From the NCBI RefSeq assembly GCF_021389935.1, contig NZ_CP089979.1, forward strand, positions 124,001-188,000: DNA of 64,000 bases, read 5' to 3'. The notes under the pieces were generated by a model. It saw nothing but the letters and a program-made list of their open reading frames with translations. It was not told where the DNA came from and did no database searches. Numbering within the stretch: position 1 is the stretch's first letter; every line of letters begins with the position of its first letter. A program made the position numbers and the translations under genes. The stretch is from Fulvivirga ligni. Its GTDB lineage: Bacteria; Bacteroidota; Bacteroidia; Cytophagales; Cyclobacteriaceae. Shown here in pieces: positions 1 through 64,000 of this stretch.

Positions 1-710
1 AAATAAAGTCTGATAATTCCGGAAAGGTGAAATCACTAATCACCTTAGAGGGCAAAGAAATTGAATGTGACTTTGTAGGGCTCGCAGTAGGTGTACACCC
101 AAATCTGGACTTAGTAAAAAACACTGCTCTAAAAACGAATAAAGGAATTTTAGTTAATGAATATCTGGAGACAAATCTCCCTGATGTTTATGCGGTTGGA
201 GATTGTGCAGAGCGAATTGAGCCTTTGACAGACCGCCCGCCAGTGGAGCAAGTTTGGTACACCGGCAGAATGATGGGTGAGGCAGTTGCCGCCACCATTT
301 GCGGAAGTAAAACAGCGTATCAACCTGGGCCCTGGTTTAACTCAGCCAAGTTTTTTGATGTAGAATACCAGACTTATGGCCAGGTGAAAAATCTGCTAAA
401 AGAAGGAGAAACCGACTTTTACTGGCAGCATGACACTAAGCATTTGGCTATGCATTTTGTATTTGACCAACAGTCGGAAAAGTTTTTGGGCGTGAACACT
501 TTTGGCATAAGATTAAGGCATGAATACTTTGACAGGTGGCTTAAATCTGGCAAAAGCATTCGATTTGTGCTGGAAAATTTAAGGGAAGCCAATTTCGACC
601 CTGAATTCTATTCTTCATACGAGGAAGAAATTATAAGCGCATTTAACCAGCAGCACCCACAGTTAGCAGTATCTGTGACAAAACGAAAGAAAATTTTAGG
701 GCTATTCTAA
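1..710 (+). CDS. FAD/NAD(P)-dependent oxidoreductase, C-terminal part (5' end outside window)
   Basis: The reading frame is open to the left edge, so the N-terminal FAD-binding half is missing. The visible part matches the end of a pyridine nucleotide-disulphide oxidoreductase fold: a strand ending in FVGLAVGVHPN, then the FAD-closing motif VYAVGDCAE, then a C-terminal region like that of NADH-dependent rubredoxin or nitrite reductase-type flavoproteins. The stop lies 7 bases before a membrane polyferredoxin gene, so the two are probably co-transcribed. I infer that the flavoprotein passes electrons from NAD(P)H to, or takes them from, the membrane iron-sulphur protein. The exact substrate cannot be told. 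An internal GTG at 27 is not the true start. Confidence 0.8.
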   Translation, partial: IKSDNSGKVKSLITLEGKEIECDFVGLAVGVHPNLDLVKNTALKTNKGILVNEYLETNLPDVYAVGDCAERIEPLTDRPPVEQVWYTGRMMGEAVAATICGSKTAYQPGPWFNSAKFFDVEYQTYGQVKNLLKEGETDFYWQHDTKHLAMHFVFDQQSEKFLGVNTFGIRLRHEYFDRWLKSGKSIRFVLENLREANFDPEFYSSYEEEIISAFNQQHPQLAVSVTKRKKILGLF

Positions 711-717
711 TTTAACG

Positions 718-2508
718 ATGATGAAAACTTCAATGCTTCAAAAAACCGGGATGGCCATATTTATATCCGCTTGTGCGATATTAATAGCTGTGCTATTCAT
801 TAATCACTACAAGCTTGATTCCCATAAGCTAGAAGAGGCGGTTAACGAAGAAGAGTACCAACAACTGGCATCAATATTAGAGCCTATCTTTAATAAAAAA
901 TACAGCGAAAGCTTTTCATTTAATGCGGCTACAAAAGAACGGCTTCAAAATGCCAATAAAGAGATCATTTCAACTTACTCTGTTACAGAACAAGACATCG
1001 ACCTCAGCTTAAAAAGTTTTGAAAAGGAGAACATCACTTATGACAATACTCTCGTAGCTAGCTCATTTCCAGCCAATAACATCAGTGATTTTAAAAAAGA
1101 AAAACTACAAGCTTACACCAGCTGGATGAATGGGAAAGTCTATGCTAATAGTGATGATTTAAAAAAAGAACTACTAACCACCGCTCAAAACATTAACAAT
1201 AGTATCATCAACGATAAAGGATTTAGTGATTATAAAATCAGCAATCTACAACTTACTATTACACGAGCTGCCAGTGAAGGTCCGGTCAAATCCAACCCCA
1301 TCTTATGGTTCCTACTTACTTTCGGACTAGGTATTATAGGAGCGCTTATTTACATTTTACCCAAGCTAAAGCTACTTCCGGGCATTAAAAATGATGGCAT
1401 TTTCCATAGCGCTCACACAGGTAGAGGATGGATTGGGATCACCATCGGAGTATTACTCATTTTGTTCTATGTGATTTTATATTGGTTCCCTGAGTATATG
1501 ACGGGATGGATGCAACTGGTTGACCCTGTAAGCTATTTACTCAATGGTGGAGCCGCCAGCCAATGGTTCTTTTATGGTTTCCTCTACACGATAGCTATAG
1601 CTGTAATGGGTGTACGTATGCTGATCAAATATCGACACAGCAAATACCATATCATCAGAACATCATCAATCATTTTCTTTCAAACGGCCTTTGCTTTTAT
1701 TATCCCTGAGATATTAATTCTGCTTAATAAGCCTAGCATGGACTTCAAAAACATATGGCCTCTTAACTACACCTTCTTCTTCGATTACAACATCCAAAAT
1801 CTGGTTAGCAGTGGTGCTTTAGGTCTTTTTATGCTGGTTTGGGGAATAATTTTGGCTGTGGTGGCGGTCCCAGTGATTACATATTTCTATGGTAAAAGAT
1901 GGTATTGCTCCTGGGTATGTGGTTGCGGCGGACTGGCAGAGACGCTGGGAGATCCATATCGTCAACTGTCGGATAAGTCAACCAAAGCCTGGAAAGTAGA
2001 AAGATGGATGATTCATAGTGTGCTGGTATTTGCAGCGGTGATGACCGCCGGCACGCTATATACATATTTTTCAGGTAGCAGCTCGCTGTTGGGGATTGAC
2101 ACTTATTCTCTGCGCTCGACCTACGGCTTTTTGATCGGCTCTGTGTTTGCCGGAGTAGTGGGTGTAGGCTTCTATCCTTTTATGGGTAGTCGAGTTTGGT
2201 GCCGTTTTGGCTGTCCACTGGCGGCATATTTAGGAATTATCCAGAGGTTTAAATCCCGATTCAGGATCACTACTAACGGCGGGCAATGCATTAGCTGTGG
2301 TAACTGCAGCACCTATTGCGAAATGGGAATAGATGTGAGATGGTATGCCCAAAGGGGGCAAAATATTGTAAGAGCCTCATGTGTAGGCTGCGGTGTGTGC
2401 TCTTCAGTATGTCCAAGAGGTGTATTAAAACTAGAAAACAACGACCCTAATGATAGATTTAATGAGCCTATTATCATTGGTAGTGAGCAGGTTAAAATTG
2501 TAGAATAA
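718..2508 (+). CDS. Membrane-bound 4Fe-4S polyferredoxin, NosR/NapH/CcoG-like
   Basis: A 596-residue integral membrane iron-sulphur protein. An N-terminal anchor (about residues 12-30) is followed by an extracytoplasmic region of about 160 residues, then at least five membrane segments between residues 195 and 490. Two Cys motifs typical of the NapH/NosR/CcoG group (CSWVCGCGG near 396 and CRFGCP near 495) flank the last membrane segments. The C-terminus carries two ferredoxin clusters, CISCGNCSTYC (near 524) and CVGCGVCSSVC (near 555). Family members pass electrons across or along the inner membrane. Lying 7 bases after a flavoprotein, it probably forms a transmembrane electron relay with it. 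No nos, nap or cco genes are nearby, so the end acceptor is unknown. Confidence 0.85.
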   Translation: MMKTSMLQKTGMAIFISACAILIAVLFINHYKLDSHKLEEAVNEEEYQQLASILEPIFNKKYSESFSFNAATKERLQNANKEIISTYSVTEQDIDLSLKSFEKENITYDNTLVASSFPANNISDFKKEKLQAYTSWMNGKVYANSDDLKKELLTTAQNINNSIINDKGFSDYKISNLQLTITRAASEGPVKSNPILWFLLTFGLGIIGALIYILPKLKLLPGIKNDGIFHSAHTGRGWIGITIGVLLILFYVILYWFPEYMTGWMQLVDPVSYLLNGGAASQWFFYGFLYTIAIAVMGVRMLIKYRHSKYHIIRTSSIIFFQTAFAFIIPEILILLNKPSMDFKNIWPLNYTFFFDYNIQNLVSSGALGLFMLVWGIILAVVAVPVITYFYGKRWYCSWVCGCGGLAETLGDPYRQLSDKSTKAWKVERWMIHSVLVFAAVMTAGTLYTYFSGSSSLLGIDTYSLRSTYGFLIGSVFAGVVGVGFYPFMGSRVWCRFGCPLAAYLGIIQRFKSRFRITTNGGQCISCGNCSTYCEMGIDVRWYAQRGQNIVRASCVGCGVCSSVCPRGVLKLENNDPNDRFNEPIIIGSEQVKIVE

Positions 2509-2546
2509 GTATTTTATTACTATTTTAATAAAAAACTAAAAGTAGT

Positions 2547-2843
2547 ATGTCAGGAGGAGCTGGTCATCTTATGGATATGATTAACCGCATGAAAGCTAAC
2601 AACGGCAAGCTTTCTCGCAATGGTTATTTCGGTTTAAATGACAGATTACTTAAAGTTGACTCCAATGCAACCTACAAGTTTAAAAAAGCTTCAAAAGGTG
2701 AGTTAAAAATTATACGTAAGAAGCTCAAAGATCAGAGCAAAAAAGAATTGCTAAGAATGTTTATGGTGATAGGCATTTCCATTTTAGTAGCCGCAGTAAT
2801 TCTGGGAGCTATCACCACAATCCTCACTAAGTATTACATTTAG
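2547..2843 (+). CDS. Small membrane protein of unknown function
   Basis: 98 residues: a soluble, Lys-rich N-terminal part and one C-terminal membrane span (about residues 74-95, rich in I, V, A and G). I do not recognise a named family. It begins 38 bases after the polyferredoxin on the same strand, so it may belong to that transcript and serve as a small accessory subunit, but this rests on position only. It ends 5 bases before the convergent stop of the sensor kinase, with no clear terminator between them. Confidence 0.6.
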   Translation: MSGGAGHLMDMINRMKANNGKLSRNGYFGLNDRLLKVDSNATYKFKKASKGELKIIRKKLKDQSKKELLRMFMVIGISILVAAVILGAITTILTKYYI

Positions 2844-2848
2844 GTCAA

Positions 2849-4777
2849 TCAAGCCACATATCTAGGTAAAGTAAAAGTAAATGTACTGCCCTTACCAGGC
2901 TCGCTATTCACATAAAACTCACCCTGGTTTTCACGGATCAGCTGCTGGCTTAAAATAAGTCCCAGTCCGCTACCTTTTTCATTTGAGGTACCTACTTTAG
3001 TTTCTGTTTGGGTGATATCATAGAGCTTTTCAATACTTTCTTGCGTAAGGCCTATTCCTTCATCCACCACAGAAATCTGAATTTTATCCTCTCTCTGCAT
3101 AGCTTGAATTTTAATTTCGCTATCAGGATAAGAGAATTTGATGGCGTTACCTATGAAATTTCTTAGCACTGTATGAATGGAATTACTATTAGCCAGAGCA
3201 ACTATATTCTCATCGCTATAGTCTTTAATTTGGATATTTTTAGAGGCAGCGGTTAAGGCATAGAGCTCAATATTTTTCTGAATGAGCTCATTCACGTCTA
3301 CTTTATCTATTTCAAGCTTGTGAGACTTGGTCTGATTGATAGACCAGGCCAATAAATTATCTAGCAACTCACTTAGGTTATTTAGAGAATCATTGATCTT
3401 GCCTCCCATGAGTTGAATATCATCCTTACTAAGCCTGTCTATATTATTTACAAGAAGGTTCGAAAAGCCTTTAAGCGAGTTCAGAGGACTTTTAATATCA
3501 TGAGAAATAATGGAAAAAAGCTGGTCCTTACCTCTATTAATTTTAATTAAATCAGCTTTTTGAGATTGTATTCGAGCATTTTTATAGGCCAGGAGATCCT
3601 TTTTATTCTTATTAAGCTGATAGGATCTGTATAAAAGCACTAGTATGATTAGCACCAATATAAAACCACCAAGAAGTGCGTAAGTCAGTAGATCTTTCTG
3701 TCTTAAGTTAGCATCCTGAATCTGCCGATCCATTTGCAATATGGCTATTTCATTTTCCCTGTTCTCAGCATTATACTTCTGTTTCAACTCCTGCAAATGC
3801 TCCATATTGTTCTTCTTCTGAACAGAGTCTTTTGCCATAACATTCATTTTGAGGTATTTGTAAGCCTCAGAATAATTGCCAGATTCTTCAGATAATGAGA
3901 TTAACAGATTTGTCGCATTTCTCACCGAGATATAAGACTCAATCTCCCTGCCTACCTTCAATGCCTCCTCAGCCAGGCGTTTAGCCCTAAGTGGCATTTT
4001 TTGTTTTCTTCTAAGATTTGCCTGGTCTAATAAGTTGGTAACCAGGAATATCTGATCATCCACCTCCCTAAAAAGAGATTCAGCCGTTTGGTAATATTCC
4101 AAAGCAGCATTGAACTTACCGTTCTCCTCCATGATCTTACCCAGATTTCCGTAAGTAGAGCCCAGATCCTTTTTATCGCCAAGCTTATTTTTTATCTCAA
4201 GTGATTTCAGAAAATAGTCTTCCGCAGTTTTCAGATCATTAAAAAACTGCAGGTAAACCAAACCAATATTATTCAATGCCTGAGCCTCCCCTTTTAAACC
4301 TCCTGTTTTACTGAAGATTTCTAAGGCTTTTTTGAAGTATTGGAGAGATTTTTTACCATCGCCAGAATAGGCATAAATAATACTTATGTCATTGATAGCA
4401 TTTGCAATCTGCACACTATCCTTTATTTCTCGATATATTTTTAACGAAGCAAAGATATGATCAAGCGCAGCATCATAGCTACCATTATCACGCTCCAATC
4501 GCCCCATGTTGATATAGGCATCGCCTAAATTCTTCATCCCACCTTGCTCTTTGGCTTCCTTCAGACAAAGCTTGCCATAATACATGGCCGAGTCTGGCTG
4601 AGAATATTGCAATGTCATGGAAAGGGAATAATAGATCTGCACTCTGAGAGAATCAGAGGCGCCGGAAAGCTCTTGAAGAAGACTATCTACCTTACTGGCT
4701 TTCTCCTGTGCTTGTGCACCCACAGCAGATAGCAGCCAGCATAACAAAAATTTTGTATAAAGGAAAGACCTAGGCAT
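2849..4777 (-). CDS. TPR-containing sensor histidine kinase
   Basis: 642 residues. A signal peptide ends near AQAQ at residue 24. Six or more tetratricopeptide repeats span about 40-310 and would lie outside the cytoplasmic membrane. A coiled-coil linker (320-360) leads to one membrane span (363-383). The cytoplasmic part has a HisKA domain with the phosphoacceptor motif SHDIKSPLNS (His426), then an HATPase domain with N-box NFIGNAIKFS, DEGIGL and GSGLGL. This architecture is common in Bacteroidota. No response regulator gene lies beside it, so it is an orphan kinase whose partner is elsewhere. The stimulus is probably a protein or peptide bound by the TPRs, which is inference. Confidence 0.9.
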   Translation of the reverse strand: MPRSFLYTKFLLCWLLSAVGAQAQEKASKVDSLLQELSGASDSLRVQIYYSLSMTLQYSQPDSAMYYGKLCLKEAKEQGGMKNLGDAYINMGRLERDNGSYDAALDHIFASLKIYREIKDSVQIANAINDISIIYAYSGDGKKSLQYFKKALEIFSKTGGLKGEAQALNNIGLVYLQFFNDLKTAEDYFLKSLEIKNKLGDKKDLGSTYGNLGKIMEENGKFNAALEYYQTAESLFREVDDQIFLVTNLLDQANLRRKQKMPLRAKRLAEEALKVGREIESYISVRNATNLLISLSEESGNYSEAYKYLKMNVMAKDSVQKKNNMEHLQELKQKYNAENRENEIAILQMDRQIQDANLRQKDLLTYALLGGFILVLIILVLLYRSYQLNKNKKDLLAYKNARIQSQKADLIKINRGKDQLFSIISHDIKSPLNSLKGFSNLLVNNIDRLSKDDIQLMGGKINDSLNNLSELLDNLLAWSINQTKSHKLEIDKVDVNELIQKNIELYALTAASKNIQIKDYSDENIVALANSNSIHTVLRNFIGNAIKFSYPDSEIKIQAMQREDKIQISVVDEGIGLTQESIEKLYDITQTETKVGTSNEKGSGLGLILSQQLIRENQGEFYVNSEPGKGSTFTFTLPRYVA

Positions 4778-4890
4778 TAGTCATAATTCTACTTAAGAAA
4801 TATGATGAAACTACTTTCACCTTGACACTTACGGCTTTTAAAGCCCCAACTAAAGACATAACGCAAATTAGGGGACTTTCATATAAATAT

Positions 4891-4934
4891 AAAAAAGAAA
4901 GGCCGCCAGATTCTCTGACAGCCTATCTTTTTTT
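4891..4934 (-). terminator. Terminator after floA (bidirectional in form)
   Basis: An 11-bp stem with two G-U pairs (AGGCTGTCAGA / TCTGGCGGCCT, minus strand, loop GAA) is extended by A-rich and T-rich flanks. On the minus strand it is followed by TTCTTTTTTA. It starts just past the floA stop codon, as expected for a rho-independent terminator of the nfeD-floA transcript. Confidence 0.75.
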
Positions 4935-4948
4935 GAGCAAAAATGATC

Positions 4949-5947
4949 TTACTTTTTGCTGCCTTTATCTTTAGAACTGGAAGAACCTGGCTTAGCGATA
5001 GATTCTCTCATTTCTGTATCTGCTTTTATGTTGTCCATTTTATAGTAATCCATAATTCCCAGATTACCATTTCTAAAGGCCTCAGCCATAGCTTTTGGTA
5101 CTTCTGCTTCTGCTTCAATAACCTTTGCTCTCGCTTCTTGCGCTTTAGCTTTCATTTCCTGCTCATGGGCTACAGCCATCGCTCTTCTTTCCTCAGCTTT
5201 AGCTTCCGCCACCTTAAGGTCAGCAGAGGCCTGATCGGTCTGTAATTTCGCGCCGATGTTAGTACCAACATCTACATCAGCAATATCAATGGAAAGAATT
5301 TCAAATGCTGTTCCGGCATCTAACCCTCTCTGTAACACAAGCTTAGATATTTTGTCAGGATTTTCAAGTACTTCTTTATGCGTACCAGCAGAACCGATGG
5401 AAGTTACAATACCTTCACCAACCCTGGCAAGAATAGTATCTTCTCCGGCACCACCTACTAATTGTTGAATATTTGCCCTTACCGTTACTCTGGCAATGGC
5501 AATCAACTGAATACCATCGGCAGCAACTGCAGCCACCTTAGGCGTAGTGATAACCTTCGGATTTACAGATATTTGCACCGCTTCAAACACATCTCTACCT
5601 GCCAAATCGATAGCAGTAGCTTGTTTGAAAGTAAGGTTGATGTTCGCCTTATCTGCAGATATGAGCGCCTTAATTACTGAAGGCACATGACCACCCGCCA
5701 AATAATGCGTTTCCAGCTCTTTAGTAGTTACAGTAAGTCCTGCTTTGGTAGCTGTAATTAATGAATTTACTACTACCCCTGGAGGCACCTTACGAATCCT
5801 CATGAACATAAGCTCAAAAAGACCCACTTTTACATTTGAAAAACGAGCCGTGATCCAAAGACCTACGGGTATAAAATAAAGAAATACAAAAAAGACTACA
5901 ATCCCCAGTACAATAATGAGGATGAGGCCTACACCGGTTAATTCCAT
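4949..5947 (-). CDS. floA: Flotillin-like protein FloA
   Basis: 332 residues. An N-terminal hydrophobic hairpin (about residues 5-28) anchors the protein in the inner face of the membrane. It is followed by a band-7/SPFH-like domain and an Ala/Glu/Lys-rich helical stretch (about 235-290, with repeated EAKAEE and EAEA patterns) of the kind through which flotillins assemble. The wording is that of the UPF0365/YqfA group, including [17 protein letters not shown] and [17 protein letters not shown]. FloA scaffolds membrane microdomains that affect fluidity, secretion and signalling. The NfeD-like gene is 2 bases upstream on the same strand, the usual pairing for these two families. Confidence 0.93.
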
Positions 5948-5949
5948 GG

Positions 5950-6420
5950 TTAAGTAATTGGTTCTACAAAAATGTTATTAGTATTAATTTTAATGATCTT
6001 GATCTTAGTGCCGCTATCCAGGTAATTACCCAGAGACTTTACTTCATAAAGCTTTTCAGAAAACTCGGCCTTACCAAAAGGCTTAAGGGTAGAAACAGCT
6101 ATACCTTCATCGCCAACATGCAAGGCGCCGGCATAACCTTCATTTACCTTGCTGGATATTGTCTCTTTGAGAGAAAACTTATCCCAGGTTTTACCTTTGA
6201 AGCTAAAATAAAGTGATATAGCAAGAACAACGGAGCTGCCAGCAGTAAGCCAAATACCTGGTTCCATACCGAAATAGGTAAACCCAAGATATAAGCCAAA
6301 AGCTACAGCTATAAAGCCCAATACACCTACGAATGTAGTGCCAGGCACAAATAAAACCTCAACTATAATAAATCCTAAGCCTACTATAATGAGGGCAATA
6401 ACAGTAATCCATTCTATCAT
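5950..6420 (-). CDS. Short NfeD-like membrane protein
   Basis: 156 residues. Membrane segments lie at about 5-25, 30-50 and 55-73, followed by a C-terminal beta-barrel (OB-type) domain from about 95 to 155 containing [26 protein letters not shown], typical of NfeD C-termini. The N-terminal serine-protease domain of long NfeD proteins is absent, so this is the short form that partners flotillins. It is followed by floA with a 2-base gap. The WG-repeat gene upstream ends only 33 bases before its start, so all three may share a transcript. Its role is probably to cooperate with FloA in microdomain organisation. Confidence 0.85.
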
Positions 6421-6453
6421 AAGTGAGCACTTAGTGAGTTAAATGTAGTAAAA

Positions 6454-8610
6454 TTATGGAATCTGTATGTCCTTCCAGCCGGATTTTTTCATGGCCAGGT
6501 AGCAAGACTTGGTGCTATCATAGGTAAGCTGATCATACATTAATGGGATCACATCCACACCATTTAGATCCAAAACGCCATATTTACCAAACTTCTTCAC
6601 TATCACATGTCCATTTCCTACATCTACTAACTCATCATATTTAGGGTTCACGATTAGTCGCCCTTGTTTATTGATAAGACCTTTTTTATCTCCTTTAAGA
6701 ACTACATACCTACCATTAGCTTCATGATAAATAGAGTCGTAATCGAAGGCAGAAACTTTATCTCCATTGTAGTCAATAAGCCCGAAACCTTTCTCTGTAG
6801 ATGCAATGGCAAGACCATCCATGAATTCACTTACTGAAGAGTATAATGGCTGCACCACTATTCTTTCTCTTTTATCTATAAAACCCCAATGGCCTATAAG
6901 TTTAATGGCTGCGAAACCTTCCTTGAAATTCCCTACATCATCATATCTATTGGCTATACGTAATCTATTTTGATTGTCAACAAATCCATACTGACCATTG
7001 ATCTTTACCGGATAATAGCCTTCAGAAGGAGCTCTAACCTCCTCATACCTGTCATTAGTGGCAGACTTATTAAGTATTCTTCCACTAAAGTCTACCTTCC
7101 AAACGCCTCCATCACTCAGATGCTCAACCAGGTAACTATCAAATACTTCCACCTTATTTTCTGTGAAATAAATAGTGCCTTCTTCAAAACTCTTCAGATT
7201 AGTCAGCGCACGATCCAGCTCCAGATAGAATTTATCATTGATCACCTTCAAAAATTTCTTTTGAGGAAAAACTACCCAGCGCCCTTGCTTATCTATAACT
7301 CCATACTCACCATGAAATTTCACAGCTAATAGTCCGTCTACTGCTGGTTGTATTTCATCATAAACACAATGTATTACTTCCTCTCCTTGCCTGTTGATAC
7401 AGCCCCAATACTCACCCTTTTTAACCGGATACAAATAGCTGGTTTCCTCTCCAATGGCATCATATAACTGTACTGATTTTTTTATTCCATGGGCATCATA
7501 AAGTGACCATTTATTTACCGAAGATATATGCTCTCTACAGTAAAGCATCTCTTTATTGAAATAAACAGAATCGAACTTAGCGGGCAAAATCACCTCTGAG
7601 TTCTTCTTCATTACTCCCCAGTGGCTACCTTTTTTAAAGGCATACATTTCACTTTGTATCGATAAAAGATCGTCATAAGAACCTAACGTCACCATGGAAC
7701 CAGTACTATCTATTAGCCAAGTTTTGTTATTGGCCACCAGCTGCCAGGTATGATTATCAATAGGAATGACCTTATCTGCCCGAAGGGTTTGCTGGTCTTT
7801 TTGATTTTGCTCATCTAAAATATGCCATTCATCAAAAGCTACTTTTTTTGGTGTGGAGCCAGTAACATCGAAATCCCTACTCTCTATTGGAGCCACCAAA
7901 ATACCCGAAGAGTTGATGAGCCCTCTCAGATGGTTTTCGAAAACCACGGCATATCCGGATTTAAAATTGCTGATGCTATCCAGCTCAAATCCAACCACTT
8001 GCTTTCCTTTATCATTATAGATGGCCATTTTACCATCTGTATTTCTCACACCAAAGCGAAGGTTACCCAACGGTACTATTTCCTTATATTCTATCGGAAT
8101 TACTTCCTTACCTCCCAGGTCCACCACTCCATATTGATATTTATTACCCGATTTGTTAGAGACAATAGCCCTTAGATCAGACACATCTATAGAAGCATAC
8201 TTAAAGGGCAAGACTACTTTGCCGCTAGTAGATATTACACCTAAAAAGTCGCGCTGAGAGATTTTACCTTTTCTGGCAGCAATGAGAAGCTGACCTCTGG
8301 AAGGGTAAATTTGAGTGTATTCTGGTGGTGTGATTATTTCGTTAGCCAAACTTATCAACCCCCAACCCTCAGGAGTTTTATAGCCGATGGTATTATTGAC
8401 TACTTGCAGTTTACCGCGGGTCCAACCTAATGATTCATACTTGGCGGGAATCACTACACTACCTTCATCATTTTTAAGGCCTTGCTTTCCATGATCAGAG
8501 AATAGCTCATAATCATTTCCAGCTGATGAAAATGATGTATTGAAGAAGAGAAATATAGTTAGATAAAAAAATATAAAAGTATGTTTCATCCTCGCCTGTG
8601 TCTTCATCAC
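6454..8610 (-). CDS. WG-repeat protein, exported
   Basis: 718 residues built almost wholly of degenerate WG repeats: units such as GLINKQGRLIVNPKYDEL, WGFIDKRERIVVQPLY and YGVLDLNGVDVIPLMYD recur every 25-50 residues along its length. The N-terminus has a signal peptide. The best start is probably the third Met (base 8589, MKHTFIFFYL), since the earlier ones add a polar lead. The beta-rich repeat probably makes a solenoid or propeller for binding in the periplasm or at the cell surface. No catalytic domain is visible. It lies 33 bases upstream of the NfeD-FloA pair on the same strand, which may mean co-transcription, though a functional link is unproven. Confidence 0.85.
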   Translation of the reverse strand: MMKTQARMKHTFIFFYLTIFLFFNTSFSSAGNDYELFSDHGKQGLKNDEGSVVIPAKYESLGWTRGKLQVVNNTIGYKTPEGWGLISLANEIITPPEYTQIYPSRGQLLIAARKGKISQRDFLGVISTSGKVVLPFKYASIDVSDLRAIVSNKSGNKYQYGVVDLGGKEVIPIEYKEIVPLGNLRFGVRNTDGKMAIYNDKGKQVVGFELDSISNFKSGYAVVFENHLRGLINSSGILVAPIESRDFDVTGSTPKKVAFDEWHILDEQNQKDQQTLRADKVIPIDNHTWQLVANNKTWLIDSTGSMVTLGSYDDLLSIQSEMYAFKKGSHWGVMKKNSEVILPAKFDSVYFNKEMLYCREHISSVNKWSLYDAHGIKKSVQLYDAIGEETSYLYPVKKGEYWGCINRQGEEVIHCVYDEIQPAVDGLLAVKFHGEYGVIDKQGRWVVFPQKKFLKVINDKFYLELDRALTNLKSFEEGTIYFTENKVEVFDSYLVEHLSDGGVWKVDFSGRILNKSATNDRYEEVRAPSEGYYPVKINGQYGFVDNQNRLRIANRYDDVGNFKEGFAAIKLIGHWGFIDKRERIVVQPLYSSVSEFMDGLAIASTEKGFGLIDYNGDKVSAFDYDSIYHEANGRYVVLKGDKKGLINKQGRLIVNPKYDELVDVGNGHVIVKKFGKYGVLDLNGVDVIPLMYDQLTYDSTKSCYLAMKKSGWKDIQIP

Positions 8611-8856
8611 AAAATAGCACTTCTTGTGACAGATCTTTAGTTTAAAAGGTTAATAATCTTAAGGTTAGTGATTTGTATTTGCAATATAAAAAATGGTTTT
8701 GAAGAATGCCGAAACAAATACCAACTAATCCTTCAAAACATCACAATCTCATAAAAAAGCACCATAACCTGCGCTAGAAACACAATTTAGCAGCATTTTC
8801 GTTTCCTCATAAGAGAATTTTAACAAAAGATTTTCGAAAGTAGGAAATGTAGGCAA

Positions 8857-9162
8857 TCAACAAGGCACAGGGAAGGCAATGATCTTGTAGAATTTATCCC
8901 TTTCTATCTTATTTCTCTCGGTAGGATTACGAATGTATTTTTCTGTGGCGGACACAGCACATAGTTCGTTTAAAGAGTATCTTTCACCTATTACTTCATT
9001 AGGAAGATAGTCGTATTCGCGAAGTAAGTATTTGTAAATTTTTGCCAGTTTCTCCTTACTAGGCACAGCTGCATAAACCTCTAACAAATCCCAAATAGGG
9101 CCTGTTTCTCCGAGTATTTTATGTATAGACTCTGCTAAAAAGCGACTTTTCTGTGTTGGCAT
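8857..9162 (-). CDS. Hypothetical protein, 101 residues
   Basis: No signal peptide or membrane span. The protein is mostly helical and charged, with FLAESIHKILGETGPIWDLLEVYAAVPS at the front and a YLLREYDYLPNEVIGERYSL segment in the middle. I do not recognise a family. It stands alone, divergent from the small membrane gene at 9315, with 245 bases of non-coding sequence on its downstream side. Codon use looks like that of the neighbours, which supports a real gene. Confidence 0.5.
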   Translation of the reverse strand: MPTQKSRFLAESIHKILGETGPIWDLLEVYAAVPSKEKLAKIYKYLLREYDYLPNEVIGERYSLNELCAVSATEKYIRNPTERNKIERDKFYKIIAFPVPC

Positions 9163-9180
9163 CTAAATGCAGTTACTGAA

Positions 9181-9196
9181 TATTGGGCACCCAATA
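9181..9196. repeat. Short palindrome in a divergent intergenic region
   Basis: TATTGGG-CA-CCCAATA, a perfect 7-bp inverted repeat with a 2-base spacer, lies 18 bases upstream of the minus-strand gene start at 9162 and about 118 bases before the plus-strand gene at 9315. It could be an operator for either gene. A chance match cannot be excluded. Confidence 0.3.
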
Positions 9197-9314
9197 ACGT
9201 AATATTCGATGTAACTTTCAATAAAAATCTGATAATTAAAATTAGTATTCATATTAAATGATCGATGAGTTAAATTTTAAAAACCTTCTTATTTCATCTG
9301 ACGTAATATGACTT

Positions 9315-9509
9315 ATGAGATTCCTTATTTCCATCATACTTTGGTTCATATTGTTAGCCCTGTGCTGGCCATTGGCCATACTTGCCTTTTTCGTGTGGTT
9401 GATCCTTTTACCGTTTCAACTATTAGGATTTGCCATCGGCGGTGTGTTTAAATTAGTTACAGCTATCATCATGTTTCCTTTTAAGATTGCCAGTAGTCTT
9501 ACAAGATAG
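9315..9509 (+). CDS. Very hydrophobic small membrane protein
   Basis: 64 residues, nearly all hydrophobic, with only two Arg, one of them at the C-terminus, and two Lys. Two or three membrane-spanning helices fit. The sequence LPFQLLGFAIGGVFKLVTAIIMFPFKI suggests a hairpin. I cannot assign a family. It lies 31 bases upstream of the DUF817 gene on the same strand and may be co-transcribed with it. Confidence 0.6.
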   Translation: MRFLISIILWFILLALCWPLAILAFFVWLILLPFQLLGFAIGGVFKLVTAIIMFPFKIASSLTR

Positions 9510-9540
9510 TTCTATATTCAGGGTTTTATTTTGATTAACC

Positions 9541-10368
9541 TTGAATATTCACAAACAGATTACCAGCAAATTAGCGCTTAACGGCTCCGAAGAAAGAACC
9601 ATCAAGTTCCTCAAACAGCTATTACTCTTCGGCTACCTTCAGGCCATTTCCTGTATTTTCCCTGCAATCATATTTGCTGCGCTAGCCTTTTCATCAATGG
9701 CCGGGCTGGATATACCCAAATACGATCTTTTACTCATCATTTGTATAGCATCACAGCTCATCATGTATTTTCTAGGGCTGGAAACGAAAGATGAAGTACT
9801 GGTAATCACCATGTTTCATATACTCGGGCTTATTATGGAGGTCCACAAGGTTTATCATGGGTCATGGTCTTACCCGGAAGAAGCTTACACCAAGTTTTGG
9901 GGCGTGCCGCTATATTCCGGATTTATGTATGCCAGTGTAGGGAGTTACATCTGCCAGGCCTGGAGGAATCTTGATTTAGAAACCGTAAAATGGCCAAAGA
10001 AGATATTAGCTATTCCAATAGGTGCTGCCATTTATCTTAATTTCATTACCAATGCATTCATTCAGGATTTACGTGTTTTTATCATTGTTGCCTTACTTTT
10101 TATATTCTGGAAAACACATTTCCTATTCCGATTAGGTGATCGCCAATATAAAATGCCTGCCGTTGTCTCCTTTATTCTTATCGGATTCTTTATTTGGCTT
10201 GCTGAGAACATAGCCACGTTCTTTGGTGCCTGGCGCTACGCCTATCAGCACAATGGCTGGCAAATGGTAGAATGGCATAAGATCACATCATGGAGTTTAC
10301 TGGTAATAGTGAGTATAATCATTGTAGGCCAATTGAAAATCTTTAAAAAAGAGATGGTTGAACATTAA
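9541..10368 (+). CDS. DUF817 family membrane protein (YoaT-like)
   Basis: 275 residues with seven to eight membrane segments. Family-specific blocks are visible: GLETKDEVLVITMFHILGL, the loop HGSWSYPEEAYTKFWGVPLYSGFMYASVGSY, AIYLNFITNAF and FFIWLAENIATFFGAW. These match DUF817, which includes Bacillus YoaT, and the length is as expected. Function is unknown. Conserved polar residues in the loops (E, K, W, H) could line a transport or enzymatic site, which is speculation. The start is a TTG, placed just where the family N-terminal helix begins. No in-frame ATG lies close by. Confidence 0.8.
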   Translation: MNIHKQITSKLALNGSEERTIKFLKQLLLFGYLQAISCIFPAIIFAALAFSSMAGLDIPKYDLLLIICIASQLIMYFLGLETKDEVLVITMFHILGLIMEVHKVYHGSWSYPEEAYTKFWGVPLYSGFMYASVGSYICQAWRNLDLETVKWPKKILAIPIGAAIYLNFITNAFIQDLRVFIIVALLFIFWKTHFLFRLGDRQYKMPAVVSFILIGFFIWLAENIATFFGAWRYAYQHNGWQMVEWHKITSWSLLVIVSIIIVGQLKIFKKEMVEH

Positions 10369-10529
10369 ATTCTGCTCTCTCTACTCAACCGTTTGCGCCA
10401 GCCTAAAAGCCGATAAATAGCTTAAAATGATTGCTAAACATAGATTTTCGCCCCGAATTAAGTGTTTTTAGCTCCACATTATTGACTTTAAATCAATATA
10501 TTAGTGTAGAAAACAAAACCTATTACTCA

Positions 10530-12665
10530 ATGTTAAAACGATCAATTGCTGTTCTACTGCTGGCATTTCTAATCATAAACACATCATGTCAAATGGCCGT
10601 AGAATCCGAAGCACCAATAGTAGCAGACTCACCGTCAGGAAATAACTCAGTATCCTTTTTCCTGAATAGCGAAGGAACTCCCGGATACATAGTTAGCCAC
10701 AATGATAAAGTAGTGATAGATACCTCGTGGATGAGTTTCGACTTCACCAACATGGCATCTATTAAAGGTGATTTAAAAATCTTGAATTCCTCCACAGACT
10801 CAAAAAAGGAAACATGGACCATGCCTTGGGGTGAGCAAAAAGAGGTAGAGAATAATTACAACTCACTTACTGTAGACTTACAGGAAAATGGAGAGCAGCA
10901 AAGAAAGTTCTCTGTAATCTTCAAAGTGTATGATGATGGAATTGGATTTAGATATCATTTCCCCGAGCAAGAAAACATGAAGGAAGTGCTTATTGCCAAT
11001 GAAAACACTGAATTCCAGCTAATGGGTGACCACAAAGTGTGGTGGCAACCTGGCGACTGGGATATTTATGAGCACCTTTATAATGAAACCAGCTTCTCTG
11101 GAATAGATGCTTTAAGCAAGCAGAACCATCCTAACCTGGCACAGACTCACATTCCGGTAAACGCTGTGAACACACCCGTAACTATGAAAACTGCCGACGG
11201 TCTATATCTAAGTTTTCACGAAGCAGCCTTACTTAACTATGCTGACATGACGCTTCAGGTAGACCCGAAAACTTTCCAAATGAAGAGCAACTTAGTGGGG
11301 TCTGAAAATACGGAGTACAAGGTGAAGCAACAAACACCGTTTAGTACTCCTTGGCGTACCATACAAATATCAGATAAAGCTGGTGATCTCATTGAATCTA
11401 AGCTAATTGTAAACCTTAACGAGCCTAATAAATTAGGAGATATGTCATGGTTTAAGCCTACGAAATATGTAGGTATCTGGTGGGAAATGCACTTAGGAAA
11501 ATCTACCTGGGACATGAGCGCACAGCAAGATATGAACTCATTCTCTGGCGAAGCCAAGCCTCATGGCAAGCACGGTGCTACTACAGAAAACGCAAAATAT
11601 TACATTGACTTCGCCGCTAAAAACGGCATTCATGGTATTCTTATAGAGGGCTGGAACACCGGCTGGGAGCACTGGATTGGCTTTGAAGATAGAGAAGGTG
11701 TTTTTGACTTTGTTACACCTTACCCTGATTATGATCTTCAGGAAGTAGTAAAATATGGAAAAGAAAAAGGCGTAGAACTCATTATGCACCACGAAACATC
11801 TGCCGCTCCTCGCACATATGAGCAGCAAATGGATTCTGCTTACAGTTTAATGAAAAGCCTTGGTATTCATTCTGTAAAAACTGGTTATGTAGGCAAGATC
11901 ATCCCTAAAGGAGAATACCACCATGGCCAGTGGATGGTAAATCATTACCAAAAAGCACTGGAAACAGCTGCAAAATATCAGGTAGCGATTGACGCTCATG
12001 AGCCAATTAAAGCAACAGGACTAAGAAGAACATATCCTAACTTCATTTCAAGAGAAGGTCTTAGAGGCCAAGAATTTAATGCCTGGGCTAGCGACGGCGG
12101 AAACCCTCCAAACCACTTGCCTACCATAGCTTTCACCAGAATGCTGGCAGGCCCGATTGATTATACTCCAGGTATTTTCAATATAAAACTGGATCCTTGG
12201 AAAGCTGAAAACCAGGTGAATACTACTTTAGCTCAGCAATTAGCCCTTTATGTGGTAATTTACAGCCCGGTGCAAATGGCGGCTGACTTACCTGAATACT
12301 ATGAAGAGCATGATGACGCCTTCCAATTCATAAGAGATGTAGGTGTAGACTGGGATGAAACAGAAGTATTAAATGGCGAAGTAGGTGATTTCGTGACTAT
12401 TGCTAGAAAAGAAAAAGGAACTGATAAGTGGTTTGTAGGAGCCATCACTGATGAGAACGCCAGAGACCTTTCTATTACCCTTGACTTTTTAGATGAAGGT
12501 AAAGAATACACTGCAGCAATATACGCTGATGGTGATGATGCTCACTGGGATAACAACCCTACCTCATACAAGATTTCTAGCGAAGTTGTAAATAAAAACA
12601 CTAAATTGGACTTAAAGCTGGCTCCAGGTGGAGGTGCCGCTATTAGTTTAATTCCGGTAGAATAA
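10530..12665 (+). CDS. Glycoside hydrolase family 97, SusB-like inverting alpha-glucosidase (lipoprotein)
   Basis: The ATG at 10530 gives 711 residues and a lipoprotein signal peptide with Cys in LIINTSCQ. A TTG 99 bases upstream is in frame but would bury the signal. The N-terminal beta-sandwich, the (beta/alpha)8 barrel (WWEMHLGKSTWDM, HGILIEGWNTGW) and the C-terminal beta domain all follow Bacteroides SusB closely. Candidate catalytic and calcium-binding glutamates are in MHHETS (codon 11793), DAHEPI (codon 12000) and RGQEFNAW (codon 12072). The nucleophilic Asp of retaining GH97 enzymes is replaced by Gly in VKTGYVG, as in SusB, so I predict inverting hydrolysis of alpha-glucosides such as maltooligosaccharides. 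No SusC/SusD genes are adjacent. Confidence 0.92.
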   Translation: MLKRSIAVLLLAFLIINTSCQMAVESEAPIVADSPSGNNSVSFFLNSEGTPGYIVSHNDKVVIDTSWMSFDFTNMASIKGDLKILNSSTDSKKETWTMPWGEQKEVENNYNSLTVDLQENGEQQRKFSVIFKVYDDGIGFRYHFPEQENMKEVLIANENTEFQLMGDHKVWWQPGDWDIYEHLYNETSFSGIDALSKQNHPNLAQTHIPVNAVNTPVTMKTADGLYLSFHEAALLNYADMTLQVDPKTFQMKSNLVGSENTEYKVKQQTPFSTPWRTIQISDKAGDLIESKLIVNLNEPNKLGDMSWFKPTKYVGIWWEMHLGKSTWDMSAQQDMNSFSGEAKPHGKHGATTENAKYYIDFAAKNGIHGILIEGWNTGWEHWIGFEDREGVFDFVTPYPDYDLQEVVKYGKEKGVELIMHHETSAAPRTYEQQMDSAYSLMKSLGIHSVKTGYVGKIIPKGEYHHGQWMVNHYQKALETAAKYQVAIDAHEPIKATGLRRTYPNFISREGLRGQEFNAWASDGGNPPNHLPTIAFTRMLAGPIDYTPGIFNIKLDPWKAENQVNTTLAQQLALYVVIYSPVQMAADLPEYYEEHDDAFQFIRDVGVDWDETEVLNGEVGDFVTIARKEKGTDKWFVGAITDENARDLSITLDFLDEGKEYTAAIYADGDDAHWDNNPTSYKISSEVVNKNTKLDLKLAPGGGAAISLIPVE

Positions 12666-12672
12666 TCAACTT

Positions 12673-13035
12673 ATGAACAAAGGAACGAAAGTTATCATTG
12701 GCCTGCTCACCATTTTCCCATTGGTGCTGGGCTTTATTTATGCAGCTTCAATATTTGGGATCATTTTCACAAAAATGAACCACGGACCTCATTTTGAGCC
12801 TGATGATGAAGTATTCATAAGAAGCTTTCTTCCTTTCTTTTTCATTTTGATAGGCAGCGGCTTTGTAAGCCTGGTTATGCTAGTGTATTACCTAGTACAC
12901 GCCGCTAAAAATGAAAGATTTGAAAGCACTCAACGATTGATCTGGATTCTGATTATCGTATTTGGTAATTCCATAGGGCAATTGGTGTATTTCTTTATGG
13001 AAATATGGCCTGATAATCCCAAGTCCAAGTTTTAG
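12673..13035 (+). CDS. Small three-helix membrane protein with PLDc_N-like C-terminus
   Basis: 120 residues with membrane segments at about 7-29, 49-72 and 86-109. The last (RLIWILIIVFGNSIGQLVYFF) resembles the phospholipase D N-terminal membrane motif found in small standalone proteins. It lacks any HKD catalytic site, so enzymatic activity is not expected. It begins 7 bases after the GH97 stop, so the two are co-transcribed, and the transcript ends at the strong hairpin just downstream. Confidence 0.6.
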   Translation: MNKGTKVIIGLLTIFPLVLGFIYAASIFGIIFTKMNHGPHFEPDDEVFIRSFLPFFFILIGSGFVSLVMLVYYLVHAAKNERFESTQRLIWILIIVFGNSIGQLVYFFMEIWPDNPKSKF

Positions 13036-13051
13036 AGGGCATATTTGAATA

Positions 13052-13116
13052 AAAAAAAGACGGTCTCAGAAGTAAATTAAGTCAGGTTGACTTTACTTTT
13101 GAGACCGTCTTTTTTT
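13052..13116. terminator. Long bidirectional terminator between convergent genes
   Basis: AAAAAAAGACGGTCTC and its 3' continuation (13052-13076) pair with the complementary arm ending in GAGACCGTCTTTTTTT (13092-13116), giving about 25 bp with one mismatch. A tract lies on one side and T tract on the other, so it can stop transcription from both directions. The right arm contains the stop codon of the cytochrome c gene. Confidence 0.9.
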
Positions 13117-13567
13117 ATTTCTCTTCTTTAGAGCAATTAGGAATAATTTTATTGACTTCCATCACATTTAAAATACCTTCAGATCGTCCCCAGGAATTAT
13201 AAATGTAGGTGGTAATCTCAGCAATTTCCAGATCTGTGAGTCTGGTATTAGCAGGCATAACCTGGTTAAAAGACTTACCATTGACTGTTATTTCGCCCTC
13301 CAATCCATTTTTGATAATGCAAGGCAATTCCCTCATCTTACCATCTAAGAAATCAGAACCGCTAAGCGGTGGATACAAAGAGGCAAGCCCCTGTCCCTCA
13401 GGTTGATGGCAATTACTACAATGCTGTATATACAAGTCTTTACCTGCATAAATGTATTGATTCAGCTTAAGGTCATCTGATCCGGCTGATGATTCGGCGT
13501 CGCCAGACTTTTTACCACAAGCTATAATTGTGGCCGATAGCAATATATAAAGGGTAAGTTTTTTCAT
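13115..13567 (-). CDS. Class I cytochrome c lipoprotein
   Basis: 150 residues. The signal peptide ends in the lipobox TIIAC (Cys17), so the protein is tethered to a membrane on the periplasmic side. Haem is bound by CSNCH (Cys50, Cys53, His54) and the distal ligand is probably Met104 in QVMPANTRLTD. The closing helix EIAEITTYIYNSWG is typical of monohaem cytochromes c. It starts at the base where the Sco gene ends, so translation is coupled. Together with Sco this suggests a role in the assembly of, or electron delivery to, a copper-containing terminal oxidase. Confidence 0.9.
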   Translation of the reverse strand: MKKLTLYILLSATIIACGKKSGDAESSAGSDDLKLNQYIYAGKDLYIQHCSNCHQPEGQGLASLYPPLSGSDFLDGKMRELPCIIKNGLEGEITVNGKSFNQVMPANTRLTDLEIAEITTYIYNSWGRSEGILNVMEVNKIIPNCSKEEK

Positions 13568-14208
13568 CAGCCTTTTTCTCTTAACACTTGAATATCATGA
13601 AGCAGAATATTCACTTTATCTGGTATGGTTCCATCATAAATACCTCTGATTCTTCGGTCTTTATCCACCAGAATGAAGGCACCACTATGGATATACCCAC
13701 CTGGCTCAGATGGATCTTCAGAAGCATTTACCATGTAGCTGGTTTGCCCAAGCTTATAGATTTCATCTTTATTCCCTGTTAAAAACTGCCATTTATCACT
13801 GGTTACGCCAAGCTTCTCAGCAAACTCTCTCAGCACTGCCACACTATCATGCTTAGGATCAATGGTGTACGAAAGAAGTGCGATATCGTCATCATTTTGA
13901 ATCGAATCGTAAATTCTCAGCATTTGAGCATCCATCTTCGGACAAATGGTTGGGCAGGTAGTGAAGAAGAAATCGGCAATATACATCTTGCCTTTAAAGG
14001 TTTCATTAGTCACCCAGTTACTATCCTGATTTAAGAATTTAAAGTCGGCAATAGTATGATAAACAGTATCATTAACACTGTAATCATGTCTTCCCATATA
14101 AGGCAACTTAGCATCTTCATGAGCCTGTTCCTTACCTCCACTGCAAGCAGCAATAGACAGCACAGCTATGGCAGCTATCACTAATATTTTAAGATTATTT
14201 ACTCTCAT
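13567..14208 (-). CDS. Sco1/SenC/PrrC family copper chaperone lipoprotein
   Basis: 213 residues with a lipobox near residue 22 (LSIAAC) and a thioredoxin-like fold. Copper ligands are present: the CxxxC pair in TTCPTICPKM (Cys85, Cys89) and His174 in GYIHSGAF. Sco proteins load copper into the CuA site of cytochrome c oxidase or reduce its cysteines. It overlaps the HemJ-like gene by 14 bases and abuts the cytochrome c gene, so the three form an operon for respiratory haem and copper maturation. Confidence 0.92.
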   Translation of the reverse strand: MRVNNLKILVIAAIAVLSIAACSGGKEQAHEDAKLPYMGRHDYSVNDTVYHTIADFKFLNQDSNWVTNETFKGKMYIADFFFTTCPTICPKMDAQMLRIYDSIQNDDDIALLSYTIDPKHDSVAVLREFAEKLGVTSDKWQFLTGNKDEIYKLGQTSYMVNASEDPSEPGGYIHSGAFILVDKDRRIRGIYDGTIPDKVNILLHDIQVLREKG

Positions 14209-14734
14209 CTTTCTCTCTTATTTTCTTGTATAATTTTATAGCAATCATCAGCAAAGCAGTAAAGCCTATGAGACCTGCGAGACCCCACATCATGCTAAGT
14301 GCACTTTTTAATATGATTATAAAAACAATGCCCACCAGCAATATGGTAGCCACTTCATTCCAAACTCTTAACTGCTGAGATGAATATTTATAGACATCCT
14401 TTTGCAAGGATTTATAAATGTTATGACAGATAAAATGATATACATAAAGCAAAAAGACCAGAGCTAATTTTATATGCATAAACCCCTGAGAGAGGTATGA
14501 CGGGACATAACTGAGCACCCAGGAGCCAAAAATTAAAGTAAGAATGGCTGATGGCCAAGTAATACCAAACCACAGGCGCTTGCTATTTCTTTTATATTCT
14601 TTAACCAGAATAGACTTGTCCGGCTCCGGCTTTTCATTTGCCTCCACCTGATAAATGAATAGTCTTACAATATAGAATAATCCTGCAAACCAGGTTACTA
14701 TGAAGATTACGTGTAGTGCCTTTACGTATAACAT
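14195..14734 (-). CDS. hemJ: HemJ-like protoporphyrinogen IX oxidase (CopD-related membrane protein)
   Basis: 179 residues with four to five membrane segments. The N-terminal block VKALHVIFIVTWFAGLFYIVRLFIY holds the conserved His8 and Arg24, and the RVWNEVATILLVGIVFIIILKS block is typical of HemJ. HemJ oxidises protoporphyrinogen IX to protoporphyrin IX in haem synthesis where HemY and HemG are lacking. It is longer at the C-terminus than the typical protein of about 140-150 residues, with an extra helix. Placement upstream of Sco and cytochrome c fits haem supply. The alternative reading is a CopD-domain protein of other function. Confidence 0.78.
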   Translation of the reverse strand: MLYVKALHVIFIVTWFAGLFYIVRLFIYQVEANEKPEPDKSILVKEYKRNSKRLWFGITWPSAILTLIFGSWVLSYVPSYLSQGFMHIKLALVFLLYVYHFICHNIYKSLQKDVYKYSSQQLRVWNEVATILLVGIVFIIILKSALSMMWGLAGLIGFTALLMIAIKLYKKIREKDESK

Positions 14735-14764
14735 TGGCCGTAAAGTTAATGACCAATCGCTAGT

Positions 14765-15586
14765 TTAAAGCGGATCATAAGGAGAATCTTTGTATGAATT
14801 CACCTTAATATCATCGCCCACTTTTATTTCACCAAAATCAACTGCTACAGCATGCTGACCAAAGACCACTTTACCGTCTACCTTTTGTGTTGCCAAAGCG
14901 GTGAATGGCTCCTTCCCTTTTTCCCCTGTAACCGGATCTATGGTGGTAAGCACACAACGGACACAAGGTTTTAAGCCTCTAAATCTGTTCTCACCTATTA
15001 CAAAATCTTTCCACCTGAACTCATCATACGCTTCTCCACCTGAAAATATAAGATTACCTCTGAATCTATCTACGCTCATAGGAGTTCCTATCTTTTCATT
15101 AAGGTTATGAACTGATTCTGAGCCGATTACTAATAATGGGTAGCCGTCAGCAAAGCTCACAATTTCATTATTGATTGACCAGTTCTGACCAATGGGCCTT
15201 TCAGAACTATCTGGCATATAAACCAACTTACAGTCAATACCCACACGCTCGCTAAGCCAACTTCCCCAATCCTCATCACAGATTACTGCATCTACTGTAT
15301 CATCCCAGACTGTTACTTTTACCAGAGGACCTTTCCCTTGATATTCTAATGGTATATTTAAGCTATCACCAGATTCTCTATCCTTGATTTTAAACGAATT
15401 CTCTTCCATGCTAATGGTAAACATGAGCAGCTCTGGAAATTTCCTGGCCGTGATAAATCGATTATTTTCATCTACAAGCATATACCGGCGGTCATATTTT
15501 AAACCTCTGGGCTCAACCTTCGCCTCGTTTAGCCGTACACCTGCTAAGGATTTTATAGGGTAGATGATGATATCATTAAGGAACAT
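14765..15586 (-). CDS. MOSC domain molybdenum-cofactor protein (YcbX/mARC-like)
   Basis: 273 residues. The MOSC N-terminal beta-barrel opens with IIIYPIKSLAGVRLNEAKVEPRGLKYDRRYML, and the MOSC domain carries the cofactor Cys in GLKPCVRC (Cys208), corresponding to the molybdenum ligand of YcbX and mARC. Such proteins reduce N-hydroxylated compounds, with electrons from a reductase partner. The C-terminal 2Fe-2S ferredoxin domain of long YcbX is absent. It is divergent from the Crp-type regulator with 56 bases between starts, so the regulator may act on it. Confidence 0.85.
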   Translation of the reverse strand: MFLNDIIIYPIKSLAGVRLNEAKVEPRGLKYDRRYMLVDENNRFITARKFPELLMFTISMEENSFKIKDRESGDSLNIPLEYQGKGPLVKVTVWDDTVDAVICDEDWGSWLSERVGIDCKLVYMPDSSERPIGQNWSINNEIVSFADGYPLLVIGSESVHNLNEKIGTPMSVDRFRGNLIFSGGEAYDEFRWKDFVIGENRFRGLKPCVRCVLTTIDPVTGEKGKEPFTALATQKVDGKVVFGQHAVAVDFGEIKVGDDIKVNSYKDSPYDPL

Positions 15587-15642
15587 AGCTTTCGTTTATA
15601 ATCCATTTATTAATTTACAAGACTAATATACACACATAGGAA

Positions 15643-16323
15643 ATGAATGAGCAAACTGATATATGGTATTTTCAAGATGTAGATTTGTTTAACCTCCTTT
15701 GTCCGCACAAGGTGAAAACAATGAATCAAAACCACAGTTTTAACCGCTACGAAAAAAATAATTTCATTTATTTCCCTGAGGAGCCTGCGAAGAACATTTA
15801 TATGATTGCCGAAGGCCGGGTAAAAATAGGCCACTATACCACAGATGGGAAGGAAGTGACCAAAGCCATTTTAACCACTGGTGAAATTTTTGGTGAGCTG
15901 GCCCTAGCTGGAGAAACTAAGCGAGAAGATTTTGCCCAAGCCATGGACAATAATACAGTGGTTTGCCCCATCAGTATCTCAGACATGGAGGACCTGATGG
16001 CGGATAACCGAGAACTAAGTCTCAAAATTTATAAGCTGATAGGATTGAGAGTGAGGAAATTGGAAAGGAAAATTGAGTCTTTAGTTTTTAAAGATGCCCG
16101 AACCAGAATAATCGAATTTTTGAAAGATGCAGCAGCCTGGAAAGGAAAGAAAGTAGGTTTTGAAACTATGATCCCCACTAAGCTGACACATAAAGATATT
16201 GCTAACCTTACCGGCACCAGTAGACAGACAGTAACTACCATTCTCAACGAGCTTAAAGAGAAGAACTTAATTAATTTTGATAGGCGTCAAATTCTCATCA
16301 GAGACATAGACAAGCTATTATAA
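15643..16323 (+). CDS. Crp/Fnr family transcriptional regulator
   Basis: 226 residues: a cyclic-nucleotide-binding-like beta-roll (about 30-120, IYMIAEGRVKIG and GEIFGELALAGE), a long dimer helix, and a C-terminal winged helix-turn-helix (LTHKDIANLTGTSRQTVTTILNEL, about 180-205). The effector pocket lacks an obvious cAMP signature, and no Fe-S cysteine cluster of the Fnr type is seen. Starting at 15643 keeps the IWYFQDVDLFNLLCPHK segment found in other Bacteroidota homologues, so I prefer it to the Met at 15721. It is divergent from the MOSC gene and overlaps the 3' end of the next convergent gene by 6 bases. Confidence 0.9.
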   Translation: MNEQTDIWYFQDVDLFNLLCPHKVKTMNQNHSFNRYEKNNFIYFPEEPAKNIYMIAEGRVKIGHYTTDGKEVTKAILTTGEIFGELALAGETKREDFAQAMDNNTVVCPISISDMEDLMADNRELSLKIYKLIGLRVRKLERKIESLVFKDARTRIIEFLKDAAAWKGKKVGFETMIPTKLTHKDIANLTGTSRQTVTTILNELKEKNLINFDRRQILIRDIDKLL

Positions 16324-16920
16324 ACCTGTCAATCTTTCAAGGTCTGTTCCTTTCAAATCTTCCAGTACGTCAATATCATTAAGCAATCTGGTTTGTCCAT
16401 AAGTCAGGTTGTTCTTTTCGATCAGTTTTATTGTTTCACTAAAAACATTTGGCGTACTCCAGTGGCTCAAATCAAATACCTCATGCACCTTTTTCATCCC
16501 GATAAGATAATAGCCCCCATCCATGGCTGGACCAATAACTACGTCTTTGCCTTCCAGCTTCAAAAAGGCATTATGAATTACCTCCTCACTTAAATCATAA
16601 AGATCTGTACCAATAAGGCATATAGAGTCATATCCAGACTGGAAACCTCTGCGAAAAGCATTTTTCATTCTCTCGCCCAGGTCATTTCCTTGCTGAAGAT
16701 GCTTGTCATAAACTTCATTATCCCACTGATCGTTTTCATCTACAAACCTTGAGTAGTAAAGTGCCTTATCTATAGGAAGCTTGTCCGCCACACTTTGTGT
16801 GTGAATGAGCAGGTTAAGGTATACATTTAGAGCCCTCTTATCACCAATGGCCTTGGCAAGCCTGGTTTTAACCTTGCCCATTTCAGGATTCTTAGCGAAA
16901 ATGATCAGAAGCTTCTTCAT
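16318..16920 (-). CDS. TIGR04282/DUF2064 glycosyltransferase-like protein
   Basis: 200 residues with a GT-A/nucleotidyltransferase-like fold: KKLLIIFAKNPEMGKVKTRLAK at the front, GNDLGERMKNAF, the metal-binding-like LIGTDLYDLS, and VIGPAMDGGYYLIGM. This is the family called arsenosugar biosynthesis glycosyltransferase in TIGR04282, but most members have no proven function and no arsS-like gene is visible here. It overlaps the GT87-like gene by 29 bases and is the last gene of a four-gene operon, so it probably acts on or makes a sugar donor for that pathway. Confidence 0.8.
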   Translation of the reverse strand: MKKLLIIFAKNPEMGKVKTRLAKAIGDKRALNVYLNLLIHTQSVADKLPIDKALYYSRFVDENDQWDNEVYDKHLQQGNDLGERMKNAFRRGFQSGYDSICLIGTDLYDLSEEVIHNAFLKLEGKDVVIGPAMDGGYYLIGMKKVHEVFDLSHWSTPNVFSETIKLIEKNNLTYGQTRLLNDIDVLEDLKGTDLERLTGL

Positions 16921-18262
16921 ACTTTTTAGGTGAAAATCTGAATGAAAACTGAATTCTATCTTTAAAATAACTCTCGTAAATGAGATATAAGGCCACCATC
17001 ACATATTCCAGACCTGTAAACCACAGGTTTTCCTGAAAGCCAGCTTTCGTATAGCCCACATAGCTCAAAAATATGAAAAAAGACCACACCAAAACGAATC
17101 TGTAATTACTAAAAACAGAAAGTGCCAAAAGCGGGGTGATATACCAGGGATGTATAGTAGTAGATAGTAAGAGATAAATTACCAGGCACCACATGAGCAC
17201 CGCTGGAGTAATCTGATTATACTTATGAACAAAAGTATAGGTTAGTACCGCTAAAAGAGTTACTAGTGGCAGTACTTTAGCCGTCATCCCAATGATATTG
17301 TATCCTACCACCTTAAATCCTACATATCGAATCAGATAATATATACTGGCATTAAATTCAAACTTCTCAAAGTATAAAGACAGGCTATTACTCATGCCTG
17401 TAATTAGATCCGGCCTGGCCATAGGCATGAAGATAAGTACGGTAAAAAGAAGTATCATTCCATAGTAAGACATGCATTTCTTCCATGGCAGGTATCTGAA
17501 AAAGACAGGAAGAAAAATCAAGGGAATCAGTTTAGTAGAAATAGCCAGAGCCATAAATAATGCTGATGGCCATAGCTTACCCAAGTCAAAAAAGTAGATA
17601 CTGAGTAATAGAAAGAAAATCATGATTCCTTCAAAGTGAAGATTACCCGTTAACTCTATGATTACCAATGGGTTTAGGATATATATCAAGGATTTATTCA
17701 AATCCATTTTATGGCCTTTCAAAAGGGCCAACAGCAGCCACATAGATCCACATTCAGCCACGACGATGAATATTCGCATTACCATAGCGCTGCCTAAAAT
17801 AGAATTAGGAAATATGCTTACCGCAATCCAAAATATATCTTGAGCGATGGGTGGATAAACCGTGTAATAATCCGGAGAATTTAATTGAGCGAAGAGACTG
17901 GTAGTTATTCCAGGTACATCAGAACTTCCGGCTTGCATATAATAACTAGGCAGCTGAGCAAAAGGCTCAATGCCATTTAAAAGAAGTCGCCCATCCCACA
18001 CAAACCTGAATATATCATCAGAAAGGGCTGGCATATCCACCAAGAACAATAATCGGAATAGTACACCTGCAGCTAGCAGCCAACCGACTTTCAGGTCCTT
18101 TCCGAAAAACAGGAGCGCCCCGTAGCTACCAAAAAGGATGATATAACTAAATATTAATTGGAGAGTTTCATGTCTTTCTACATACCGAATAAGAAAGCCA
18201 TAGGCTAAAAATGAAATAAGAACAGCAACAACAATGACAAAATACCTTTTGCCCTTACTCAC
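16892..18262 (-). CDS. Polytopic membrane glycosyltransferase, GT87/PIG-M-like
   Basis: 456 residues with ten or more membrane segments. The first loop carries DDIFRFVWDGRLLLNGIEPFAQLP, the acidic and WDGR motif of GT-C enzymes that use polyprenyl-phosphate sugars (mannosyltransferase-like, DUF2029). A second recognisable block is VYPPIAQDIFWI. GT-C enzymes transfer a sugar on the outer face of the membrane from a lipid-linked donor. Here the donor may be made by the DPM1-like gene at the start of the same operon. It overlaps its neighbours by 8 and 29 bases, so translation is coupled. Confidence 0.82.
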   Translation of the reverse strand: MSKGKRYFVIVVAVLISFLAYGFLIRYVERHETLQLIFSYIILFGSYGALLFFGKDLKVGWLLAAGVLFRLLFLVDMPALSDDIFRFVWDGRLLLNGIEPFAQLPSYYMQAGSSDVPGITTSLFAQLNSPDYYTVYPPIAQDIFWIAVSIFPNSILGSAMVMRIFIVVAECGSMWLLLALLKGHKMDLNKSLIYILNPLVIIELTGNLHFEGIMIFFLLLSIYFFDLGKLWPSALFMALAISTKLIPLIFLPVFFRYLPWKKCMSYYGMILLFTVLIFMPMARPDLITGMSNSLSLYFEKFEFNASIYYLIRYVGFKVVGYNIIGMTAKVLPLVTLLAVLTYTFVHKYNQITPAVLMWCLVIYLLLSTTIHPWYITPLLALSVFSNYRFVLVWSFFIFLSYVGYTKAGFQENLWFTGLEYVMVALYLIYESYFKDRIQFSFRFSPKKYEEASDHFR

Positions 18263-19709
18263 TTTTTACTGATTTGATTGAATAAAAGAACACAATGGCA
18301 AAACCAAGGAATAACATAAAATGAAAAATTAATAATTTAAAATCATGAAGGCGCAGCCCCATGTAAATTCCAAAGCCAAAATACAAACTTAATAGTCCTT
18401 CAAAAAATGTTAGCACATTCCATTGAGGTTTTATGTAGGTATTACCTTGCCAAGAGTCTGATTTTGAGATGATATTAAATTTAGGTGTTCTCACAAAAGG
18501 TGTTTTTCTACCCAATAAACCTTCTATTACAGCCAATCCATTATGAAGGGATAATCCCATGGATACGACCAGAAAAGAAGGAAATAATTTGAAATACTTT
18601 TTCTTATAATCCACTGGATTAATTCGTTTTGTGGCAATCCAGTAATAAAGTGCGATAGAGAAAAAGCCGATTAAGAAAATCCAACCGAGATTGAATATCA
18701 ATTTGTATTGAGGATTATTGCTGGTAATATAAAGTACCGGAACACTAAGAACCGCAGCCAATAAGAGACAAACAAACACAGAGCTGTTGAACAAATGAAA
18801 GAAAGCATGTAGTTTATTTGTAAGGCTTAAGGAAGACCTAAATACTTTCATTGAATTTTTTACGGCAGTTTCGGCTGCACCCTTATTCCATCTATATTGT
18901 TGAGATTTTATAGCAGCCATCAATACGGGTAACTCTGCCGGGGTTTCCGTTGATTCAAGGTATTTGAACTTCCATCCCTTAAGCTGGGCACGATAACTTA
19001 AATCTAAATCTTCAGTAAGCGTATCTGCAGACCAGCCTCCTGCATCTTCAATGCAGCTTCTTCTCCATACTCCACCTGTACCATTGAAATTAATGAAGCT
19101 ACCCGCATGATTTCTACCCACCTGCTCCACCGTAAAATGAGCATCTAACCCAAAGGCTTGGAGCTTAGTGAGCATTGAATAATTCCTGTTTAGATGTCCC
19201 CATCGACACTGTACCATACCAATATGATCATCAAAATGATTCATGGACCTAATTAGGAAATCAGGATTGGGGAGAAAATCTGCATCAAAAATAGCTATAA
19301 ATTCACCTTTAGCTATTTCCAGGCCATACTGCAATGCTCCCGCCTTAAATCCCTGTCTATCTTTTCGGGTAACGTGCTTTATATCAACTCCCTTTGCCTG
19401 CCATTCAGCCACTTTTTCACTTATTATGCTATGAGTTTCGTCATTAGAATCATCTAATACCTGAACTTCTAACTTTTCAGATGGATATTCAAGTTGGCAA
19501 ACAGCATCTATGAGTCTTTCAACCACATATTTTTCATTATAAACCGGGAGCTGAACCGTGACTATTGGGTACTCTGATAAGCCTGGACGAGCCTCTTTTT
19601 TATTGGCCTTTAAATAATGCCAAGTCAGGTGCAACTGACCTGCGCTAAAGAGAAATATAAAAAATAGCGCCAGACAGTAAATGGTGAGTATTGAGATTTC
19701 TAAAATCAT
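18255..19709 (-). CDS. Processive GT2 glycosyltransferase (cellulose-synthase-like)
   Basis: 484 residues. One N-terminal membrane helix, a cytoplasmic GT-A domain and four C-terminal membrane helices. The processive D,D,D,QxxRW signature is complete: VLDDSNDE, IFDADFLPN, TEDLDLSYRA and QQYRW. The insert GTGGVWRRSCIEDAGGWS is typical of glucomannan- or glycolipid-forming CESA-like enzymes. No PilZ domain is present. It overlaps the upstream GT2 by 4 bases (ATGA) and the next gene by 8. The product could be a beta-linked polysaccharide or a glycosylated lipid; the sequence alone does not decide. Confidence 0.88.
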   Translation of the reverse strand: MILEISILTIYCLALFFIFLFSAGQLHLTWHYLKANKKEARPGLSEYPIVTVQLPVYNEKYVVERLIDAVCQLEYPSEKLEVQVLDDSNDETHSIISEKVAEWQAKGVDIKHVTRKDRQGFKAGALQYGLEIAKGEFIAIFDADFLPNPDFLIRSMNHFDDHIGMVQCRWGHLNRNYSMLTKLQAFGLDAHFTVEQVGRNHAGSFINFNGTGGVWRRSCIEDAGGWSADTLTEDLDLSYRAQLKGWKFKYLESTETPAELPVLMAAIKSQQYRWNKGAAETAVKNSMKVFRSSLSLTNKLHAFFHLFNSSVFVCLLLAAVLSVPVLYITSNNPQYKLIFNLGWIFLIGFFSIALYYWIATKRINPVDYKKKYFKLFPSFLVVSMGLSLHNGLAVIEGLLGRKTPFVRTPKFNIISKSDSWQGNTYIKPQWNVLTFFEGLLSLYFGFGIYMGLRLHDFKLLIFHFMLFLGFAIVFFYSIKSVKSE

Positions 19710-20398
19710 AAATACTTAAAAATAGTCCATATGATTTTGTAGCCAGCCATAATTGTTCCTTTTACAGTTCCCGATATTTTAGAAAACCCGATTCGTCTTC
19801 TATAGTTCACAGGCACTTCTACACATTTAATTTTTTTCTTAGCCGCCTTGAGCTGCATTTCTACTGTCCACCCGTAGGTTTTATCTTCCATTTGCAACTC
19901 CAAAAGCTTTTGAAACTTGATTGCTCTAAATGGCCCAAGATCAGTAAATCTTACACCGTAAAAGAGTTTCAGCAATCTGGTAGCCAGCCAATTACCAAAG
20001 ACCTGCTGCGGCGTCATAGATCCTTTTTCCTTACTTCCTAATGCCCGGGAACCAATAACCAAATCTGCATTACCTTCTATGATGGGCTCGATCAACATTT
20101 TCAGTTCCTCAGGGTAATCCGAATGATCCGCATCTATAAAAACCAGGATATCAGTATCATTCTTTTGCTTCACATATTCTATGCCCTTCAAACAGGCTCG
20201 GCCATATCCTTTTTCACTTTCCTTAAGCACTGTAGCACCAGCCGCTCTGGCCACTTTAGCGGTAGCATCAGTAGAAGCATTATTAACAACAATGACCTCC
20301 TCCACCTCATCCATCGGAATCTCCTTGATTACTTCTCCTACTCCATTCTCCTCATTAAAGGCAGGAATTACAACTCTGACTAACGGCTTCGCTTTCAT
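19706..20398 (-). CDS. GT2 glycosyltransferase, DPM1/polyprenyl-phosphate type
   Basis: 230 residues. A GT-A fold with VVIPAFNEENGVGEVIKEIP, VNNASTDAT, KGYGRACLKGI and the metal motif IDADHSDYP, characteristic of enzymes that move a hexose to polyprenyl phosphate (dolichyl-phosphate mannose or glucose synthases). No C-terminal GtrA membrane domain, so it is the short form. First gene of the four-gene operon. I infer it makes the lipid-linked donor used by the GT87-like enzyme two genes downstream. Confidence 0.87.
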   Translation of the reverse strand: MKAKPLVRVVIPAFNEENGVGEVIKEIPMDEVEEVIVVNNASTDATAKVARAAGATVLKESEKGYGRACLKGIEYVKQKNDTDILVFIDADHSDYPEELKMLIEPIIEGNADLVIGSRALGSKEKGSMTPQQVFGNWLATRLLKLFYGVRFTDLGPFRAIKFQKLLELQMEDKTYGWTVEMQLKAAKKKIKCVEVPVNYRRRIGFSKISGTVKGTIMAGYKIIWTIFKYL

Positions 20399-20469
20399 AA
20401 AACAGTCTGCAAATTAACTGACCCTGACCAATAAGAAAAGTCTCAGCAATGACATACGCTTATAAACAG

Positions 20470-20514
20470 AAAATGTCTTAACCATTAGATCACCTCTAAC
20501 CATTAAGACATTTT
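20470..20514. terminator. Hairpin between proS and the glycosyltransferase operon
   Basis: AAAATGTCTTAA (20470-20481) pairs perfectly with TTAAGACATTTT (20503-20514). Inside it TTAGA pairs with TCTAA, the two stems being separated by a symmetric CCA/CCA internal loop. It lies 22 bases past the proS stop. The T run after the stem is short, so termination may be moderate. Confidence 0.55.
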
Positions 20515-20535
20515 AATTTATGAATCTATTATTTT

Positions 20536-22011
20536 TTAATATGCTCTCGCAAATATTACCTTTCTCTTAGAAGGCTTACCAGAGTAGATGCAAACACCTT
20601 CCTCTTCTTTAGCATCTAAAGGAATACACCTAATAGTAGCTTTTGTCTCCTCCTTGATCTTCTCTTCAGTTTCAGCGGTGCCGTCCCAGTGAGCTTCAAT
20701 AAATCCGCCTTTTCCATCAAGAACTTCTTTGAATTCGTCGTAAGTGCTTACTTCAGTAGTAAGTCCTTTTCTGAAATCAAGCGCCTTGTTATAAATATTC
20801 TGCTGAATCTCTTCCAGCAAATTAGAGATGTAGGCTACGGCATCATCCTTAGCCACAACATTCTTCTCCTTAGTATCTCTCCTCGCTATTTCTACAGTAC
20901 CATTTTCAATATCTCTCGGACCGATAGCAATACGCACAGGAACACCCTTCATTTCATACTCGGCAAACTTCCAACCCGGAGAGTTAGTATCCCTATCATC
21001 AAACTTCACACTTACGCCAAGTTTCAGTAACTCACTCTTAAATCCATCAGCTACCGCCCTGATACTCTCAAGTTGTTCTTCCGTTTTAAAGATAGGCACT
21101 ATAACTACCTGAATAGGCGCCAATTTCGGAGGAAGCACTAATCCTTCATCATCAGAGTGAGCCATAATTAAGGCTCCCATAAGTCGTGTACTTACACCCC
21201 ATGATGTACCCCAAACATGCTCCAGCTTACCTTCTTTATCTGCAAACTTCACATCAAATGCCTTCGCAAAGTTTTGACCCAAGAAGTGAGATGTACCGGC
21301 CTGTAGCGCTTTACCATCCTGCATTAAAGCTTCAATGCAGTATGTATCTAAAGCACCAGGGAATCTTTCACTTTCAGTTTTCACACCCTTTACTACTGGC
21401 ATAGCCATAAAATCTTCTGCAAAAGTGGCATATACATCAAGCATCTGCTTAGTTTCTGCTACCGCCTCTTGCTTGGTGGCATGTGCCGTATGTCCTTCCT
21501 GCCATAAAAACTCAGCAGTACGTAAGAATAATCTGGTTCTCATCTCCCATCTCACAACGTTGGCCCACTGATTCACAAGAAGAGGCAAGTCTCTGTAAGA
21601 TTGAATCCAATTTTTATATGTACTCCATATTACCGTTTCAGAGGTAGGACGTACAATTAGTTCTTCCTCAAGCTTTGCTTCTGGATCTACCACTACGCCA
21701 CTGCCATCTTCTGCATTCTTTAATCTATAATGTGTTACTACTGCACATTCTTTAGCAAAACCCTCAACGTGATCAGCCTCTTTACTCAGGTAGCTTTTCG
21801 GAACAAATAAGGGGAAATAGGCATTGGTGTGCCCTGTATCTTTAAACATTTTATCGATAGCAGCCTGCATCTTCTCCCATATGCTGTAGCCATAAGGCTT
21901 TATAACCATGCATCCTCTTACTGCTGAATGCTCCGCCAAATCTGCCTTTTTTACTAATTCATTGTACCATTGAGAATAATCCTCACTTCTTTTTGGAAGT
22001 CCCTTAGCCAT
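20536..22011 (-). CDS. proS: Prolyl-tRNA synthetase, short (archaeal/eukaryotic-like, ProS type 3)
   Basis: 491 residues. Class II synthetase motifs are clear: [24 protein letters not shown] and the motif 2 region [25 protein letters not shown], then motif 3 [15 protein letters not shown], then the anticodon-binding domain ([12 protein letters not shown]...) and a zinc-domain-like C-terminus ending in a conserved Tyr (FARAY). The editing INS domain of the long bacterial form is absent, as expected for this type. It attaches proline to tRNA-Pro. It is monocistronic and divergent from the Ser-rich protein gene. Confidence 0.96.
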
Positions 22012-22067
22012 AGTAATTTTTGGTATAAAATTTGATGTAATTTGGATAAATAATCCAATTTGTGCGG

Positions 22068-22075
22068 CAAATATA
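22068..22075 (-). promoter_or_regulatory. Bacteroidota-type -7 box for proS
   Basis: On the minus strand the sequence reads TATATTTG, a perfect TAnnTTTG. It lies 56 bases upstream of the proS start codon, leaving a leader of about 45-50 bases. No TTG at the usual -33 distance was seen. Confidence 0.5.
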
Positions 22076-22107
22076 CAGATATTATCAGCTTAATATATAT
22101 CTGTTTT

Positions 22108-22137
22108 TTGGAATTGTCGTATAATGATTTATGTTTA
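22108..22137 (+). promoter_or_regulatory. Candidate promoter of the Ser/Arg-rich protein gene
   Basis: TTG (22108-22110), a 19-base spacer, then TATGTTTA (7 of 8 to TAnnTTTG, 22130-22137). The -7 box would cover the ATG at 22131, so this supports translation from the ATG at 22158. Confidence 0.45.
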
Positions 22138-22157
22138 TATATAAAACTAGGACAGCC

Positions 22158-23519
22158 ATGAATACACATCTAAAAAAAATCGCAACATTATTTAGCTTAA
22201 TGTTGGTTGTTTTTTCAACCACATTAGCTCAAGACAGAGAATATGATGATCTCTATTTTAGCTCTAAAGACAGAGTAAAGCCTAAAAAAGTAAAGGCGGA
22301 AGATAGAGTTGTTCAAGATGTTGAGCAGGTACAGGAATTCACCGCGGATCCTAGTCAAAGCTATTCAGCTAAAAATGTAAATCCAGAGTACATTGCAAGA
22401 TATCAGTCAAAAACTCAGGAAGATTACAATTCTGACAGTGATTATTCTGAGGATGAATATTTCAATGAAGATTACAGCACTACAAATACTACTACCACAG
22501 CAAACTTTGTAAACGACTATCAGAACAATGCTCAAGTAGCAGTAAGAGACAGATACGGCAATACTACTTATTACAGCAATTATTCTGATGTATTTTGGAG
22601 TGACCCAGCACACTATCAAGGCAGCATGTTTGACCCCATGTATAGACCTTTTTATGGCTATAGCTCAATTTACGGAAGACCTTATGGATACTATAGCCCA
22701 TATCGTTCTGGCTGGAACATGTCTATTGGCTTTGGTAACTCATGGGGTTGGAGAAGTGGATGGTATTCTGGTGTATCAGTAGGCTATGGCTGGGGATCTT
22801 ATGGTTATTGTGATCCATTCTATTCAGGATATTACGGATATGGCTATCCTTCTTATTACGACAGATATTATGGATATGGTGGTTATTATGGTACCCCTTA
22901 TAGAAACGTTGTAGTTATTAATAATTATGAGTCAAGATCTGATAGAAGCATTAGGAGAGGACCTTCTACATCTAGAAGCAGAGTAGCTTCTAATGGTAGA
23001 AATAGAACTACAACCACCACTAATGATGGAAGATCATCTGTCTCTAACGGTAGAACATCATCTTCAAGAGATTACACAAGTACTCAAAACAGATACTACA
23101 GAAGATCAAGAGAAGCAGTAACATCAACTGGAGATAGCAGAACATCTAGCAACTCCAGGTCATACTCTAGTACTCCTAGCTCTAGATCATCATCCAACTA
23201 CAACACGAACAGTAGTCCATCAAGATCTTCTCGTTCTTATAACTTTAACACAGGTTCAAGATCTTCTTCAGGAAACAGCTCATATAGCACTCCAAGCAGA
23301 TCAAGATCATCGAGTCCAAGCTATAATAACAGTCGTTCTTCCAGCAGAAGTAGTGGAAGTAGCTATAACTCAAGAAGTAGTTCATCTTCTTCAGGTTCTA
23401 GCAGCAGAAGTAGCTATTCCTCAGGAAGTAGCAGATCTAGCAGCAGCAGTAGCAGGTCTTCTTCTAGCAGTAGTAGATCAAGCTCATCTAGATCATCATC
23501 AAGAAGAGGCGGTAACTAA
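22158..23519 (+). CDS. Exported Tyr/Gly-rich and Ser/Arg-rich low-complexity protein
   Basis: From ATG 22158 it has 453 residues with a clean signal peptide (MNTHLKKIATLFSLMLVVF...TTLAQ). An ATG 27 bases earlier adds a charged lead and sits in a likely promoter. Residues about 25-140 are acidic and Tyr-rich. The middle (about 150-255) is rich in Tyr, Gly, Ser and Trp, with blocks such as GYSSIYGRPYGYYSPYRSGW. The last 190 or so residues are almost only Ser, Arg, Tyr, Asn and Thr, with runs of SSSRSS. Automatic tools often mislabel such tails as vitellogenin-like. It is probably disordered, at the surface or in the periplasm. It lies 35 bases upstream of the FadL-like gene. Confidence 0.75.
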   Translation: MNTHLKKIATLFSLMLVVFSTTLAQDREYDDLYFSSKDRVKPKKVKAEDRVVQDVEQVQEFTADPSQSYSAKNVNPEYIARYQSKTQEDYNSDSDYSEDEYFNEDYSTTNTTTTANFVNDYQNNAQVAVRDRYGNTTYYSNYSDVFWSDPAHYQGSMFDPMYRPFYGYSSIYGRPYGYYSPYRSGWNMSIGFGNSWGWRSGWYSGVSVGYGWGSYGYCDPFYSGYYGYGYPSYYDRYYGYGGYYGTPYRNVVVINNYESRSDRSIRRGPSTSRSRVASNGRNRTTTTTNDGRSSVSNGRTSSSRDYTSTQNRYYRRSREAVTSTGDSRTSSNSRSYSSTPSSRSSSNYNTNSSPSRSSRSYNFNTGSRSSSGNSSYSTPSRSRSSSPSYNNSRSSSRSSGSSYNSRSSSSSSGSSSRSSYSSGSSRSSSSSSRSSSSSSRSSSSRSSSRRGGN

Positions 23520-23554
23520 AAACCCTTTTATTTAGAACAGAACTAGCTTTTAAA

Positions 23555-25198
23555 ATGAAAATATATAATAAGCTTATACTTATAAGCCTGGCGCAGCTTT
23601 GCCTAATCATGAGCGCAAATGGACAAGATAGTGGACCACTTAATATAGGCTATTTCGATCCAGGTAATTTCACAGCAACCACATTAGATTTCAGCAGAGC
23701 CTACATGGGAGGTAGTGCGCGAATGCAAGGTTTGGGTGGAGCTCAAACAGCACTTGGGGGTGATATTAGCTCAGCTTCGTCAAATCCCGCAGGCCTTGGC
23801 TTCTTTAATAGATCAGAGTTTTCTTTCAGTCCGACAATTAATTTTTTGAATAGTTTCTCAGATTATCTGGGCAACAATTCTACTGACTCAAGAGTGAATT
23901 TCAACTTTGCCAATTTGGGGGTCGTCTTCAATAAAACTAAAGGTGATTTAGCTGAAGGGAAATGGCGAGGAGGGTCTTTCGGTGTTTCACTTAATAGAAT
24001 TGCTGATTTTCACAGACAAGTTTCCTATTCTGGTTTAAGCTACAATGACTTTATGAGGGATAATAATGGAAATATAGTAGTAGATGAGAATGATAATCCA
24101 ATTCTTGAATTAGATGCAAATTCACCGCGTGACATCATTGAGTATGCAGTTCTAAACTCATCTGCTGATGCTGCAGGAAATCTTTCATTTAACAGCGATC
24201 TGGCAGAATTAGCTTATGAAGCATATTTGATAGATGCATTCGAAATTGATGATGTTATGCAACCAGACAGAGATATATATGCAGTGGATGAAAATGGCAA
24301 CCTTTTAAACGACGATTACATTCCTGCATATCCTGAGCTCGGTTTGGAAACTGAACAAATGGAAACTATAAAATCAACGGGAGGTATCTATCAAACATCT
24401 TTATCTTACGGTGGTAACTACAATGACCGGTTTTACTTTGGGGCCGGCCTGGGTATACTTTCAGTAAGCAGAGATATAGAAAGAACATATACAGAAAGGC
24501 CTACACAAACTACGTTAAGAGAATTAAACTTAACAGATAAATATAGCACAAATGGTGTAGGCGTTAATGCTACACTTGGATTGATTGTAAGACCAATTAA
24601 CACAGTTCTGCTTGGAGCACAATACACTTCACCGAGCTTGTATAGCTTGCAACAAACGCAGGAGACCACACTATCAGCCAGCTATCTTAGATCAACGGAT
24701 TATCGTTCAAATTACGAAGAGTACGGTTTCGTCTATGATGCTTTCAATTACAATATGGTTACTCCCTCTAAGCTAAGCGGCGGTATAACCTATTTCTTCG
24801 GCAAAAGTGGTTTTATTACTGGAGATGTTGAACGCGTAAACTATTCAGGAGGCAAAGTATCTCAAGGAGATTCATATGACTTCTCGGTTGATAATGAGGA
24901 GATCAATAAATTCGAAAAAGTATTAAACTTCAGAGTAGGTGCAGAATTCAGATTAGATATATTCAGATTTAGAGGAGGATATTCTTACTTTGGAGATCCT
25001 GTTGATAATAATATAGATGAATCAATGAGTAGAGTTTCTGCGGGGGCAGGTGTTAGAACAAAAGATTACTTTATAGATCTCGGAGTTGCAACTAACCTGG
25101 GATTTGAGAATACTGTATCTCCGTATCCAGGTGCCGGAACAGCTGTGGTAAATAATAAAAACACAGCAGCTACATTTTCTGTAGGTTTTTTCTTCTAA
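23555..25198 (+). CDS. OmpP1/FadL family outer-membrane protein
   Basis: 547 residues. Signal peptide to about 23 (SANGQ), then the OmpP1/FadL N-terminal hatch region with YMGGSARMQGLGGAQTALGGDISSASSNPAGLGFF, then a beta-barrel of alternating hydrophobic strands ending in a terminal aromatic residue (FSVGFFF). FadL-type channels admit hydrophobic molecules such as long-chain fatty acids. The substrate here is unknown. The gene is 35 bases after the Ser-rich protein gene and ends at a strong hairpin. Confidence 0.88.
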   Translation: MKIYNKLILISLAQLCLIMSANGQDSGPLNIGYFDPGNFTATTLDFSRAYMGGSARMQGLGGAQTALGGDISSASSNPAGLGFFNRSEFSFSPTINFLNSFSDYLGNNSTDSRVNFNFANLGVVFNKTKGDLAEGKWRGGSFGVSLNRIADFHRQVSYSGLSYNDFMRDNNGNIVVDENDNPILELDANSPRDIIEYAVLNSSADAAGNLSFNSDLAELAYEAYLIDAFEIDDVMQPDRDIYAVDENGNLLNDDYIPAYPELGLETEQMETIKSTGGIYQTSLSYGGNYNDRFYFGAGLGILSVSRDIERTYTERPTQTTLRELNLTDKYSTNGVGVNATLGLIVRPINTVLLGAQYTSPSLYSLQQTQETTLSASYLRSTDYRSNYEEYGFVYDAFNYNMVTPSKLSGGITYFFGKSGFITGDVERVNYSGGKVSQGDSYDFSVDNEEINKFEKVLNFRVGAEFRLDIFRFRGGYSYFGDPVDNNIDESMSRVSAGAGVRTKDYFIDLGVATNLGFENTVSPYPGAGTAVVNNKNTAATFSVGFFF

Positions 25199-25210
25199 AA
25201 GAAATACTTC

Positions 25211-25256
25211 AATAAACACAAAGGGCTGACAAAATTGTCAGCCCTTTGTGTTTATT
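25211..25256. terminator. Bidirectional terminator between the FadL-like gene and aroK
   Basis: AATAAACACAAAGGGCTGACAA (25211-25232) is a perfect inverted repeat of the segment 25235-25256. The 22-bp stem, with a T-rich 3' flank on the plus strand, lies between convergent genes. The aroK stop codon is inside the right arm. Confidence 0.9.
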
Positions 25257-25744
25257 CTTTTTATTAGCTCAGAAATAGATTCCTTAGCATTCCATTCTAA
25301 ATGAGCCTTGTTGTAATAGTCCTTTCGTTTCAAGTGTAACTCTTTCAAGGTAGAAACCACATCTGACGAGGCTAGCTTAGGACGCTTTTCTAATTCATAC
25401 CTATCCATTCTTGCCACTATCTCCTCCACTGTTTCATTTATAAAAACACTAATCCCTTTTTCATTAATAAGATCCATATTATTATGAAAACAAGGAGCTC
25501 CCCCACCTGTAGCTACCACCATTCCATCTACTAAAGATAGAAGCTCAGCGAGAACCTGATGTTCCAAACTCCTGAAATGTTCCTCTCCGTATTCGGCAAA
25601 AATGTCTGCCACACTTTTGCCTTCCCTTGAAACAATTTCTTCATCCATATCTATGAATGGAAGATTGAGTTCACTAGCCAGTTGCTTACCTACAGTAGTT
25701 TTACCACTACCTGGCATACCAACCAGCACTATTTTATTGAACAT
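25238..25744 (-). CDS. aroK: Shikimate kinase
   Basis: 168 residues. P-loop GMPGSGKTT (residues 8-16), shikimate-binding DMDEEI and FRSLE, and the glycine motif VVATGGGAPC, then a lid region with RPKL. It phosphorylates shikimate at the 3-OH with ATP in aromatic amino-acid synthesis. Typical length. Its start overlaps the end of the DoxX-like gene by 11 bases, so it is the last gene of an operon with the DUF1599 and DoxX genes, which have no known link with the shikimate pathway. Confidence 0.96.
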   Translation of the reverse strand: MFNKIVLVGMPGSGKTTVGKQLASELNLPFIDMDEEIVSREGKSVADIFAEYGEEHFRSLEHQVLAELLSLVDGMVVATGGGAPCFHNNMDLINEKGISVFINETVEEIVARMDRYELEKRPKLASSDVVSTLKELHLKRKDYYNKAHLEWNAKESISELIKRINTKG

Positions 25745-26852
25745 ATGAATTGATTACATCAGCCGTAGGCACATCATTATAATGCCATTTCCCCAGAACC
25801 GTTCCATTATGCAAAAGCATTACCCCTGGGTTAGAACGAATCATTGCTTTAAGCACTGTAGCATCGGTAAGATAATACGGAGCCGCCAGTTGATACTCAT
25901 GTCTAAAAACTTCAAAATCATCTGGATTAGCTGAGGTCAGCACCATTGGTTTAATAGTAGTATTAACACCATTAACTAAACCTGTAATTTCATCCATATG
26001 ATCTTTGTCTGTCCTTTGAGTGTCATAAAACACCAAAATCAGTTTATAGCCGGTAAAACTTTCCTCAGTAAAGTCATCACCATCAACACTTATCGCCTGG
26101 TAATCAGTGATTTTAGGAGTTGACTCTTTCTCATTAATTACTTCAGAAGATATGTACTCATACCCATCATTAGGCATTAAAAACTTTTGAGACTTCACCT
26201 CTTTACCTTCCTTATCCTTAAAGGTATATTCAATGATAGGCGATTCTTCTGCTATCATTTTTTCGGGTAAGCTATTACCTATTTTATAAGGTCTAAAATC
26301 TATGTATGGCAAATGCTCGATGGCATAAATCCCCAGAATGAAACTTACTAAAGTTACTAATACAATGGCCGCATGACCAGCAACCTGTGGCAATTCCTGC
26401 TTGTAAAGTCTTCTGTACCAGAACAAATGAAGAACAAAGAATATCAAGATTACATCCTTATAGAAAGACTGCCACGGGGTCAAAGGAATAGCATCTCCGA
26501 AGCAACCACAATCTGTAACTTTATTAAAATAAGCTGAATAGAATGTTAAGAATGTAAAGAACACCATTAGCAGTAGTAATATCCAGGTGGTGATCTTCAT
26601 TTTATAGTTGAGGAGCACAGCAAAGCCTAGCACCACTTCAAGCACAATCAAGAACAAGCCAATATATAATGCAGCAGGGATAAATATTTCAAAGAATGAT
26701 CCAAAGTCAGAAGAGAACACCTCAAAATATTCTTCTAGCTTAATTTTGGTTCCAATAGGGTCATTAAGCTTTATAAGGCCTGAAAAAATAAACAAACAGC
26801 CTACAAATACCCTCGAAAAAATATCTATACCTTTTCTAATTGTTGTGAACAT
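25734..26852 (-). CDS. DoxX/MauE-like membrane protein (BT_3928-type family)
   Basis: 372 residues. An N-terminal DoxX/MauE-like four-helix membrane domain (about 10-165) includes FVGCLFIFSGLIKLNDPIGTKIKLEEYF and the redox-like CGCFGDAIPLTPWQSFYKD. The rest is a periplasmic thioredoxin-like domain (about 240-372) without a CxxC pair. MauE-type proteins help disulphide chemistry in the periplasm; the CGC in the loop suggests the same. It overlaps the DUF1599 gene by 17 bases and aroK by 11. Function is not established. Confidence 0.8.
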   Translation of the reverse strand: MFTTIRKGIDIFSRVFVGCLFIFSGLIKLNDPIGTKIKLEEYFEVFSSDFGSFFEIFIPAALYIGLFLIVLEVVLGFAVLLNYKMKITTWILLLLMVFFTFLTFYSAYFNKVTDCGCFGDAIPLTPWQSFYKDVILIFFVLHLFWYRRLYKQELPQVAGHAAIVLVTLVSFILGIYAIEHLPYIDFRPYKIGNSLPEKMIAEESPIIEYTFKDKEGKEVKSQKFLMPNDGYEYISSEVINEKESTPKITDYQAISVDGDDFTEESFTGYKLILVFYDTQRTDKDHMDEITGLVNGVNTTIKPMVLTSANPDDFEVFRHEYQLAAPYYLTDATVLKAMIRSNPGVMLLHNGTVLGKWHYNDVPTADVINSYVQ

Positions 26853-27390
26853 AATCGAGCTTTATCAATGAAAAAACAGAATAGTTAATCATATCCTGAT
26901 AGTTTGCTTTTATACCTTCGGATACCAAGGTCTTACCTTCATTATCTTCTATCTGCTTCACTCTGAGCAGTTTCATTAAAATAATATCCGTAATAGAGCT
27001 CACCCTCATTTCTCTCCATGCTTCACCATAATCATGGTTTTTATTTTGCAAAAGCTCTAACGTTTCGGTAGCTACTCTGTCATAAATGGGCTCCAATCTT
27101 TCGTAAGGTATTTCCAATTCATCATCATTAACTAACTCCATCTGAATCACAGCCATGATACAATAGTTAATAATCCCTACAAACTCGGAAGTTATGTCCT
27201 CCCCCACTTTCTGCATTCCACCTTTTTCCTGAATAGAACGAATTCGTTGTGCCTTAATATAAATTTGATCTGTGATTGAAGGCAATCTCAAAATTCTCCA
27301 CGCAGTGCCATAATCTTTTGTTTTCTTTTCAAAAAGTTCTTTACACTGCCTGATAACCTCCTTATATTCGCTGACGGTTTTATCTACCAA
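26836..27390 (-). CDS. Tandem DUF1599 protein (nucleotide-modification-associated domain)
   Basis: 184 residues made of two copies of the same domain. Copy 1 (about 10-95) has KKTKDYGTAWRILRLPSITDQIYIKAQRIRSIQ, and copy 2 (about 105-182) has QNKNHDYGEAWREMRVSSITDIILMKLLRVKQI. The conserved KxxDYGxAWR and SITDxI patterns identify DUF1599, a helical family related to nucleotide-pyrophosphohydrolase-like folds. The metal-binding acidic set of MazG is not obvious. It is divergent from folP with 38 bases between, and heads the operon with the DoxX-like gene and aroK. Confidence 0.85.
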   Translation of the reverse strand: MVDKTVSEYKEVIRQCKELFEKKTKDYGTAWRILRLPSITDQIYIKAQRIRSIQEKGGMQKVGEDITSEFVGIINYCIMAVIQMELVNDDELEIPYERLEPIYDRVATETLELLQNKNHDYGEAWREMRVSSITDIILMKLLRVKQIEDNEGKTLVSEGIKANYQDMINYSVFSLIKLDYVHNN

Positions 27391-27428
27391 TTTTCTACCT
27401 ATTTTATTTATAGAACCTATTTTTTAGA

Positions 27429-28283
27429 GTGGCGAAAGATACAGTTTTTTCAAATAAAAGTACACTGAACATCAGTGGAAATCTATTGAGCCTGGAAAAG
27501 CCAGTAGTCATGGGCATACTAAATATCACCCCTGATTCCTTTTTCGATGGAGGCAAGCATAATGACATTTCGGAAGCCTTAAAGCAGGCTGAGCAGATGA
27601 TTAATGATGGTGCTGAAATCATTGACATTGGTGGCTACTCATCAAGACCTGATGCTATTGACATCAGTGTTTCGGAGGAAATAAGCAGAGTCACACCTGT
27701 GATTGAAGCGCTTAAAGCTCAACACCCTAATCTGGCCATATCAATAGATACTTTCAGATCAGATGTAGCAGCGGCGGCCGTTAAAGCTGGGGCCAATATC
27801 ATCAATGACATCTCTGGTGGTGATTTGGATGATAAGATGTATGACACAGTGGCTGACCTTGATGTGCCTTATATTCTAATGCACATGAGAGGAACACCGC
27901 AAACCATGAAGACTAAAACTTCCTATGACAACCTTTTGCTGGAAATTCTAGATTTTTTTCAGAAAAAAGTGAGCAATCTGCGTAAAAGAAGTGTTAAGGA
28001 TATAGTACTAGACCCTGGATTTGGTTTTGCAAAAACGCCAGATCAAAATTATGTATTACTGAAAAATTTGCAGTATTTTAAATCTTTAGGGCTACCTTTG
28101 TTAGTAGGTGTTTCCCGTAAGTCCATGATTTACAAAAAGCTAGAGGTAGATGCTACCCAAGCCCTAAATGGCACTACAGTTTTGAACACCATAGCTCTAA
28201 TGAATGGAGCCAGGATTTTGAGAGTACATGATGTAAAGGAGGCAGTAGAGGCGGTAAAACTTTTTAATTTGACATATAACTAG
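27429..28283 (+). CDS. folP: Dihydropteroate synthase
   Basis: 284 residues from a GTG start. The TIM-barrel signatures are MGILNITPDSFFDGG, GAEIIDIGGYSSRP, SIDTFRSDVA, NDISGGD, YILMHMRGTPQTM, DPGFGFAKTPDQN and VGVSRKSMI. It condenses p-aminobenzoate with the pterin pyrophosphate in folate synthesis. No ATG in frame exists before the catalytic Met-Gly-Ile, so GTG is the likely start. cdaA follows after 6 bases, an arrangement seen in many Bacteroidota. Confidence 0.95.
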   Translation: MAKDTVFSNKSTLNISGNLLSLEKPVVMGILNITPDSFFDGGKHNDISEALKQAEQMINDGAEIIDIGGYSSRPDAIDISVSEEISRVTPVIEALKAQHPNLAISIDTFRSDVAAAAVKAGANIINDISGGDLDDKMYDTVADLDVPYILMHMRGTPQTMKTKTSYDNLLLEILDFFQKKVSNLRKRSVKDIVLDPGFGFAKTPDQNYVLLKNLQYFKSLGLPLLVGVSRKSMIYKKLEVDATQALNGTTVLNTIALMNGARILRVHDVKEAVEAVKLFNLTYN

Positions 28284-28289
28284 GCACAC

Positions 28290-29174
28290 TTGATTTTATT
28301 ATTCAGCATAGGTTTCTTAGAGGTAAGCTGGGTCGATATTTTCGACATTATGCTGGTAAGCGTATTGCTTTACCAGGTTTACAAGCTTATGCGCGGAAGT
28401 GTGGCTGTCAAAATTTTCTTAGGCGTTTTATCTCTCTATCTTTTATACCTGATTGTACGAGCCCTTCAAATGGAACTACTTGGATTAATCCTTGGTCAGT
28501 TCATGGGCGTAGGTGTATTAGCAGCCATTATTCTCTTTCAGCCTGAGATCAGGAAATTCTTATTACTTATCGGCAAAACCACTGATTTCAACAAAGGTGA
28601 TTTCTTTAACAATCTTTTGATCTGGAAAAAGAAAGCCACTAAGGAGACTTATAATATTACACCTATCATAGAAGCATCTAAAACTCTGGGGGGGTCCAAC
28701 ACTGGTGCATTGATAGTTATTTCAAAAGACTCTGAATTGAAGTTCTACGCTGAGTCTGGTGATATTATAGAAGCTCAACTATCAAAAAGACTACTGCTTT
28801 CTATCTTCAATAAATATAGCCCTCTTCATGACGGAGCAGTAATTATCTATAAAGGAAGAATTAAAGCTGCCAGATGTGTACTTCCTGTGTCCGAGAGTGA
28901 TAGCCTTCCGGCTCAGTTTGGCCTAAGACACAGAGCTGCATTGGGTATGTCTGAGATTACCGACACCATTGTACTTATTGTTTCAGAGGAAACAGGACAG
29001 TTTTCTTTAGCCAGAAATGGTAAGTTAACTCACAACCTTTCACCACAGGAGCTAAGAAAGACCATTAATGATTACCTCACCACTGAGGAAGAGAAGAAAA
29101 AAGAGGAAGTGAAAGAAGAAGCCTCTGAAAAAGAAACTTCCCAAATTAAAAGTGAAGCTAAAGCAGGCATATAA
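28290..29174 (+). CDS. cdaA: Diadenylate cyclase CdaA (c-di-AMP synthase)
   Basis: 294 residues from a TTG start. Three membrane helices (about 15-85) are followed by a DAC domain with both catalytic motifs, DGA (181-183) and RHR (213-215). It joins two ATP into cyclic di-AMP, which controls potassium and osmotic balance. The last 40 residues are a charged Lys/Glu tail not seen in Firmicutes CdaA. The regulator gene cdaR and glmM are not beside it, unlike Firmicutes; instead folP is 6 bases upstream. Confidence 0.94.
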   Translation: MILLFSIGFLEVSWVDIFDIMLVSVLLYQVYKLMRGSVAVKIFLGVLSLYLLYLIVRALQMELLGLILGQFMGVGVLAAIILFQPEIRKFLLLIGKTTDFNKGDFFNNLLIWKKKATKETYNITPIIEASKTLGGSNTGALIVISKDSELKFYAESGDIIEAQLSKRLLLSIFNKYSPLHDGAVIIYKGRIKAARCVLPVSESDSLPAQFGLRHRAALGMSEITDTIVLIVSEETGQFSLARNGKLTHNLSPQELRKTINDYLTTEEEKKKEEVKEEASEKETSQIKSEAKAGI

Positions 29175-29176
29175 AA

Positions 29177-29202
29177 AAGGGTGACTTTTCTAAATCACCC
29201 TT
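29177..29202. terminator. Terminator between cdaA and kbl
   Basis: AAGGGTGA (29177-29184) pairs with TCACCCTT (29195-29202) around a 10-base loop. On the minus strand it is followed by a run of six T, so it is a good terminator for kbl. On the plus strand the T run is interrupted. Confidence 0.75.
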
Positions 29203-29210
29203 CATTTTGA

Positions 29211-30407
29211 TTATTTCAATACTTCTAATTCTTTACCCACTTCTGTAAAAGCTGCGATAGCTTTATCCAAGTGATGCTGATCATGAGCAGCAGATATTTG
29301 CACCCTAATTCTTGCCTGGCCTTTAGGCACCACCGGATAGAAGAATCCAATCACATATATACCTTTCTCTAAAAGCTTTTCAGCAAATTTCTGAGCGAGA
29401 GGGGCATCATAAAGCATAATAGGAACTATGGCATGCTCTCCAGGCTTAATATCAAAACCAGCTTCGGTCATAGCTTTTCTAAAATATTTGGTATTGCTCT
29501 CCAGCTTATCTCTAAGATCCGTAGTTTGGCTTAGCATATCAATAACAGCTATTGAAGCTCCTGTAATAGAAGGCGCCAACGTATTTGAAAACAAGTAAGG
29601 TCTTGATCTTTGTCTTAGGATATCCACTATTTCTTTTCTGGCTGCCGTGAAACCACCTGATGCTCCACCCAATGCTTTTCCTAAAGTTCCTGTAATGATG
29701 TCAACTCTTCCCATCACATCTCTGAACTCATGCACACCCCTTCCGGTCTTACCCATAAATCCAGTTGAATGACATTCATCTGACATCACTAAAGCACCGT
29801 ATTTATCGGCCAAATCACAGATTTTATCTAGCTGAGCAATAGTACCATCCATAGAGAATACACCATCAGTAACTATAATTTTCTCTTTGGCTCCAGCCTC
29901 ATTGGCCTCAATTAATTTAGCCTCCAAGTCGCTCATATCATTATGGTTATAACGATAGCGCATGGCCTTACATAATCTTACTCCATCAATAATTGATGCA
30001 TGGTTTAATGCATCTGAAATGATAGCATCTTCAGGTCCTAATAAAGGCTCAAAAACTCCTCCGTTGGCATCGAAAGCTGCCGCATAAAGAATGGTATCTT
30101 CCATTCCTAAAAATTCGGATATCTTCTTTTCAAGCTCTTTATGAATATCTTGCGTACCACAAATAAATCTAACTGACGACATACCGAACCCATGGGTATC
30201 GATAGACTGTTTTGCTGCCTCTAATACTTTGGGATGAGATGACAAACCCAGGTAATTATTAGCACAGAAGTTAATCACTTCTTTTCCTTCAGTAGTTTTA
30301 ATATCAGCACCTTGTGGGGTAGTGATCACTCGTTCACATTTGTATAAGCCAGCTTCTTTAATTGATTCCAGCTCCTTTTCTAATTTTGCCTTAAGTGTAT
30401 CGTACAT
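29211..30407 (-). CDS. kbl: Glycine C-acetyltransferase (2-amino-3-ketobutyrate CoA ligase)
   Basis: 398 residues, a fold-type I PLP enzyme of the alpha-oxoamine synthase family. Key features are [37 protein letters not shown] and the PLP lysine in [15 protein letters not shown] (Lys244). It cleaves 2-amino-3-ketobutyrate with CoA to glycine and acetyl-CoA. The partner threonine dehydrogenase is encoded divergently less than 1 kb away. It starts 3 bases after the Lys/Pro-rich gene on the same strand. Confidence 0.94.
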
Positions 30408-30410
30408 AAA

Positions 30411-31193
30411 TTATTCTTCTTTATTAGGTCTTTTCTTTATTACTGGTCTTGGTTTTATTTTAGGTTTTTCAGTTTTTTCTTCGGCAGCATTCTCGTCTTC
30501 TAATTTAGACTTAGGCTTCATAACCGGCTTCACCATTTTGGGCTTCACTGATGGTTTCTCATCAGTAGTATTTTCTTCATCCTTAAGTTTAATCTTCGGC
30601 TTCACCATTTTTGGACGAACCTTTTTAACTTCTCCCGCGCTTGCATCCTCTGTAGAATCAGCAGGTTTCTGCATTTTCGTCTTCATCTTAGGTTTTATAA
30701 CAGGCTTAGCCGGTCCAGACTTATCCTCAGTGCCAGAACCCATTTTCGGTTTCATCTTAGGCCTTGCCATTTTAGCCACTGGCTTCTTCTCCTCTGGATT
30801 TTTGTCAGCTGTTTCGCCTGTCATTTTTGGCTTAGCCATTTTAGGCTTAGCGGGCTTCGGTGAATCAGATTTTTCTTCTGCCTCATCATCCTTTTTAACC
30901 ACTGGCTTCGGAGCAAACTTCGGTTTCCCGGTTGTGGCTCCAGTTGGCTTAGGCTTCATTGCAGGCTTCGGTTTGGCCGCTATTGTCTTTTTATCAGAAG
31001 CATTTTCAACCTCCACAATCTCATATGGATATTTGAGCCTAAGTGGATTAATTAAAAATCGCTTTTGAGCCGTAAAGCTATCTGGGTGCATTTCCTCAAA
31101 TAACACCTTCAGGCTACCCCAGAGGGCAGCATCCTTCTCAAAAAATTGAGTCGAATCGATCTTCTTTTTATGCAGAAATTCTTCGAAGTTCAT
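30411..31193 (-). CDS. Protein with conserved N-terminal domain and Lys/Pro-rich repeat tail
   Basis: About 260 residues from the Met at 31193 (MNFEEFLHKKKID); a Met 27 bases upstream is less likely. The first 65 residues look folded (DAALWGSLKVLFEEMHPDSF, RFLINPLRLKYPYE), and I recall similar N-termini in other Cytophagales proteins without known function. From about residue 75 the chain is Lys/Pro/Met-rich, with KPKM, KPKI and RPKM units repeated a dozen or more times between acidic stretches. It is likely disordered and basic. It ends 3 bases before kbl, so the two are co-transcribed. Confidence 0.75.
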   Translation of the reverse strand: MNFEEFLHKKKIDSTQFFEKDAALWGSLKVLFEEMHPDSFTAQKRFLINPLRLKYPYEIVEVENASDKKTIAAKPKPAMKPKPTGATTGKPKFAPKPVVKKDDEAEEKSDSPKPAKPKMAKPKMTGETADKNPEEKKPVAKMARPKMKPKMGSGTEDKSGPAKPVIKPKMKTKMQKPADSTEDASAGEVKKVRPKMVKPKIKLKDEENTTDEKPSVKPKMVKPVMKPKSKLEDENAAEEKTEKPKIKPRPVIKKRPNKEE

Positions 31194-31297
31194 CAAGGCA
31201 AATATATAAACTTTATGCATGACATAAGGTTTGCTTCATATGATCATTTCCTTTTGAGGTTTTTTGGTAATTTCGCACCACGAAATATTTTGAAGAG

Positions 31298-32245
31298 ATG
31301 GAAAAAGTTCTTGTTATAGGTGCCTGTGGGCAATTAGGATCGGAATTGACTTTAGCGTTAAGAGAGTTACATGGAAATGATAATGTGGTAGCATCAGATG
31401 TAAGGCCCGCGGAAGGCCAACTAGCTGATGGCCCTTTCGTTATCTTAAACGCTATGGACAAAGAAGGGTTGGAGGAGATAATTGATAATCACGGCATTAA
31501 TCAAATATACCATCTTGCGGCTATCCTTTCTGCCAAGGGTGAAAATGATCCAAAGTTTGCCTGGGATCTTAATATGACCAGCTTACTGAACGTACTGGAA
31601 CTGGCGAGAGACAAAAAGCTAAATAAAATCTATTGGCCTAGCTCTATTGCCGTATTTGGGCCAAATACACCAAAAGATAATACACACCAAAATACCATCA
31701 TGGATCCTAACACCGTGTATGGCATCAGCAAATTAGCTGGTGAAAGATGGTGCGAATACTATTTTGAAAAGTATGGAGTGGATGTAAGAAGTCTAAGATA
31801 CCCTGGATTAATTGGCTACAAAGCCAAGCCTGGAGGTGGAACCACTGACTACGCTGTTGATATTTTTTACAAGGCTCTTGAAGAGAATAAATACGAGAGC
31901 TTCCTTAGTGAAGATTCTTACTTACCAATGATGTACATAGATGACGCCATTAAAGCTACCATAGATTTAATGCAAGCTGATCCAAAAGACATCAAAGTAA
32001 GATCAAGCTATAATGTATCAGCCATGAGTTTCTCACCTAAAGAGATCGCAGAAGAAATTAAAAAGGCTTCTCCTGGCTTTGAAATCAGCTACAACCCTGA
32101 TTTCAGACAGAAGATTGCAGACTCATGGCCTAACTCTATCGATGATTCCGAAGCTAGAGATCACTGGAACTGGAAGCCTTCTTATGATCTGTCAAAAATG
32201 ACCACGGAAATACTAGATGGACTCAAGCAATTACTCCACTACTAA
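31298..32245 (+). CDS. L-threonine 3-dehydrogenase, short-chain (SDR) type
   Basis: 315 residues of the extended SDR/epimerase fold: NAD-binding VIGACGQLGSE (GxxGxxG at 8-14), the catalytic pair YGISK (Tyr141, Lys145) and Ser in WPSSIAVFG. The region KPGGGTTDYAVDIFYKALEE and FLSEDSYLPMMYIDDA match SDR-type threonine dehydrogenases known from Flavobacterium and Cupriavidus. It oxidises L-threonine to 2-amino-3-ketobutyrate, the substrate of Kbl encoded nearby. Its 3' end overlaps the convergent T9SS gene by 15 bases. Confidence 0.9.
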   Translation: MEKVLVIGACGQLGSELTLALRELHGNDNVVASDVRPAEGQLADGPFVILNAMDKEGLEEIIDNHGINQIYHLAAILSAKGENDPKFAWDLNMTSLLNVLELARDKKLNKIYWPSSIAVFGPNTPKDNTHQNTIMDPNTVYGISKLAGERWCEYYFEKYGVDVRSLRYPGLIGYKAKPGGGTTDYAVDIFYKALEENKYESFLSEDSYLPMMYIDDAIKATIDLMQADPKDIKVRSSYNVSAMSFSPKEIAEEIKKASPGFEISYNPDFRQKIADSWPNSIDDSEARDHWNWKPSYDLSKMTTEILDGLKQLLHY

Positions 32246-33370
32246 GCGAGTAGTTTTCACAACATTGCCTGTACTAAGCTTCACAATATAGAGACCTTTC
32301 TCGAAATTCGGGTTCAAGGTTAGATATCCTGTAGAAGCTTGTCCTTGCTGAGTATACACCAGCTGTCCTGATGTAGAATAAACAAAAAGGTTTAAAACTT
32401 CAGAATCATCAGCTCCGGTGAACACTTTTACCTCATCACCTTGCTTTGTAGGTGATGGGTAAATAGAAAATTCCGAGACCTGGCTATTAAACACGGTTAT
32501 AAAACCAATCTTAGCAGTGGTACCGTCATAATCAGTTTGACTAAGCCTGTAATAGGATGTCCCAAATAAAGGATTAGAATCACGGTAAGCATATTGCTGA
32601 ACTTCTACTGTGGTTCCAGCACCATAGGTTTTATTAATGACCTCAAAATCTACACCATTTGTAGATCTTTCGAGGGTAAAGAAATCATTATTCTCCTCAG
32701 AAGCTGTTGTCCAATTTAGCTGAACGGCTCCTCTCTCCATCGAATAACCAAATGATAAGAGTGACACAGGCAAAGGTGTAGCACCATTATTGGTTACAAA
32801 ATCATAAATATCTGGCAAATCATTTCTAAGGTCATTACTTATATCTTTTTCTGATGCATCCGGCACGAACTGACTTGCTTTACCTGAATAAGAATCTGTA
32901 TAAACATTGCCCGATCCAGTATAGCTACCCTGAGTTCCAGTTTTATTGAAATCACCGCTGATAATTAGGTTTCCAGATGATGCCAATTCAATTTTATTAT
33001 CCATAGACAAATTGCCCAAAATAATCATCAAGCCATTAATTTTTAAGTTCATCGCTTTATTATTAAACTGAACATCTCCATAAATCACCAAAGTATCATT
33101 CACTTCAAATGTATAAGCCTCTTGATTGGCTGCAAAACCTAAAATCACTCCAGATCCAGCAGTCGGAGCCGGAGCAGTACCTACACTTATATAGCCATTA
33201 AGTAGATAATTACCATTTCCGGCAGGCAAACCAGTAGTTGTTGACACAATCCCATCACTCCATGATGATGAAGACGTCCAATTTCCTGAATAATTATCCA
33301 AAGTAGACTTTTGTGCCATGGCACTTAAAGTCATCGATAAACATAATATAACCCCAAATAATCGTTTCAT
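32231..33370 (-). CDS. Secreted protein with type IX secretion C-terminal sorting domain
   Basis: 379 residues. Signal peptide (LSMTLSAMAQ). The N-terminal half is rich in Gly, Asn, Ser and Thr with repeats like LMIILGNLSMDNKIELASSGNLIISGDF, suggesting a beta-helix. A fibronectin-like segment follows (LPVSLLSFGYSMERGAVQLNWTTASEENNDFFTLERS). It closes with a type A sorting domain: FSIYPSPTKQGDEVKVF, LFVYSTSGQLVY and GLYIVKLSTGNVVKTTRLVVE. It should be exported by the machinery that includes SprA, encoded 15 kb away, and attached to the cell surface. Confidence 0.9.
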   Translation of the reverse strand: MKRLFGVILCLSMTLSAMAQKSTLDNYSGNWTSSSSWSDGIVSTTTGLPAGNGNYLLNGYISVGTAPAPTAGSGVILGFAANQEAYTFEVNDTLVIYGDVQFNNKAMNLKINGLMIILGNLSMDNKIELASSGNLIISGDFNKTGTQGSYTGSGNVYTDSYSGKASQFVPDASEKDISNDLRNDLPDIYDFVTNNGATPLPVSLLSFGYSMERGAVQLNWTTASEENNDFFTLERSTNGVDFEVINKTYGAGTTVEVQQYAYRDSNPLFGTSYYRLSQTDYDGTTAKIGFITVFNSQVSEFSIYPSPTKQGDEVKVFTGADDSEVLNLFVYSTSGQLVYTQQGQASTGYLTLNPNFEKGLYIVKLSTGNVVKTTRLVVE

Positions 33371-33406
33371 ATCAATACGTTATGTTCATTTATTCACATA
33401 CGCTTA

Positions 33407-33432
33407 CAAATGTAACCCATGTAATAATTCAA
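33407..33432 (-). promoter_or_regulatory. Candidate promoter for the T9SS cargo gene
   Basis: On the minus strand TTG (33430-33432) precedes, by 15 bases, TACATTTG (33407-33414), a perfect TAnnTTTG -7 box. It lies about 37 bases before the start codon. The spacer is a little shorter than the usual 17-23 bases. Confidence 0.5.
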
Positions 33433-33618
33433 CATATTATTCACATTTTGCAAATTCAGTCATTTTAAAAATCTCTATATCAATTACTTATAACAGAGTT
33501 ATTTTCAGCAACTCGTTAATGATTCCCTTAAAAATAAAATTATTGATATCACAACCATTGTTTTTACTCAAAAAACATACACAAATAAGTATAGATTTTT
33601 CCTTTGCTCATTCTCTCG

Positions 33619-33626
33619 TATATTTG
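33619..33626 (+). promoter_or_regulatory. Bacteroidota -7 box for the crotonase gene
   Basis: TATATTTG, a perfect TAnnTTTG, 23 bases before the ATG at 33650. No -33 TTG at the right distance. The remainder of the 279-base intergenic region (33371-33649) is AT-rich with nothing else recognisable apart from the divergent promoter. Confidence 0.5.
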
Positions 33627-33649
33627 AAGCAAACATTCAAACAAGTGCT

Positions 33650-34432
33650 ATGAGCTTATATCAAAACCTATCAGAGGCTTTGGAAAACGGTATTTTAACC
33701 ATTACCATTTCCAGACCTGAAAGTCTTAATGCTTTAAACACAGATACTATTGATGAAATAAGGTCTGCCATTCAAGACGCTTATGACAATAAGGAAGTAA
33801 AAGGCATTATCATTACCGGGGCTGGAGAAAAATCCTTTGTAGCAGGAGCCGATATTAAAGAAATAGCTGACCTTAACGAATTAAATGCTCGTAAGTTTGC
33901 TGAAAATGGTCAGGAAACATTCTCATTAATAGAGCAGTGCGAAAAGCCAGTAATTGCAGCAGTTAACGGTTTTGCTTTAGGAGGCGGATGTGAACTTGCC
34001 ATGGCATGCCATATTAGAATAGCCTCAGAAAATGCAAAATTTGGCCAGCCAGAAGTTACCCTAGGCTTAATACCTGGCTATGGGGGCACTCAAAGACTCA
34101 CTCAATTAGTAGGTAAAGGAAAAGCGCTTGAACTCATCACTACCGGTGATATGATTACAGCCAATGACGCTAAATCTATTGGCCTGGTAAACCATGTAGT
34201 GGAAACTCAGGAAGAATTAATGGAGCTGAGTAAAAAAATAATGACCAAGATTATCTCCAAAGCTCCTTTGGCGGTAGGTATGGCCATCAATTGCGTAAAT
34301 GCATTTTATGTAGAAGAAAACGGCTATCAAACCGAGGCCAATAGCTTCTCTAACTGCACTAAAACCAAAGACTTTCAGGAAGGCACTCAGGCCTTTATCG
34401 AAAAAAGAAAGCCGGAATTTACAGGCGAGTAA
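33650..34432 (+). CDS. Enoyl-CoA hydratase (crotonase family)
   Basis: 260 residues. The oxyanion hole block SFVAGADIKEIADL and the active-site block GFALGGGCELAMACHIRIASENAKFGQPEVTLGLIPGYGGTQRL are both present, with both catalytic glutamates (GGCELA and QPEVTLG) conserved, which favours hydratase rather than isomerase activity. It hydrates 2-enoyl-CoA in fatty-acid or amino-acid catabolism. It begins 23 bases after a perfect -7 box and is followed after 18 bases by the flippase gene. Confidence 0.92.
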   Translation: MSLYQNLSEALENGILTITISRPESLNALNTDTIDEIRSAIQDAYDNKEVKGIIITGAGEKSFVAGADIKEIADLNELNARKFAENGQETFSLIEQCEKPVIAAVNGFALGGGCELAMACHIRIASENAKFGQPEVTLGLIPGYGGTQRLTQLVGKGKALELITTGDMITANDAKSIGLVNHVVETQEELMELSKKIMTKIISKAPLAVGMAINCVNAFYVEENGYQTEANSFSNCTKTKDFQEGTQAFIEKRKPEFTGE

Positions 34433-34450
34433 ACCAACTAATTTTACTAA

Positions 34451-35932
34451 ATGAGTAAAATAAAAAGCCTGGCCAGCCAAACCGCGGTTTACGGCATTAG
34501 CAGCATACTAGGAAGACTGTTAAACTATGCTTTAGTACCCATCCACACAGATCTATTCCCGCCGAAAGAAATGGGAATAGTAACTGGACTATATGTTCAT
34601 ACGGGTCTTCTTCTGGTGGTGTATACTTTTGGAATGGAAACCTCTTTTTTCAGATTTGCTTCCAAGGATAATAAAGATGAGGTGTACAACGGCACCTCCA
34701 CCTTCATCATTATATTAAGCACTATTCTTTCTGCTTTAATTTATTTCTATGCAGAGCCCTTGGCGACACTGGCGGGTTACCCTACAGCCAGCACTTACGT
34801 AGGCTGGCTAGCAATAATTCTATGGATAGATGCATTAACTGCCATACCATTTGCTCGACTCCGTCTTGAAAATAAAGCAAGGATATTTGCCATTGCAAGA
34901 ATGTCTAACATCATCATCAACGTTGGGCTTCAGGTATTTTTCCTATATGCTATACCATACATTATTAAAAATGAATACCCTGGTCATGAATGGTTAAGCT
35001 CAGTGTACCCTGATCTGGGTATAGGTTATATATTCCTGGCTAATCTCATTGCAAGTCTTCTGCTTATACCGATACTATGGAAATGGATAGCTATGATCCG
35101 GTTCCGTCTTGATTGGAGTAGATTTAAACCGCTTTTCATATATGCACTTCCCATCCTCATAACAGGGGTTGCTGGCATGTTTAATGAGCAGCTGGATAAA
35201 ATCCTTATTGAACATTTCTTGCCAGACGGTTTTTATGAGGATATGGACAGCACCCAAGCTTTAGGTGTATATGGACAAACTTTTAAACTTAGCATATTTA
35301 TGATGCTGGCCATTCAGGCCTTTAGATACGCTGGTGAACCTTTCTTTTTTAGTAACGCTAAAGACAAAAAAGCACCAGAACTTTTTGCTAAGGTGATGCA
35401 CTATTTTGTACTACTTAGCTTACTTATATTTCTCTTAGTGAGCATCAATGTGAATTTTATCGGTTTCATATTCCTACGAGATGGAGCTTATCGCATGGCT
35501 TTATATATCGTACCTATTCTTCTTCTAGGAAAGCTCTTTTATGGAATTTATATGAACCTAAGTATCTGGTTTAAACTTACCGATGAAACTATTTATGGCA
35601 CATATTTCAGTATCATTGGGGCTATAGTAACAGTTATAGGCAACATACTGCTCTTGCCATACATTGGCTTTATCGGTTGTGCCATCACATCCGTATTATG
35701 CTATCTCACTATGACAGTGATTTGCTATAGAATAGGAAATAAAAAATACCCCATCCCTTATAATTTTAGAATTTTAACGGTTTACATTCTGTTGGCATGT
35801 ATAATTGCAGCTGGCAGTCAGCTTGTTAAGCTAGAAAATTTTTATTGGGATACTGCCGCAAGGTTAATATTATCGTTGGTTATAGTGGCTTTGGTCTATT
35901 TTAAGGAAAAACCTCAATTGAGTAAAAAATAG
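34451..35932 (+). CDS. Wzx-like polysaccharide/lipid-linked oligosaccharide flippase
   Basis: 493 residues with about 14 membrane segments in the MOP (MATE/Wzx/MurJ) pattern. It begins KSLASQTAVYGISSILGRLLNYALVPIHTDLFPPKEMGIVTGLY, typical of the polysaccharide-biosynthesis membrane family in Bacteroidota. It probably flips an undecaprenyl-linked sugar across the inner membrane. A sugar nucleotidyltransferase follows after 43 bases, so it belongs to an envelope cluster. Substrate unknown. Confidence 0.87.
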   Translation: MSKIKSLASQTAVYGISSILGRLLNYALVPIHTDLFPPKEMGIVTGLYVHTGLLLVVYTFGMETSFFRFASKDNKDEVYNGTSTFIIILSTILSALIYFYAEPLATLAGYPTASTYVGWLAIILWIDALTAIPFARLRLENKARIFAIARMSNIIINVGLQVFFLYAIPYIIKNEYPGHEWLSSVYPDLGIGYIFLANLIASLLLIPILWKWIAMIRFRLDWSRFKPLFIYALPILITGVAGMFNEQLDKILIEHFLPDGFYEDMDSTQALGVYGQTFKLSIFMMLAIQAFRYAGEPFFFSNAKDKKAPELFAKVMHYFVLLSLLIFLLVSINVNFIGFIFLRDGAYRMALYIVPILLLGKLFYGIYMNLSIWFKLTDETIYGTYFSIIGAIVTVIGNILLLPYIGFIGCAITSVLCYLTMTVICYRIGNKKYPIPYNFRILTVYILLACIIAAGSQLVKLENFYWDTAARLILSLVIVALVYFKEKPQLSKK

Positions 35933-35975
35933 GCCTTATTTTAATTAATTTTAATATAGGAAAATAAACGTATCT

Positions 35976-36983
35976 ATGAACATAGTAATACCTATGGCCG
36001 GTAGAGGAACCCGCCTAAGACCACATACACTTACAGTACCTAAGCCATTAATGCCCATAGCTGGTAAACCAATAGTACAACGACTAGTGGAAGACATAGC
36101 TAAAGTTTGTGACAGCAAGCTGGATAAGATCGGCTTTATCATAGATCGAGATTTCGGAAAGGAAGTTGAAGATAACTTATTAGAAATAGCCAAATCTGTT
36201 GGTGGTGAAGGAATTATCTGCTATCAGAATGACAAATTTGGCACTGCACATGCTATACTTTGTGCCAAAGATTTGCTTAAAGGAAATTTGGTAGTAGCAT
36301 TTGCCGACACATTATTTAAAGCTGACTTTAAATTAGACACTTCCAAAGACGGTATCATTTGGGTACAGCAGGTAGATGATCCTTCTGCTTTTGGTGTGGT
36401 AAAGCTAAATGAAGAAAATACCATTACTGACTTCATAGAAAAACCAAAAAACTTTGTTTCAGACTTAGCAATTATTGGTATCTACTATTTCAAGAGCGGC
36501 GAAACGTTGGATGAAGAACTCCATTATCTTATTGACAATGATATTAAAGACGCCAAAGGTGAGTTTCAGCTTACTGTAGCACTGGAAAACATGAAAAAGA
36601 AAGGAACCAAGTTTGTTCCTGGTCAAGTTTCAGAATGGCTAGACTGCGGTAATAAAGACGCCACTGTTTTCACTAACAAGAGATACCTGGAATACATCAA
36701 AGATCAGAAACTAGTTGCCGATGATCTTAAACAGAAAAACAGCATCATAATACCTCCGGTTTACATTGGAGACAATGTAGAATTAGAAAATTGTGTTATC
36801 GGACCGTATGTATCGATCGGTGAAAACACGGTGATCAAAAACTCATTGATCCAAAATTCTATTATACAGACTCATGGTAAAATAAATAATGCTAACTTCA
36901 AAAACTCGATTTTGGGAAATTTCGTTACTTTTGAAGGTAAATCCGATGATTTTAGTATTGGTGATTACAATACTTTGCAATAG
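35976..36983 (+). CDS. Sugar-1-phosphate nucleotidyltransferase with left-handed beta-helix
   Basis: 335 residues. The NTP-transferase domain starts MNIVIPMAGRGTRLRPHTLTVPKPLMPIAGKP (nucleotide-binding GRGTRLRP and the sugar-phosphate loop PKPL), with FADTLF, FIEKP and EWLDCGNKDA further on. From about residue 250 hexapeptide-like repeats (IPPVYIGDNVELENCVIGPYVSIGENTVI) form a left-handed beta-helix. It activates a hexose-1-phosphate, probably glucose-1-phosphate with dTTP or UTP. Followed after 8 bases by the TPR gene. Confidence 0.9.
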   Translation: MNIVIPMAGRGTRLRPHTLTVPKPLMPIAGKPIVQRLVEDIAKVCDSKLDKIGFIIDRDFGKEVEDNLLEIAKSVGGEGIICYQNDKFGTAHAILCAKDLLKGNLVVAFADTLFKADFKLDTSKDGIIWVQQVDDPSAFGVVKLNEENTITDFIEKPKNFVSDLAIIGIYYFKSGETLDEELHYLIDNDIKDAKGEFQLTVALENMKKKGTKFVPGQVSEWLDCGNKDATVFTNKRYLEYIKDQKLVADDLKQKNSIIIPPVYIGDNVELENCVIGPYVSIGENTVIKNSLIQNSIIQTHGKINNANFKNSILGNFVTFEGKSDDFSIGDYNTLQ

Positions 36984-36991
36984 AATTTTAG

Positions 36992-38722
36992 ATGGGAAGG
37001 AGTAAGAATAATATCATATTTCAAATTATAGTTTGGGCTATCATAATTGTTATAGCCCCTTCCCATAGTTTGGCTCAAAAAAATAAGGAGAAGAAAAGTC
37101 CTGTCGCCAAATTAAGAGACGCCGAATTCTACTTTACCGAAGGAGAAAAATATTACATCCTTGAAGATTACTCCAAGGCATTAGTTCTCTTCCAAAAATC
37201 TTTAGAAACAGCCCCTGAAAATGCAACTGTTTATTATAAAATAGCTCAGATATACGCGCAGGGTCAGGAGTTAGAAAAGGCCTTAGTAAATATTAAAGAG
37301 GCGCTGTCTAGAGAAAATGATAACAAATACTTCTATGTATTAGCCGCAGACATCTATACTCAAATGGGTGAATTCAAAAATGCAGCTGATACTTACGAAA
37401 AAATGCTCACCTCCATTGAAGGTGTTGATCAATACTTATTTGAGCTGGCAGCCATCTACCTGTATCAGCAAAACTATGACAAGGCCGTAGCTACTTATAA
37501 TAGAATTGAAAAAGCATATGGTGTAAGTGAAGAAGTGACCAATCAAAAGCAAAAAATCTATTTAAAGACTAAGGAGTATGATAAGGCTTTAGTGGAAGGT
37601 CAAAAACTTATAGACACTTACCCAGATGAAGAAAGGTATGTCATAAATCAGGCTGAAGTGCTTCTATCAGCCAAAAAGAAAGAAGAAGCACAGAAATTAC
37701 TTCAAGAGTTTGCTGATAGCAATCCTAACAGCATGAGGGCCAGACTTGTACTATCCGAATTGGATAGAGAAGAAGGTGACATAGCCGAAGCTATTAAAAA
37801 CCTAAAGGTTCCCTTTGAAGATCCTACACTACCCATTGAAGAAAAGATTCAAATTCTGGCAGAATACAGGATGACTATGACTCCTGAGCAGTTAAAAACC
37901 TCTGGAGTTACACTAGCAGAAGCTCTTGTGAAGGTACACCCAGACATCGCTGAAGCATATATAATTTATGCTGACATGCAACAAGCTGCCGGGAATATGA
38001 GTGAGGCCAAAAAAGGCTATCTAAAATCCTTAGAATTAGATGAATCTAACTTTGCCGTATGGCAAAATGTACTGCAACTCTACATTACTGAAAATAAAAT
38101 AGACAGTGTTTTACTGCTCTCAGATCAGGCTTTGGAGTTGTTTCCAAATCAAGGGTCAATCTATTATTTTAACGGAGCCGCTAACCTACAGAAACATAAC
38201 TATGAAGAAGCGGTATATGCATTAGAGCAAGGCAAGAGACTTTCAAGTGCTAATCTTGCCCTAGTGAGCGCCTTCAACAGTATGTTGGGAGATGCCTACA
38301 ATGGCACTGAACAATTTGCAAAATCAGACAAAGCTTATGAAGCTGCCCTTGATTTTGACCCTCAGAATTATGCCGTTTTAAACAACTACAGCTACTTTCT
38401 TGCTTTAAGAAAAGAGAAGCTGAATGAAGCTGAGAAAATGGCTGAAAAGGCAGTGAAAAATAATCCGGAAAATGCGACTTATTTAGACACATATGCCTGG
38501 GTTCTGTTTACGAATAAGAAATATAAAGAAGCCAAAAAAGTCATTGAAAAAGCCATTGACGCTGGCAATAAATCCGCCATATATCATGAGCACTATGGTG
38601 ACATCCTCTATAAACTGGGGGAAGTTGACAGTGCGGTGAGGCAATGGCAAATAGCCAAGGGACTAAACCCTAACTCTGAACTTATTGATAAAAAGATTTC
38701 TGACAGAAAATTATATGAATAG
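36992..38722 (+). CDS. Exported TPR-repeat protein
   Basis: 576 residues. Signal anchor or signal peptide (IIFQIIVWAIIIVIAPSHSLAQ), then about 12 tetratricopeptide repeats from residue 45 to the end (for example YSKALVLFQKSLETAPENATVYYKIAQIYAQ). No other domain. TPR arrays bind partner proteins, and in this position it is likely to scaffold an envelope-assembly step. It is 8 bases after the nucleotidyltransferase and overlaps the DUF4292 start by 8 bases, so all belong to one transcript. Confidence 0.88.
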   Translation: MGRSKNNIIFQIIVWAIIIVIAPSHSLAQKNKEKKSPVAKLRDAEFYFTEGEKYYILEDYSKALVLFQKSLETAPENATVYYKIAQIYAQGQELEKALVNIKEALSRENDNKYFYVLAADIYTQMGEFKNAADTYEKMLTSIEGVDQYLFELAAIYLYQQNYDKAVATYNRIEKAYGVSEEVTNQKQKIYLKTKEYDKALVEGQKLIDTYPDEERYVINQAEVLLSAKKKEEAQKLLQEFADSNPNSMRARLVLSELDREEGDIAEAIKNLKVPFEDPTLPIEEKIQILAEYRMTMTPEQLKTSGVTLAEALVKVHPDIAEAYIIYADMQQAAGNMSEAKKGYLKSLELDESNFAVWQNVLQLYITENKIDSVLLLSDQALELFPNQGSIYYFNGAANLQKHNYEEAVYALEQGKRLSSANLALVSAFNSMLGDAYNGTEQFAKSDKAYEAALDFDPQNYAVLNNYSYFLALRKEKLNEAEKMAEKAVKNNPENATYLDTYAWVLFTNKKYKEAKKVIEKAIDAGNKSAIYHEHYGDILYKLGEVDSAVRQWQIAKGLNPNSELIDKKISDRKLYE

Positions 38723-39470
38723 AAAATTCTTATTGCTGGGAGTACTCAGCCTACTTATTCTTAGCTCCTGTAGTCAAAAAACAACCGGAATTAACTGGAA
38801 TTTTCTAGATAGAAACAAACTGGATGTACAGCAAGTAGATTTTGAATACTTTTCAGGCAAGGCCAAGATAGATTATAAAGACAATGATAATGATGTCAAA
38901 GCCAAAGCCAATATCAGAATAAGAAAAGATAGCGTAATCTGGATTTCCTTTTCAGCCATAGGCATACAAGGTGCCAGATGTCTCATTAATCAGGATTCTA
39001 TTACTATAATGAACATGGTTAAAAAAGAATACCATGTTTTTAATTATGATTCTCTAAGCAAGCAATTCAACTTTGAAATAAACTACCACACTATACAGGC
39101 CATGGCCTTGGGTAATCTCCTTCTTCCAAGAAGTAAGTCGGATGACGTTGAGAAGCAGGATGACTATTACATTTTAAAACAGAAAGAAAATTCTATATCT
39201 GTTACTAACTATGTGAATCCTAAAACCATGAAACTGGAGAAGGTAGAGATGGTAGAAAAGCCTTCTAAAAACTCTGCCACCATGGAGTATAGCAATTTTC
39301 AGATGATTGAAGATCATGCTTTCCCTTTCAGCGGTCTTGTTTCTATCCTTTACGAGAAAAATAAAGGAATGCTAAACACCGTTATTGAATTTGAATACAG
39401 CAAAGCAGAGATTGAAGACAAAGAACTTAAATTCCCTTTTAATGTCCCTAAAAAGTATGAGCGTAAGTAA
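38715..39470 (+). CDS. DUF4292 lipoprotein (LolA/LolB-like)
   Basis: From ATG 38715 it has 251 residues, opening MNRKFLLLGVLSLLILSSCSQ with the lipobox LSSC. An in-frame ATG at 38685 would only add an unneeded lead. FSGKAKIDYKDND, IRKDSVIWISFSAIGIQGARCLINQDSI and YHTIQAMALGNLLL are characteristic of DUF4292, a lipoprotein family of Bacteroidota with a LolA-like fold. It may handle lipoproteins or lipids between membranes, which is inference. It overlaps its neighbours by 8 and 14 bases. Confidence 0.88.
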   Translation: MNRKFLLLGVLSLLILSSCSQKTTGINWNFLDRNKLDVQQVDFEYFSGKAKIDYKDNDNDVKAKANIRIRKDSVIWISFSAIGIQGARCLINQDSITIMNMVKKEYHVFNYDSLSKQFNFEINYHTIQAMALGNLLLPRSKSDDVEKQDDYYILKQKENSISVTNYVNPKTMKLEKVEMVEKPSKNSATMEYSNFQMIEDHAFPFSGLVSILYEKNKGMLNTVIEFEYSKAEIEDKELKFPFNVPKKYERK

Positions 39471-40650
39471 GCTATTCTTCGCCGTTACTCTTTGTGTTCT
39501 TTTCTATGGTTTAACGCCTGCACTGGCTCAAAAATCTAAAGCTCAGCTTCAAAAAGAAAAGCAAGATAACCTCAAGAAGATTGAGGAAGCAGAAAAGATT
39601 TTGGCTGAAACCACCGGTAAGAAGCAAAATACTATAGGTCAGTTAAATGCACTGAATCAACGTATTAAAACTCAGGAAGACCTCGTTAGCTCTATTAGAA
39701 AAGAAATAGATTTACTCAATGAGGAAATTGAGGAGAACAATCAAATCATTTCTGCTCTAGAGTCTGATCTCACGAAGCTAAAAGAAGAGTATGCTGCCAT
39801 GATATATGCCGCTTATAAGGCCAATCAGGGATTTAGCAAGCTCACATTTATATTTTCCGCCAAGTCATTCAACCAACTTTTCATGCGCTTGAAATACATG
39901 GAGCAATACAGCGACGCCCGTAAAAAACAAGCCGAAGAAATAGTTAAGGTTCAAGAAACCCTTGGTGCCCAGATCACTTCTATTGAAAATAAAATGGAAG
40001 AAAAAAACACACTTTTAGGTGAGCAACTGGAAGAAAGCAAAAGCCTTACTAGCCTGAAGCAAAACCAGAACAAGTTGGTTAAAAACCTCCAGAAACAAGA
40101 AAACAAACTGAAAGGTGACCTGGAAGACAGAAGAAAGGCAGTAGCAAGACTCGATAAGATTATCAACGACATTATAAAAGAAGAGCTTGCAAAAGCTAAA
40201 TTGGCTGAAAAGTCTGACGCTGAAGCCAGCATTAAACTTTCCAATCAGTTTGCTGATAATAAGTCAAAACTTCCATGGCCTGTGGCAGGTTTCGTCTCTC
40301 AAAAATTTGGTAGGCAAAACCACCCTGTTTTAAAAAGTATTGTATTAAATAACACTGGAATCTATATCCAGACAAAGGAGAATGAAAAAGTTAAGACAGT
40401 ATTTACAGGTGAAGTAAAAACAGTAGCTTTCGTACCATTAATTGGTAATACAGTAATTGTTACACATGGGGGTTATTTCACTGTTTATGCGGGTCTAAAG
40501 GACGTATTCGTAAAAAAAGGTCAGCAGCTAACCACTGGCCAGGAGATAGGAAGCATCCTCACTAACCAGGAAGGAGTATCAGAACTTAGGTTTGAAATTT
40601 GGAAAAATTCACAAGCAACTGATCCTCAGCAATGGTTAACCCGTAAGTAA
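39457..40650 (+). CDS. EnvC-like murein hydrolase activator with degenerate LytM/M23 domain
   Basis: From ATG 39457 (MSVSKLFFAVTLCVLF... signal peptide ending ALAQ) it has 397 residues. Residues about 25-260 are a long coiled coil rich in Glu, Lys and Gln. The C-terminal LytM domain (about 280-397) lacks the zinc ligands: the first motif HxxxD reads NNTGIY, the YAH site reads YAG, and the HLHF site reads ELRF. Like E. coli EnvC it is therefore probably a regulator that activates an N-acetylmuramoyl-L-alanine amidase and not a peptidase itself. It overlaps the DUF4292 gene by 14 bases. Confidence 0.9.
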   Translation: MSVSKLFFAVTLCVLFYGLTPALAQKSKAQLQKEKQDNLKKIEEAEKILAETTGKKQNTIGQLNALNQRIKTQEDLVSSIRKEIDLLNEEIEENNQIISALESDLTKLKEEYAAMIYAAYKANQGFSKLTFIFSAKSFNQLFMRLKYMEQYSDARKKQAEEIVKVQETLGAQITSIENKMEEKNTLLGEQLEESKSLTSLKQNQNKLVKNLQKQENKLKGDLEDRRKAVARLDKIINDIIKEELAKAKLAEKSDAEASIKLSNQFADNKSKLPWPVAGFVSQKFGRQNHPVLKSIVLNNTGIYIQTKENEKVKTVFTGEVKTVAFVPLIGNTVIVTHGGYFTVYAGLKDVFVKKGQQLTTGQEIGSILTNQEGVSELRFEIWKNSQATDPQQWLTRK

Positions 40651-40717
40651 ACGAACTTTTTGTTTAAGAAATATCTTTATATCAAACAAACGCTTTTTCA
40701 CATGGCTTTTTTATGTA

Positions 40718-40725
40718 TATCTTTG
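40718..40725 (+). promoter_or_regulatory. Bacteroidota -7 box upstream of tatA
   Basis: TATCTTTG fits TAnnTTTG exactly. It would give a leader of about 95 bases before the ATG at 40829. No clear -33 TTG. Confidence 0.4.
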
Positions 40726-40828
40726 TGATGAGGCAAAACGCTTAATTTCTTCCTATTTGCTTACGCAATGATGATTTTAAGCTAGATTTAACAAACGACT
40801 TAACGCATTAATTAAAATAAACAAAGTA

Positions 40829-41119
40829 ATGAATAGCATTTTAGCATTTATGCCTGGGGGCTGGGAATGGGTTGTGATAATCCTAGTAGTACTAATATTC
40901 TTTGGTGCGAAAAAAATACCTGAATTAGCACGTGGCTTAGGTCGTGGTATCAGAGAATTCAAAGATGCTACTAACGAAATCAAAAGAGATATTGATGACT
41001 CTTCTAGAAGAGACGAGGAATACAGAAGAAGAGAAGAAGATAGAAGAAGAGACGAGGAATATAGGAGAAGAGAGGACGAGGCTAGAAGAAAAGACATTCC
41101 TCAGGAAAACGCCCAATAA
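40829..41119 (+). CDS. tatA: TatA/TatE family twin-arginine translocase protein
   Basis: 96 residues. A short periplasmic N-terminus, one membrane helix (WEWVVIILVVLIFFGAKKIPELARGLGRG, with the FG-(A)KK-PEL hinge typical of TatA), then the amphipathic helix GIREFKDATNEI. TatA oligomers form the pore of the Tat pathway for folded proteins. The tail is a highly charged Arg/Glu helix formed by a duplicated 13-residue unit (residues 61-86). It stands with its own promoter-like box. No tatC is nearby. Confidence 0.92.
   Translation: MNSILAFMPGGWEWVVIILVVLIFFGAKKIPELARGLGRGIREFKDATNEIKRDIDDSSRRDEEYRRREEDRRRDEEYRRREDEARRKDIPQENAQ
41009..41086 (+). repeat. Duplicated 39-bp unit in tatA
   Basis: Two direct copies (41009-41047 and 41048-41086) encode RDEEYRRREEDRR and RDEEYRRREDEAR. 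They differ at a few silent and end positions. The result is a charged single-helix tail. Confidence 0.85.
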
Positions 41120-41167
41120 GCTCTTTAACCTTCACCTAATATCCATACCGTAGAAAAAGTTAATTCC

Positions 41168-42592
41168 TTGAAACCATACACTTCTTTAAATCTTATTCAA
41201 GAAGATTTATCATCAGGTGCGCTCTCGTGTGTACAATTAGTAGAGTATTTTCTTTCAAATATTGAGAAGAAAAAGCACCTGAATGTATTTCTGGAAGTTT
41301 ATGATGAAGAAGCAAAAGCAGCTGCCAAACTTATAGACTCTAAATTAAAAGAGGGTACTGCAGGTCCATTGGCAGGGTTGGTTGTTTCTATAAAGGATGT
41401 TTTATGCCATACAGATCACGGCTTACAAGGGTCAAGTCATATACTTGATGGTTTCAAATCTCAGTTTAACGGTACCGCTGTTCAAAGACTTTTAGATGCA
41501 GATGCCATAATCATAGGTAGAACTAACTGTGACGAATTCGCCATGGGTTCTTCCAATGAAAACTCTGCATTCGGCCCAGTATTGAATGATATTGACAACG
41601 ACAGAGTTCCTGGAGGATCCTCAGGAGGTGCTGCCGTATCCGTTCAAGCGGATATGTGCATGATAGCATTAGGCTCTGACACAGGTGGTTCTGTAAGACA
41701 ACCAGCAGCTTTCTGCGGTATTGTTGGCTTAAAACCTACCTATTCAAGAATATCCAGACACGGACTGATGGCATATGCCTCCTCGTTTGATTGTGTAGGT
41801 ATTCTGGGTAAAAACATTTCAGACGTAGCTATCACCCTGGAAACTATTGCTGGTAAGGATGAATACGACAGCACAGTATCTCAAACGCCTGTTCCTCAAT
41901 ATTCAAAGAAGCTAAAGCCAGCTGACAGTTATAAGATTGCCTATATAAGAGAAACTCTAGAAACGGAGGGTATAAATCCTGAAGTAAAAGGTAAAACTCT
42001 TGAGGCTATAGAAAAACTTAAAAACAATGGCCATGAAGTTGAAGTGGTGGATTTCCCACTACTTGATCATTTATTGGCCACCTATTATATTTTAACCACT
42101 GCGGAAGCAAGTTCAAACTTATCCCGTTATGATGGGGTAAAATATGGATTCAGAAGTCCTAATACGACAGACTTAGAATCTATGTACAAAAAAACGCGAA
42201 GTGAAGGATTTGGGCATGAGGTAAAAACCAGAATAATGCTTGGCACTTTTGTATTAAGCGCCAGCTATTATGATGCATATTACACCAAGGCTCAAAAAGT
42301 AAGGAGGATGATAAGGGACGAAACGAAGAAAATCTTATCAAAATATGATTTTATCGTGTTACCTACCACACCCACTACAGCATTTAAGTTAGGAGAGCAT
42401 AGTGAAGATCCTCTAGAGATGTATTTGGCTGATCTATTTACAGTTCAGTCATCTGTGAGCGGACTACCTACCATCTCAATTCCAAATGGAACAGATGAAG
42501 GTGGATTACCAATAGGTCTTCAGATAGTATCTGATGACTTTCAAGAAGACAAAATTCTAGCATTTTCTGAATATTTAATGAATCTTAATTGA
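41168..42592 (+). CDS. gatA: Amidase-signature protein GatA (Glu-tRNA(Gln)/Asp-tRNA(Asn) amidotransferase subunit A)
   Basis: 474 residues from a TTG start, which lies exactly where homologues begin. The catalytic triad of amidase-signature enzymes is complete: Lys76 (VVSIKDVLCH), cis-Ser151 (PGGSSGGAAVS) and Ser175 (GSDTGGSVRQPAAFCG). The subunit hydrolyses glutamine and passes ammonia to GatB for transamidation of misacylated tRNA. GatB and GatC are not in the window. The stop codon shares bases with the TTG start of the transglycosylase gene. Confidence 0.93.
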   Translation: MKPYTSLNLIQEDLSSGALSCVQLVEYFLSNIEKKKHLNVFLEVYDEEAKAAAKLIDSKLKEGTAGPLAGLVVSIKDVLCHTDHGLQGSSHILDGFKSQFNGTAVQRLLDADAIIIGRTNCDEFAMGSSNENSAFGPVLNDIDNDRVPGGSSGGAAVSVQADMCMIALGSDTGGSVRQPAAFCGIVGLKPTYSRISRHGLMAYASSFDCVGILGKNISDVAITLETIAGKDEYDSTVSQTPVPQYSKKLKPADSYKIAYIRETLETEGINPEVKGKTLEAIEKLKNNGHEVEVVDFPLLDHLLATYYILTTAEASSNLSRYDGVKYGFRSPNTTDLESMYKKTRSEGFGHEVKTRIMLGTFVLSASYYDAYYTKAQKVRRMIRDETKKILSKYDFIVLPTTPTTAFKLGEHSEDPLEMYLADLFTVQSSVSGLPTISIPNGTDEGGLPIGLQIVSDDFQEDKILAFSEYLMNLN

Positions 42593-44058
42593 GACTTAAT
42601 TTAACGGCAGCTTTTATTTTTTGCGCATCTGTAGCGTTTGCCCAAGACAATAATTCCTATTTCGATGCTTCAATCTTTGACAGAACAATTCTGGTAAAAA
42701 AAGAAGATGTTAGTCAGGATTTCGATACATCAATAGATTTATCACTTTTTGAAGAAGACTCTTTAAACGGTTTTTACTTCCCTGAATCTGAATATGATTT
42801 TATTCCAGGTGAGGTAAACTTCGACGAAATCAAAGACAGACTTTCTTGCATTGAGAATATTATTCCTTTGCACTACAATGAGAGAGTACATGCCTTTGTT
42901 AACTATTTCGCAGTAAAAGACCGAGCTTATACTAAAATGATCCTTCAAAGGAGAAATGTATTTTTCCCTCTGTTTGAAGAATATCTAAAGAAACATAATA
43001 TGCCTGAAGAGCTGAAATATCTTTCAGTGGTAGAATCAGGCTTAAATCCTGTGGCTATTTCAAGAGCCAGAGCAGTGGGTCTATGGCAGTTCATGCCTTT
43101 CACAGGTAGACACATGGGTCTACACCAGGATTGGTATCTTGACGAGAGAATGGATCCTGAAAAATCTACAGAGGCAGCTTGCAGATACTTAAAGCAGCTT
43201 TATAATATGTTTGATGACTGGGAACTAGCTATTGCAGCATATAATACTGGGCCTGGTAACGTGAGAAAAGCCATCAGAAGATCTGGTTATAAAAAGACAT
43301 TTTGGGAAATCTACCCTTACTTACATAGAGAAACAAGAGCTTATTTACCTCAGTTTATAGCCATTGCCTACATCATGAATTATGCACATGAGCATAATTT
43401 CCTTGAAGATAATTTAGAGTATAGCATGGAGGTAGATACCTTGAACATTTCAAACTATCTACATTTCGAAACATTCGCGAATCAGGTAAACATCTGTTTG
43501 GATGATCTTCAAAAGCTGAACCCGGGATTGAGAAGAAATGTAATTCCTGAAACAGCTAAAAATTACCCATTCAAAGTTCCTGTTGATATTAAAACTGAAT
43601 TTGAAACGAATATGGTAGCTATTTTGGATTCAGCATCCAGAGTAGGCAAAAAAGAACTGGAGTATCTTGCAAGAAACACCGTAGGAAGTACTTATGGTAG
43701 AGACAAGGTGGTATACAAGGTGAGGTATGGTGATGTTTTAGGAAAGATAGCCCAAAGATATAATGTAAGGGTTTCTGACATCAAAAAATGGAACAACCTT
43801 AGAAGTAACACCATTAGAGTAGGTCAAAGATTAGCCATATGGTCAAGAGATGGATACTCAGCTCCTGCCCCAGCTCAATCCGCTCCTGTGGTAGTGTCTT
43901 CAGCTAACGGTGCTAAACTATACGTAGTACAACCAGGAGATACTCTTTGGGACATATCTAGAAAATTCAATAACCTTACTCTCGCTGAGCTAAAGCAATT
44001 AAATCAGCTAAAATCTAACGATATCAAGCCAGGTCAAAAATTGATTGTTAGTAAATAG
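42589..44058 (+). CDS. Membrane-bound-type lytic murein transglycosylase with two LysM domains (MltD-like)
   Basis: 489 residues from a TTG start overlapping the gatA stop (TTGA). Short signal peptide ending SVAFAQ. An SLT domain (about 130-270) holds the catalytic Glu149 in YLSVVESGLNP, then RARAVGLWQFMPFTGRHMGL and AAYNTGPGNVRKAI. Two LysM repeats at about 375-420 and 443-488 (VVQPGDTLWDISRKFN) bind peptidoglycan. It cleaves the glycan strands to form 1,6-anhydro ends and works with the EnvC-like protein upstream in cell-wall turnover. Confidence 0.92.
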   Translation: MRLNLTAAFIFCASVAFAQDNNSYFDASIFDRTILVKKEDVSQDFDTSIDLSLFEEDSLNGFYFPESEYDFIPGEVNFDEIKDRLSCIENIIPLHYNERVHAFVNYFAVKDRAYTKMILQRRNVFFPLFEEYLKKHNMPEELKYLSVVESGLNPVAISRARAVGLWQFMPFTGRHMGLHQDWYLDERMDPEKSTEAACRYLKQLYNMFDDWELAIAAYNTGPGNVRKAIRRSGYKKTFWEIYPYLHRETRAYLPQFIAIAYIMNYAHEHNFLEDNLEYSMEVDTLNISNYLHFETFANQVNICLDDLQKLNPGLRRNVIPETAKNYPFKVPVDIKTEFETNMVAILDSASRVGKKELEYLARNTVGSTYGRDKVVYKVRYGDVLGKIAQRYNVRVSDIKKWNNLRSNTIRVGQRLAIWSRDGYSAPAPAQSAPVVVSSANGAKLYVVQPGDTLWDISRKFNNLTLAELKQLNQLKSNDIKPGQKLIVSK

Positions 44059-44093
44059 TAATCTTTTAGATTCAAACTACCAGAATCCATTCT

Positions 44094-44128
44094 TTTTTGA
44101 CATTTTAGCGTGACTAAAATGTCAAAAA
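44094..44128. repeat. Perfect 15-bp inverted repeat
   Basis: TTTTTGACATTTTAG (44094-44108) and CTAAAATGTCAAAAA (44114-44128) flank the 5-base spacer CGTGA. It lies between the transglycosylase stop and the DUF4837 gene. The T runs are on the outside at the 5' end and A runs at the 3' end, opposite to the polarity of an intrinsic terminator, so an operator or a processing site is more likely. Confidence 0.6.
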
Positions 44129-44226
44129 CAGGTTATTACTATATACTTAATTATTAGCAATCATCGCGTGAGCTACAACCAAACTTTTCTTAGTGCGGTT
44201 AGCAAAGGCGTACAATAAACTATACC

Positions 44227-45318
44227 ATGAGAAATATTAATGTACTGGCAATACTAATTTTAGTAATTGCCGGATGTTCCGGATCAGGCAAGAGGAATAA
44301 AAACTTACTTCCTTATGCCAGTGGCAAAGCAGGTGAGGTTTTAGTTATCATGGATTCTGCTGAATGGAAAGGTGAACTAGGAGATCAAATTAGGGCGACG
44401 TTCAGGCAGGATGTTAGTGGTTTGCCAAGAGAAGAGCAAATGTTTAAGATAAACCATGTGGACCCTCGCAAATTTAATAGTGTATTAAAGGCTGTGAGGA
44501 ACCTCATTTTTGTAATGACCACGGACAATAATAACCCTGGCAGCAAGGTCATTAGAAGCTATTTCACAAAATCATCTTTAGATAAAATTAAGTCTAATGA
44601 AGATCTTTTTGTTTACACTGCCAATGACGAATATGCAAGGGGACAAAAAATAATGTATCTGTTTGGTCAAAGCTCTGATCAACTCACAAAAAACATCGAA
44701 GCAAATAAATCAAGTCTTCAAGATTACTTCAACAAAGCGGAAGAAGAGAGACTCAAAAGCAAGCTTTTCACTAACACGCCAAAAGGTTTAACAGAGATGT
44801 TGGAGAAAAAGCATGACTGCACCTTGCAATTACCTTTTGCCTACAAACTAGTAGTAGAAGAAGAGGGTTTCATCTGGTTTAGACAGATGAATTCTGAAAA
44901 TGACAAAAATGTTTTCATCAGTTATGTTCCTTATACTTCAGAAAATGTGTTCACTCAAGAGGGTGTTATTCACCTGAGAGACTCTATTGCTAAACAACAA
45001 CTTTTCGGTGACCCTGAAGAGCCAGATTCTTATTTGGTTACCGAAACCAATGTTCCTATGGTACCTGTAACTACTGAGCAGCTTACCTTCAAAGGTAAAT
45101 ATGCCATGAAGATGAAGGGCATCTGGAGAACCAATACTGTAACTATGGGTGGTCCGTTTGTTAGCTACATTATCCTAGATGAGGAACTCAACCGCATTTA
45201 CTACATCGAAGGCTTTGTTTACAGTCCGGGTAAAAATCAGCGTGAATTCATGAGGGAGATGGATGTAATTTTATCTACTTTCGATACAAAAGGCGCTGCC
45301 CAAGCTTCGGCTAACTAA
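44227..45318 (+). CDS. DUF4837 family lipoprotein
   Basis: 363 residues with lipobox LVIAGC near residue 16. YASGKAGEVLVIMDSAEWKGELGDQIRATF at the front and WFRQMNSENDKNVFISYVPY in the middle match DUF4837, a Bacteroidota lipoprotein family with no known function. It is the only gene between the two inverted repeats, so it is likely monocistronic. No active-site motif is visible. Confidence 0.88.
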   Translation: MRNINVLAILILVIAGCSGSGKRNKNLLPYASGKAGEVLVIMDSAEWKGELGDQIRATFRQDVSGLPREEQMFKINHVDPRKFNSVLKAVRNLIFVMTTDNNNPGSKVIRSYFTKSSLDKIKSNEDLFVYTANDEYARGQKIMYLFGQSSDQLTKNIEANKSSLQDYFNKAEEERLKSKLFTNTPKGLTEMLEKKHDCTLQLPFAYKLVVEEEGFIWFRQMNSENDKNVFISYVPYTSENVFTQEGVIHLRDSIAKQQLFGDPEEPDSYLVTETNVPMVPVTTEQLTFKGKYAMKMKGIWRTNTVTMGGPFVSYIILDEELNRIYYIEGFVYSPGKNQREFMREMDVILSTFDTKGAAQASAN

Positions 45319-45345
45319 CTTTATTCGTACCTTTACATTTACAAG

Positions 45346-45421
45346 AGGCAATTTATCCCCTCTAACTGCTTTCAGTGGCATAATCACTGAAAGCAGCGAG
45401 AGATAATTTGCCTATTTTTTT
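45346..45421 (+). terminator. Long imperfect hairpin with T run after the DUF4837 gene
   Basis: The outer arms AGGCAATTTATC and GATAATTTGCCT (one mismatch) enclose CTCT/AGAG and an inner 12-bp perfect stem CTGCTTTCAGTG / CACTGAAAGCAG around a GCATAAT loop. ATTTTTTTA follows. It sits between the DUF4837 gene and the malic enzyme start at 45441. Confidence 0.8.
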
Positions 45422-45440
45422 ACTTTGCTAATCAGAATTT

Positions 45441-47723
45441 ATGGCTATAAAAATAAGAAAAGAAGACGCTCTCAATTACCATATGCAAAACCAGCCTGGT
45501 AAAATTGAGGTGGTTCCTACCAAATCATTAAGCTCGCAGCTAGACTTAGCACTTGCTTATTCTCCAGGTGTGGCAGAACCGTGTAAAGAGATAGAAAAGA
45601 ATAAAGACGATTCTTATAAATACACAGCTAAAGGAAATCTTGTTGGTGTAATTTCCAATGGAACAGCCGTTTTAGGTCTGGGAAATATTGGAGCCGACGC
45701 CTCTAAACCAGTAATGGAAGGTAAAGGGGTACTTTTCAAAAAGTTTGCAGGTATAGATGTGTTCGACATTGAAATAAATGAGGAAGACCCTGACAAGTTC
45801 ATTGAGATTGTAAAATCACTGGAGCCAACTTTTGGTGGCATCAACCTTGAAGATATAAAAGCACCAGAAAGCTTTAAAATAGAGCAAGAGCTGAGAGATA
45901 AGATGAATATCCCTGTGATGCACGATGATCAGCACGGAACGGCCATCATCTCTGCCTCTGCCCTACTGAACGCTTTGGAAATCATTGATAAAAAAATCGA
46001 TGAAATTAAAATAGTGGTTAATGGAGCAGGTGCTGCTGCCATTGCCTGTGCAAAGCTTTACATTGCATTAGGCGCAAGCAAAAAGAACATAATCATGTGT
46101 GACAGCAAGGGTGTGCTCAACAAAAAGCGCACTAACCTTGATGAAACAAAAGCTGAATTTGCTTCGGACACCGAGCTTGACACCTTGCAAGAAGCTATCA
46201 AGGGTGCTGATCTATTCCTTGGTTTATCTGTAGGAGATATCCTTCAACCAGAAGATATCAAAGCGATGGCCAAAGATCCGATTGTATTTGCTTTAGCCAA
46301 TCCAAACCCAGAGATCAGTTATAATGTGGCTATGGATACCAGAGATGATATTATCATGGCTACAGGTAGATCTGATCATCCTAACCAGGTAAATAATGTG
46401 CTTGGATTCCCATATATTTTTAGAGGTGCCTTAGATGTAAGAGCCACTTCCATCAATGAAGAAATGAAGTTAGCAGCTGTGCATGCCATTGCTGACCTGG
46501 CGAAGCAGGCAGTACCTGAACTGGTAAACAAAGCTTATGGAGATAATAAGATTCAATTTGGCAAGGAATATCTTATTCCTAAGCCACTTGATCCACGCTT
46601 GATTACTACTATCTCTCCTGCTGTAGCCAAAGCCGCTATGGATTCAGGTGTAGCCAGAATTTCTATTAATGACTGGGACAAATATCATGTAGAGTTACAG
46701 CAAAGGATAGGGATTGACGAAAAGCTGATGTCACGAGTGATCAGCAGAGCCAAGAAAGATCCACAGCGTGTTGTTTTCGCTGAAGCGCATGATCTTAAAA
46801 TTCTTAAGGCTGCTCAAGTTCTTCAAGATGAGAAAATTGCTTTTCCTATTCTTTTGGGTAACAGAACTGCCATACAGCAGCTCATTGAAGAACATCAATT
46901 AGATTTACAAGAATGCACTATTATTGATACTGCGGAAGAGAGCGAGAAAGTTGAAAAATATGCGCAAGCATATTATGAGAAGCGCAACAGAAAAGGAGTA
47001 ACTCTTTATGAAGCTAAGAAGCTAATGAGAGAGAGAAACATGTTCGGTTCTATGATGGTAGAAAATGATGAAGCCGATGCTTTGATTTCAGGTCTTACTA
47101 AAGATTACCCTAAAACTATTTTACCCGCTCTTCAAATCATTGGTATGGAGCCGCAGGTAAAAAGAGTGGCGGGTATGTATATCATTGCTAATAAAAAAGG
47201 TACTTTCTTCTTCGCAGATACCACGGTAAATGTAGACCCAACGCCGGAAGAGCTTGTAGACATCATTGGTATGACGGCCCGCGGAGTAAAGTTCTTTGAT
47301 ATAGAACCTCGTATTGCGGTATTGTCATATTCAAACTTCGGTAGCAGTAAGGGTACCATACCTGCAAAAACGAAAAAAGCGGTAGAACTGGCGAAACAAA
47401 AATTCCCCGATCTTATCATAGATGGGGACATTCAGGCCAACGTTGCTGTAAATACTGAAATACAAAAAAGTAATTATCCATTTAGCTCATTAGCTGAAAA
47501 AGGTGCAAACACTTTAATTTTCCCTAACCTGGCCTCTGGTAATATTGCTTATAAACTCCTAATGGAAATTGGAGGAGCAGAAGCTATAGGACCGATCCTA
47601 TTGGGAATGAATAAGCCTGTTCATATTCTACAGCTGGGCAGTTCTATCAGAGAAATAGTAAATATGGCTGCAATAGCTGTGGTAGATGCACAATCATACC
47701 ATAAAAACCACCCTACAACATGA
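45441..47723 (+). CDS. maeB: NADP-dependent malic enzyme with C-terminal phosphotransacetylase-like domain
   Basis: 760 residues. The malic domain and NAD(P)-binding domain fill about 1-425 ([65 protein letters not shown]). A phosphate-acetyl/butyryltransferase-like domain spans about 430-755 ([18 protein letters not shown] ... [30 protein letters not shown]). It decarboxylates malate to pyruvate with NADP. The PTA-like domain in MaeB is thought to be regulatory, binding acetyl-CoA. It overlaps ruvA by 4 bases. Confidence 0.95.
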
Positions 47724-48314
47724 TCACCTATTTAAAAGGGAAATTAGCCTATAAGGACCCTACTTATGTAGTAATAGATGTTAACGGAATTGGGTACCAC
47801 GTGAATATTTCACTTGGTACCTATTCCCATATTAAAAATGAAGAGAGTATTCATTTACATACTTACCTACACGTAAAGGAAGACTCACACACTTTGTATG
47901 GCTTTGCTGATGAAAAGGACAAGAAGATGTTCTTAAACCTAATATCCATTTCCGGAGTAGGTCCAAGCACTGGCTTAATGATCCAATCATCTCTTTCTGC
48001 CTCAGAATTAAAACAAGCTATCTTAAATGAAGAGGTAAAGACCATTCAAGGTGTAAAAGGTATTGGTAACAAAACCGCTCAGAGAATCATATTAGAATTA
48101 AAGGATAAAATGAAAAAAGATGCTTTAATCGAAAACTCTGAAGAATTAAAACCAACACCACACAATACTATCAAATCTGAAGCGTTATCCGCGTTGACAA
48201 CGCTTGGCATTAATAAAACCGCGGCCGAAAAAAAGTATAGACCGTATCCTGAAAAATTCAGGAAATACAATTACATTGGAAGAATTAATCAAGCTTTCAT
48301 TAAAAAACGCCTGA
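47720..48314 (+). CDS. ruvA: Holliday junction helicase subunit RuvA, frameshifted before domain III
   Basis: RuvA binds the four-way junction and seats RuvB. Domain I ([28 protein letters not shown]) and the two helix-hairpin-helix motifs of domain II (ISISGVGPSTG and VKGIGNKTAQRIILELKDKM) are intact. After SEALSALTTLGINKTAAEK the frame meets seven A (48228-48234) and continues as an unrelated tail of about 40 residues to a stop at 48355. In the frame reached by dropping one A, the normal domain III follows (SIDRIL... TLEELIKLSLKNA) and stops at 48314, giving 197 residues, the usual RuvA length, and leaving a normal 18-base gap to sprA. Either a real indel, a slippage site or a sequencing error. 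Confidence 0.9.
48228..48234 (+). other. A7 run at the ruvA frameshift
   Basis: Seven A in GCCGAAAAAAAGTATAG. Six A would restore the conserved RuvA C-terminus. Such runs are prone to replication, polymerase-slippage and sequencing errors. Confidence 0.85.
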
Positions 48315-48332
48315 CCAAACCGACTTATAGTT

Positions 48333-51300
48333 TTGATATTAAGGAGATTTCATAAATCGCTATTCGCTGTATTATGTGCTTTTGTGATTTGGGTAGGAAT
48401 AGACTATTCCGTTAACTCAAAGAATTTAGATTTTAAAACCATTGAGGATTTAGAATATGCTTTATTCCAAGAGCAAGACACCACAAGACAGGATTCTGTT
48501 AAGCAGGATTCCATACAAAATCAGCCATATGCGCCAACCAGAAAACCTACATATCAGCCAAAAGACAGATTTGGTGATCCGTTTAGTAATACAACAAGTC
48601 CTTCTCCTCTCCTTTTAGAAGATCCTGCAAGTTTAAAGCTGGATGTTGAAATAGACACCAGCATGAATTACACCATTTATGAAAAAATTGGTGATATCAA
48701 CTACCGCCCTACTTCTTCGATGACTTTTGAGGAGTTCAAACAATATCAGGAACGTCAGCAACTAAAGCAGTATTGGAAAGGCAGATCTGAAGGTTTAGAT
48801 GGAGAAAGTGCCGTGAGTGGTAGAAATTTAATTCCACCTATCTATGTAAGTCCTATCTTCGATAGAATTTTCGGTGGAACCTATGTAGAAATCATCCCCA
48901 GAGGTTTTGTGACCTTAGATTTTGGAGGTAGATGGCAAAGAATTAATAACCCAAACATTCCAATCCGCCAGCAAAGAAGTGGTGGTTTTGAATTTGATCA
49001 GCAGATCAGCATGAATGTGGTAGGTAAGATCGGTGAAAAACTACAGGTAACGGCCAATTTTGACAACAACAATTCCTTTGACTTTGAAAACAACTTAAAG
49101 GTAGAATACACTGGTTATGAGGAAGATATCCTTCAGAAACTAGAAATAGGTAATGTTAGCCTTCCTCTAAATAATAGCCTGATTACAGGAGCTCAGAACC
49201 TTTTTGGTGTAAAAGCTCAAATGCAGTTTGGTGATTTATATGTTACTACCGTAGCCTCTACTCAAAGAGGTAAATCAGAGTCTATCACTATAGATGGTGG
49301 AACAGGTGCTCAGGGAAGAGAATTTGAGATCCAGGGATCTAACTATGATGAAAACAGACACTTTTTCTTAGGCCATTTCTTCAGAGACAACTATGAAAAG
49401 TGGTTAAATACTATTCCAAACGTAAATTCTGGAGTAAGAGTAACCAGAGTAGAGGTTTACATTGCCCAAAGAAATGGAGATACTCAGACATTAAGAGATG
49501 TAGTGGGACTTATGGATTTAGCTGAGCCCAATTCAGAAAATTTATATAGAGCCTATAATACAACCAATGTTGAGGCTAACACCAACAACGCTAACTCTCT
49601 TTGGAGCGAACTTCAAAACTTAAACCGATCGTCTGACGCCATAGATGGAGAACTTAATAATCTTGGAAATTCACTTTTCGGAACACCTCTAAAAGAAGGC
49701 CTAGATTATGAGAAGATAAATAGTGCAAGGAAACTAGACCCAAGTGAATATACCTTCGATCCTGCTCTAGGGTATATCACCTTAAACAGGAAGCTACAAA
49801 ACGATGAAGCTCTGGCTGTGGCCTATCAATATTATTACAGAAACCAGTCTTATACTGTTGGTGAATTATCTACCGACTACAGTAATCTACCAGAAGATGA
49901 TGCTGTTTACCTTAAACTATTAAGACCTAAAAAAATCAGTATCACAGATCAGTCTGGCAAAGATATACCTACCTGGGATCTGATGATGAAGAACATCTAT
50001 AACCTTACTGGTTCTAATATCGCTGAAGAAGGTTTTGATTTAAGAGTAATCTATAGAGATGATAATACAGGTATTGATAACCCACAATTACAAGAAGGCC
50101 GCACTGCCAGCCAGTTTCCTTTAATTAGAATACTAGGCTTAGATAAACTGAATCAAAACGAGGATCCACAACCCGATGGAAACTTTGACTATGTGGAAGG
50201 TGTAACCATTAACGCAGCCAATGGCTTGATTATCTTCCCTTACCTGCAGCCGTTTGCCGATCCGCTAAGAGAAGAATTTGAAAATGACGATGGAGCCAGA
50301 CAACAGACTCTCATAGACAAATACGTTTATGATGAGCTCTACAATAGCACTAAAAATGACGCTGAGTTAGTTACCACAAAAAATAAATATGTCATCGTAG
50401 GTCGATACCAGGCCGGCTCTTCCACGGAAATTGTTATCCCTGGATTTAACATTGCCGAGGGATCCGTTAAAGTTTTTGCTGGGGGATCGCCACTACAGGA
50501 AGGGGTTGATTATCAGGTAGATTATACTTTTGGAAAGGTTAATATTTTGAATGAAGGTGTATTAAATTCCGGGAAGGAAATCACAATCTCTTACGAAAAA
50601 GCCGATCTTTTCAACTTCCAGTCAAGAACGCTATTAGGAACTCGATTAGATTATAAAGTTGACGATGATATCACAATAGGTGCCACTTTACTGCACCTTA
50701 ACGAGAGGCCATTGATCTCAAGAATCAGCGTAGGTAGCGAGCCTACCAGAAACACTAAATATGGTTTTGACATCAACGTGCAGAAAGAGTCAAGATTCTT
50801 AACCAAAATGTTGGATAAGCTTCCCCTTATTCAAACCAAAGAACCATCAAGTATATCATTTAATGCAGAGTTTGCTCAGTTAATTCCAGGTACATCAAAC
50901 ATCATAGATGGCGAAGGAACATCGTACATTGATGATTTTGAGAACTCAGCAACACCATATTCATTGAGTAACCCTACCAGTTGGAAGCTCGCTTCGACAC
51001 CTAACACCAATAGCCAAAGATTTAATGGTGACCAGTCTGGTTTAGAGAATGGATTCAGAAGAGGTAAGATTGCCTGGTATACAATTGACAATTTATTCTA
51101 CCGAAACGATAGAAGAAAGCCTAGCAACATTACTGACGAGGCTTTGCAAAACAACTACATTAGACAGGTTATTCCTCAGGAAATTTTCCCTAACCTCGAT
51201 CGTAATATCATTAATATTCAGCAGACTTTTGACATTGCCTACTACCCGGCAGAAAGAGGTCAATATAACTTTAACACGGGCGAGACTAACAACGAAGGGA

Positions 51301-54300
51301 TATTCACTAGTCCATCTGCTATCAGAAACAACTGGGGTGGTATGACTAGTGCCATCAGATCTGAGGTAGATTTTGATAAGGCAAACATTGAGTACATCGA
51401 ATTTTGGCTAATGGATCCGTTTATCAATGGACCAAATGGTAATATTGATGATGGTCGAGGTAATGTAAAACCTAACAGTACCGGTGGTGATCTTTTCTTC
51501 AACCTTGGAAGTATATCTGAAGACGTAATTCCAGATAAAAAACATGCCTTTGAAAATGGATTACCGGCTAGTGGCTATTCATTCGAAAATCCGACAAGTG
51601 TTTCTGAGTCAGACCCTTGGGGTTATGTAACCGATCAGCAGTATTTAACTAATGCGTTTGACAACTCTGAATCGTCACGCGGTAATCAGGATGTTGGTCT
51701 TAATGGTATGAGTGATGAGAAAGAAAGATCTTACTCTCAATACCCAGATAAGTTCAGACAACTTGAAGACCCGGCAGCTGATAATTTCAATTACTTCTTA
51801 GGTGATGATTTAGACAGCAGAAATGCAGGTCTTTTAGAAAGATATAAGAATTATAATGGTCTGGAGAATAACTCTCCTGTGGTTTCTAGTCAGAATTCAC
51901 TTTATACACCGTCCGCCACTACCATTCCTGATAACGAAGATCTTAATAACGATAATACACTTAGCTCTCTAGAAGAATACTATGAGTACAAAGTAGACCT
52001 GGACCCAGGAAATCTCGAAGGCAATAAATATGTGGTAGATCAGGCAACTACCGAAGATGGAGTAAACTGGTATCTATTTAGAATTCCGATCAGACAGGCT
52101 AACCTGCCAACTTACGGAGAAATATCAGGCTTCAAATCCATAAAATACATAAGAACTTACCTTACTGACTGGCAAGAGCCTGTGGTACTGAGAATGGTAA
52201 ATTTCAGATTTGTAGCCAGTAGATGGAGAAAATATAACTCACCAATAGAAGACCCTGACTTTGGTTCTGTGTCTGATCAAAACCTAGGTTATGATAACCT
52301 AACAGTATCCGTGGTAAACGTTGAGGAAAATGGTAGTGGTAGCGAAACTATGTCTCCTTATGTTTTACCTCCAGGATTAAATAGAGATAGAGACAATACA
52401 TCTTCATTACAAAGAAGATTAAATGAGCAATCACTTCAAATTTGTGTAGATGGCTTAGAAGATGGTCATGCTGGTGCTGCTTTTAAGCAAGTAGGACTTG
52501 ACCTGATCAACTATGGTAGAATTAAAATGTTCTTCCATGCTGATAGTGAGATAGCTGAAGATGATGAAGTAACAGCATTCTTAAGACTAGGCTCTGATGT
52601 AGATTCTAACTATTACGAAATAGAAGTGCCTCTTAAAATTACCCCTAAAGGATCCGAAACTGCGGAATCTATCTGGCCAGCTGCCAATGAGATTGATCTG
52701 GATGTCGATCAACTGTATGCTTTAAAAGCAGGTAGGGCAAGAGATGGTGTCTCAATAAGAGAATTATATCCTTTAAATGGTCCTAAAGAACTAGATGATC
52801 AACATAGACTACGACTAAGAGGAAATCCTGATATGAGTGCCATCACCTGGCTAACCATTGGGGTAAGGAATACCAAAGACGATGGACAAAACCAGGATAT
52901 ATGTATTTGGGCCAACGAATTGCGTGTTACGGACTTTGACAGAACTAAAGGTTGGGCGGCAAATGCGACATTAAATACCAAGTTGGCTGACTTCGCTAAT
53001 ATTACAGCAACTGCCAGACATACTACTTTTGGTTTTGGTGGTTTACAATCAAAAATAGCCGAGAGAACTCGAGAAGAAACTACAGCTTATGATGTATCTG
53101 CTAATGTAAACGTAGATAAGCTTTTGCCAGAGCAACTTGGTTTAAAAATACCGATGTATGTCAGCTATGAAAAGACTACTATTAAGCCAAAGTACGACCC
53201 AGCAAACCCTGACATAACCCTGGAAGCTTCCTTGTTAGATTTTGAAGACGAGGAGAGTAAAAGAGAATATGAAAAGATGACAACAGACATCACCACCAGG
53301 AAAAGTATCAACTTCACAAACGTCAGAAAGGTCAAGGTAAAACCAGATGCCAAGAAACATATATATGACATAGAGAACCTTTCTTTCAGCTATGCTTACA
53401 GTGAAATGGAGCGTAGCAACTTTAACCTGGAGCAGCAATTATTTAAAAACTATAATGCAGCCGTAGCTTATAACTACAGCACGCAAATAGAACCCTGGGA
53501 GCCATTCAAAAATTCAAAGTTCTTAAAGTCTAAGTACTTGCAACTGATTAAAGATTTTAATGTCAATTTCTTGCCTAATAGCATCGGTGTAAGGGGTGAA
53601 TTACAAAGAAGGTTAGAAAAAACTGCTTATAGAAACAGTGAGAACGTTATTCAGCAAACCAACTTTGAAAAATATTTCTACTTCAATAGAAGCTATAACC
53701 TTCAGTGGGATTTAACTAAGAGCCTCAGCATTGATTACTCCGCTAGAGCGGCCGCGGTAATTGATGAGCCGGATTCAGACCCTAACGGTGGCTTTAGTCA
53801 ATCAGAAAGCAACCGATTTATCTCGTCTGGAGAATATCAGGATTCAATCATGACCAACTTAAAGCACTTAGGTAGAATGAAAAATTTCGACCAGAGCATC
53901 AGTGCTAATTATAGTCTTCCGCTGGATAAAATTCCACTTACTGATTGGTTAGATACTGACTATCAATATCAAGTAGGGTTTAACTGGAAAGCAGGTCCGT
54001 TATATACCGATCCTGACGATCAAAATTTGAATTTTGGTAATACCCTTCAAAACAGCAGAGATAACACGGTAAGAGGAAAGCTTGATATGGTTAAACTTTA
54101 TAATAAGGTTAACTTCCTTAAAGAAATAAATTCTCCTCCAAAGAATAACAGAAGAAGCTCCCTAAGACCCAACCAAAAGGCAGATACTACCCAAACTCAG
54201 AAGTCTGAGAACAAACTAGCTAAAGGATTTTTCAGATTATTAATGTCTTTAAGATCTGTGAATGGTACTTATTCGCTTAGAGAAGGAACCATGTTACCTG

Positions 54301-55577
54301 GATATACGGGGCAGCCTTTCTTATTCGGTATGGACAGCAGCTTTAATGAGCCTGGTTGGGGATTCATTTTAGGTTCTCAAGATCCTTCAATCAGAACGAG
54401 ATTAGCCAGAGAAGGTCTTATCACCAGAAATCCGGAACTCACCACGCCATTTACCCAAACCCAGACGGTAGATTATAACATCAAGGGTAATCTGGAGCCA
54501 TTTAAAGATCTAAAAATACAACTGGACATACAGAAAACTAAGAGTAGCTCTTATCAGGAAATATTCCATTATAATGATACCCTAAGCGTATTTGAAGGTA
54601 TATCAAGAAACAGAGGCGGAGCTTACTCCATTTCCTATATTGCCATCAAGTCAGCATTCCAAAAAGATGATGATCAGAACAACTCTCCTGTATTCCAAGA
54701 CTTTGAAAGAAACAGAGAGGAAATCTTAAGAAGATTTGAGCAAGAGACAGGGCTAAAGTATGACACTAACTCTCAGGATGTTCTTATACCGGCGTTTATG
54801 GCTGCCTACTCAGGTAAGGATGTTTCAAGCACAGGTCTAAGTCCTTTCCCTAGTACGCCATTACCGAACTGGAGAATCGACTATGCAGGGTTAGGTAAAA
54901 TCAAGGCGTTGGCAAATATTTTCCAATCAATAAGTATCACCCACGGTTATCAGTCAGATTATACTATCTCTAACTATGTAAATGAAGTAACCTATTCTGA
55001 TGGACTAGGACTTGAAAACGACATTGAATCATACAATAGAGATCAATTTTCACAAGAAATAGATGGCAATGTAAAACCGAAGTATATTATTGACCAGGTT
55101 ATCATTAGAGAGCAATTCTCTCCACTTATAGGTGTAAATGTTAGAACGAAAAGCAGAATGTCTGTAAGGGCAGAATATAAAGTAAGTAGAGATGTAGCCC
55201 TGCAGGTAACTAACGCACAGGTAACAGAGGTGAAAAGTAATGATGTAGTGCTTGAAGTTGGTTTTACCAAATCAAATTTCAAACTACCATTCAAGTCTCA
55301 AGGACGAGTAATTACACTTAAAAATGACCTGACATTTAGAATGAATGTGACTGTAAGAGATACACAAACTATTCAAAGAAAAATTGATGATACTAACACA
55401 ATCACAGATGGAAATCTCAACTTCCAACTACGACCAAACATCAATTATGTATTGAATGAAAAGTTAAATATTCAATTCTACTTTGAGAGAAGTATCAACG
55501 AACCTAAGATATCATCTACCTACAGACGTACTACTACAAGAGCTGGTTTTCAATTAAGATTTAGTTTAGCTCAGTAA
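48333..55577 (+). CDS. sprA: Cell-surface protein SprA (type IX secretion outer-membrane translocon, gliding motility)
   Basis: 2414 residues from a TTG start. An N-terminal signal anchor (FHKSLFAVLCAFVIWVGIDY) is followed by long beta-rich sequence, including IYVSPIFDRIFGGTYVEIIPRGFVTLDFGGRWQRINNPNIPIRQQR, and a terminal barrel ending RAGFQLRFSLAQ. Size, start region and order after ruvA and before gcvH match SprA/Sov of Flavobacterium and Porphyromonas, a very large single-chain 36-strand outer-membrane barrel through which T9SS cargo passes. It is required for secretion of adhesins used in gliding. The ATG-lacking start is supported by the signal sequence. Confidence 0.96.
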   Translation: MILRRFHKSLFAVLCAFVIWVGIDYSVNSKNLDFKTIEDLEYALFQEQDTTRQDSVKQDSIQNQPYAPTRKPTYQPKDRFGDPFSNTTSPSPLLLEDPASLKLDVEIDTSMNYTIYEKIGDINYRPTSSMTFEEFKQYQERQQLKQYWKGRSEGLDGESAVSGRNLIPPIYVSPIFDRIFGGTYVEIIPRGFVTLDFGGRWQRINNPNIPIRQQRSGGFEFDQQISMNVVGKIGEKLQVTANFDNNNSFDFENNLKVEYTGYEEDILQKLEIGNVSLPLNNSLITGAQNLFGVKAQMQFGDLYVTTVASTQRGKSESITIDGGTGAQGREFEIQGSNYDENRHFFLGHFFRDNYEKWLNTIPNVNSGVRVTRVEVYIAQRNGDTQTLRDVVGLMDLAEPNSENLYRAYNTTNVEANTNNANSLWSELQNLNRSSDAIDGELNNLGNSLFGTPLKEGLDYEKINSARKLDPSEYTFDPALGYITLNRKLQNDEALAVAYQYYYRNQSYTVGELSTDYSNLPEDDAVYLKLLRPKKISITDQSGKDIPTWDLMMKNIYNLTGSNIAEEGFDLRVIYRDDNTGIDNPQLQEGRTASQFPLIRILGLDKLNQNEDPQPDGNFDYVEGVTINAANGLIIFPYLQPFADPLREEFENDDGARQQTLIDKYVYDELYNSTKNDAELVTTKNKYVIVGRYQAGSSTEIVIPGFNIAEGSVKVFAGGSPLQEGVDYQVDYTFGKVNILNEGVLNSGKEITISYEKADLFNFQSRTLLGTRLDYKVDDDITIGATLLHLNERPLISRISVGSEPTRNTKYGFDINVQKESRFLTKMLDKLPLIQTKEPSSISFNAEFAQLIPGTSNIIDGEGTSYIDDFENSATPYSLSNPTSWKLASTPNTNSQRFNGDQSGLENGFRRGKIAWYTIDNLFYRNDRRKPSNITDEALQNNYIRQVIPQEIFPNLDRNIINIQQTFDIAYYPAERGQYNFNTGETNNEGIFTSPSAIRNNWGGMTSAIRSEVDFDKANIEYIEFWLMDPFINGPNGNIDDGRGNVKPNSTGGDLFFNLGSISEDVIPDKKHAFENGLPASGYSFENPTSVSESDPWGYVTDQQYLTNAFDNSESSRGNQDVGLNGMSDEKERSYSQYPDKFRQLEDPAADNFNYFLGDDLDSRNAGLLERYKNYNGLENNSPVVSSQNSLYTPSATTIPDNEDLNNDNTLSSLEEYYEYKVDLDPGNLEGNKYVVDQATTEDGVNWYLFRIPIRQANLPTYGEISGFKSIKYIRTYLTDWQEPVVLRMVNFRFVASRWRKYNSPIEDPDFGSVSDQNLGYDNLTVSVVNVEENGSGSETMSPYVLPPGLNRDRDNTSSLQRRLNEQSLQICVDGLEDGHAGAAFKQVGLDLINYGRIKMFFHADSEIAEDDEVTAFLRLGSDVDSNYYEIEVPLKITPKGSETAESIWPAANEIDLDVDQLYALKAGRARDGVSIRELYPLNGPKELDDQHRLRLRGNPDMSAITWLTIGVRNTKDDGQNQDICIWANELRVTDFDRTKGWAANATLNTKLADFANITATARHTTFGFGGLQSKIAERTREETTAYDVSANVNVDKLLPEQLGLKIPMYVSYEKTTIKPKYDPANPDITLEASLLDFEDEESKREYEKMTTDITTRKSINFTNVRKVKVKPDAKKHIYDIENLSFSYAYSEMERSNFNLEQQLFKNYNAAVAYNYSTQIEPWEPFKNSKFLKSKYLQLIKDFNVNFLPNSIGVRGELQRRLEKTAYRNSENVIQQTNFEKYFYFNRSYNLQWDLTKSLSIDYSARAAAVIDEPDSDPNGGFSQSESNRFISSGEYQDSIMTNLKHLGRMKNFDQSISANYSLPLDKIPLTDWLDTDYQYQVGFNWKAGPLYTDPDDQNLNFGNTLQNSRDNTVRGKLDMVKLYNKVNFLKEINSPPKNNRRSSLRPNQKADTTQTQKSENKLAKGFFRLLMSLRSVNGTYSLREGTMLPGYTGQPFLFGMDSSFNEPGWGFILGSQDPSIRTRLAREGLITRNPELTTPFTQTQTVDYNIKGNLEPFKDLKIQLDIQKTKSSSYQEIFHYNDTLSVFEGISRNRGGAYSISYIAIKSAFQKDDDQNNSPVFQDFERNREEILRRFEQETGLKYDTNSQDVLIPAFMAAYSGKDVSSTGLSPFPSTPLPNWRIDYAGLGKIKALANIFQSISITHGYQSDYTISNYVNEVTYSDGLGLENDIESYNRDQFSQEIDGNVKPKYIIDQVIIREQFSPLIGVNVRTKSRMSVRAEYKVSRDVALQVTNAQVTEVKSNDVVLEVGFTKSNFKLPFKSQGRVITLKNDLTFRMNVTVRDTQTIQRKIDDTNTITDGNLNFQLRPNINYVLNEKLNIQFYFERSINEPKISSTYRRTTTRAGFQLRFSLAQ

Positions 55578-55635
55578 AATTTTAGCATTAAAAAATTAGA
55601 ATGTATTTTTGGTGCAGAAAATTAAAACTAGAACT

Positions 55636-56013
55636 ATGAACATACCAGAATCATTAAAGTATACTAAAGATCACGAGTGGGTGAAAATTGACGGTGACAC
55701 TGCCACAATTGGTATCACTGATTTCGCACAGGGCGAGCTTGGCGACATTGTTTATGTTGACATTGAAACTGAAGGCGAAGAAGTAGAGCAAGGTGAAGTA
55801 TTTGGTACAGTGGAAGCTGTAAAAACCGTTTCTGATCTATTTATGCCTATTACTGGTACTGTAGAAGAAGTGAACGAGGAGCTAGAATCATCTCCTGAGC
55901 TTATCAACGAAGATCCTTACGAAAAAGGATGGTTGATTAAAGTAAAGATTACTGATGCTGACACTGCTGAGTTGTTATCTGCAGATGAGTACAAAGATAT
56001 AATCGGAGGATAA
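55636..56013 (+). CDS. gcvH: Glycine cleavage system H protein
   Basis: 125 residues from ATG 55636 (MNIPESLKYTKDHEWV); an ATG 27 bases upstream is less likely. The lipoylation site lies in GTVEAVKTVSDLFMPITG, and the typical LINEDPYEKGWLIKV closes the fold. It carries the aminomethyl group on lipoyl-lysine between the P and T proteins. The P and T genes are not in the window. It is followed without a gap by the VanZ-like gene. Confidence 0.96.
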   Translation: MNIPESLKYTKDHEWVKIDGDTATIGITDFAQGELGDIVYVDIETEGEEVEQGEVFGTVEAVKTVSDLFMPITGTVEEVNEELESSPELINEDPYEKGWLIKVKITDADTAELLSADEYKDIIGG

Positions 56014-56379
56014 TTGAATAAATACCTCATAGGTGCCGCAGCCTGGGCTATACTAATATTAGTGCTCACGCTTACGCCTGGAGAATCCGTACCCGATGTA
56101 GCACTTTTTGATTATGACAAGTTAGGACATGCCTTCATCTTTTTTGTGCTCTCCTTCCTACTCATAAATGGTGTATTTTATCACCCAAAATCAGAAGCTA
56201 AAATTCTTCTGGCTGTGCTTGTAGGCGTGATTTTCTCTGTGGTCTATGGTATCGCTATAGAAATGGTTCAGAGCCTAATTCCTGGCAGATCTATGGATCT
56301 GTATGATGCCATTGCCAACACAGCGGGATCTTTATTGGGATTATCTTTGTTCTACATAATGAATAAGCTGAGAACTTAA
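56014..56379 (+). CDS. VanZ-like family membrane protein
   Basis: 121 residues from a TTG start directly after the gcvH stop. Four membrane segments. The pattern LTLTPGESVPDVALFDYDKLGHAFIFFVLSFLL and EMVQSLIPGRSMDLYDAIANTAGSLLG is that of VanZ-like proteins (conserved DKxxHxxxF and R..D..D..AN..G). Role in Bacteroidota is unknown. It is probably translated by coupling to gcvH. Confidence 0.85.
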   Translation: MNKYLIGAAAWAILILVLTLTPGESVPDVALFDYDKLGHAFIFFVLSFLLINGVFYHPKSEAKILLAVLVGVIFSVVYGIAIEMVQSLIPGRSMDLYDAIANTAGSLLGLSLFYIMNKLRT

Positions 56380-56401
56380 CTCAGTAATTAATTTAATTTT
56401 G

Positions 56402-56409
56402 TATATTTG
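56402..56409 (+). promoter_or_regulatory. Bacteroidota -7 box for the TonB-like gene
   Basis: TATATTTG, a perfect TAnnTTTG, 52 bases before the ATG at 56462. No clear -33 TTG at the right distance. Confidence 0.5.
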
Positions 56410-56461
56410 GGTAATAGACTCATTTAATTTTTAATAGAAAAACGAGTAGAAACAACTAATA

Positions 56462-57136
56462 ATGGAAGCTAAAAAGACTAAAAAAGCTGACTTAAGAGGA
56501 AAATCAGGTCTTTTCTTCAACATAGGTCTGTTGCTTACCATGAGTCTCGTAGTTTTTGCATTTGAATTCAAAAAATACGATGACGGTGAGCAGTTAGACA
56601 TAAGTCAAGCGAGCGATGATTTTGAAGATTTGTTGGAAATTCCACCAACAGAACAGCCACCTCCCCCACCACCAAAGGTGCAGCAGCCTGAAATCATTGA
56701 GGTACCAGATGAAGAGGAAATCGAAGAAGAAATTGATGTGGACCTTGATGTGGAAATTACCGAAGAAGAAGTAATTGAAGACATTATTGTAGAAGAGGCT
56801 CCTGAAGAAGAAGTTGCTGAAGAAATCTTCCAAATTGTTGAAGATCCTGCAATGCCTCCTGGTGGGTATCCAGCATTCTACAAATTTGTTGGAGATAAGC
56901 TTAAATACCCTGCGCAAGCAAGAAGAATGGGTATCGAAGGTAAAGTTTTCGTTCAGTTCGTTGTAGATAAAGATGGTTCACTTACTGATGTAAAAGCAGT
57001 AAAAGGTATCGGAGCTGGTTGTGACGAAGAAGCTGTTAGAGTAATCAAAACAGCACCAAAATGGAGTCCTCCAAAGCAGCGTGGAAAACCTGTTAAGCAA
57101 AGAATTATTTTACCTATCACATTTAAGTTAGGTTAA
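56462..57136 (+). CDS. TonB family energy transducer
   Basis: 224 residues. A short cytoplasmic basic segment, one membrane helix (about 17-36), a Pro/Glu-rich periplasmic linker with PPPPPP and long acidic runs (about 55-130), and a C-terminal TonB domain (about 140-224: YPAQARRMGIEGKVFVQFVVDKDG and ILPITFKLG). It transmits the proton motive force through ExbB/ExbD to outer-membrane receptors. The linker is unusually acidic, with almost no Lys in the Pro-rich part, unlike the PK-rich linker of E. coli TonB. It stands alone with its own promoter and terminator. Confidence 0.9.
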   Translation: MEAKKTKKADLRGKSGLFFNIGLLLTMSLVVFAFEFKKYDDGEQLDISQASDDFEDLLEIPPTEQPPPPPPKVQQPEIIEVPDEEEIEEEIDVDLDVEITEEEVIEDIIVEEAPEEEVAEEIFQIVEDPAMPPGGYPAFYKFVGDKLKYPAQARRMGIEGKVFVQFVVDKDGSLTDVKAVKGIGAGCDEEAVRVIKTAPKWSPPKQRGKPVKQRIILPITFKLG

Positions 57137-57150
57137 GAATAAAGAAAATA

Positions 57151-57184
57151 AAAAAAGCTCGATGATTTTTCATCGAGCTTTTTT
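57151..57184. terminator. Bidirectional terminator after the TonB-like gene
   Basis: AAAAAAGCTCGATGA (57151-57165) pairs with TCATCGAGCTTTTTT (57170-57184) around a TTTT loop. A run on one side, T run on the other. It separates convergent genes. Confidence 0.92.
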
Positions 57185-57229
57185 TATGCCCTTTCCATAA
57201 TCATAACTGCCATCAGTTAATCAGTTGAA

Positions 57230-58399
57230 TTAGAATATAAATCCGATTACAAGACCAATCAGGATTATTACTGGCGGCGGAATCTTAGTAAACACCAGCA
57301 GTAAGAACGTAGCCAATGTTACTGATATATTTAAGGTATTTATCTGCAATGGTAAGAACATAAGTATAGCAGCAGACACCACCATACCAGCACTAGCTGC
57401 ATTGATGCCCTCCAGAGAAGCTTTTACGATCCTATATTTCTTTAGATTTTCCCAAAAACGTATGACAAAGAAGATGAGGAACGTTCCAGGTAGAAAGATA
57501 CCAATGGCTGCTGCCAGAGCACCAAGAATTTGGTAGCCGATACCATAATCATTCATAGAGATAGCTCCGATATAAGCGCAAAAGGAAAAAACCGGACCAG
57601 GTACTGACTGTACTAAAGCATAGCCTGACAAAAACTGCTCTGAAGTAAGATAGTGTTTGAACTCAACGAACTCACCATATAGAAAAGGAATTAACACCTG
57701 CCCACCGCCAAAAATCAAACTACCATTTCTATAAAAGTTTTCAAGAAGAAGTACCGGACGGAACCTTGTGAAATGTCCCATTATGGCTATAAAAACAAAA
57801 AATCCTGCCCATAACAGAAAGTTAGCCCAATGGATTTTTATACCCTTTTTCTCTTCAATAGGTTGTGCTTTATATTTTAGAGCCGTAAAAGCACCTCCAA
57901 TTAAAAGCATAATAGGAAAAGCGAAGGGTGACCCTGAACCGAAGAACAGTGAAGCTATAAATGACAGCACCCATAACATGGCAGCTGTCTTAGTTTTTAT
58001 AACCTTTTGAGAGATCCTTAAGCCTGCAAAGCCTACAAAACCTACGGCCATCGGCTGTATGAAACGGGTAAACTCTGTAGATTCTAATGAAGAAATGGTA
58101 ATTCCAGCCACCGTCATAATAGTAACGGCGGGGATCATCCACACAAGCAAGGTTAAATATGCCAGGTTGGGACCACCTATTTTAAAACCTATTGCAGTAA
58201 CGGTTTGCGTGGAAGTAGGACCTGGAAGTATTTGACAGAGAGCATTTAACTCGATCAAATCTTCCTCCGTTAGATATCCTCTTTTCTTCACCATGAGGTC
58301 AAACATCATGGCTATATGAGCCTGAGGGCCGCCAAAAGCACTAACAGCCAATAAGAGAACGTCCCTCAGGAAAATGAAATATCTAACTCGCTTAAACAA
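57230..58399 (-). CDS. chrA: Chromate transporter (CHR) family protein, long form
   Basis: 389 residues with ten or so membrane segments in two homologous halves. The first half carries SAFGGPQAHIAMMFD and NALCQILPGPTSTQTVTAIGF, and the second SLIFGGGQVLIPFLYGEFV and GYALVQSVPGPVFSFCAYIGA. The paired FGGP/FGGG and PGP motifs define CHR proteins. These export chromate or related oxyanions, but many chromosomal members have no proven substrate. It starts 10 bases after the oxygenase gene and is probably co-transcribed with it. Confidence 0.88.
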   Translation of the reverse strand: MFKRVRYFIFLRDVLLLAVSAFGGPQAHIAMMFDLMVKKRGYLTEEDLIELNALCQILPGPTSTQTVTAIGFKIGGPNLAYLTLLVWMIPAVTIMTVAGITISSLESTEFTRFIQPMAVGFVGFAGLRISQKVIKTKTAAMLWVLSFIASLFFGSGSPFAFPIMLLIGGAFTALKYKAQPIEEKKGIKIHWANFLLWAGFFVFIAIMGHFTRFRPVLLLENFYRNGSLIFGGGQVLIPFLYGEFVEFKHYLTSEQFLSGYALVQSVPGPVFSFCAYIGAISMNDYGIGYQILGALAAAIGIFLPGTFLIFFVIRFWENLKKYRIVKASLEGINAASAGMVVSAAILMFLPLQINTLNISVTLATFLLLVFTKIPPPVIILIGLVIGFIF

Positions 58400-58409
58400 G
58401 AGTTAAAAT

Positions 58410-59381
58410 TTACTTTTTAAGCCCTATCTCTGCCAGTCTTTGATTTAAAAATTCACCAGCAGTAATATCTTCAAACTCTTTTGGATTATTCGCATCAATA
58501 CAGCTATCCAAACAAGTAAGATCCATTTCAGATCTTGGGTGCATAAAGAACGGGATAGAATATCTTGAAGTGGTCATCTGATCCTTTGGAGGGTTCACCA
58601 CTCTGTGAATAGTAGACTTCAATTTCTTATTAGTTAACCTTTCAAGCATGTCTCCTACGTTCACTACAAGCTGCTCAGGAAGCGCAGTAATAGGAATCCA
58701 CTCTCCATCTCTTCTTAACACTTGCAATCCATCTGCACTTGCACCCATTAACAAGGTAATAAGGTTTATATCTCCATGTTCAGCTGCTCTAACGGCATCA
58801 TCAGGGACCTCATCAGGGTTTTCTATAGGGAAGTAATGAATTGGTCTTAAAATGCTATTACCATTCTTTACTCTGCTATCAAAATAATTTTCCTCAAGGC
58901 CAAGATAAAGGGCTATCGCTCTTAACATCTCAACTCCGGTCTGCTCTAGTCTTTTGTAAACTTCTACACCTATCTCCAATAACTCCGGAACCTCATCCAC
59001 ACTTACGTTATCAGGATATTCACTTTTTATCGGGTCTCCATCTGTCACTTCCTGACCTACATGGAAAAATTCCTTTAAGTCACCAGTCTTACGACCTTTA
59101 GCATGCTCCTTCCCTTTTCCAATGTAACCGCGCTGACCTGCTAAGCCAGGAATTTCATATTTCTCTTTTACTCCGTCAGCCAGAGAGAAGAATTTCTTAA
59201 TAGCCGCATAAAGTTTCTCGGAAAGTTCATCAGTAAGGTAATGCCCTTTGATAGCTACAAAACCTATATTATTGTAAGCATTCCCTAGATCCTCTACAAA
59301 CTTCTTTCTTTTAGCCTCGTCTCCACCTGTGAAATCATTCAAATTTAGTGAAGGCACCTCATCATATAATATATCTGGCAT
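58410..59381 (-). CDS. 2-oxoglutarate/Fe(II) oxygenase, isopenicillin-N-synthase-like
   Basis: 323 residues. The N-terminal DIOX_N region (PSLNLNDFTG ... NIGFVAIKGHYL) and the C-terminal jelly roll hold the facial triad HGDINLITLL (His and Asp) plus the second His in STIHRVVNP, and the co-substrate motif RYSIPFF (RxS). This places it among the plant/bacterial 2OG oxygenases. The substrate is unknown. It is followed by the CHR gene. A 75-base gap separates it from the chemosensory genes. Confidence 0.9.
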   Translation of the reverse strand: MPDILYDEVPSLNLNDFTGGDEAKRKKFVEDLGNAYNNIGFVAIKGHYLTDELSEKLYAAIKKFFSLADGVKEKYEIPGLAGQRGYIGKGKEHAKGRKTGDLKEFFHVGQEVTDGDPIKSEYPDNVSVDEVPELLEIGVEVYKRLEQTGVEMLRAIALYLGLEENYFDSRVKNGNSILRPIHYFPIENPDEVPDDAVRAAEHGDINLITLLMGASADGLQVLRRDGEWIPITALPEQLVVNVGDMLERLTNKKLKSTIHRVVNPPKDQMTTSRYSIPFFMHPRSEMDLTCLDSCIDANNPKEFEDITAGEFLNQRLAEIGLKK

Positions 59382-59456
59382 AGTAGTTCACGTTTTAGTT
59401 TAACATTGCTAAAATAAGGTAAATATTCATGAATTCAACGGATGGATGCCGGTAAA

Positions 59457-60089
59457 CTACAGTTTTAGCAGCCTGAAATCATCCTTGTTAATTTCTCTTA
59501 TAAGGTGTAAAATCTTTTCCATATTTGGAATGTCAAATATGAGAATCATAGGCAGACTTATTTGGCTTTCACTCGGCATAAATAGTGCATTAACTGTAAA
59601 TAGCACTGGGCGTGTTACATCTAAATCTAAAAGCAGCTCATTCCCCTTTAAAGAATCCCTATAAATGGGTTGCATTGGCACTGAACCGTAAATATTTACC
59701 TTCAAGAAATTGGCCAGATGAGTCACCATAGTGCCTGTAAGGATATTACTCCATTCCAAAAGCAGTGACTCTCTCATTTTTTTAGAAGGTTGAATTCTTT
59801 TGAAGAATATGGATTCAACCTTGCTCATGTGTTCATCAGAAAACAGCAATAAAGTATGAGCATAAATATCTCCCTTTACCTCGGACTGAATAATGACTTC
59901 TACGTTATTTTGAATTAGGAGCTCTTCAAGCGCCGTCTTGCTTTCGGCTTCTTTCAGCTCAGGAACATTGATCAACACCTCTTCTTTTGAAATTTTCGCA
60001 AAAGAATCAGCCGCCTTGGCCAAAATGATATTCATCAATTCCTTTAATATATCTTTTTCCAGTGAAGTCATATTATGTAAAAGCATCAT
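59457..60089 (-). CDS. cheC: CheC-like phosphatase of the chemotaxis operon
   Basis: 210 residues. Two CheC-type active-site helices are visible, each with the E-x-x-N pattern: LKELMNIILAKAADSFAK near the front and LLEWSNILTGTMVTHLANFL near the middle. Both glutamate-asparagine pairs are intact, so phosphatase activity on CheY-P is plausible. The protein is translated last in the minus-strand operon, 5 bases after the CheA stop. The fourth Met-like position (MTSLEKDILK, base 60071) is a reasonable alternative start. CheD is not visible. Confidence 0.75.
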   Translation of the reverse strand: MMLLHNMTSLEKDILKELMNIILAKAADSFAKISKEEVLINVPELKEAESKTALEELLIQNNVEVIIQSEVKGDIYAHTLLLFSDEHMSKVESIFFKRIQPSKKMRESLLLEWSNILTGTMVTHLANFLKVNIYGSVPMQPIYRDSLKGNELLLDLDVTRPVLFTVNALFMPSESQISLPMILIFDIPNMEKILHLIREINKDDFRLLKL

Positions 60090-60094
60090 GCTAA

Positions 60095-61735
60095 TTAAAA
60101 TTGTACTGTACTCTCTCTTTGTTCATAAATTTTCGCAATGCTGGCCACATCCAGCACATAACATATCTCACCAGAACTAAGCAAGGTTATGCCACTGAAT
60201 AACTCACTGTCATCCAATGGCTTCTGTAATGGTTTAATCATTATCTCCTGCTGCCTATACATCTGATCTACAATAAGGCCATACTTCCGGTTGTTATACC
60301 AAACTATAACTATATCAATGGCCTCACGTCTGAGGTTGATCATATTCACATTGGGCTCTTCTGAAAACAGAAAATCATGTAAATAAATGAGTGGAATCCT
60401 TTCTTCTCTATAATCCAGTATAAGCTCACCGCTTAGATGATGTATTTCCTGCTGCTTAGCGGTATGCACCGAAAACAAATTCAGCAATGGAACTGCAAAA
60501 TGGTCCTGATCTACTTTAAATAATAGCGCCGCTTTCACTGAAAGTGATATAGGTAACGACATCTTAAAGGTGGTTTTCTTACCAACCTCTGAGAGGATTT
60601 TAAGATCGCCACCAATGGAGTCAATTACATTTTTCACGATATCTAACCCTACGCCGCGGCCTGCAAACTCTGTTATTTTAGAAGCCATGGAGAATCCTGA
60701 CATGAAAAGTAAACCCAGGGCCTCATCATCATTTAAAGATTTAGCCTTTTGCTGAGTGATCAGTTTTTTATCAACTGCCTTCTTTTTAATGGCACTGGGA
60801 TCTATTCCACGACCATCATCAGTAGTAGAAATAATAACCTGCCCCTTTTCGCTGGTAGCTTTAATCCTTAATAAACCTTCTTCTTTCTTTCCATGTTTTG
60901 CCCTTTCCTCCGTTGATTCAATGCCATGGATCACAGCATTTCTTATCAGGTGAATCATAACATCTGAAATCACGGAGAGCACATTTCTATCAATAGTAGT
61001 ATCTGCACCTTCTAGAACAAGGTTGATCTTCTTGCCTTCACTAGTAGCTATATCACGAACTATACGAGGAAATTTATTAAACAATGAGCTCACCGTTACC
61101 AATCTGGCCGTCATGATACTTTCCTGTATGCGGTCAGCAATACGAAAGATGTTTGAAATATTATTGCTCACTTGTGGATTATTGGCAGCTTCTGCGAATT
61201 GCACCAGTAAATCTCTACCAGTATTTAACTCTCCAACAAGGTTCAGGAGATCATCCAGACGCTTTAAAGAAATGGAAACCGTGTCTGAAAAATGAATTTT
61301 ACTTGATGTAAATTCACTCTTTTCTTCTTCAATCTTTATTAACTCTGTAGGCTCGTTTTGAATAATGGCATTGATCTGATTAATCAAATCAGCATCTACC
61401 TCCTGTAATTTGGGCTCGTTGATATTAGTAATCAAATAACCCATGTGATCTATACCTCTGAAGATGACAGAGGTATTATTCCCTTGAAAAGTAATTTCTT
61501 TATCTCGAATGGCACTAAAAACATTCTCCAACGCATGAGCTAAAGTGGAGATAGCATCAAGTTTCATCGCAGCCGTATTGGCCTTCATATTGTGCAGTAA
61601 CCGGAAGATATCAGCAATCAACTCTTCGTTGCCTGGTGATTTCTCCAGATTAACAATGCCAGATGAAATTTGATCGTAGCTCTGCTGTGTTTCAGCCAGA
61701 AATATTGCTCTTAGTTCCTTTTCTCGATTAGTCAT
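60095..61735 (-). CDS. cheA: Chemotaxis histidine kinase CheA, short form
   Basis: 546 residues. The P1 (HPt) domain has the phosphoacceptor His48 in RLLHNMKANTAAMKLDA. There is no clear P2 domain. P3 dimerisation follows (about 150-230), then the P4 ATPase domain with HLIRNAVIHGIE, DDGRGIDPSAI and GRGVGLDIVKNVIDSIGG, then a P5 CheW-like domain from about 405. It autophosphorylates and passes the phosphate to CheY. It lies 4 bases after the CheY stop and 5 before CheC. Without P2 it must contact CheY through P1 or P4, as in some other Bacteroidota kinases. Confidence 0.93.
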   Translation of the reverse strand: MTNREKELRAIFLAETQQSYDQISSGIVNLEKSPGNEELIADIFRLLHNMKANTAAMKLDAISTLAHALENVFSAIRDKEITFQGNNTSVIFRGIDHMGYLITNINEPKLQEVDADLINQINAIIQNEPTELIKIEEEKSEFTSSKIHFSDTVSISLKRLDDLLNLVGELNTGRDLLVQFAEAANNPQVSNNISNIFRIADRIQESIMTARLVTVSSLFNKFPRIVRDIATSEGKKINLVLEGADTTIDRNVLSVISDVMIHLIRNAVIHGIESTEERAKHGKKEEGLLRIKATSEKGQVIISTTDDGRGIDPSAIKKKAVDKKLITQQKAKSLNDDEALGLLFMSGFSMASKITEFAGRGVGLDIVKNVIDSIGGDLKILSEVGKKTTFKMSLPISLSVKAALLFKVDQDHFAVPLLNLFSVHTAKQQEIHHLSGELILDYREERIPLIYLHDFLFSEEPNVNMINLRREAIDIVIVWYNNRKYGLIVDQMYRQQEIMIKPLQKPLDDSELFSGITLLSSGEICYVLDVASIAKIYEQRESTVQF

Positions 61736-61739
61736 GAAC

Positions 61740-62102
61740 CTACATGAAGACGTTGTTAATTACTTTCACCACCTCTTCATCTTCAAAAGGTTTTGTAATG
61801 TAAGCTGCAGCACCTATTTCTTCCGCCTGCTTTACTATACTCTCTTGCCCCACGGCACTTACCACTACTACTTTCTGGTCTGGTCTGTTCTGTTTGATTG
61901 TTTTTAAAACATCGAGACCGGAATTATCAGGTAAAATTAAATCTAATGTTACCAGATCAGGCTGATCGTCCTTTGCGCACTGAATAGCCTCTTGTCCGCT
62001 GGCCGCTTCATTTACCACAGTATATCCCGCATCTTCAAGAATAATTCTCAAAACTGCGCGCATGTAATAAGAGTCATCGACCACTAGAATGTTTTTACTC
62101 AT
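61740..62102 (-). CDS. cheY: Single-domain response regulator CheY
   Basis: 120 residues. The receiver fold has the acid pair Asp9/Asp10, the phosphorylated Asp54 (VTLDLILP), Ser82 (VVVVSAVG) and Lys104 (YITKPFE). It receives phosphate from CheA and binds an output partner, which here cannot be a flagellar switch because no flagellar genes are seen in the window. A link with gliding machinery is inferred. Confidence 0.95.
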   Translation of the reverse strand: MSKNILVVDDSYYMRAVLRIILEDAGYTVVNEAASGQEAIQCAKDDQPDLVTLDLILPDNSGLDVLKTIKQNRPDQKVVVVSAVGQESIVKQAEEIGAAAYITKPFEDEEVVKVINNVFM

Positions 62103-62123
62103 AACTTATTTTCTTAACAATAA

Positions 62124-62639
62124 TTATTTTGATATCTGTCTTATTTCACTTTCTGACAATACTTTAAGAATATCAAGGAGGATAATGAGATCACCTCCTA
62201 CAGCCTTCCCTACACCATCAATAAACCTGTTTCTTATTTTCGCTTTCTCTACCACATCAGCTGAGCGATCGATTTGAGAATCAGTTAAAATCAATGTATT
62301 AGGAACTTCATTTACTGTGAAACCTATGGTGTAAGTGTCAGCATCTATCACAATGGTATAGGTTTTACTATTTAAACCACTATTTAAACTAAGAACCGGC
62401 TTCATATTGAAACGCTCCTCTAAATCAACAATGGCAATAAGTTCACCTCTCACATTAGCCACCCCCTTAATAAAAGAAGGTGTGCGAGGCATTTTAGAAA
62501 CTTTTGGCGTAACAGCCACTTCCTTCACATGCTCTATTTTAACAGCATGGTGCTCACCACCCAAGACAAACGTGACGAACTGGTAGCTCTGCTCTTCTTT
62601 GACTTTTTTAGCCTTTGCTGCAACCTCCTTTACACTCAT
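62124..62639 (-). CDS. cheW: Chemotaxis coupling protein CheW
   Basis: 171 residues. A CheW domain (about 18-160) with YQFVTFVLGGEHHAVKIEHVKEVA, RTPSFIKGVANVRGELIAIVDLEERFN and a conserved VDGVG-like close (FIDGVGKAVGGDLIILLDI). It bridges the MCP and CheA. Its stop is 21 bases upstream of CheY and its start 2 bases after the MCP stop, a typical tight operon. Confidence 0.94.
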   Translation of the reverse strand: MSVKEVAAKAKKVKEEQSYQFVTFVLGGEHHAVKIEHVKEVAVTPKVSKMPRTPSFIKGVANVRGELIAIVDLEERFNMKPVLSLNSGLNSKTYTIVIDADTYTIGFTVNEVPNTLILTDSQIDRSADVVEKAKIRNRFIDGVGKAVGGDLIILLDILKVLSESEIRQISK

Positions 62640-62641
62640 GG

Positions 62642-64000
62642 CTATTTCTTACCTCCCTTGGTGTTCTTTCTAGTCGTAGCTGGCTTAGTAGTCTTCGAAC
62701 CAGTACCTGTCACTTTTTTAGATCGAGGTGTAGAAGTCGAATCTTTCTTAGGTGTAGCAGTTGTCTTTTTGGTCGCTGCGGATGCCTTTGTAGATTTTGG
62801 TTTCTCTGCCGGCTTTTCCTTAGCATCTGACATTTTAGACGCCATCAATCTCTTGGATGGAGATGAGATAGCTCTACTTTGATTACCACCTTTATTCAAA
62901 GTACTGGAAGTTCCCTTTAGCACGCTCGAACTGGTTTTAGGAGAAACCTCTCTTATTGTTCTTCGAGACACGCTAATATTAGCCCTTTTACTAATAATCT
63001 GTGGAGAGAAGTAGTCGCCATTATTATTTTGGTATAACCTGAACGCAGCAATACCCATCTGTAAGTCTTCTGCAATGAATTTCATGTTCTGGCTAGACTC
63101 AGTAAACTCTTCCATTGAAATAGATAATTGCTGAGCTGTAGTAGCAACACCATCCGTGGTAGAAGCTGTTTGTTCAGCGATATCCACTACCTCTTCCACA
63201 TATTTCACTACATCAGAAATCTTTTTCTTTTGTAACTCAGTGGCCACCTTAATGTCTTCTGCTGTTTCCAATGTTTTACTACTTGAATCAGCAATGTTTT
63301 TAAAGGCTTCCGTGGCTTCGAATGTAGCTTGCTTACCTTTATCAACCATCTCTGTCATATTAACAATAGCCGTAGATGCAGACGATGAATCTTTCTTTAC
63401 ATCTGCTACCAGTGTTTCAATTTCATTAGCAGACTTCCTGGAACCCTCAGCAAGTTTTCTGATCTCTTCCGCTACTACGGCGAAACCTTTACCTGCTTCT
63501 CCTGCACGAGCAGCCTCGATCGCTGCGTTAAGTGCAAGTAGGTTGGTTTGAGCAGAGATGTCGGTGATTACACCAAGGTATTTAGAAATTTCCTGAGAAC
63601 GCTCACTTAAGATTTCAATGGTTTTTGTAGTTAAAGCTGCTGAAGCAGAAATTTGCTCCATGTTTTTCACCACCTGCGAAACCGTTTTCATACCCATCTG
63701 AGAAGTGTTCACACCCAGTGCTGCAGCATTGTTCACAATTTCTGCTTTTCGTGCCGTCTCTTCAGTCACGGTCATGATTTCCTCTATCAATTTAAAGGCC
63801 TGATCCGTTTTACCCGCCTGATTCTTAGCACCTTCCGCCATTTCCTGCATAGAGATTGCCACATCAACCGTAATTTCATTCATATCCAGACCTTTGGCAG
63901 CCATCTCCTCTGAGGACTCACCCACTACCATCGAACTCTCGTTGATATTCAATAGAAGGGTATTCAAATTACTTACCGCAGTGTTAAGTGCATTTGACAT
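62642..64000 (-). CDS. Methyl-accepting chemotaxis protein, C-terminal part, with basic tail (5' end outside window)
   Basis: The frame is open at the right edge; the Met at 64000 is internal or fortuitous, so the sensor part is missing. About 320 residues form the four-helix coiled-coil signalling domain, with the hairpin tip [34 protein letters not shown] conserved for CheW and CheA contacts. It is followed by about 130 residues of Ser/Thr/Lys/Pro-rich tail instead of the usual short end; the last 77 residues have 23 Lys/Arg and 4 Asp/Glu by my hand count. No NWETF-like CheR tether is present. It is the first visible gene of the operon. Confidence 0.92.

Follow-up and report, generated by a model that had tools for sequence, protein, structure and literature searches.

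A ruvA frame that turns at a run of seven A in Fulvivirga ligni, probably through a homopolymer error in the assembly

The heptamer A AAA AAG is a dnaX-like signal for programmed −1 frameshifting. Homopolymers are also sites of slippage during transcription: in some endosymbionts, slippage at long A runs yields 12–50% corrected transcripts (PMC5009743, excerpted text), whereas the available part of PMC5574713 describes transcription deletions in homopolymer runs as rare in E. coli. Conserved genes can likewise appear interrupted because of the way in which a genome was assembled. The Homopolish paper (PMC8011154), in the portions at hand, states that the errors surviving read-based polishers are mainly frame-shifting homopolymer indels and that, with R9.4 data, pseudogenes are too numerous after Racon plus Medaka; its Table 1 gives 704 insertions versus 324 deletions for Racon plus Medaka in one genome. 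The Kastor paper (PMC12007338, as excerpted) ties homopolymers to deletions, not insertions, in the nanopore assembly profiled there, and given that result a signature of surplus bases is not the general rule for nanopore assemblies. Here we consider which of these systems best accounts for an interrupted ruvA gene in F. ligni. Among the matches listed for the literature on frameshifted ruvA at a homopolymer, no title concerned Fulvivirga.

The ruvA locus as assembled and in relatives

Fulvivirga ligni is a marine bacterium. The window, by which we mean the whole 64,000-nt stretch of its genome that was analyzed, carries a ruvA gene whose frame turns at a run of seven A (Table 1). In the 211-aa ORF, Pfam places RuvA_N (PF01330, domain I) at residues 1–61 with 87.8 bits and the helix-hairpin-helix of domain II (HHH_5, PF14520) at residues 71–129 with 54.1 bits, and RuvA_C (PF07499, domain III) has no match in that ORF. 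An earlier note on this DNA had claimed that the run turns the RuvA frame into an unrelated tail, and the domain assignments bear this out. It had also placed the continuation of domain III in the next frame, again correctly: from 48234 the neighboring frame reads SIDRILKNSGNTITLEELIKLSLKNA up to a TGA, and this piece alone matches RuvA_C profile positions 24–45 of 47 with 13.4 bits (E 0.12), which is below the cut-off, as expected for half a domain. A profile search returned no RuvA_C match anywhere in the F. ligni genome, and the ruvA counterpart in the congener G005 has a whole RuvA_C, at 31.6 bits against a cut-off of 24. The genome search gave one RuvA match only; no further ruvA, which could have rendered the split gene dispensable, was found.

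Table 1. Features of the ruvA locus (positions in the window)
Feature	Position	Strand	Basis
ruvA, 211 aa: domains I and II, then frame-shifted tail	47720..48355	+	ORF list, Pfam
A7 run, turning point of the frame, with G on either side	48228..48234	+	sequence, congener comparison
Frame-shifted tail, 39 residues and stop	48236..48355	+	comparison with 14 congeners
RuvA domain III, second half, in the neighboring frame, with TGA at 48312–48314	48234..48314	+	sequence, Pfam
Short predicted hairpin after the run, inside conserved codons	48244..48268	+	folding

The surroundings of the gene are compact. The upstream ORF, which we take to be malic-enzyme-like, overlaps the ATG of ruvA, having its end at 47723; the next downstream ORF, named sprA in the earlier note, has its mechanical start at TTG 48333, and the 18-base gap given there between the TGA and sprA is true for that start. 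The run itself is not rarer than chance, with GAAAAAAAG observed once in the window and expected 2.39 times. Its unusual feature is the disruption of a conserved gene.

Comparison of ruvA in sister strains, as the earlier note had proposed, gave a uniform picture. All 14 Fulvivirga congeners (G001–G014) have six A between the flanking G residues, followed by an in-frame domain III, and their RuvA proteins are 194–200 aa long; the F. ligni indel thus lies inside a homopolymer and departs from the near relatives, with A7 against A6 in 14/14. Relatives that share both A7 and a conserved tail, which the note had set against its own reading, were looked for in these 14 genomes and were absent: none has a conserved tail, an A7 site, or a split ruvA, and the tail frame ends after 1–18 residues in every one. 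Beyond the genus, RuvA_C was present in 56 of the 57 relatives searched, G048 being the other genome without a match, and domain III was in frame, as judged by eye, in all 29 of these relatives that were read as sequence. A plasmid collection searched for a near relative gave a best identity of 45.9%, too distant to be informative.

The codons downstream of the run indicate how long the frame may have been broken. Over the 26 codons after the run, F. ligni differs from each of its two nearest congeners by RuvA, G005 and F. sediminis (G006), by four synonymous changes and one non-synonymous change, and at the non-synonymous site it has glycine, the same residue as the other 12 congeners. So few non-synonymous changes show that the domain III frame was constrained until very recently. 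The rest of the pathway is undamaged, in that the F. ligni frames of RuvB (342 aa) and RuvC (189 aa) are uninterrupted and full-length, and in all five congeners checked the two are free of inner stops, which rules out loss of the whole Ruv pathway. Because domain III is the part of RuvA that binds RuvB (PMC9477746, as excerpted), and because RuvB and RuvC are intact, a lasting loss of domain III would be surprising.

One-base surpluses in three assemblies

The genome of F. ligni W9P-11T is CP089979, given as 6,523,894 in Table 4 of PMC10113389, a paper whose two other strains are G005 and G014 of this analysis. According to the available text of that paper, the data were Nanopore (LSK109) and Illumina, the assembler was Canu 2, and the polisher was Medaka 1.3.2. 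As far as that text goes, the methods name no short-read polisher: Pilon is absent, and "polish" occurs once, for Medaka. Illumina data existed, and they may have been used without mention.

We surveyed frameshifts in 1.2 Mb of F. ligni, 0.8 Mb of G005, and 0.774 Mb of F. sediminis (G006:C1, NZ_JAESIY010000001.1), the last of which served as a control without regard to its sequencing method. ORFs of at least 100 aa were compared by tblastn in both directions, and genes were counted at 60% identity and 80% coverage. Splits were retained when the junction had a homopolymer of at least 5 no more than 12 bases away and neither piece was shorter than 25 residues. This survey supersedes a looser scan that took ORFs from 60 aa and included shadow ORFs. 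One F. ligni target block, G000:C1:2181001-2581000, was compared without a matching reference stretch and contributes little. The filter dropped 3 of 6 rows (reference G005) and 1 of 4 (reference F. sediminis) with F. ligni as target, 1 of 16 (reference F. sediminis) and 0 of 7 (reference F. ligni) with G005 as target, and 2 of 4 (reference G005) and 0 of 1 (reference F. ligni) with F. sediminis as target.

Three of 340 F. ligni genes were split with F. sediminis as reference, and the same three were found among 330 with G005 as reference: ruvA, recQ, and a prolyl oligopeptidase gene, each shifted by +1 at an A run. In recQ, the DEAD, Helicase_C, RecQ_Zn_bind, and RQC domains lie in one piece and HRDC and HTH in the next; in the prolyl oligopeptidase gene, the N-terminal and catalytic domains are in separate pieces. 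Summed over the aligned gene, the length change is a net +1 in ruvA and a net +4 in each of the other two; the alignment coordinates resolve the latter into a codon added to the upstream piece plus a one-base shift at the junction. Within the window, ruvA is the sole split that was kept. Extrapolated, 3 splits per 124,551 aligned residues would correspond to some tens genome-wide.

The sister assembly G005 carries more of these events. With F. sediminis as reference, 14 of 496 genes were split, at 15 places, 14 of which are +1. When F. ligni served as reference, six of the 14 genes reappeared; the seven rows of that comparison consist of these six and one mirror of the F. ligni recQ split. In F. 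sediminis, the same filter kept 2 splits in 498 genes (reference G005), one of which is, to judge by where it lies, an antisense mirror of an error in G005, and the other a base missing at a run of eight A; with F. ligni as reference, the single split in 342 genes mirrors that of F. ligni recQ. The excess of G005 over F. sediminis is significant whether 2/498 (P = 0.002) or 1/498 (P = 0.0005) is taken for the latter, and, when F. ligni and G005 are pooled, the shift is +1 at 17 of 18 places (P = 1.4e-4). For F. ligni alone, 3/340 against 2/498 is not a significant difference (P = 0.40). Because the excess in F. ligni is small on its own, the case for an artefact leans on the sister assembly G005 and on the method section of the paper.

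Taken together, these observations make it highly probable that the seventh A is a false base in the Nanopore assembly made with Canu and Medaka. We favor this explanation because other conserved genes in CP089979 and in the sister assembly carry one-base homopolymer surpluses, because the methods of PMC10113389, in the text available, name no short-read polisher, and because the codons after the run are still constrained while RuvB and RuvC are intact. In that case, the RuvA of the living cell is most likely a normal protein of about 197 residues. More broadly, surplus-base homopolymer indels seem to be left over in CP089980 and probably also in CP089979. Where ruvA, recQ, or another core gene looks lost in these assemblies, the reads should be inspected before the loss is taken as biology.

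Recent mutation and recoding as alternatives

The earlier note had left three readings of the intact downstream codons side by side, namely that the event is recent, an artefact, or compensated. Freshness stands, since the codons are constrained, and the artefact is the reading we favor; compensation is very improbable, and its programmed form has no support. Freshness would also fit a real one-base expansion that arose very recently in the strain or its culture, leaving a RuvA without its whole RuvB-binding domain and a defect in branch migration that cultured cells tolerate. Six consecutive A are a place where indels arise naturally, the undecayed neighboring frame is what a fresh event would leave, and the frameshift excess of F. 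ligni by itself does not reach significance. However, two more conserved genes, one of them recQ, are shifted in the same way, so that three fresh mutations would be needed; the same signature is found in the sister assembly from the same paper; and the partners RuvB and RuvC are intact. We therefore consider a real mutation unlikely.

Still less probable, to the point that we give it very little weight, is a model in which the A7 run truly exists and is either programmed or compensated for, with RNA polymerase slippage or +1 ribosomal frameshifting restoring domain III and producing two RuvA forms. The intact domain III in the +1 frame is compatible with this model, as is the precedent of corrected transcripts in endosymbionts, and the heptamer A AAA AAG occurs in the zero frame at 48229-48235 with a hairpin behind it. 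The routes back to domain III would be a +1 ribosomal shift or an RNA with one base lost or two gained. The simplest of these would be to lose a base, yet such a loss belongs to the class of transcription error described as rare in E. coli. If the model were true, a full RuvA and a RuvA without the RuvB-binding domain would coexist and tune branch migration in one Fulvivirga species, and a core recombination gene would be expressed via a recoding site.

Several observations argue against such a site. With six A in 14/14 congeners, no rescue is required there, and the tail frame that would end the shorter form is unconserved. Moreover, sense-strand runs of at least 7 A occur in 75 of 315 intact F. 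ligni genes, and G-A7-G is found in the same phase at 2 places; because such runs are common in intact genes, a run of this kind alone does not derail a gene. The possibility raised in the earlier note, a programmed event giving two RuvA forms, thus finds no support. As for the hairpin, its z score is −1.94, 8 of 200 shuffles fold equally well, and its core stem is present in 10 of 15 Fulvivirga sequences, 9 of these 10 with six A. A dnaX-like −1 site with a hairpin can be rejected, since a −1 shift at A AAA AAG reads GTA TAG and stops at once, never reaching domain III, and the stem is also found in congeners with six A.

Comparison with described systems

The locus resembles dnaX-type −1 frameshifting in having the heptamer in the zero frame and a hairpin behind it. 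It differs in that the shift in F. ligni would meet a stop after two codons and in that the A6 run of the congeners puts the heptamer out of phase, so that the relationship to dnaX is one of resemblance, not membership. The likeness to poly(A) slippage rescue in endosymbionts is that a conserved frame is broken at an A run and stays intact beyond it. However, the cases in the excerpted text of PMC5009743 involve long runs in reduced, AT-rich genomes, whereas the F. ligni run is seven A long, the genome has 6.5 Mb, and the run is found in 1 of 15 Fulvivirga genomes.

The nearest parallel to the reading we prefer, a false seventh A, is provided by nanopore homopolymer artefacts as described in the available parts of PMC8011154 and PMC12007338. 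As in those cases, a one-base homopolymer indel splits a conserved gene whose frame is otherwise intact, and further genes of the assembly are split alike, with a clear excess over the control in G005 but not in F. ligni by itself. The direction of the error sets F. ligni and G005 apart from the assembly profiled with Kastor (PMC12007338, as excerpted): homopolymers go with deletions there, whereas surplus bases dominate in these two assemblies, at 17 of 18 places.

Split genes elsewhere in the F. ligni assembly

Two further genes of the F. ligni assembly, recQ and a prolyl oligopeptidase gene, are each broken at a run of six A by the same +1 shift. The recQ break leaves two ORFs, one carrying the helicase and RQC domains and the other the HRDC and HTH domains, and that of the prolyl oligopeptidase falls between its N-terminal and catalytic domains.

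Coordinates of the split genes and of the hairpin
Feature	Fetched stretch	Position	Location
Split recQ, two ORFs	L060:13814-16007	G000:C1 about 253814-256007	outside window
Split prolyl oligopeptidase	L115:1703-3839	G000:C1 about 916703-918839	outside window
Hairpin 3' of ruvA A run		48244-48268	window

Sister assembly and other relatives

In the sister Fulvivirga assembly G005, 14 of the 496 genes compared (loci L068-L087 and L130-L149) are interrupted at homopolymers, including a 268-aa gene, presumably short-chain dehydrogenase-like, that is split twice.

Among the 57 relatives searched, a RuvA_C match was absent only from G048 (G048:C126:1221-1709), a 1.6-Mb genome in 150 contigs whose RuvA is diverged. 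The match in another relative, G045 (G045:C23:146393-146530), contains one TAA.

Hairpin downstream of the ruvA A run

Counted from the G at 48235, the outer stem of the hairpin lies 8 bases downstream and its core stem 11 bases downstream. Of 15 Fulvivirga ruvA genes, 10 contain this core stem.
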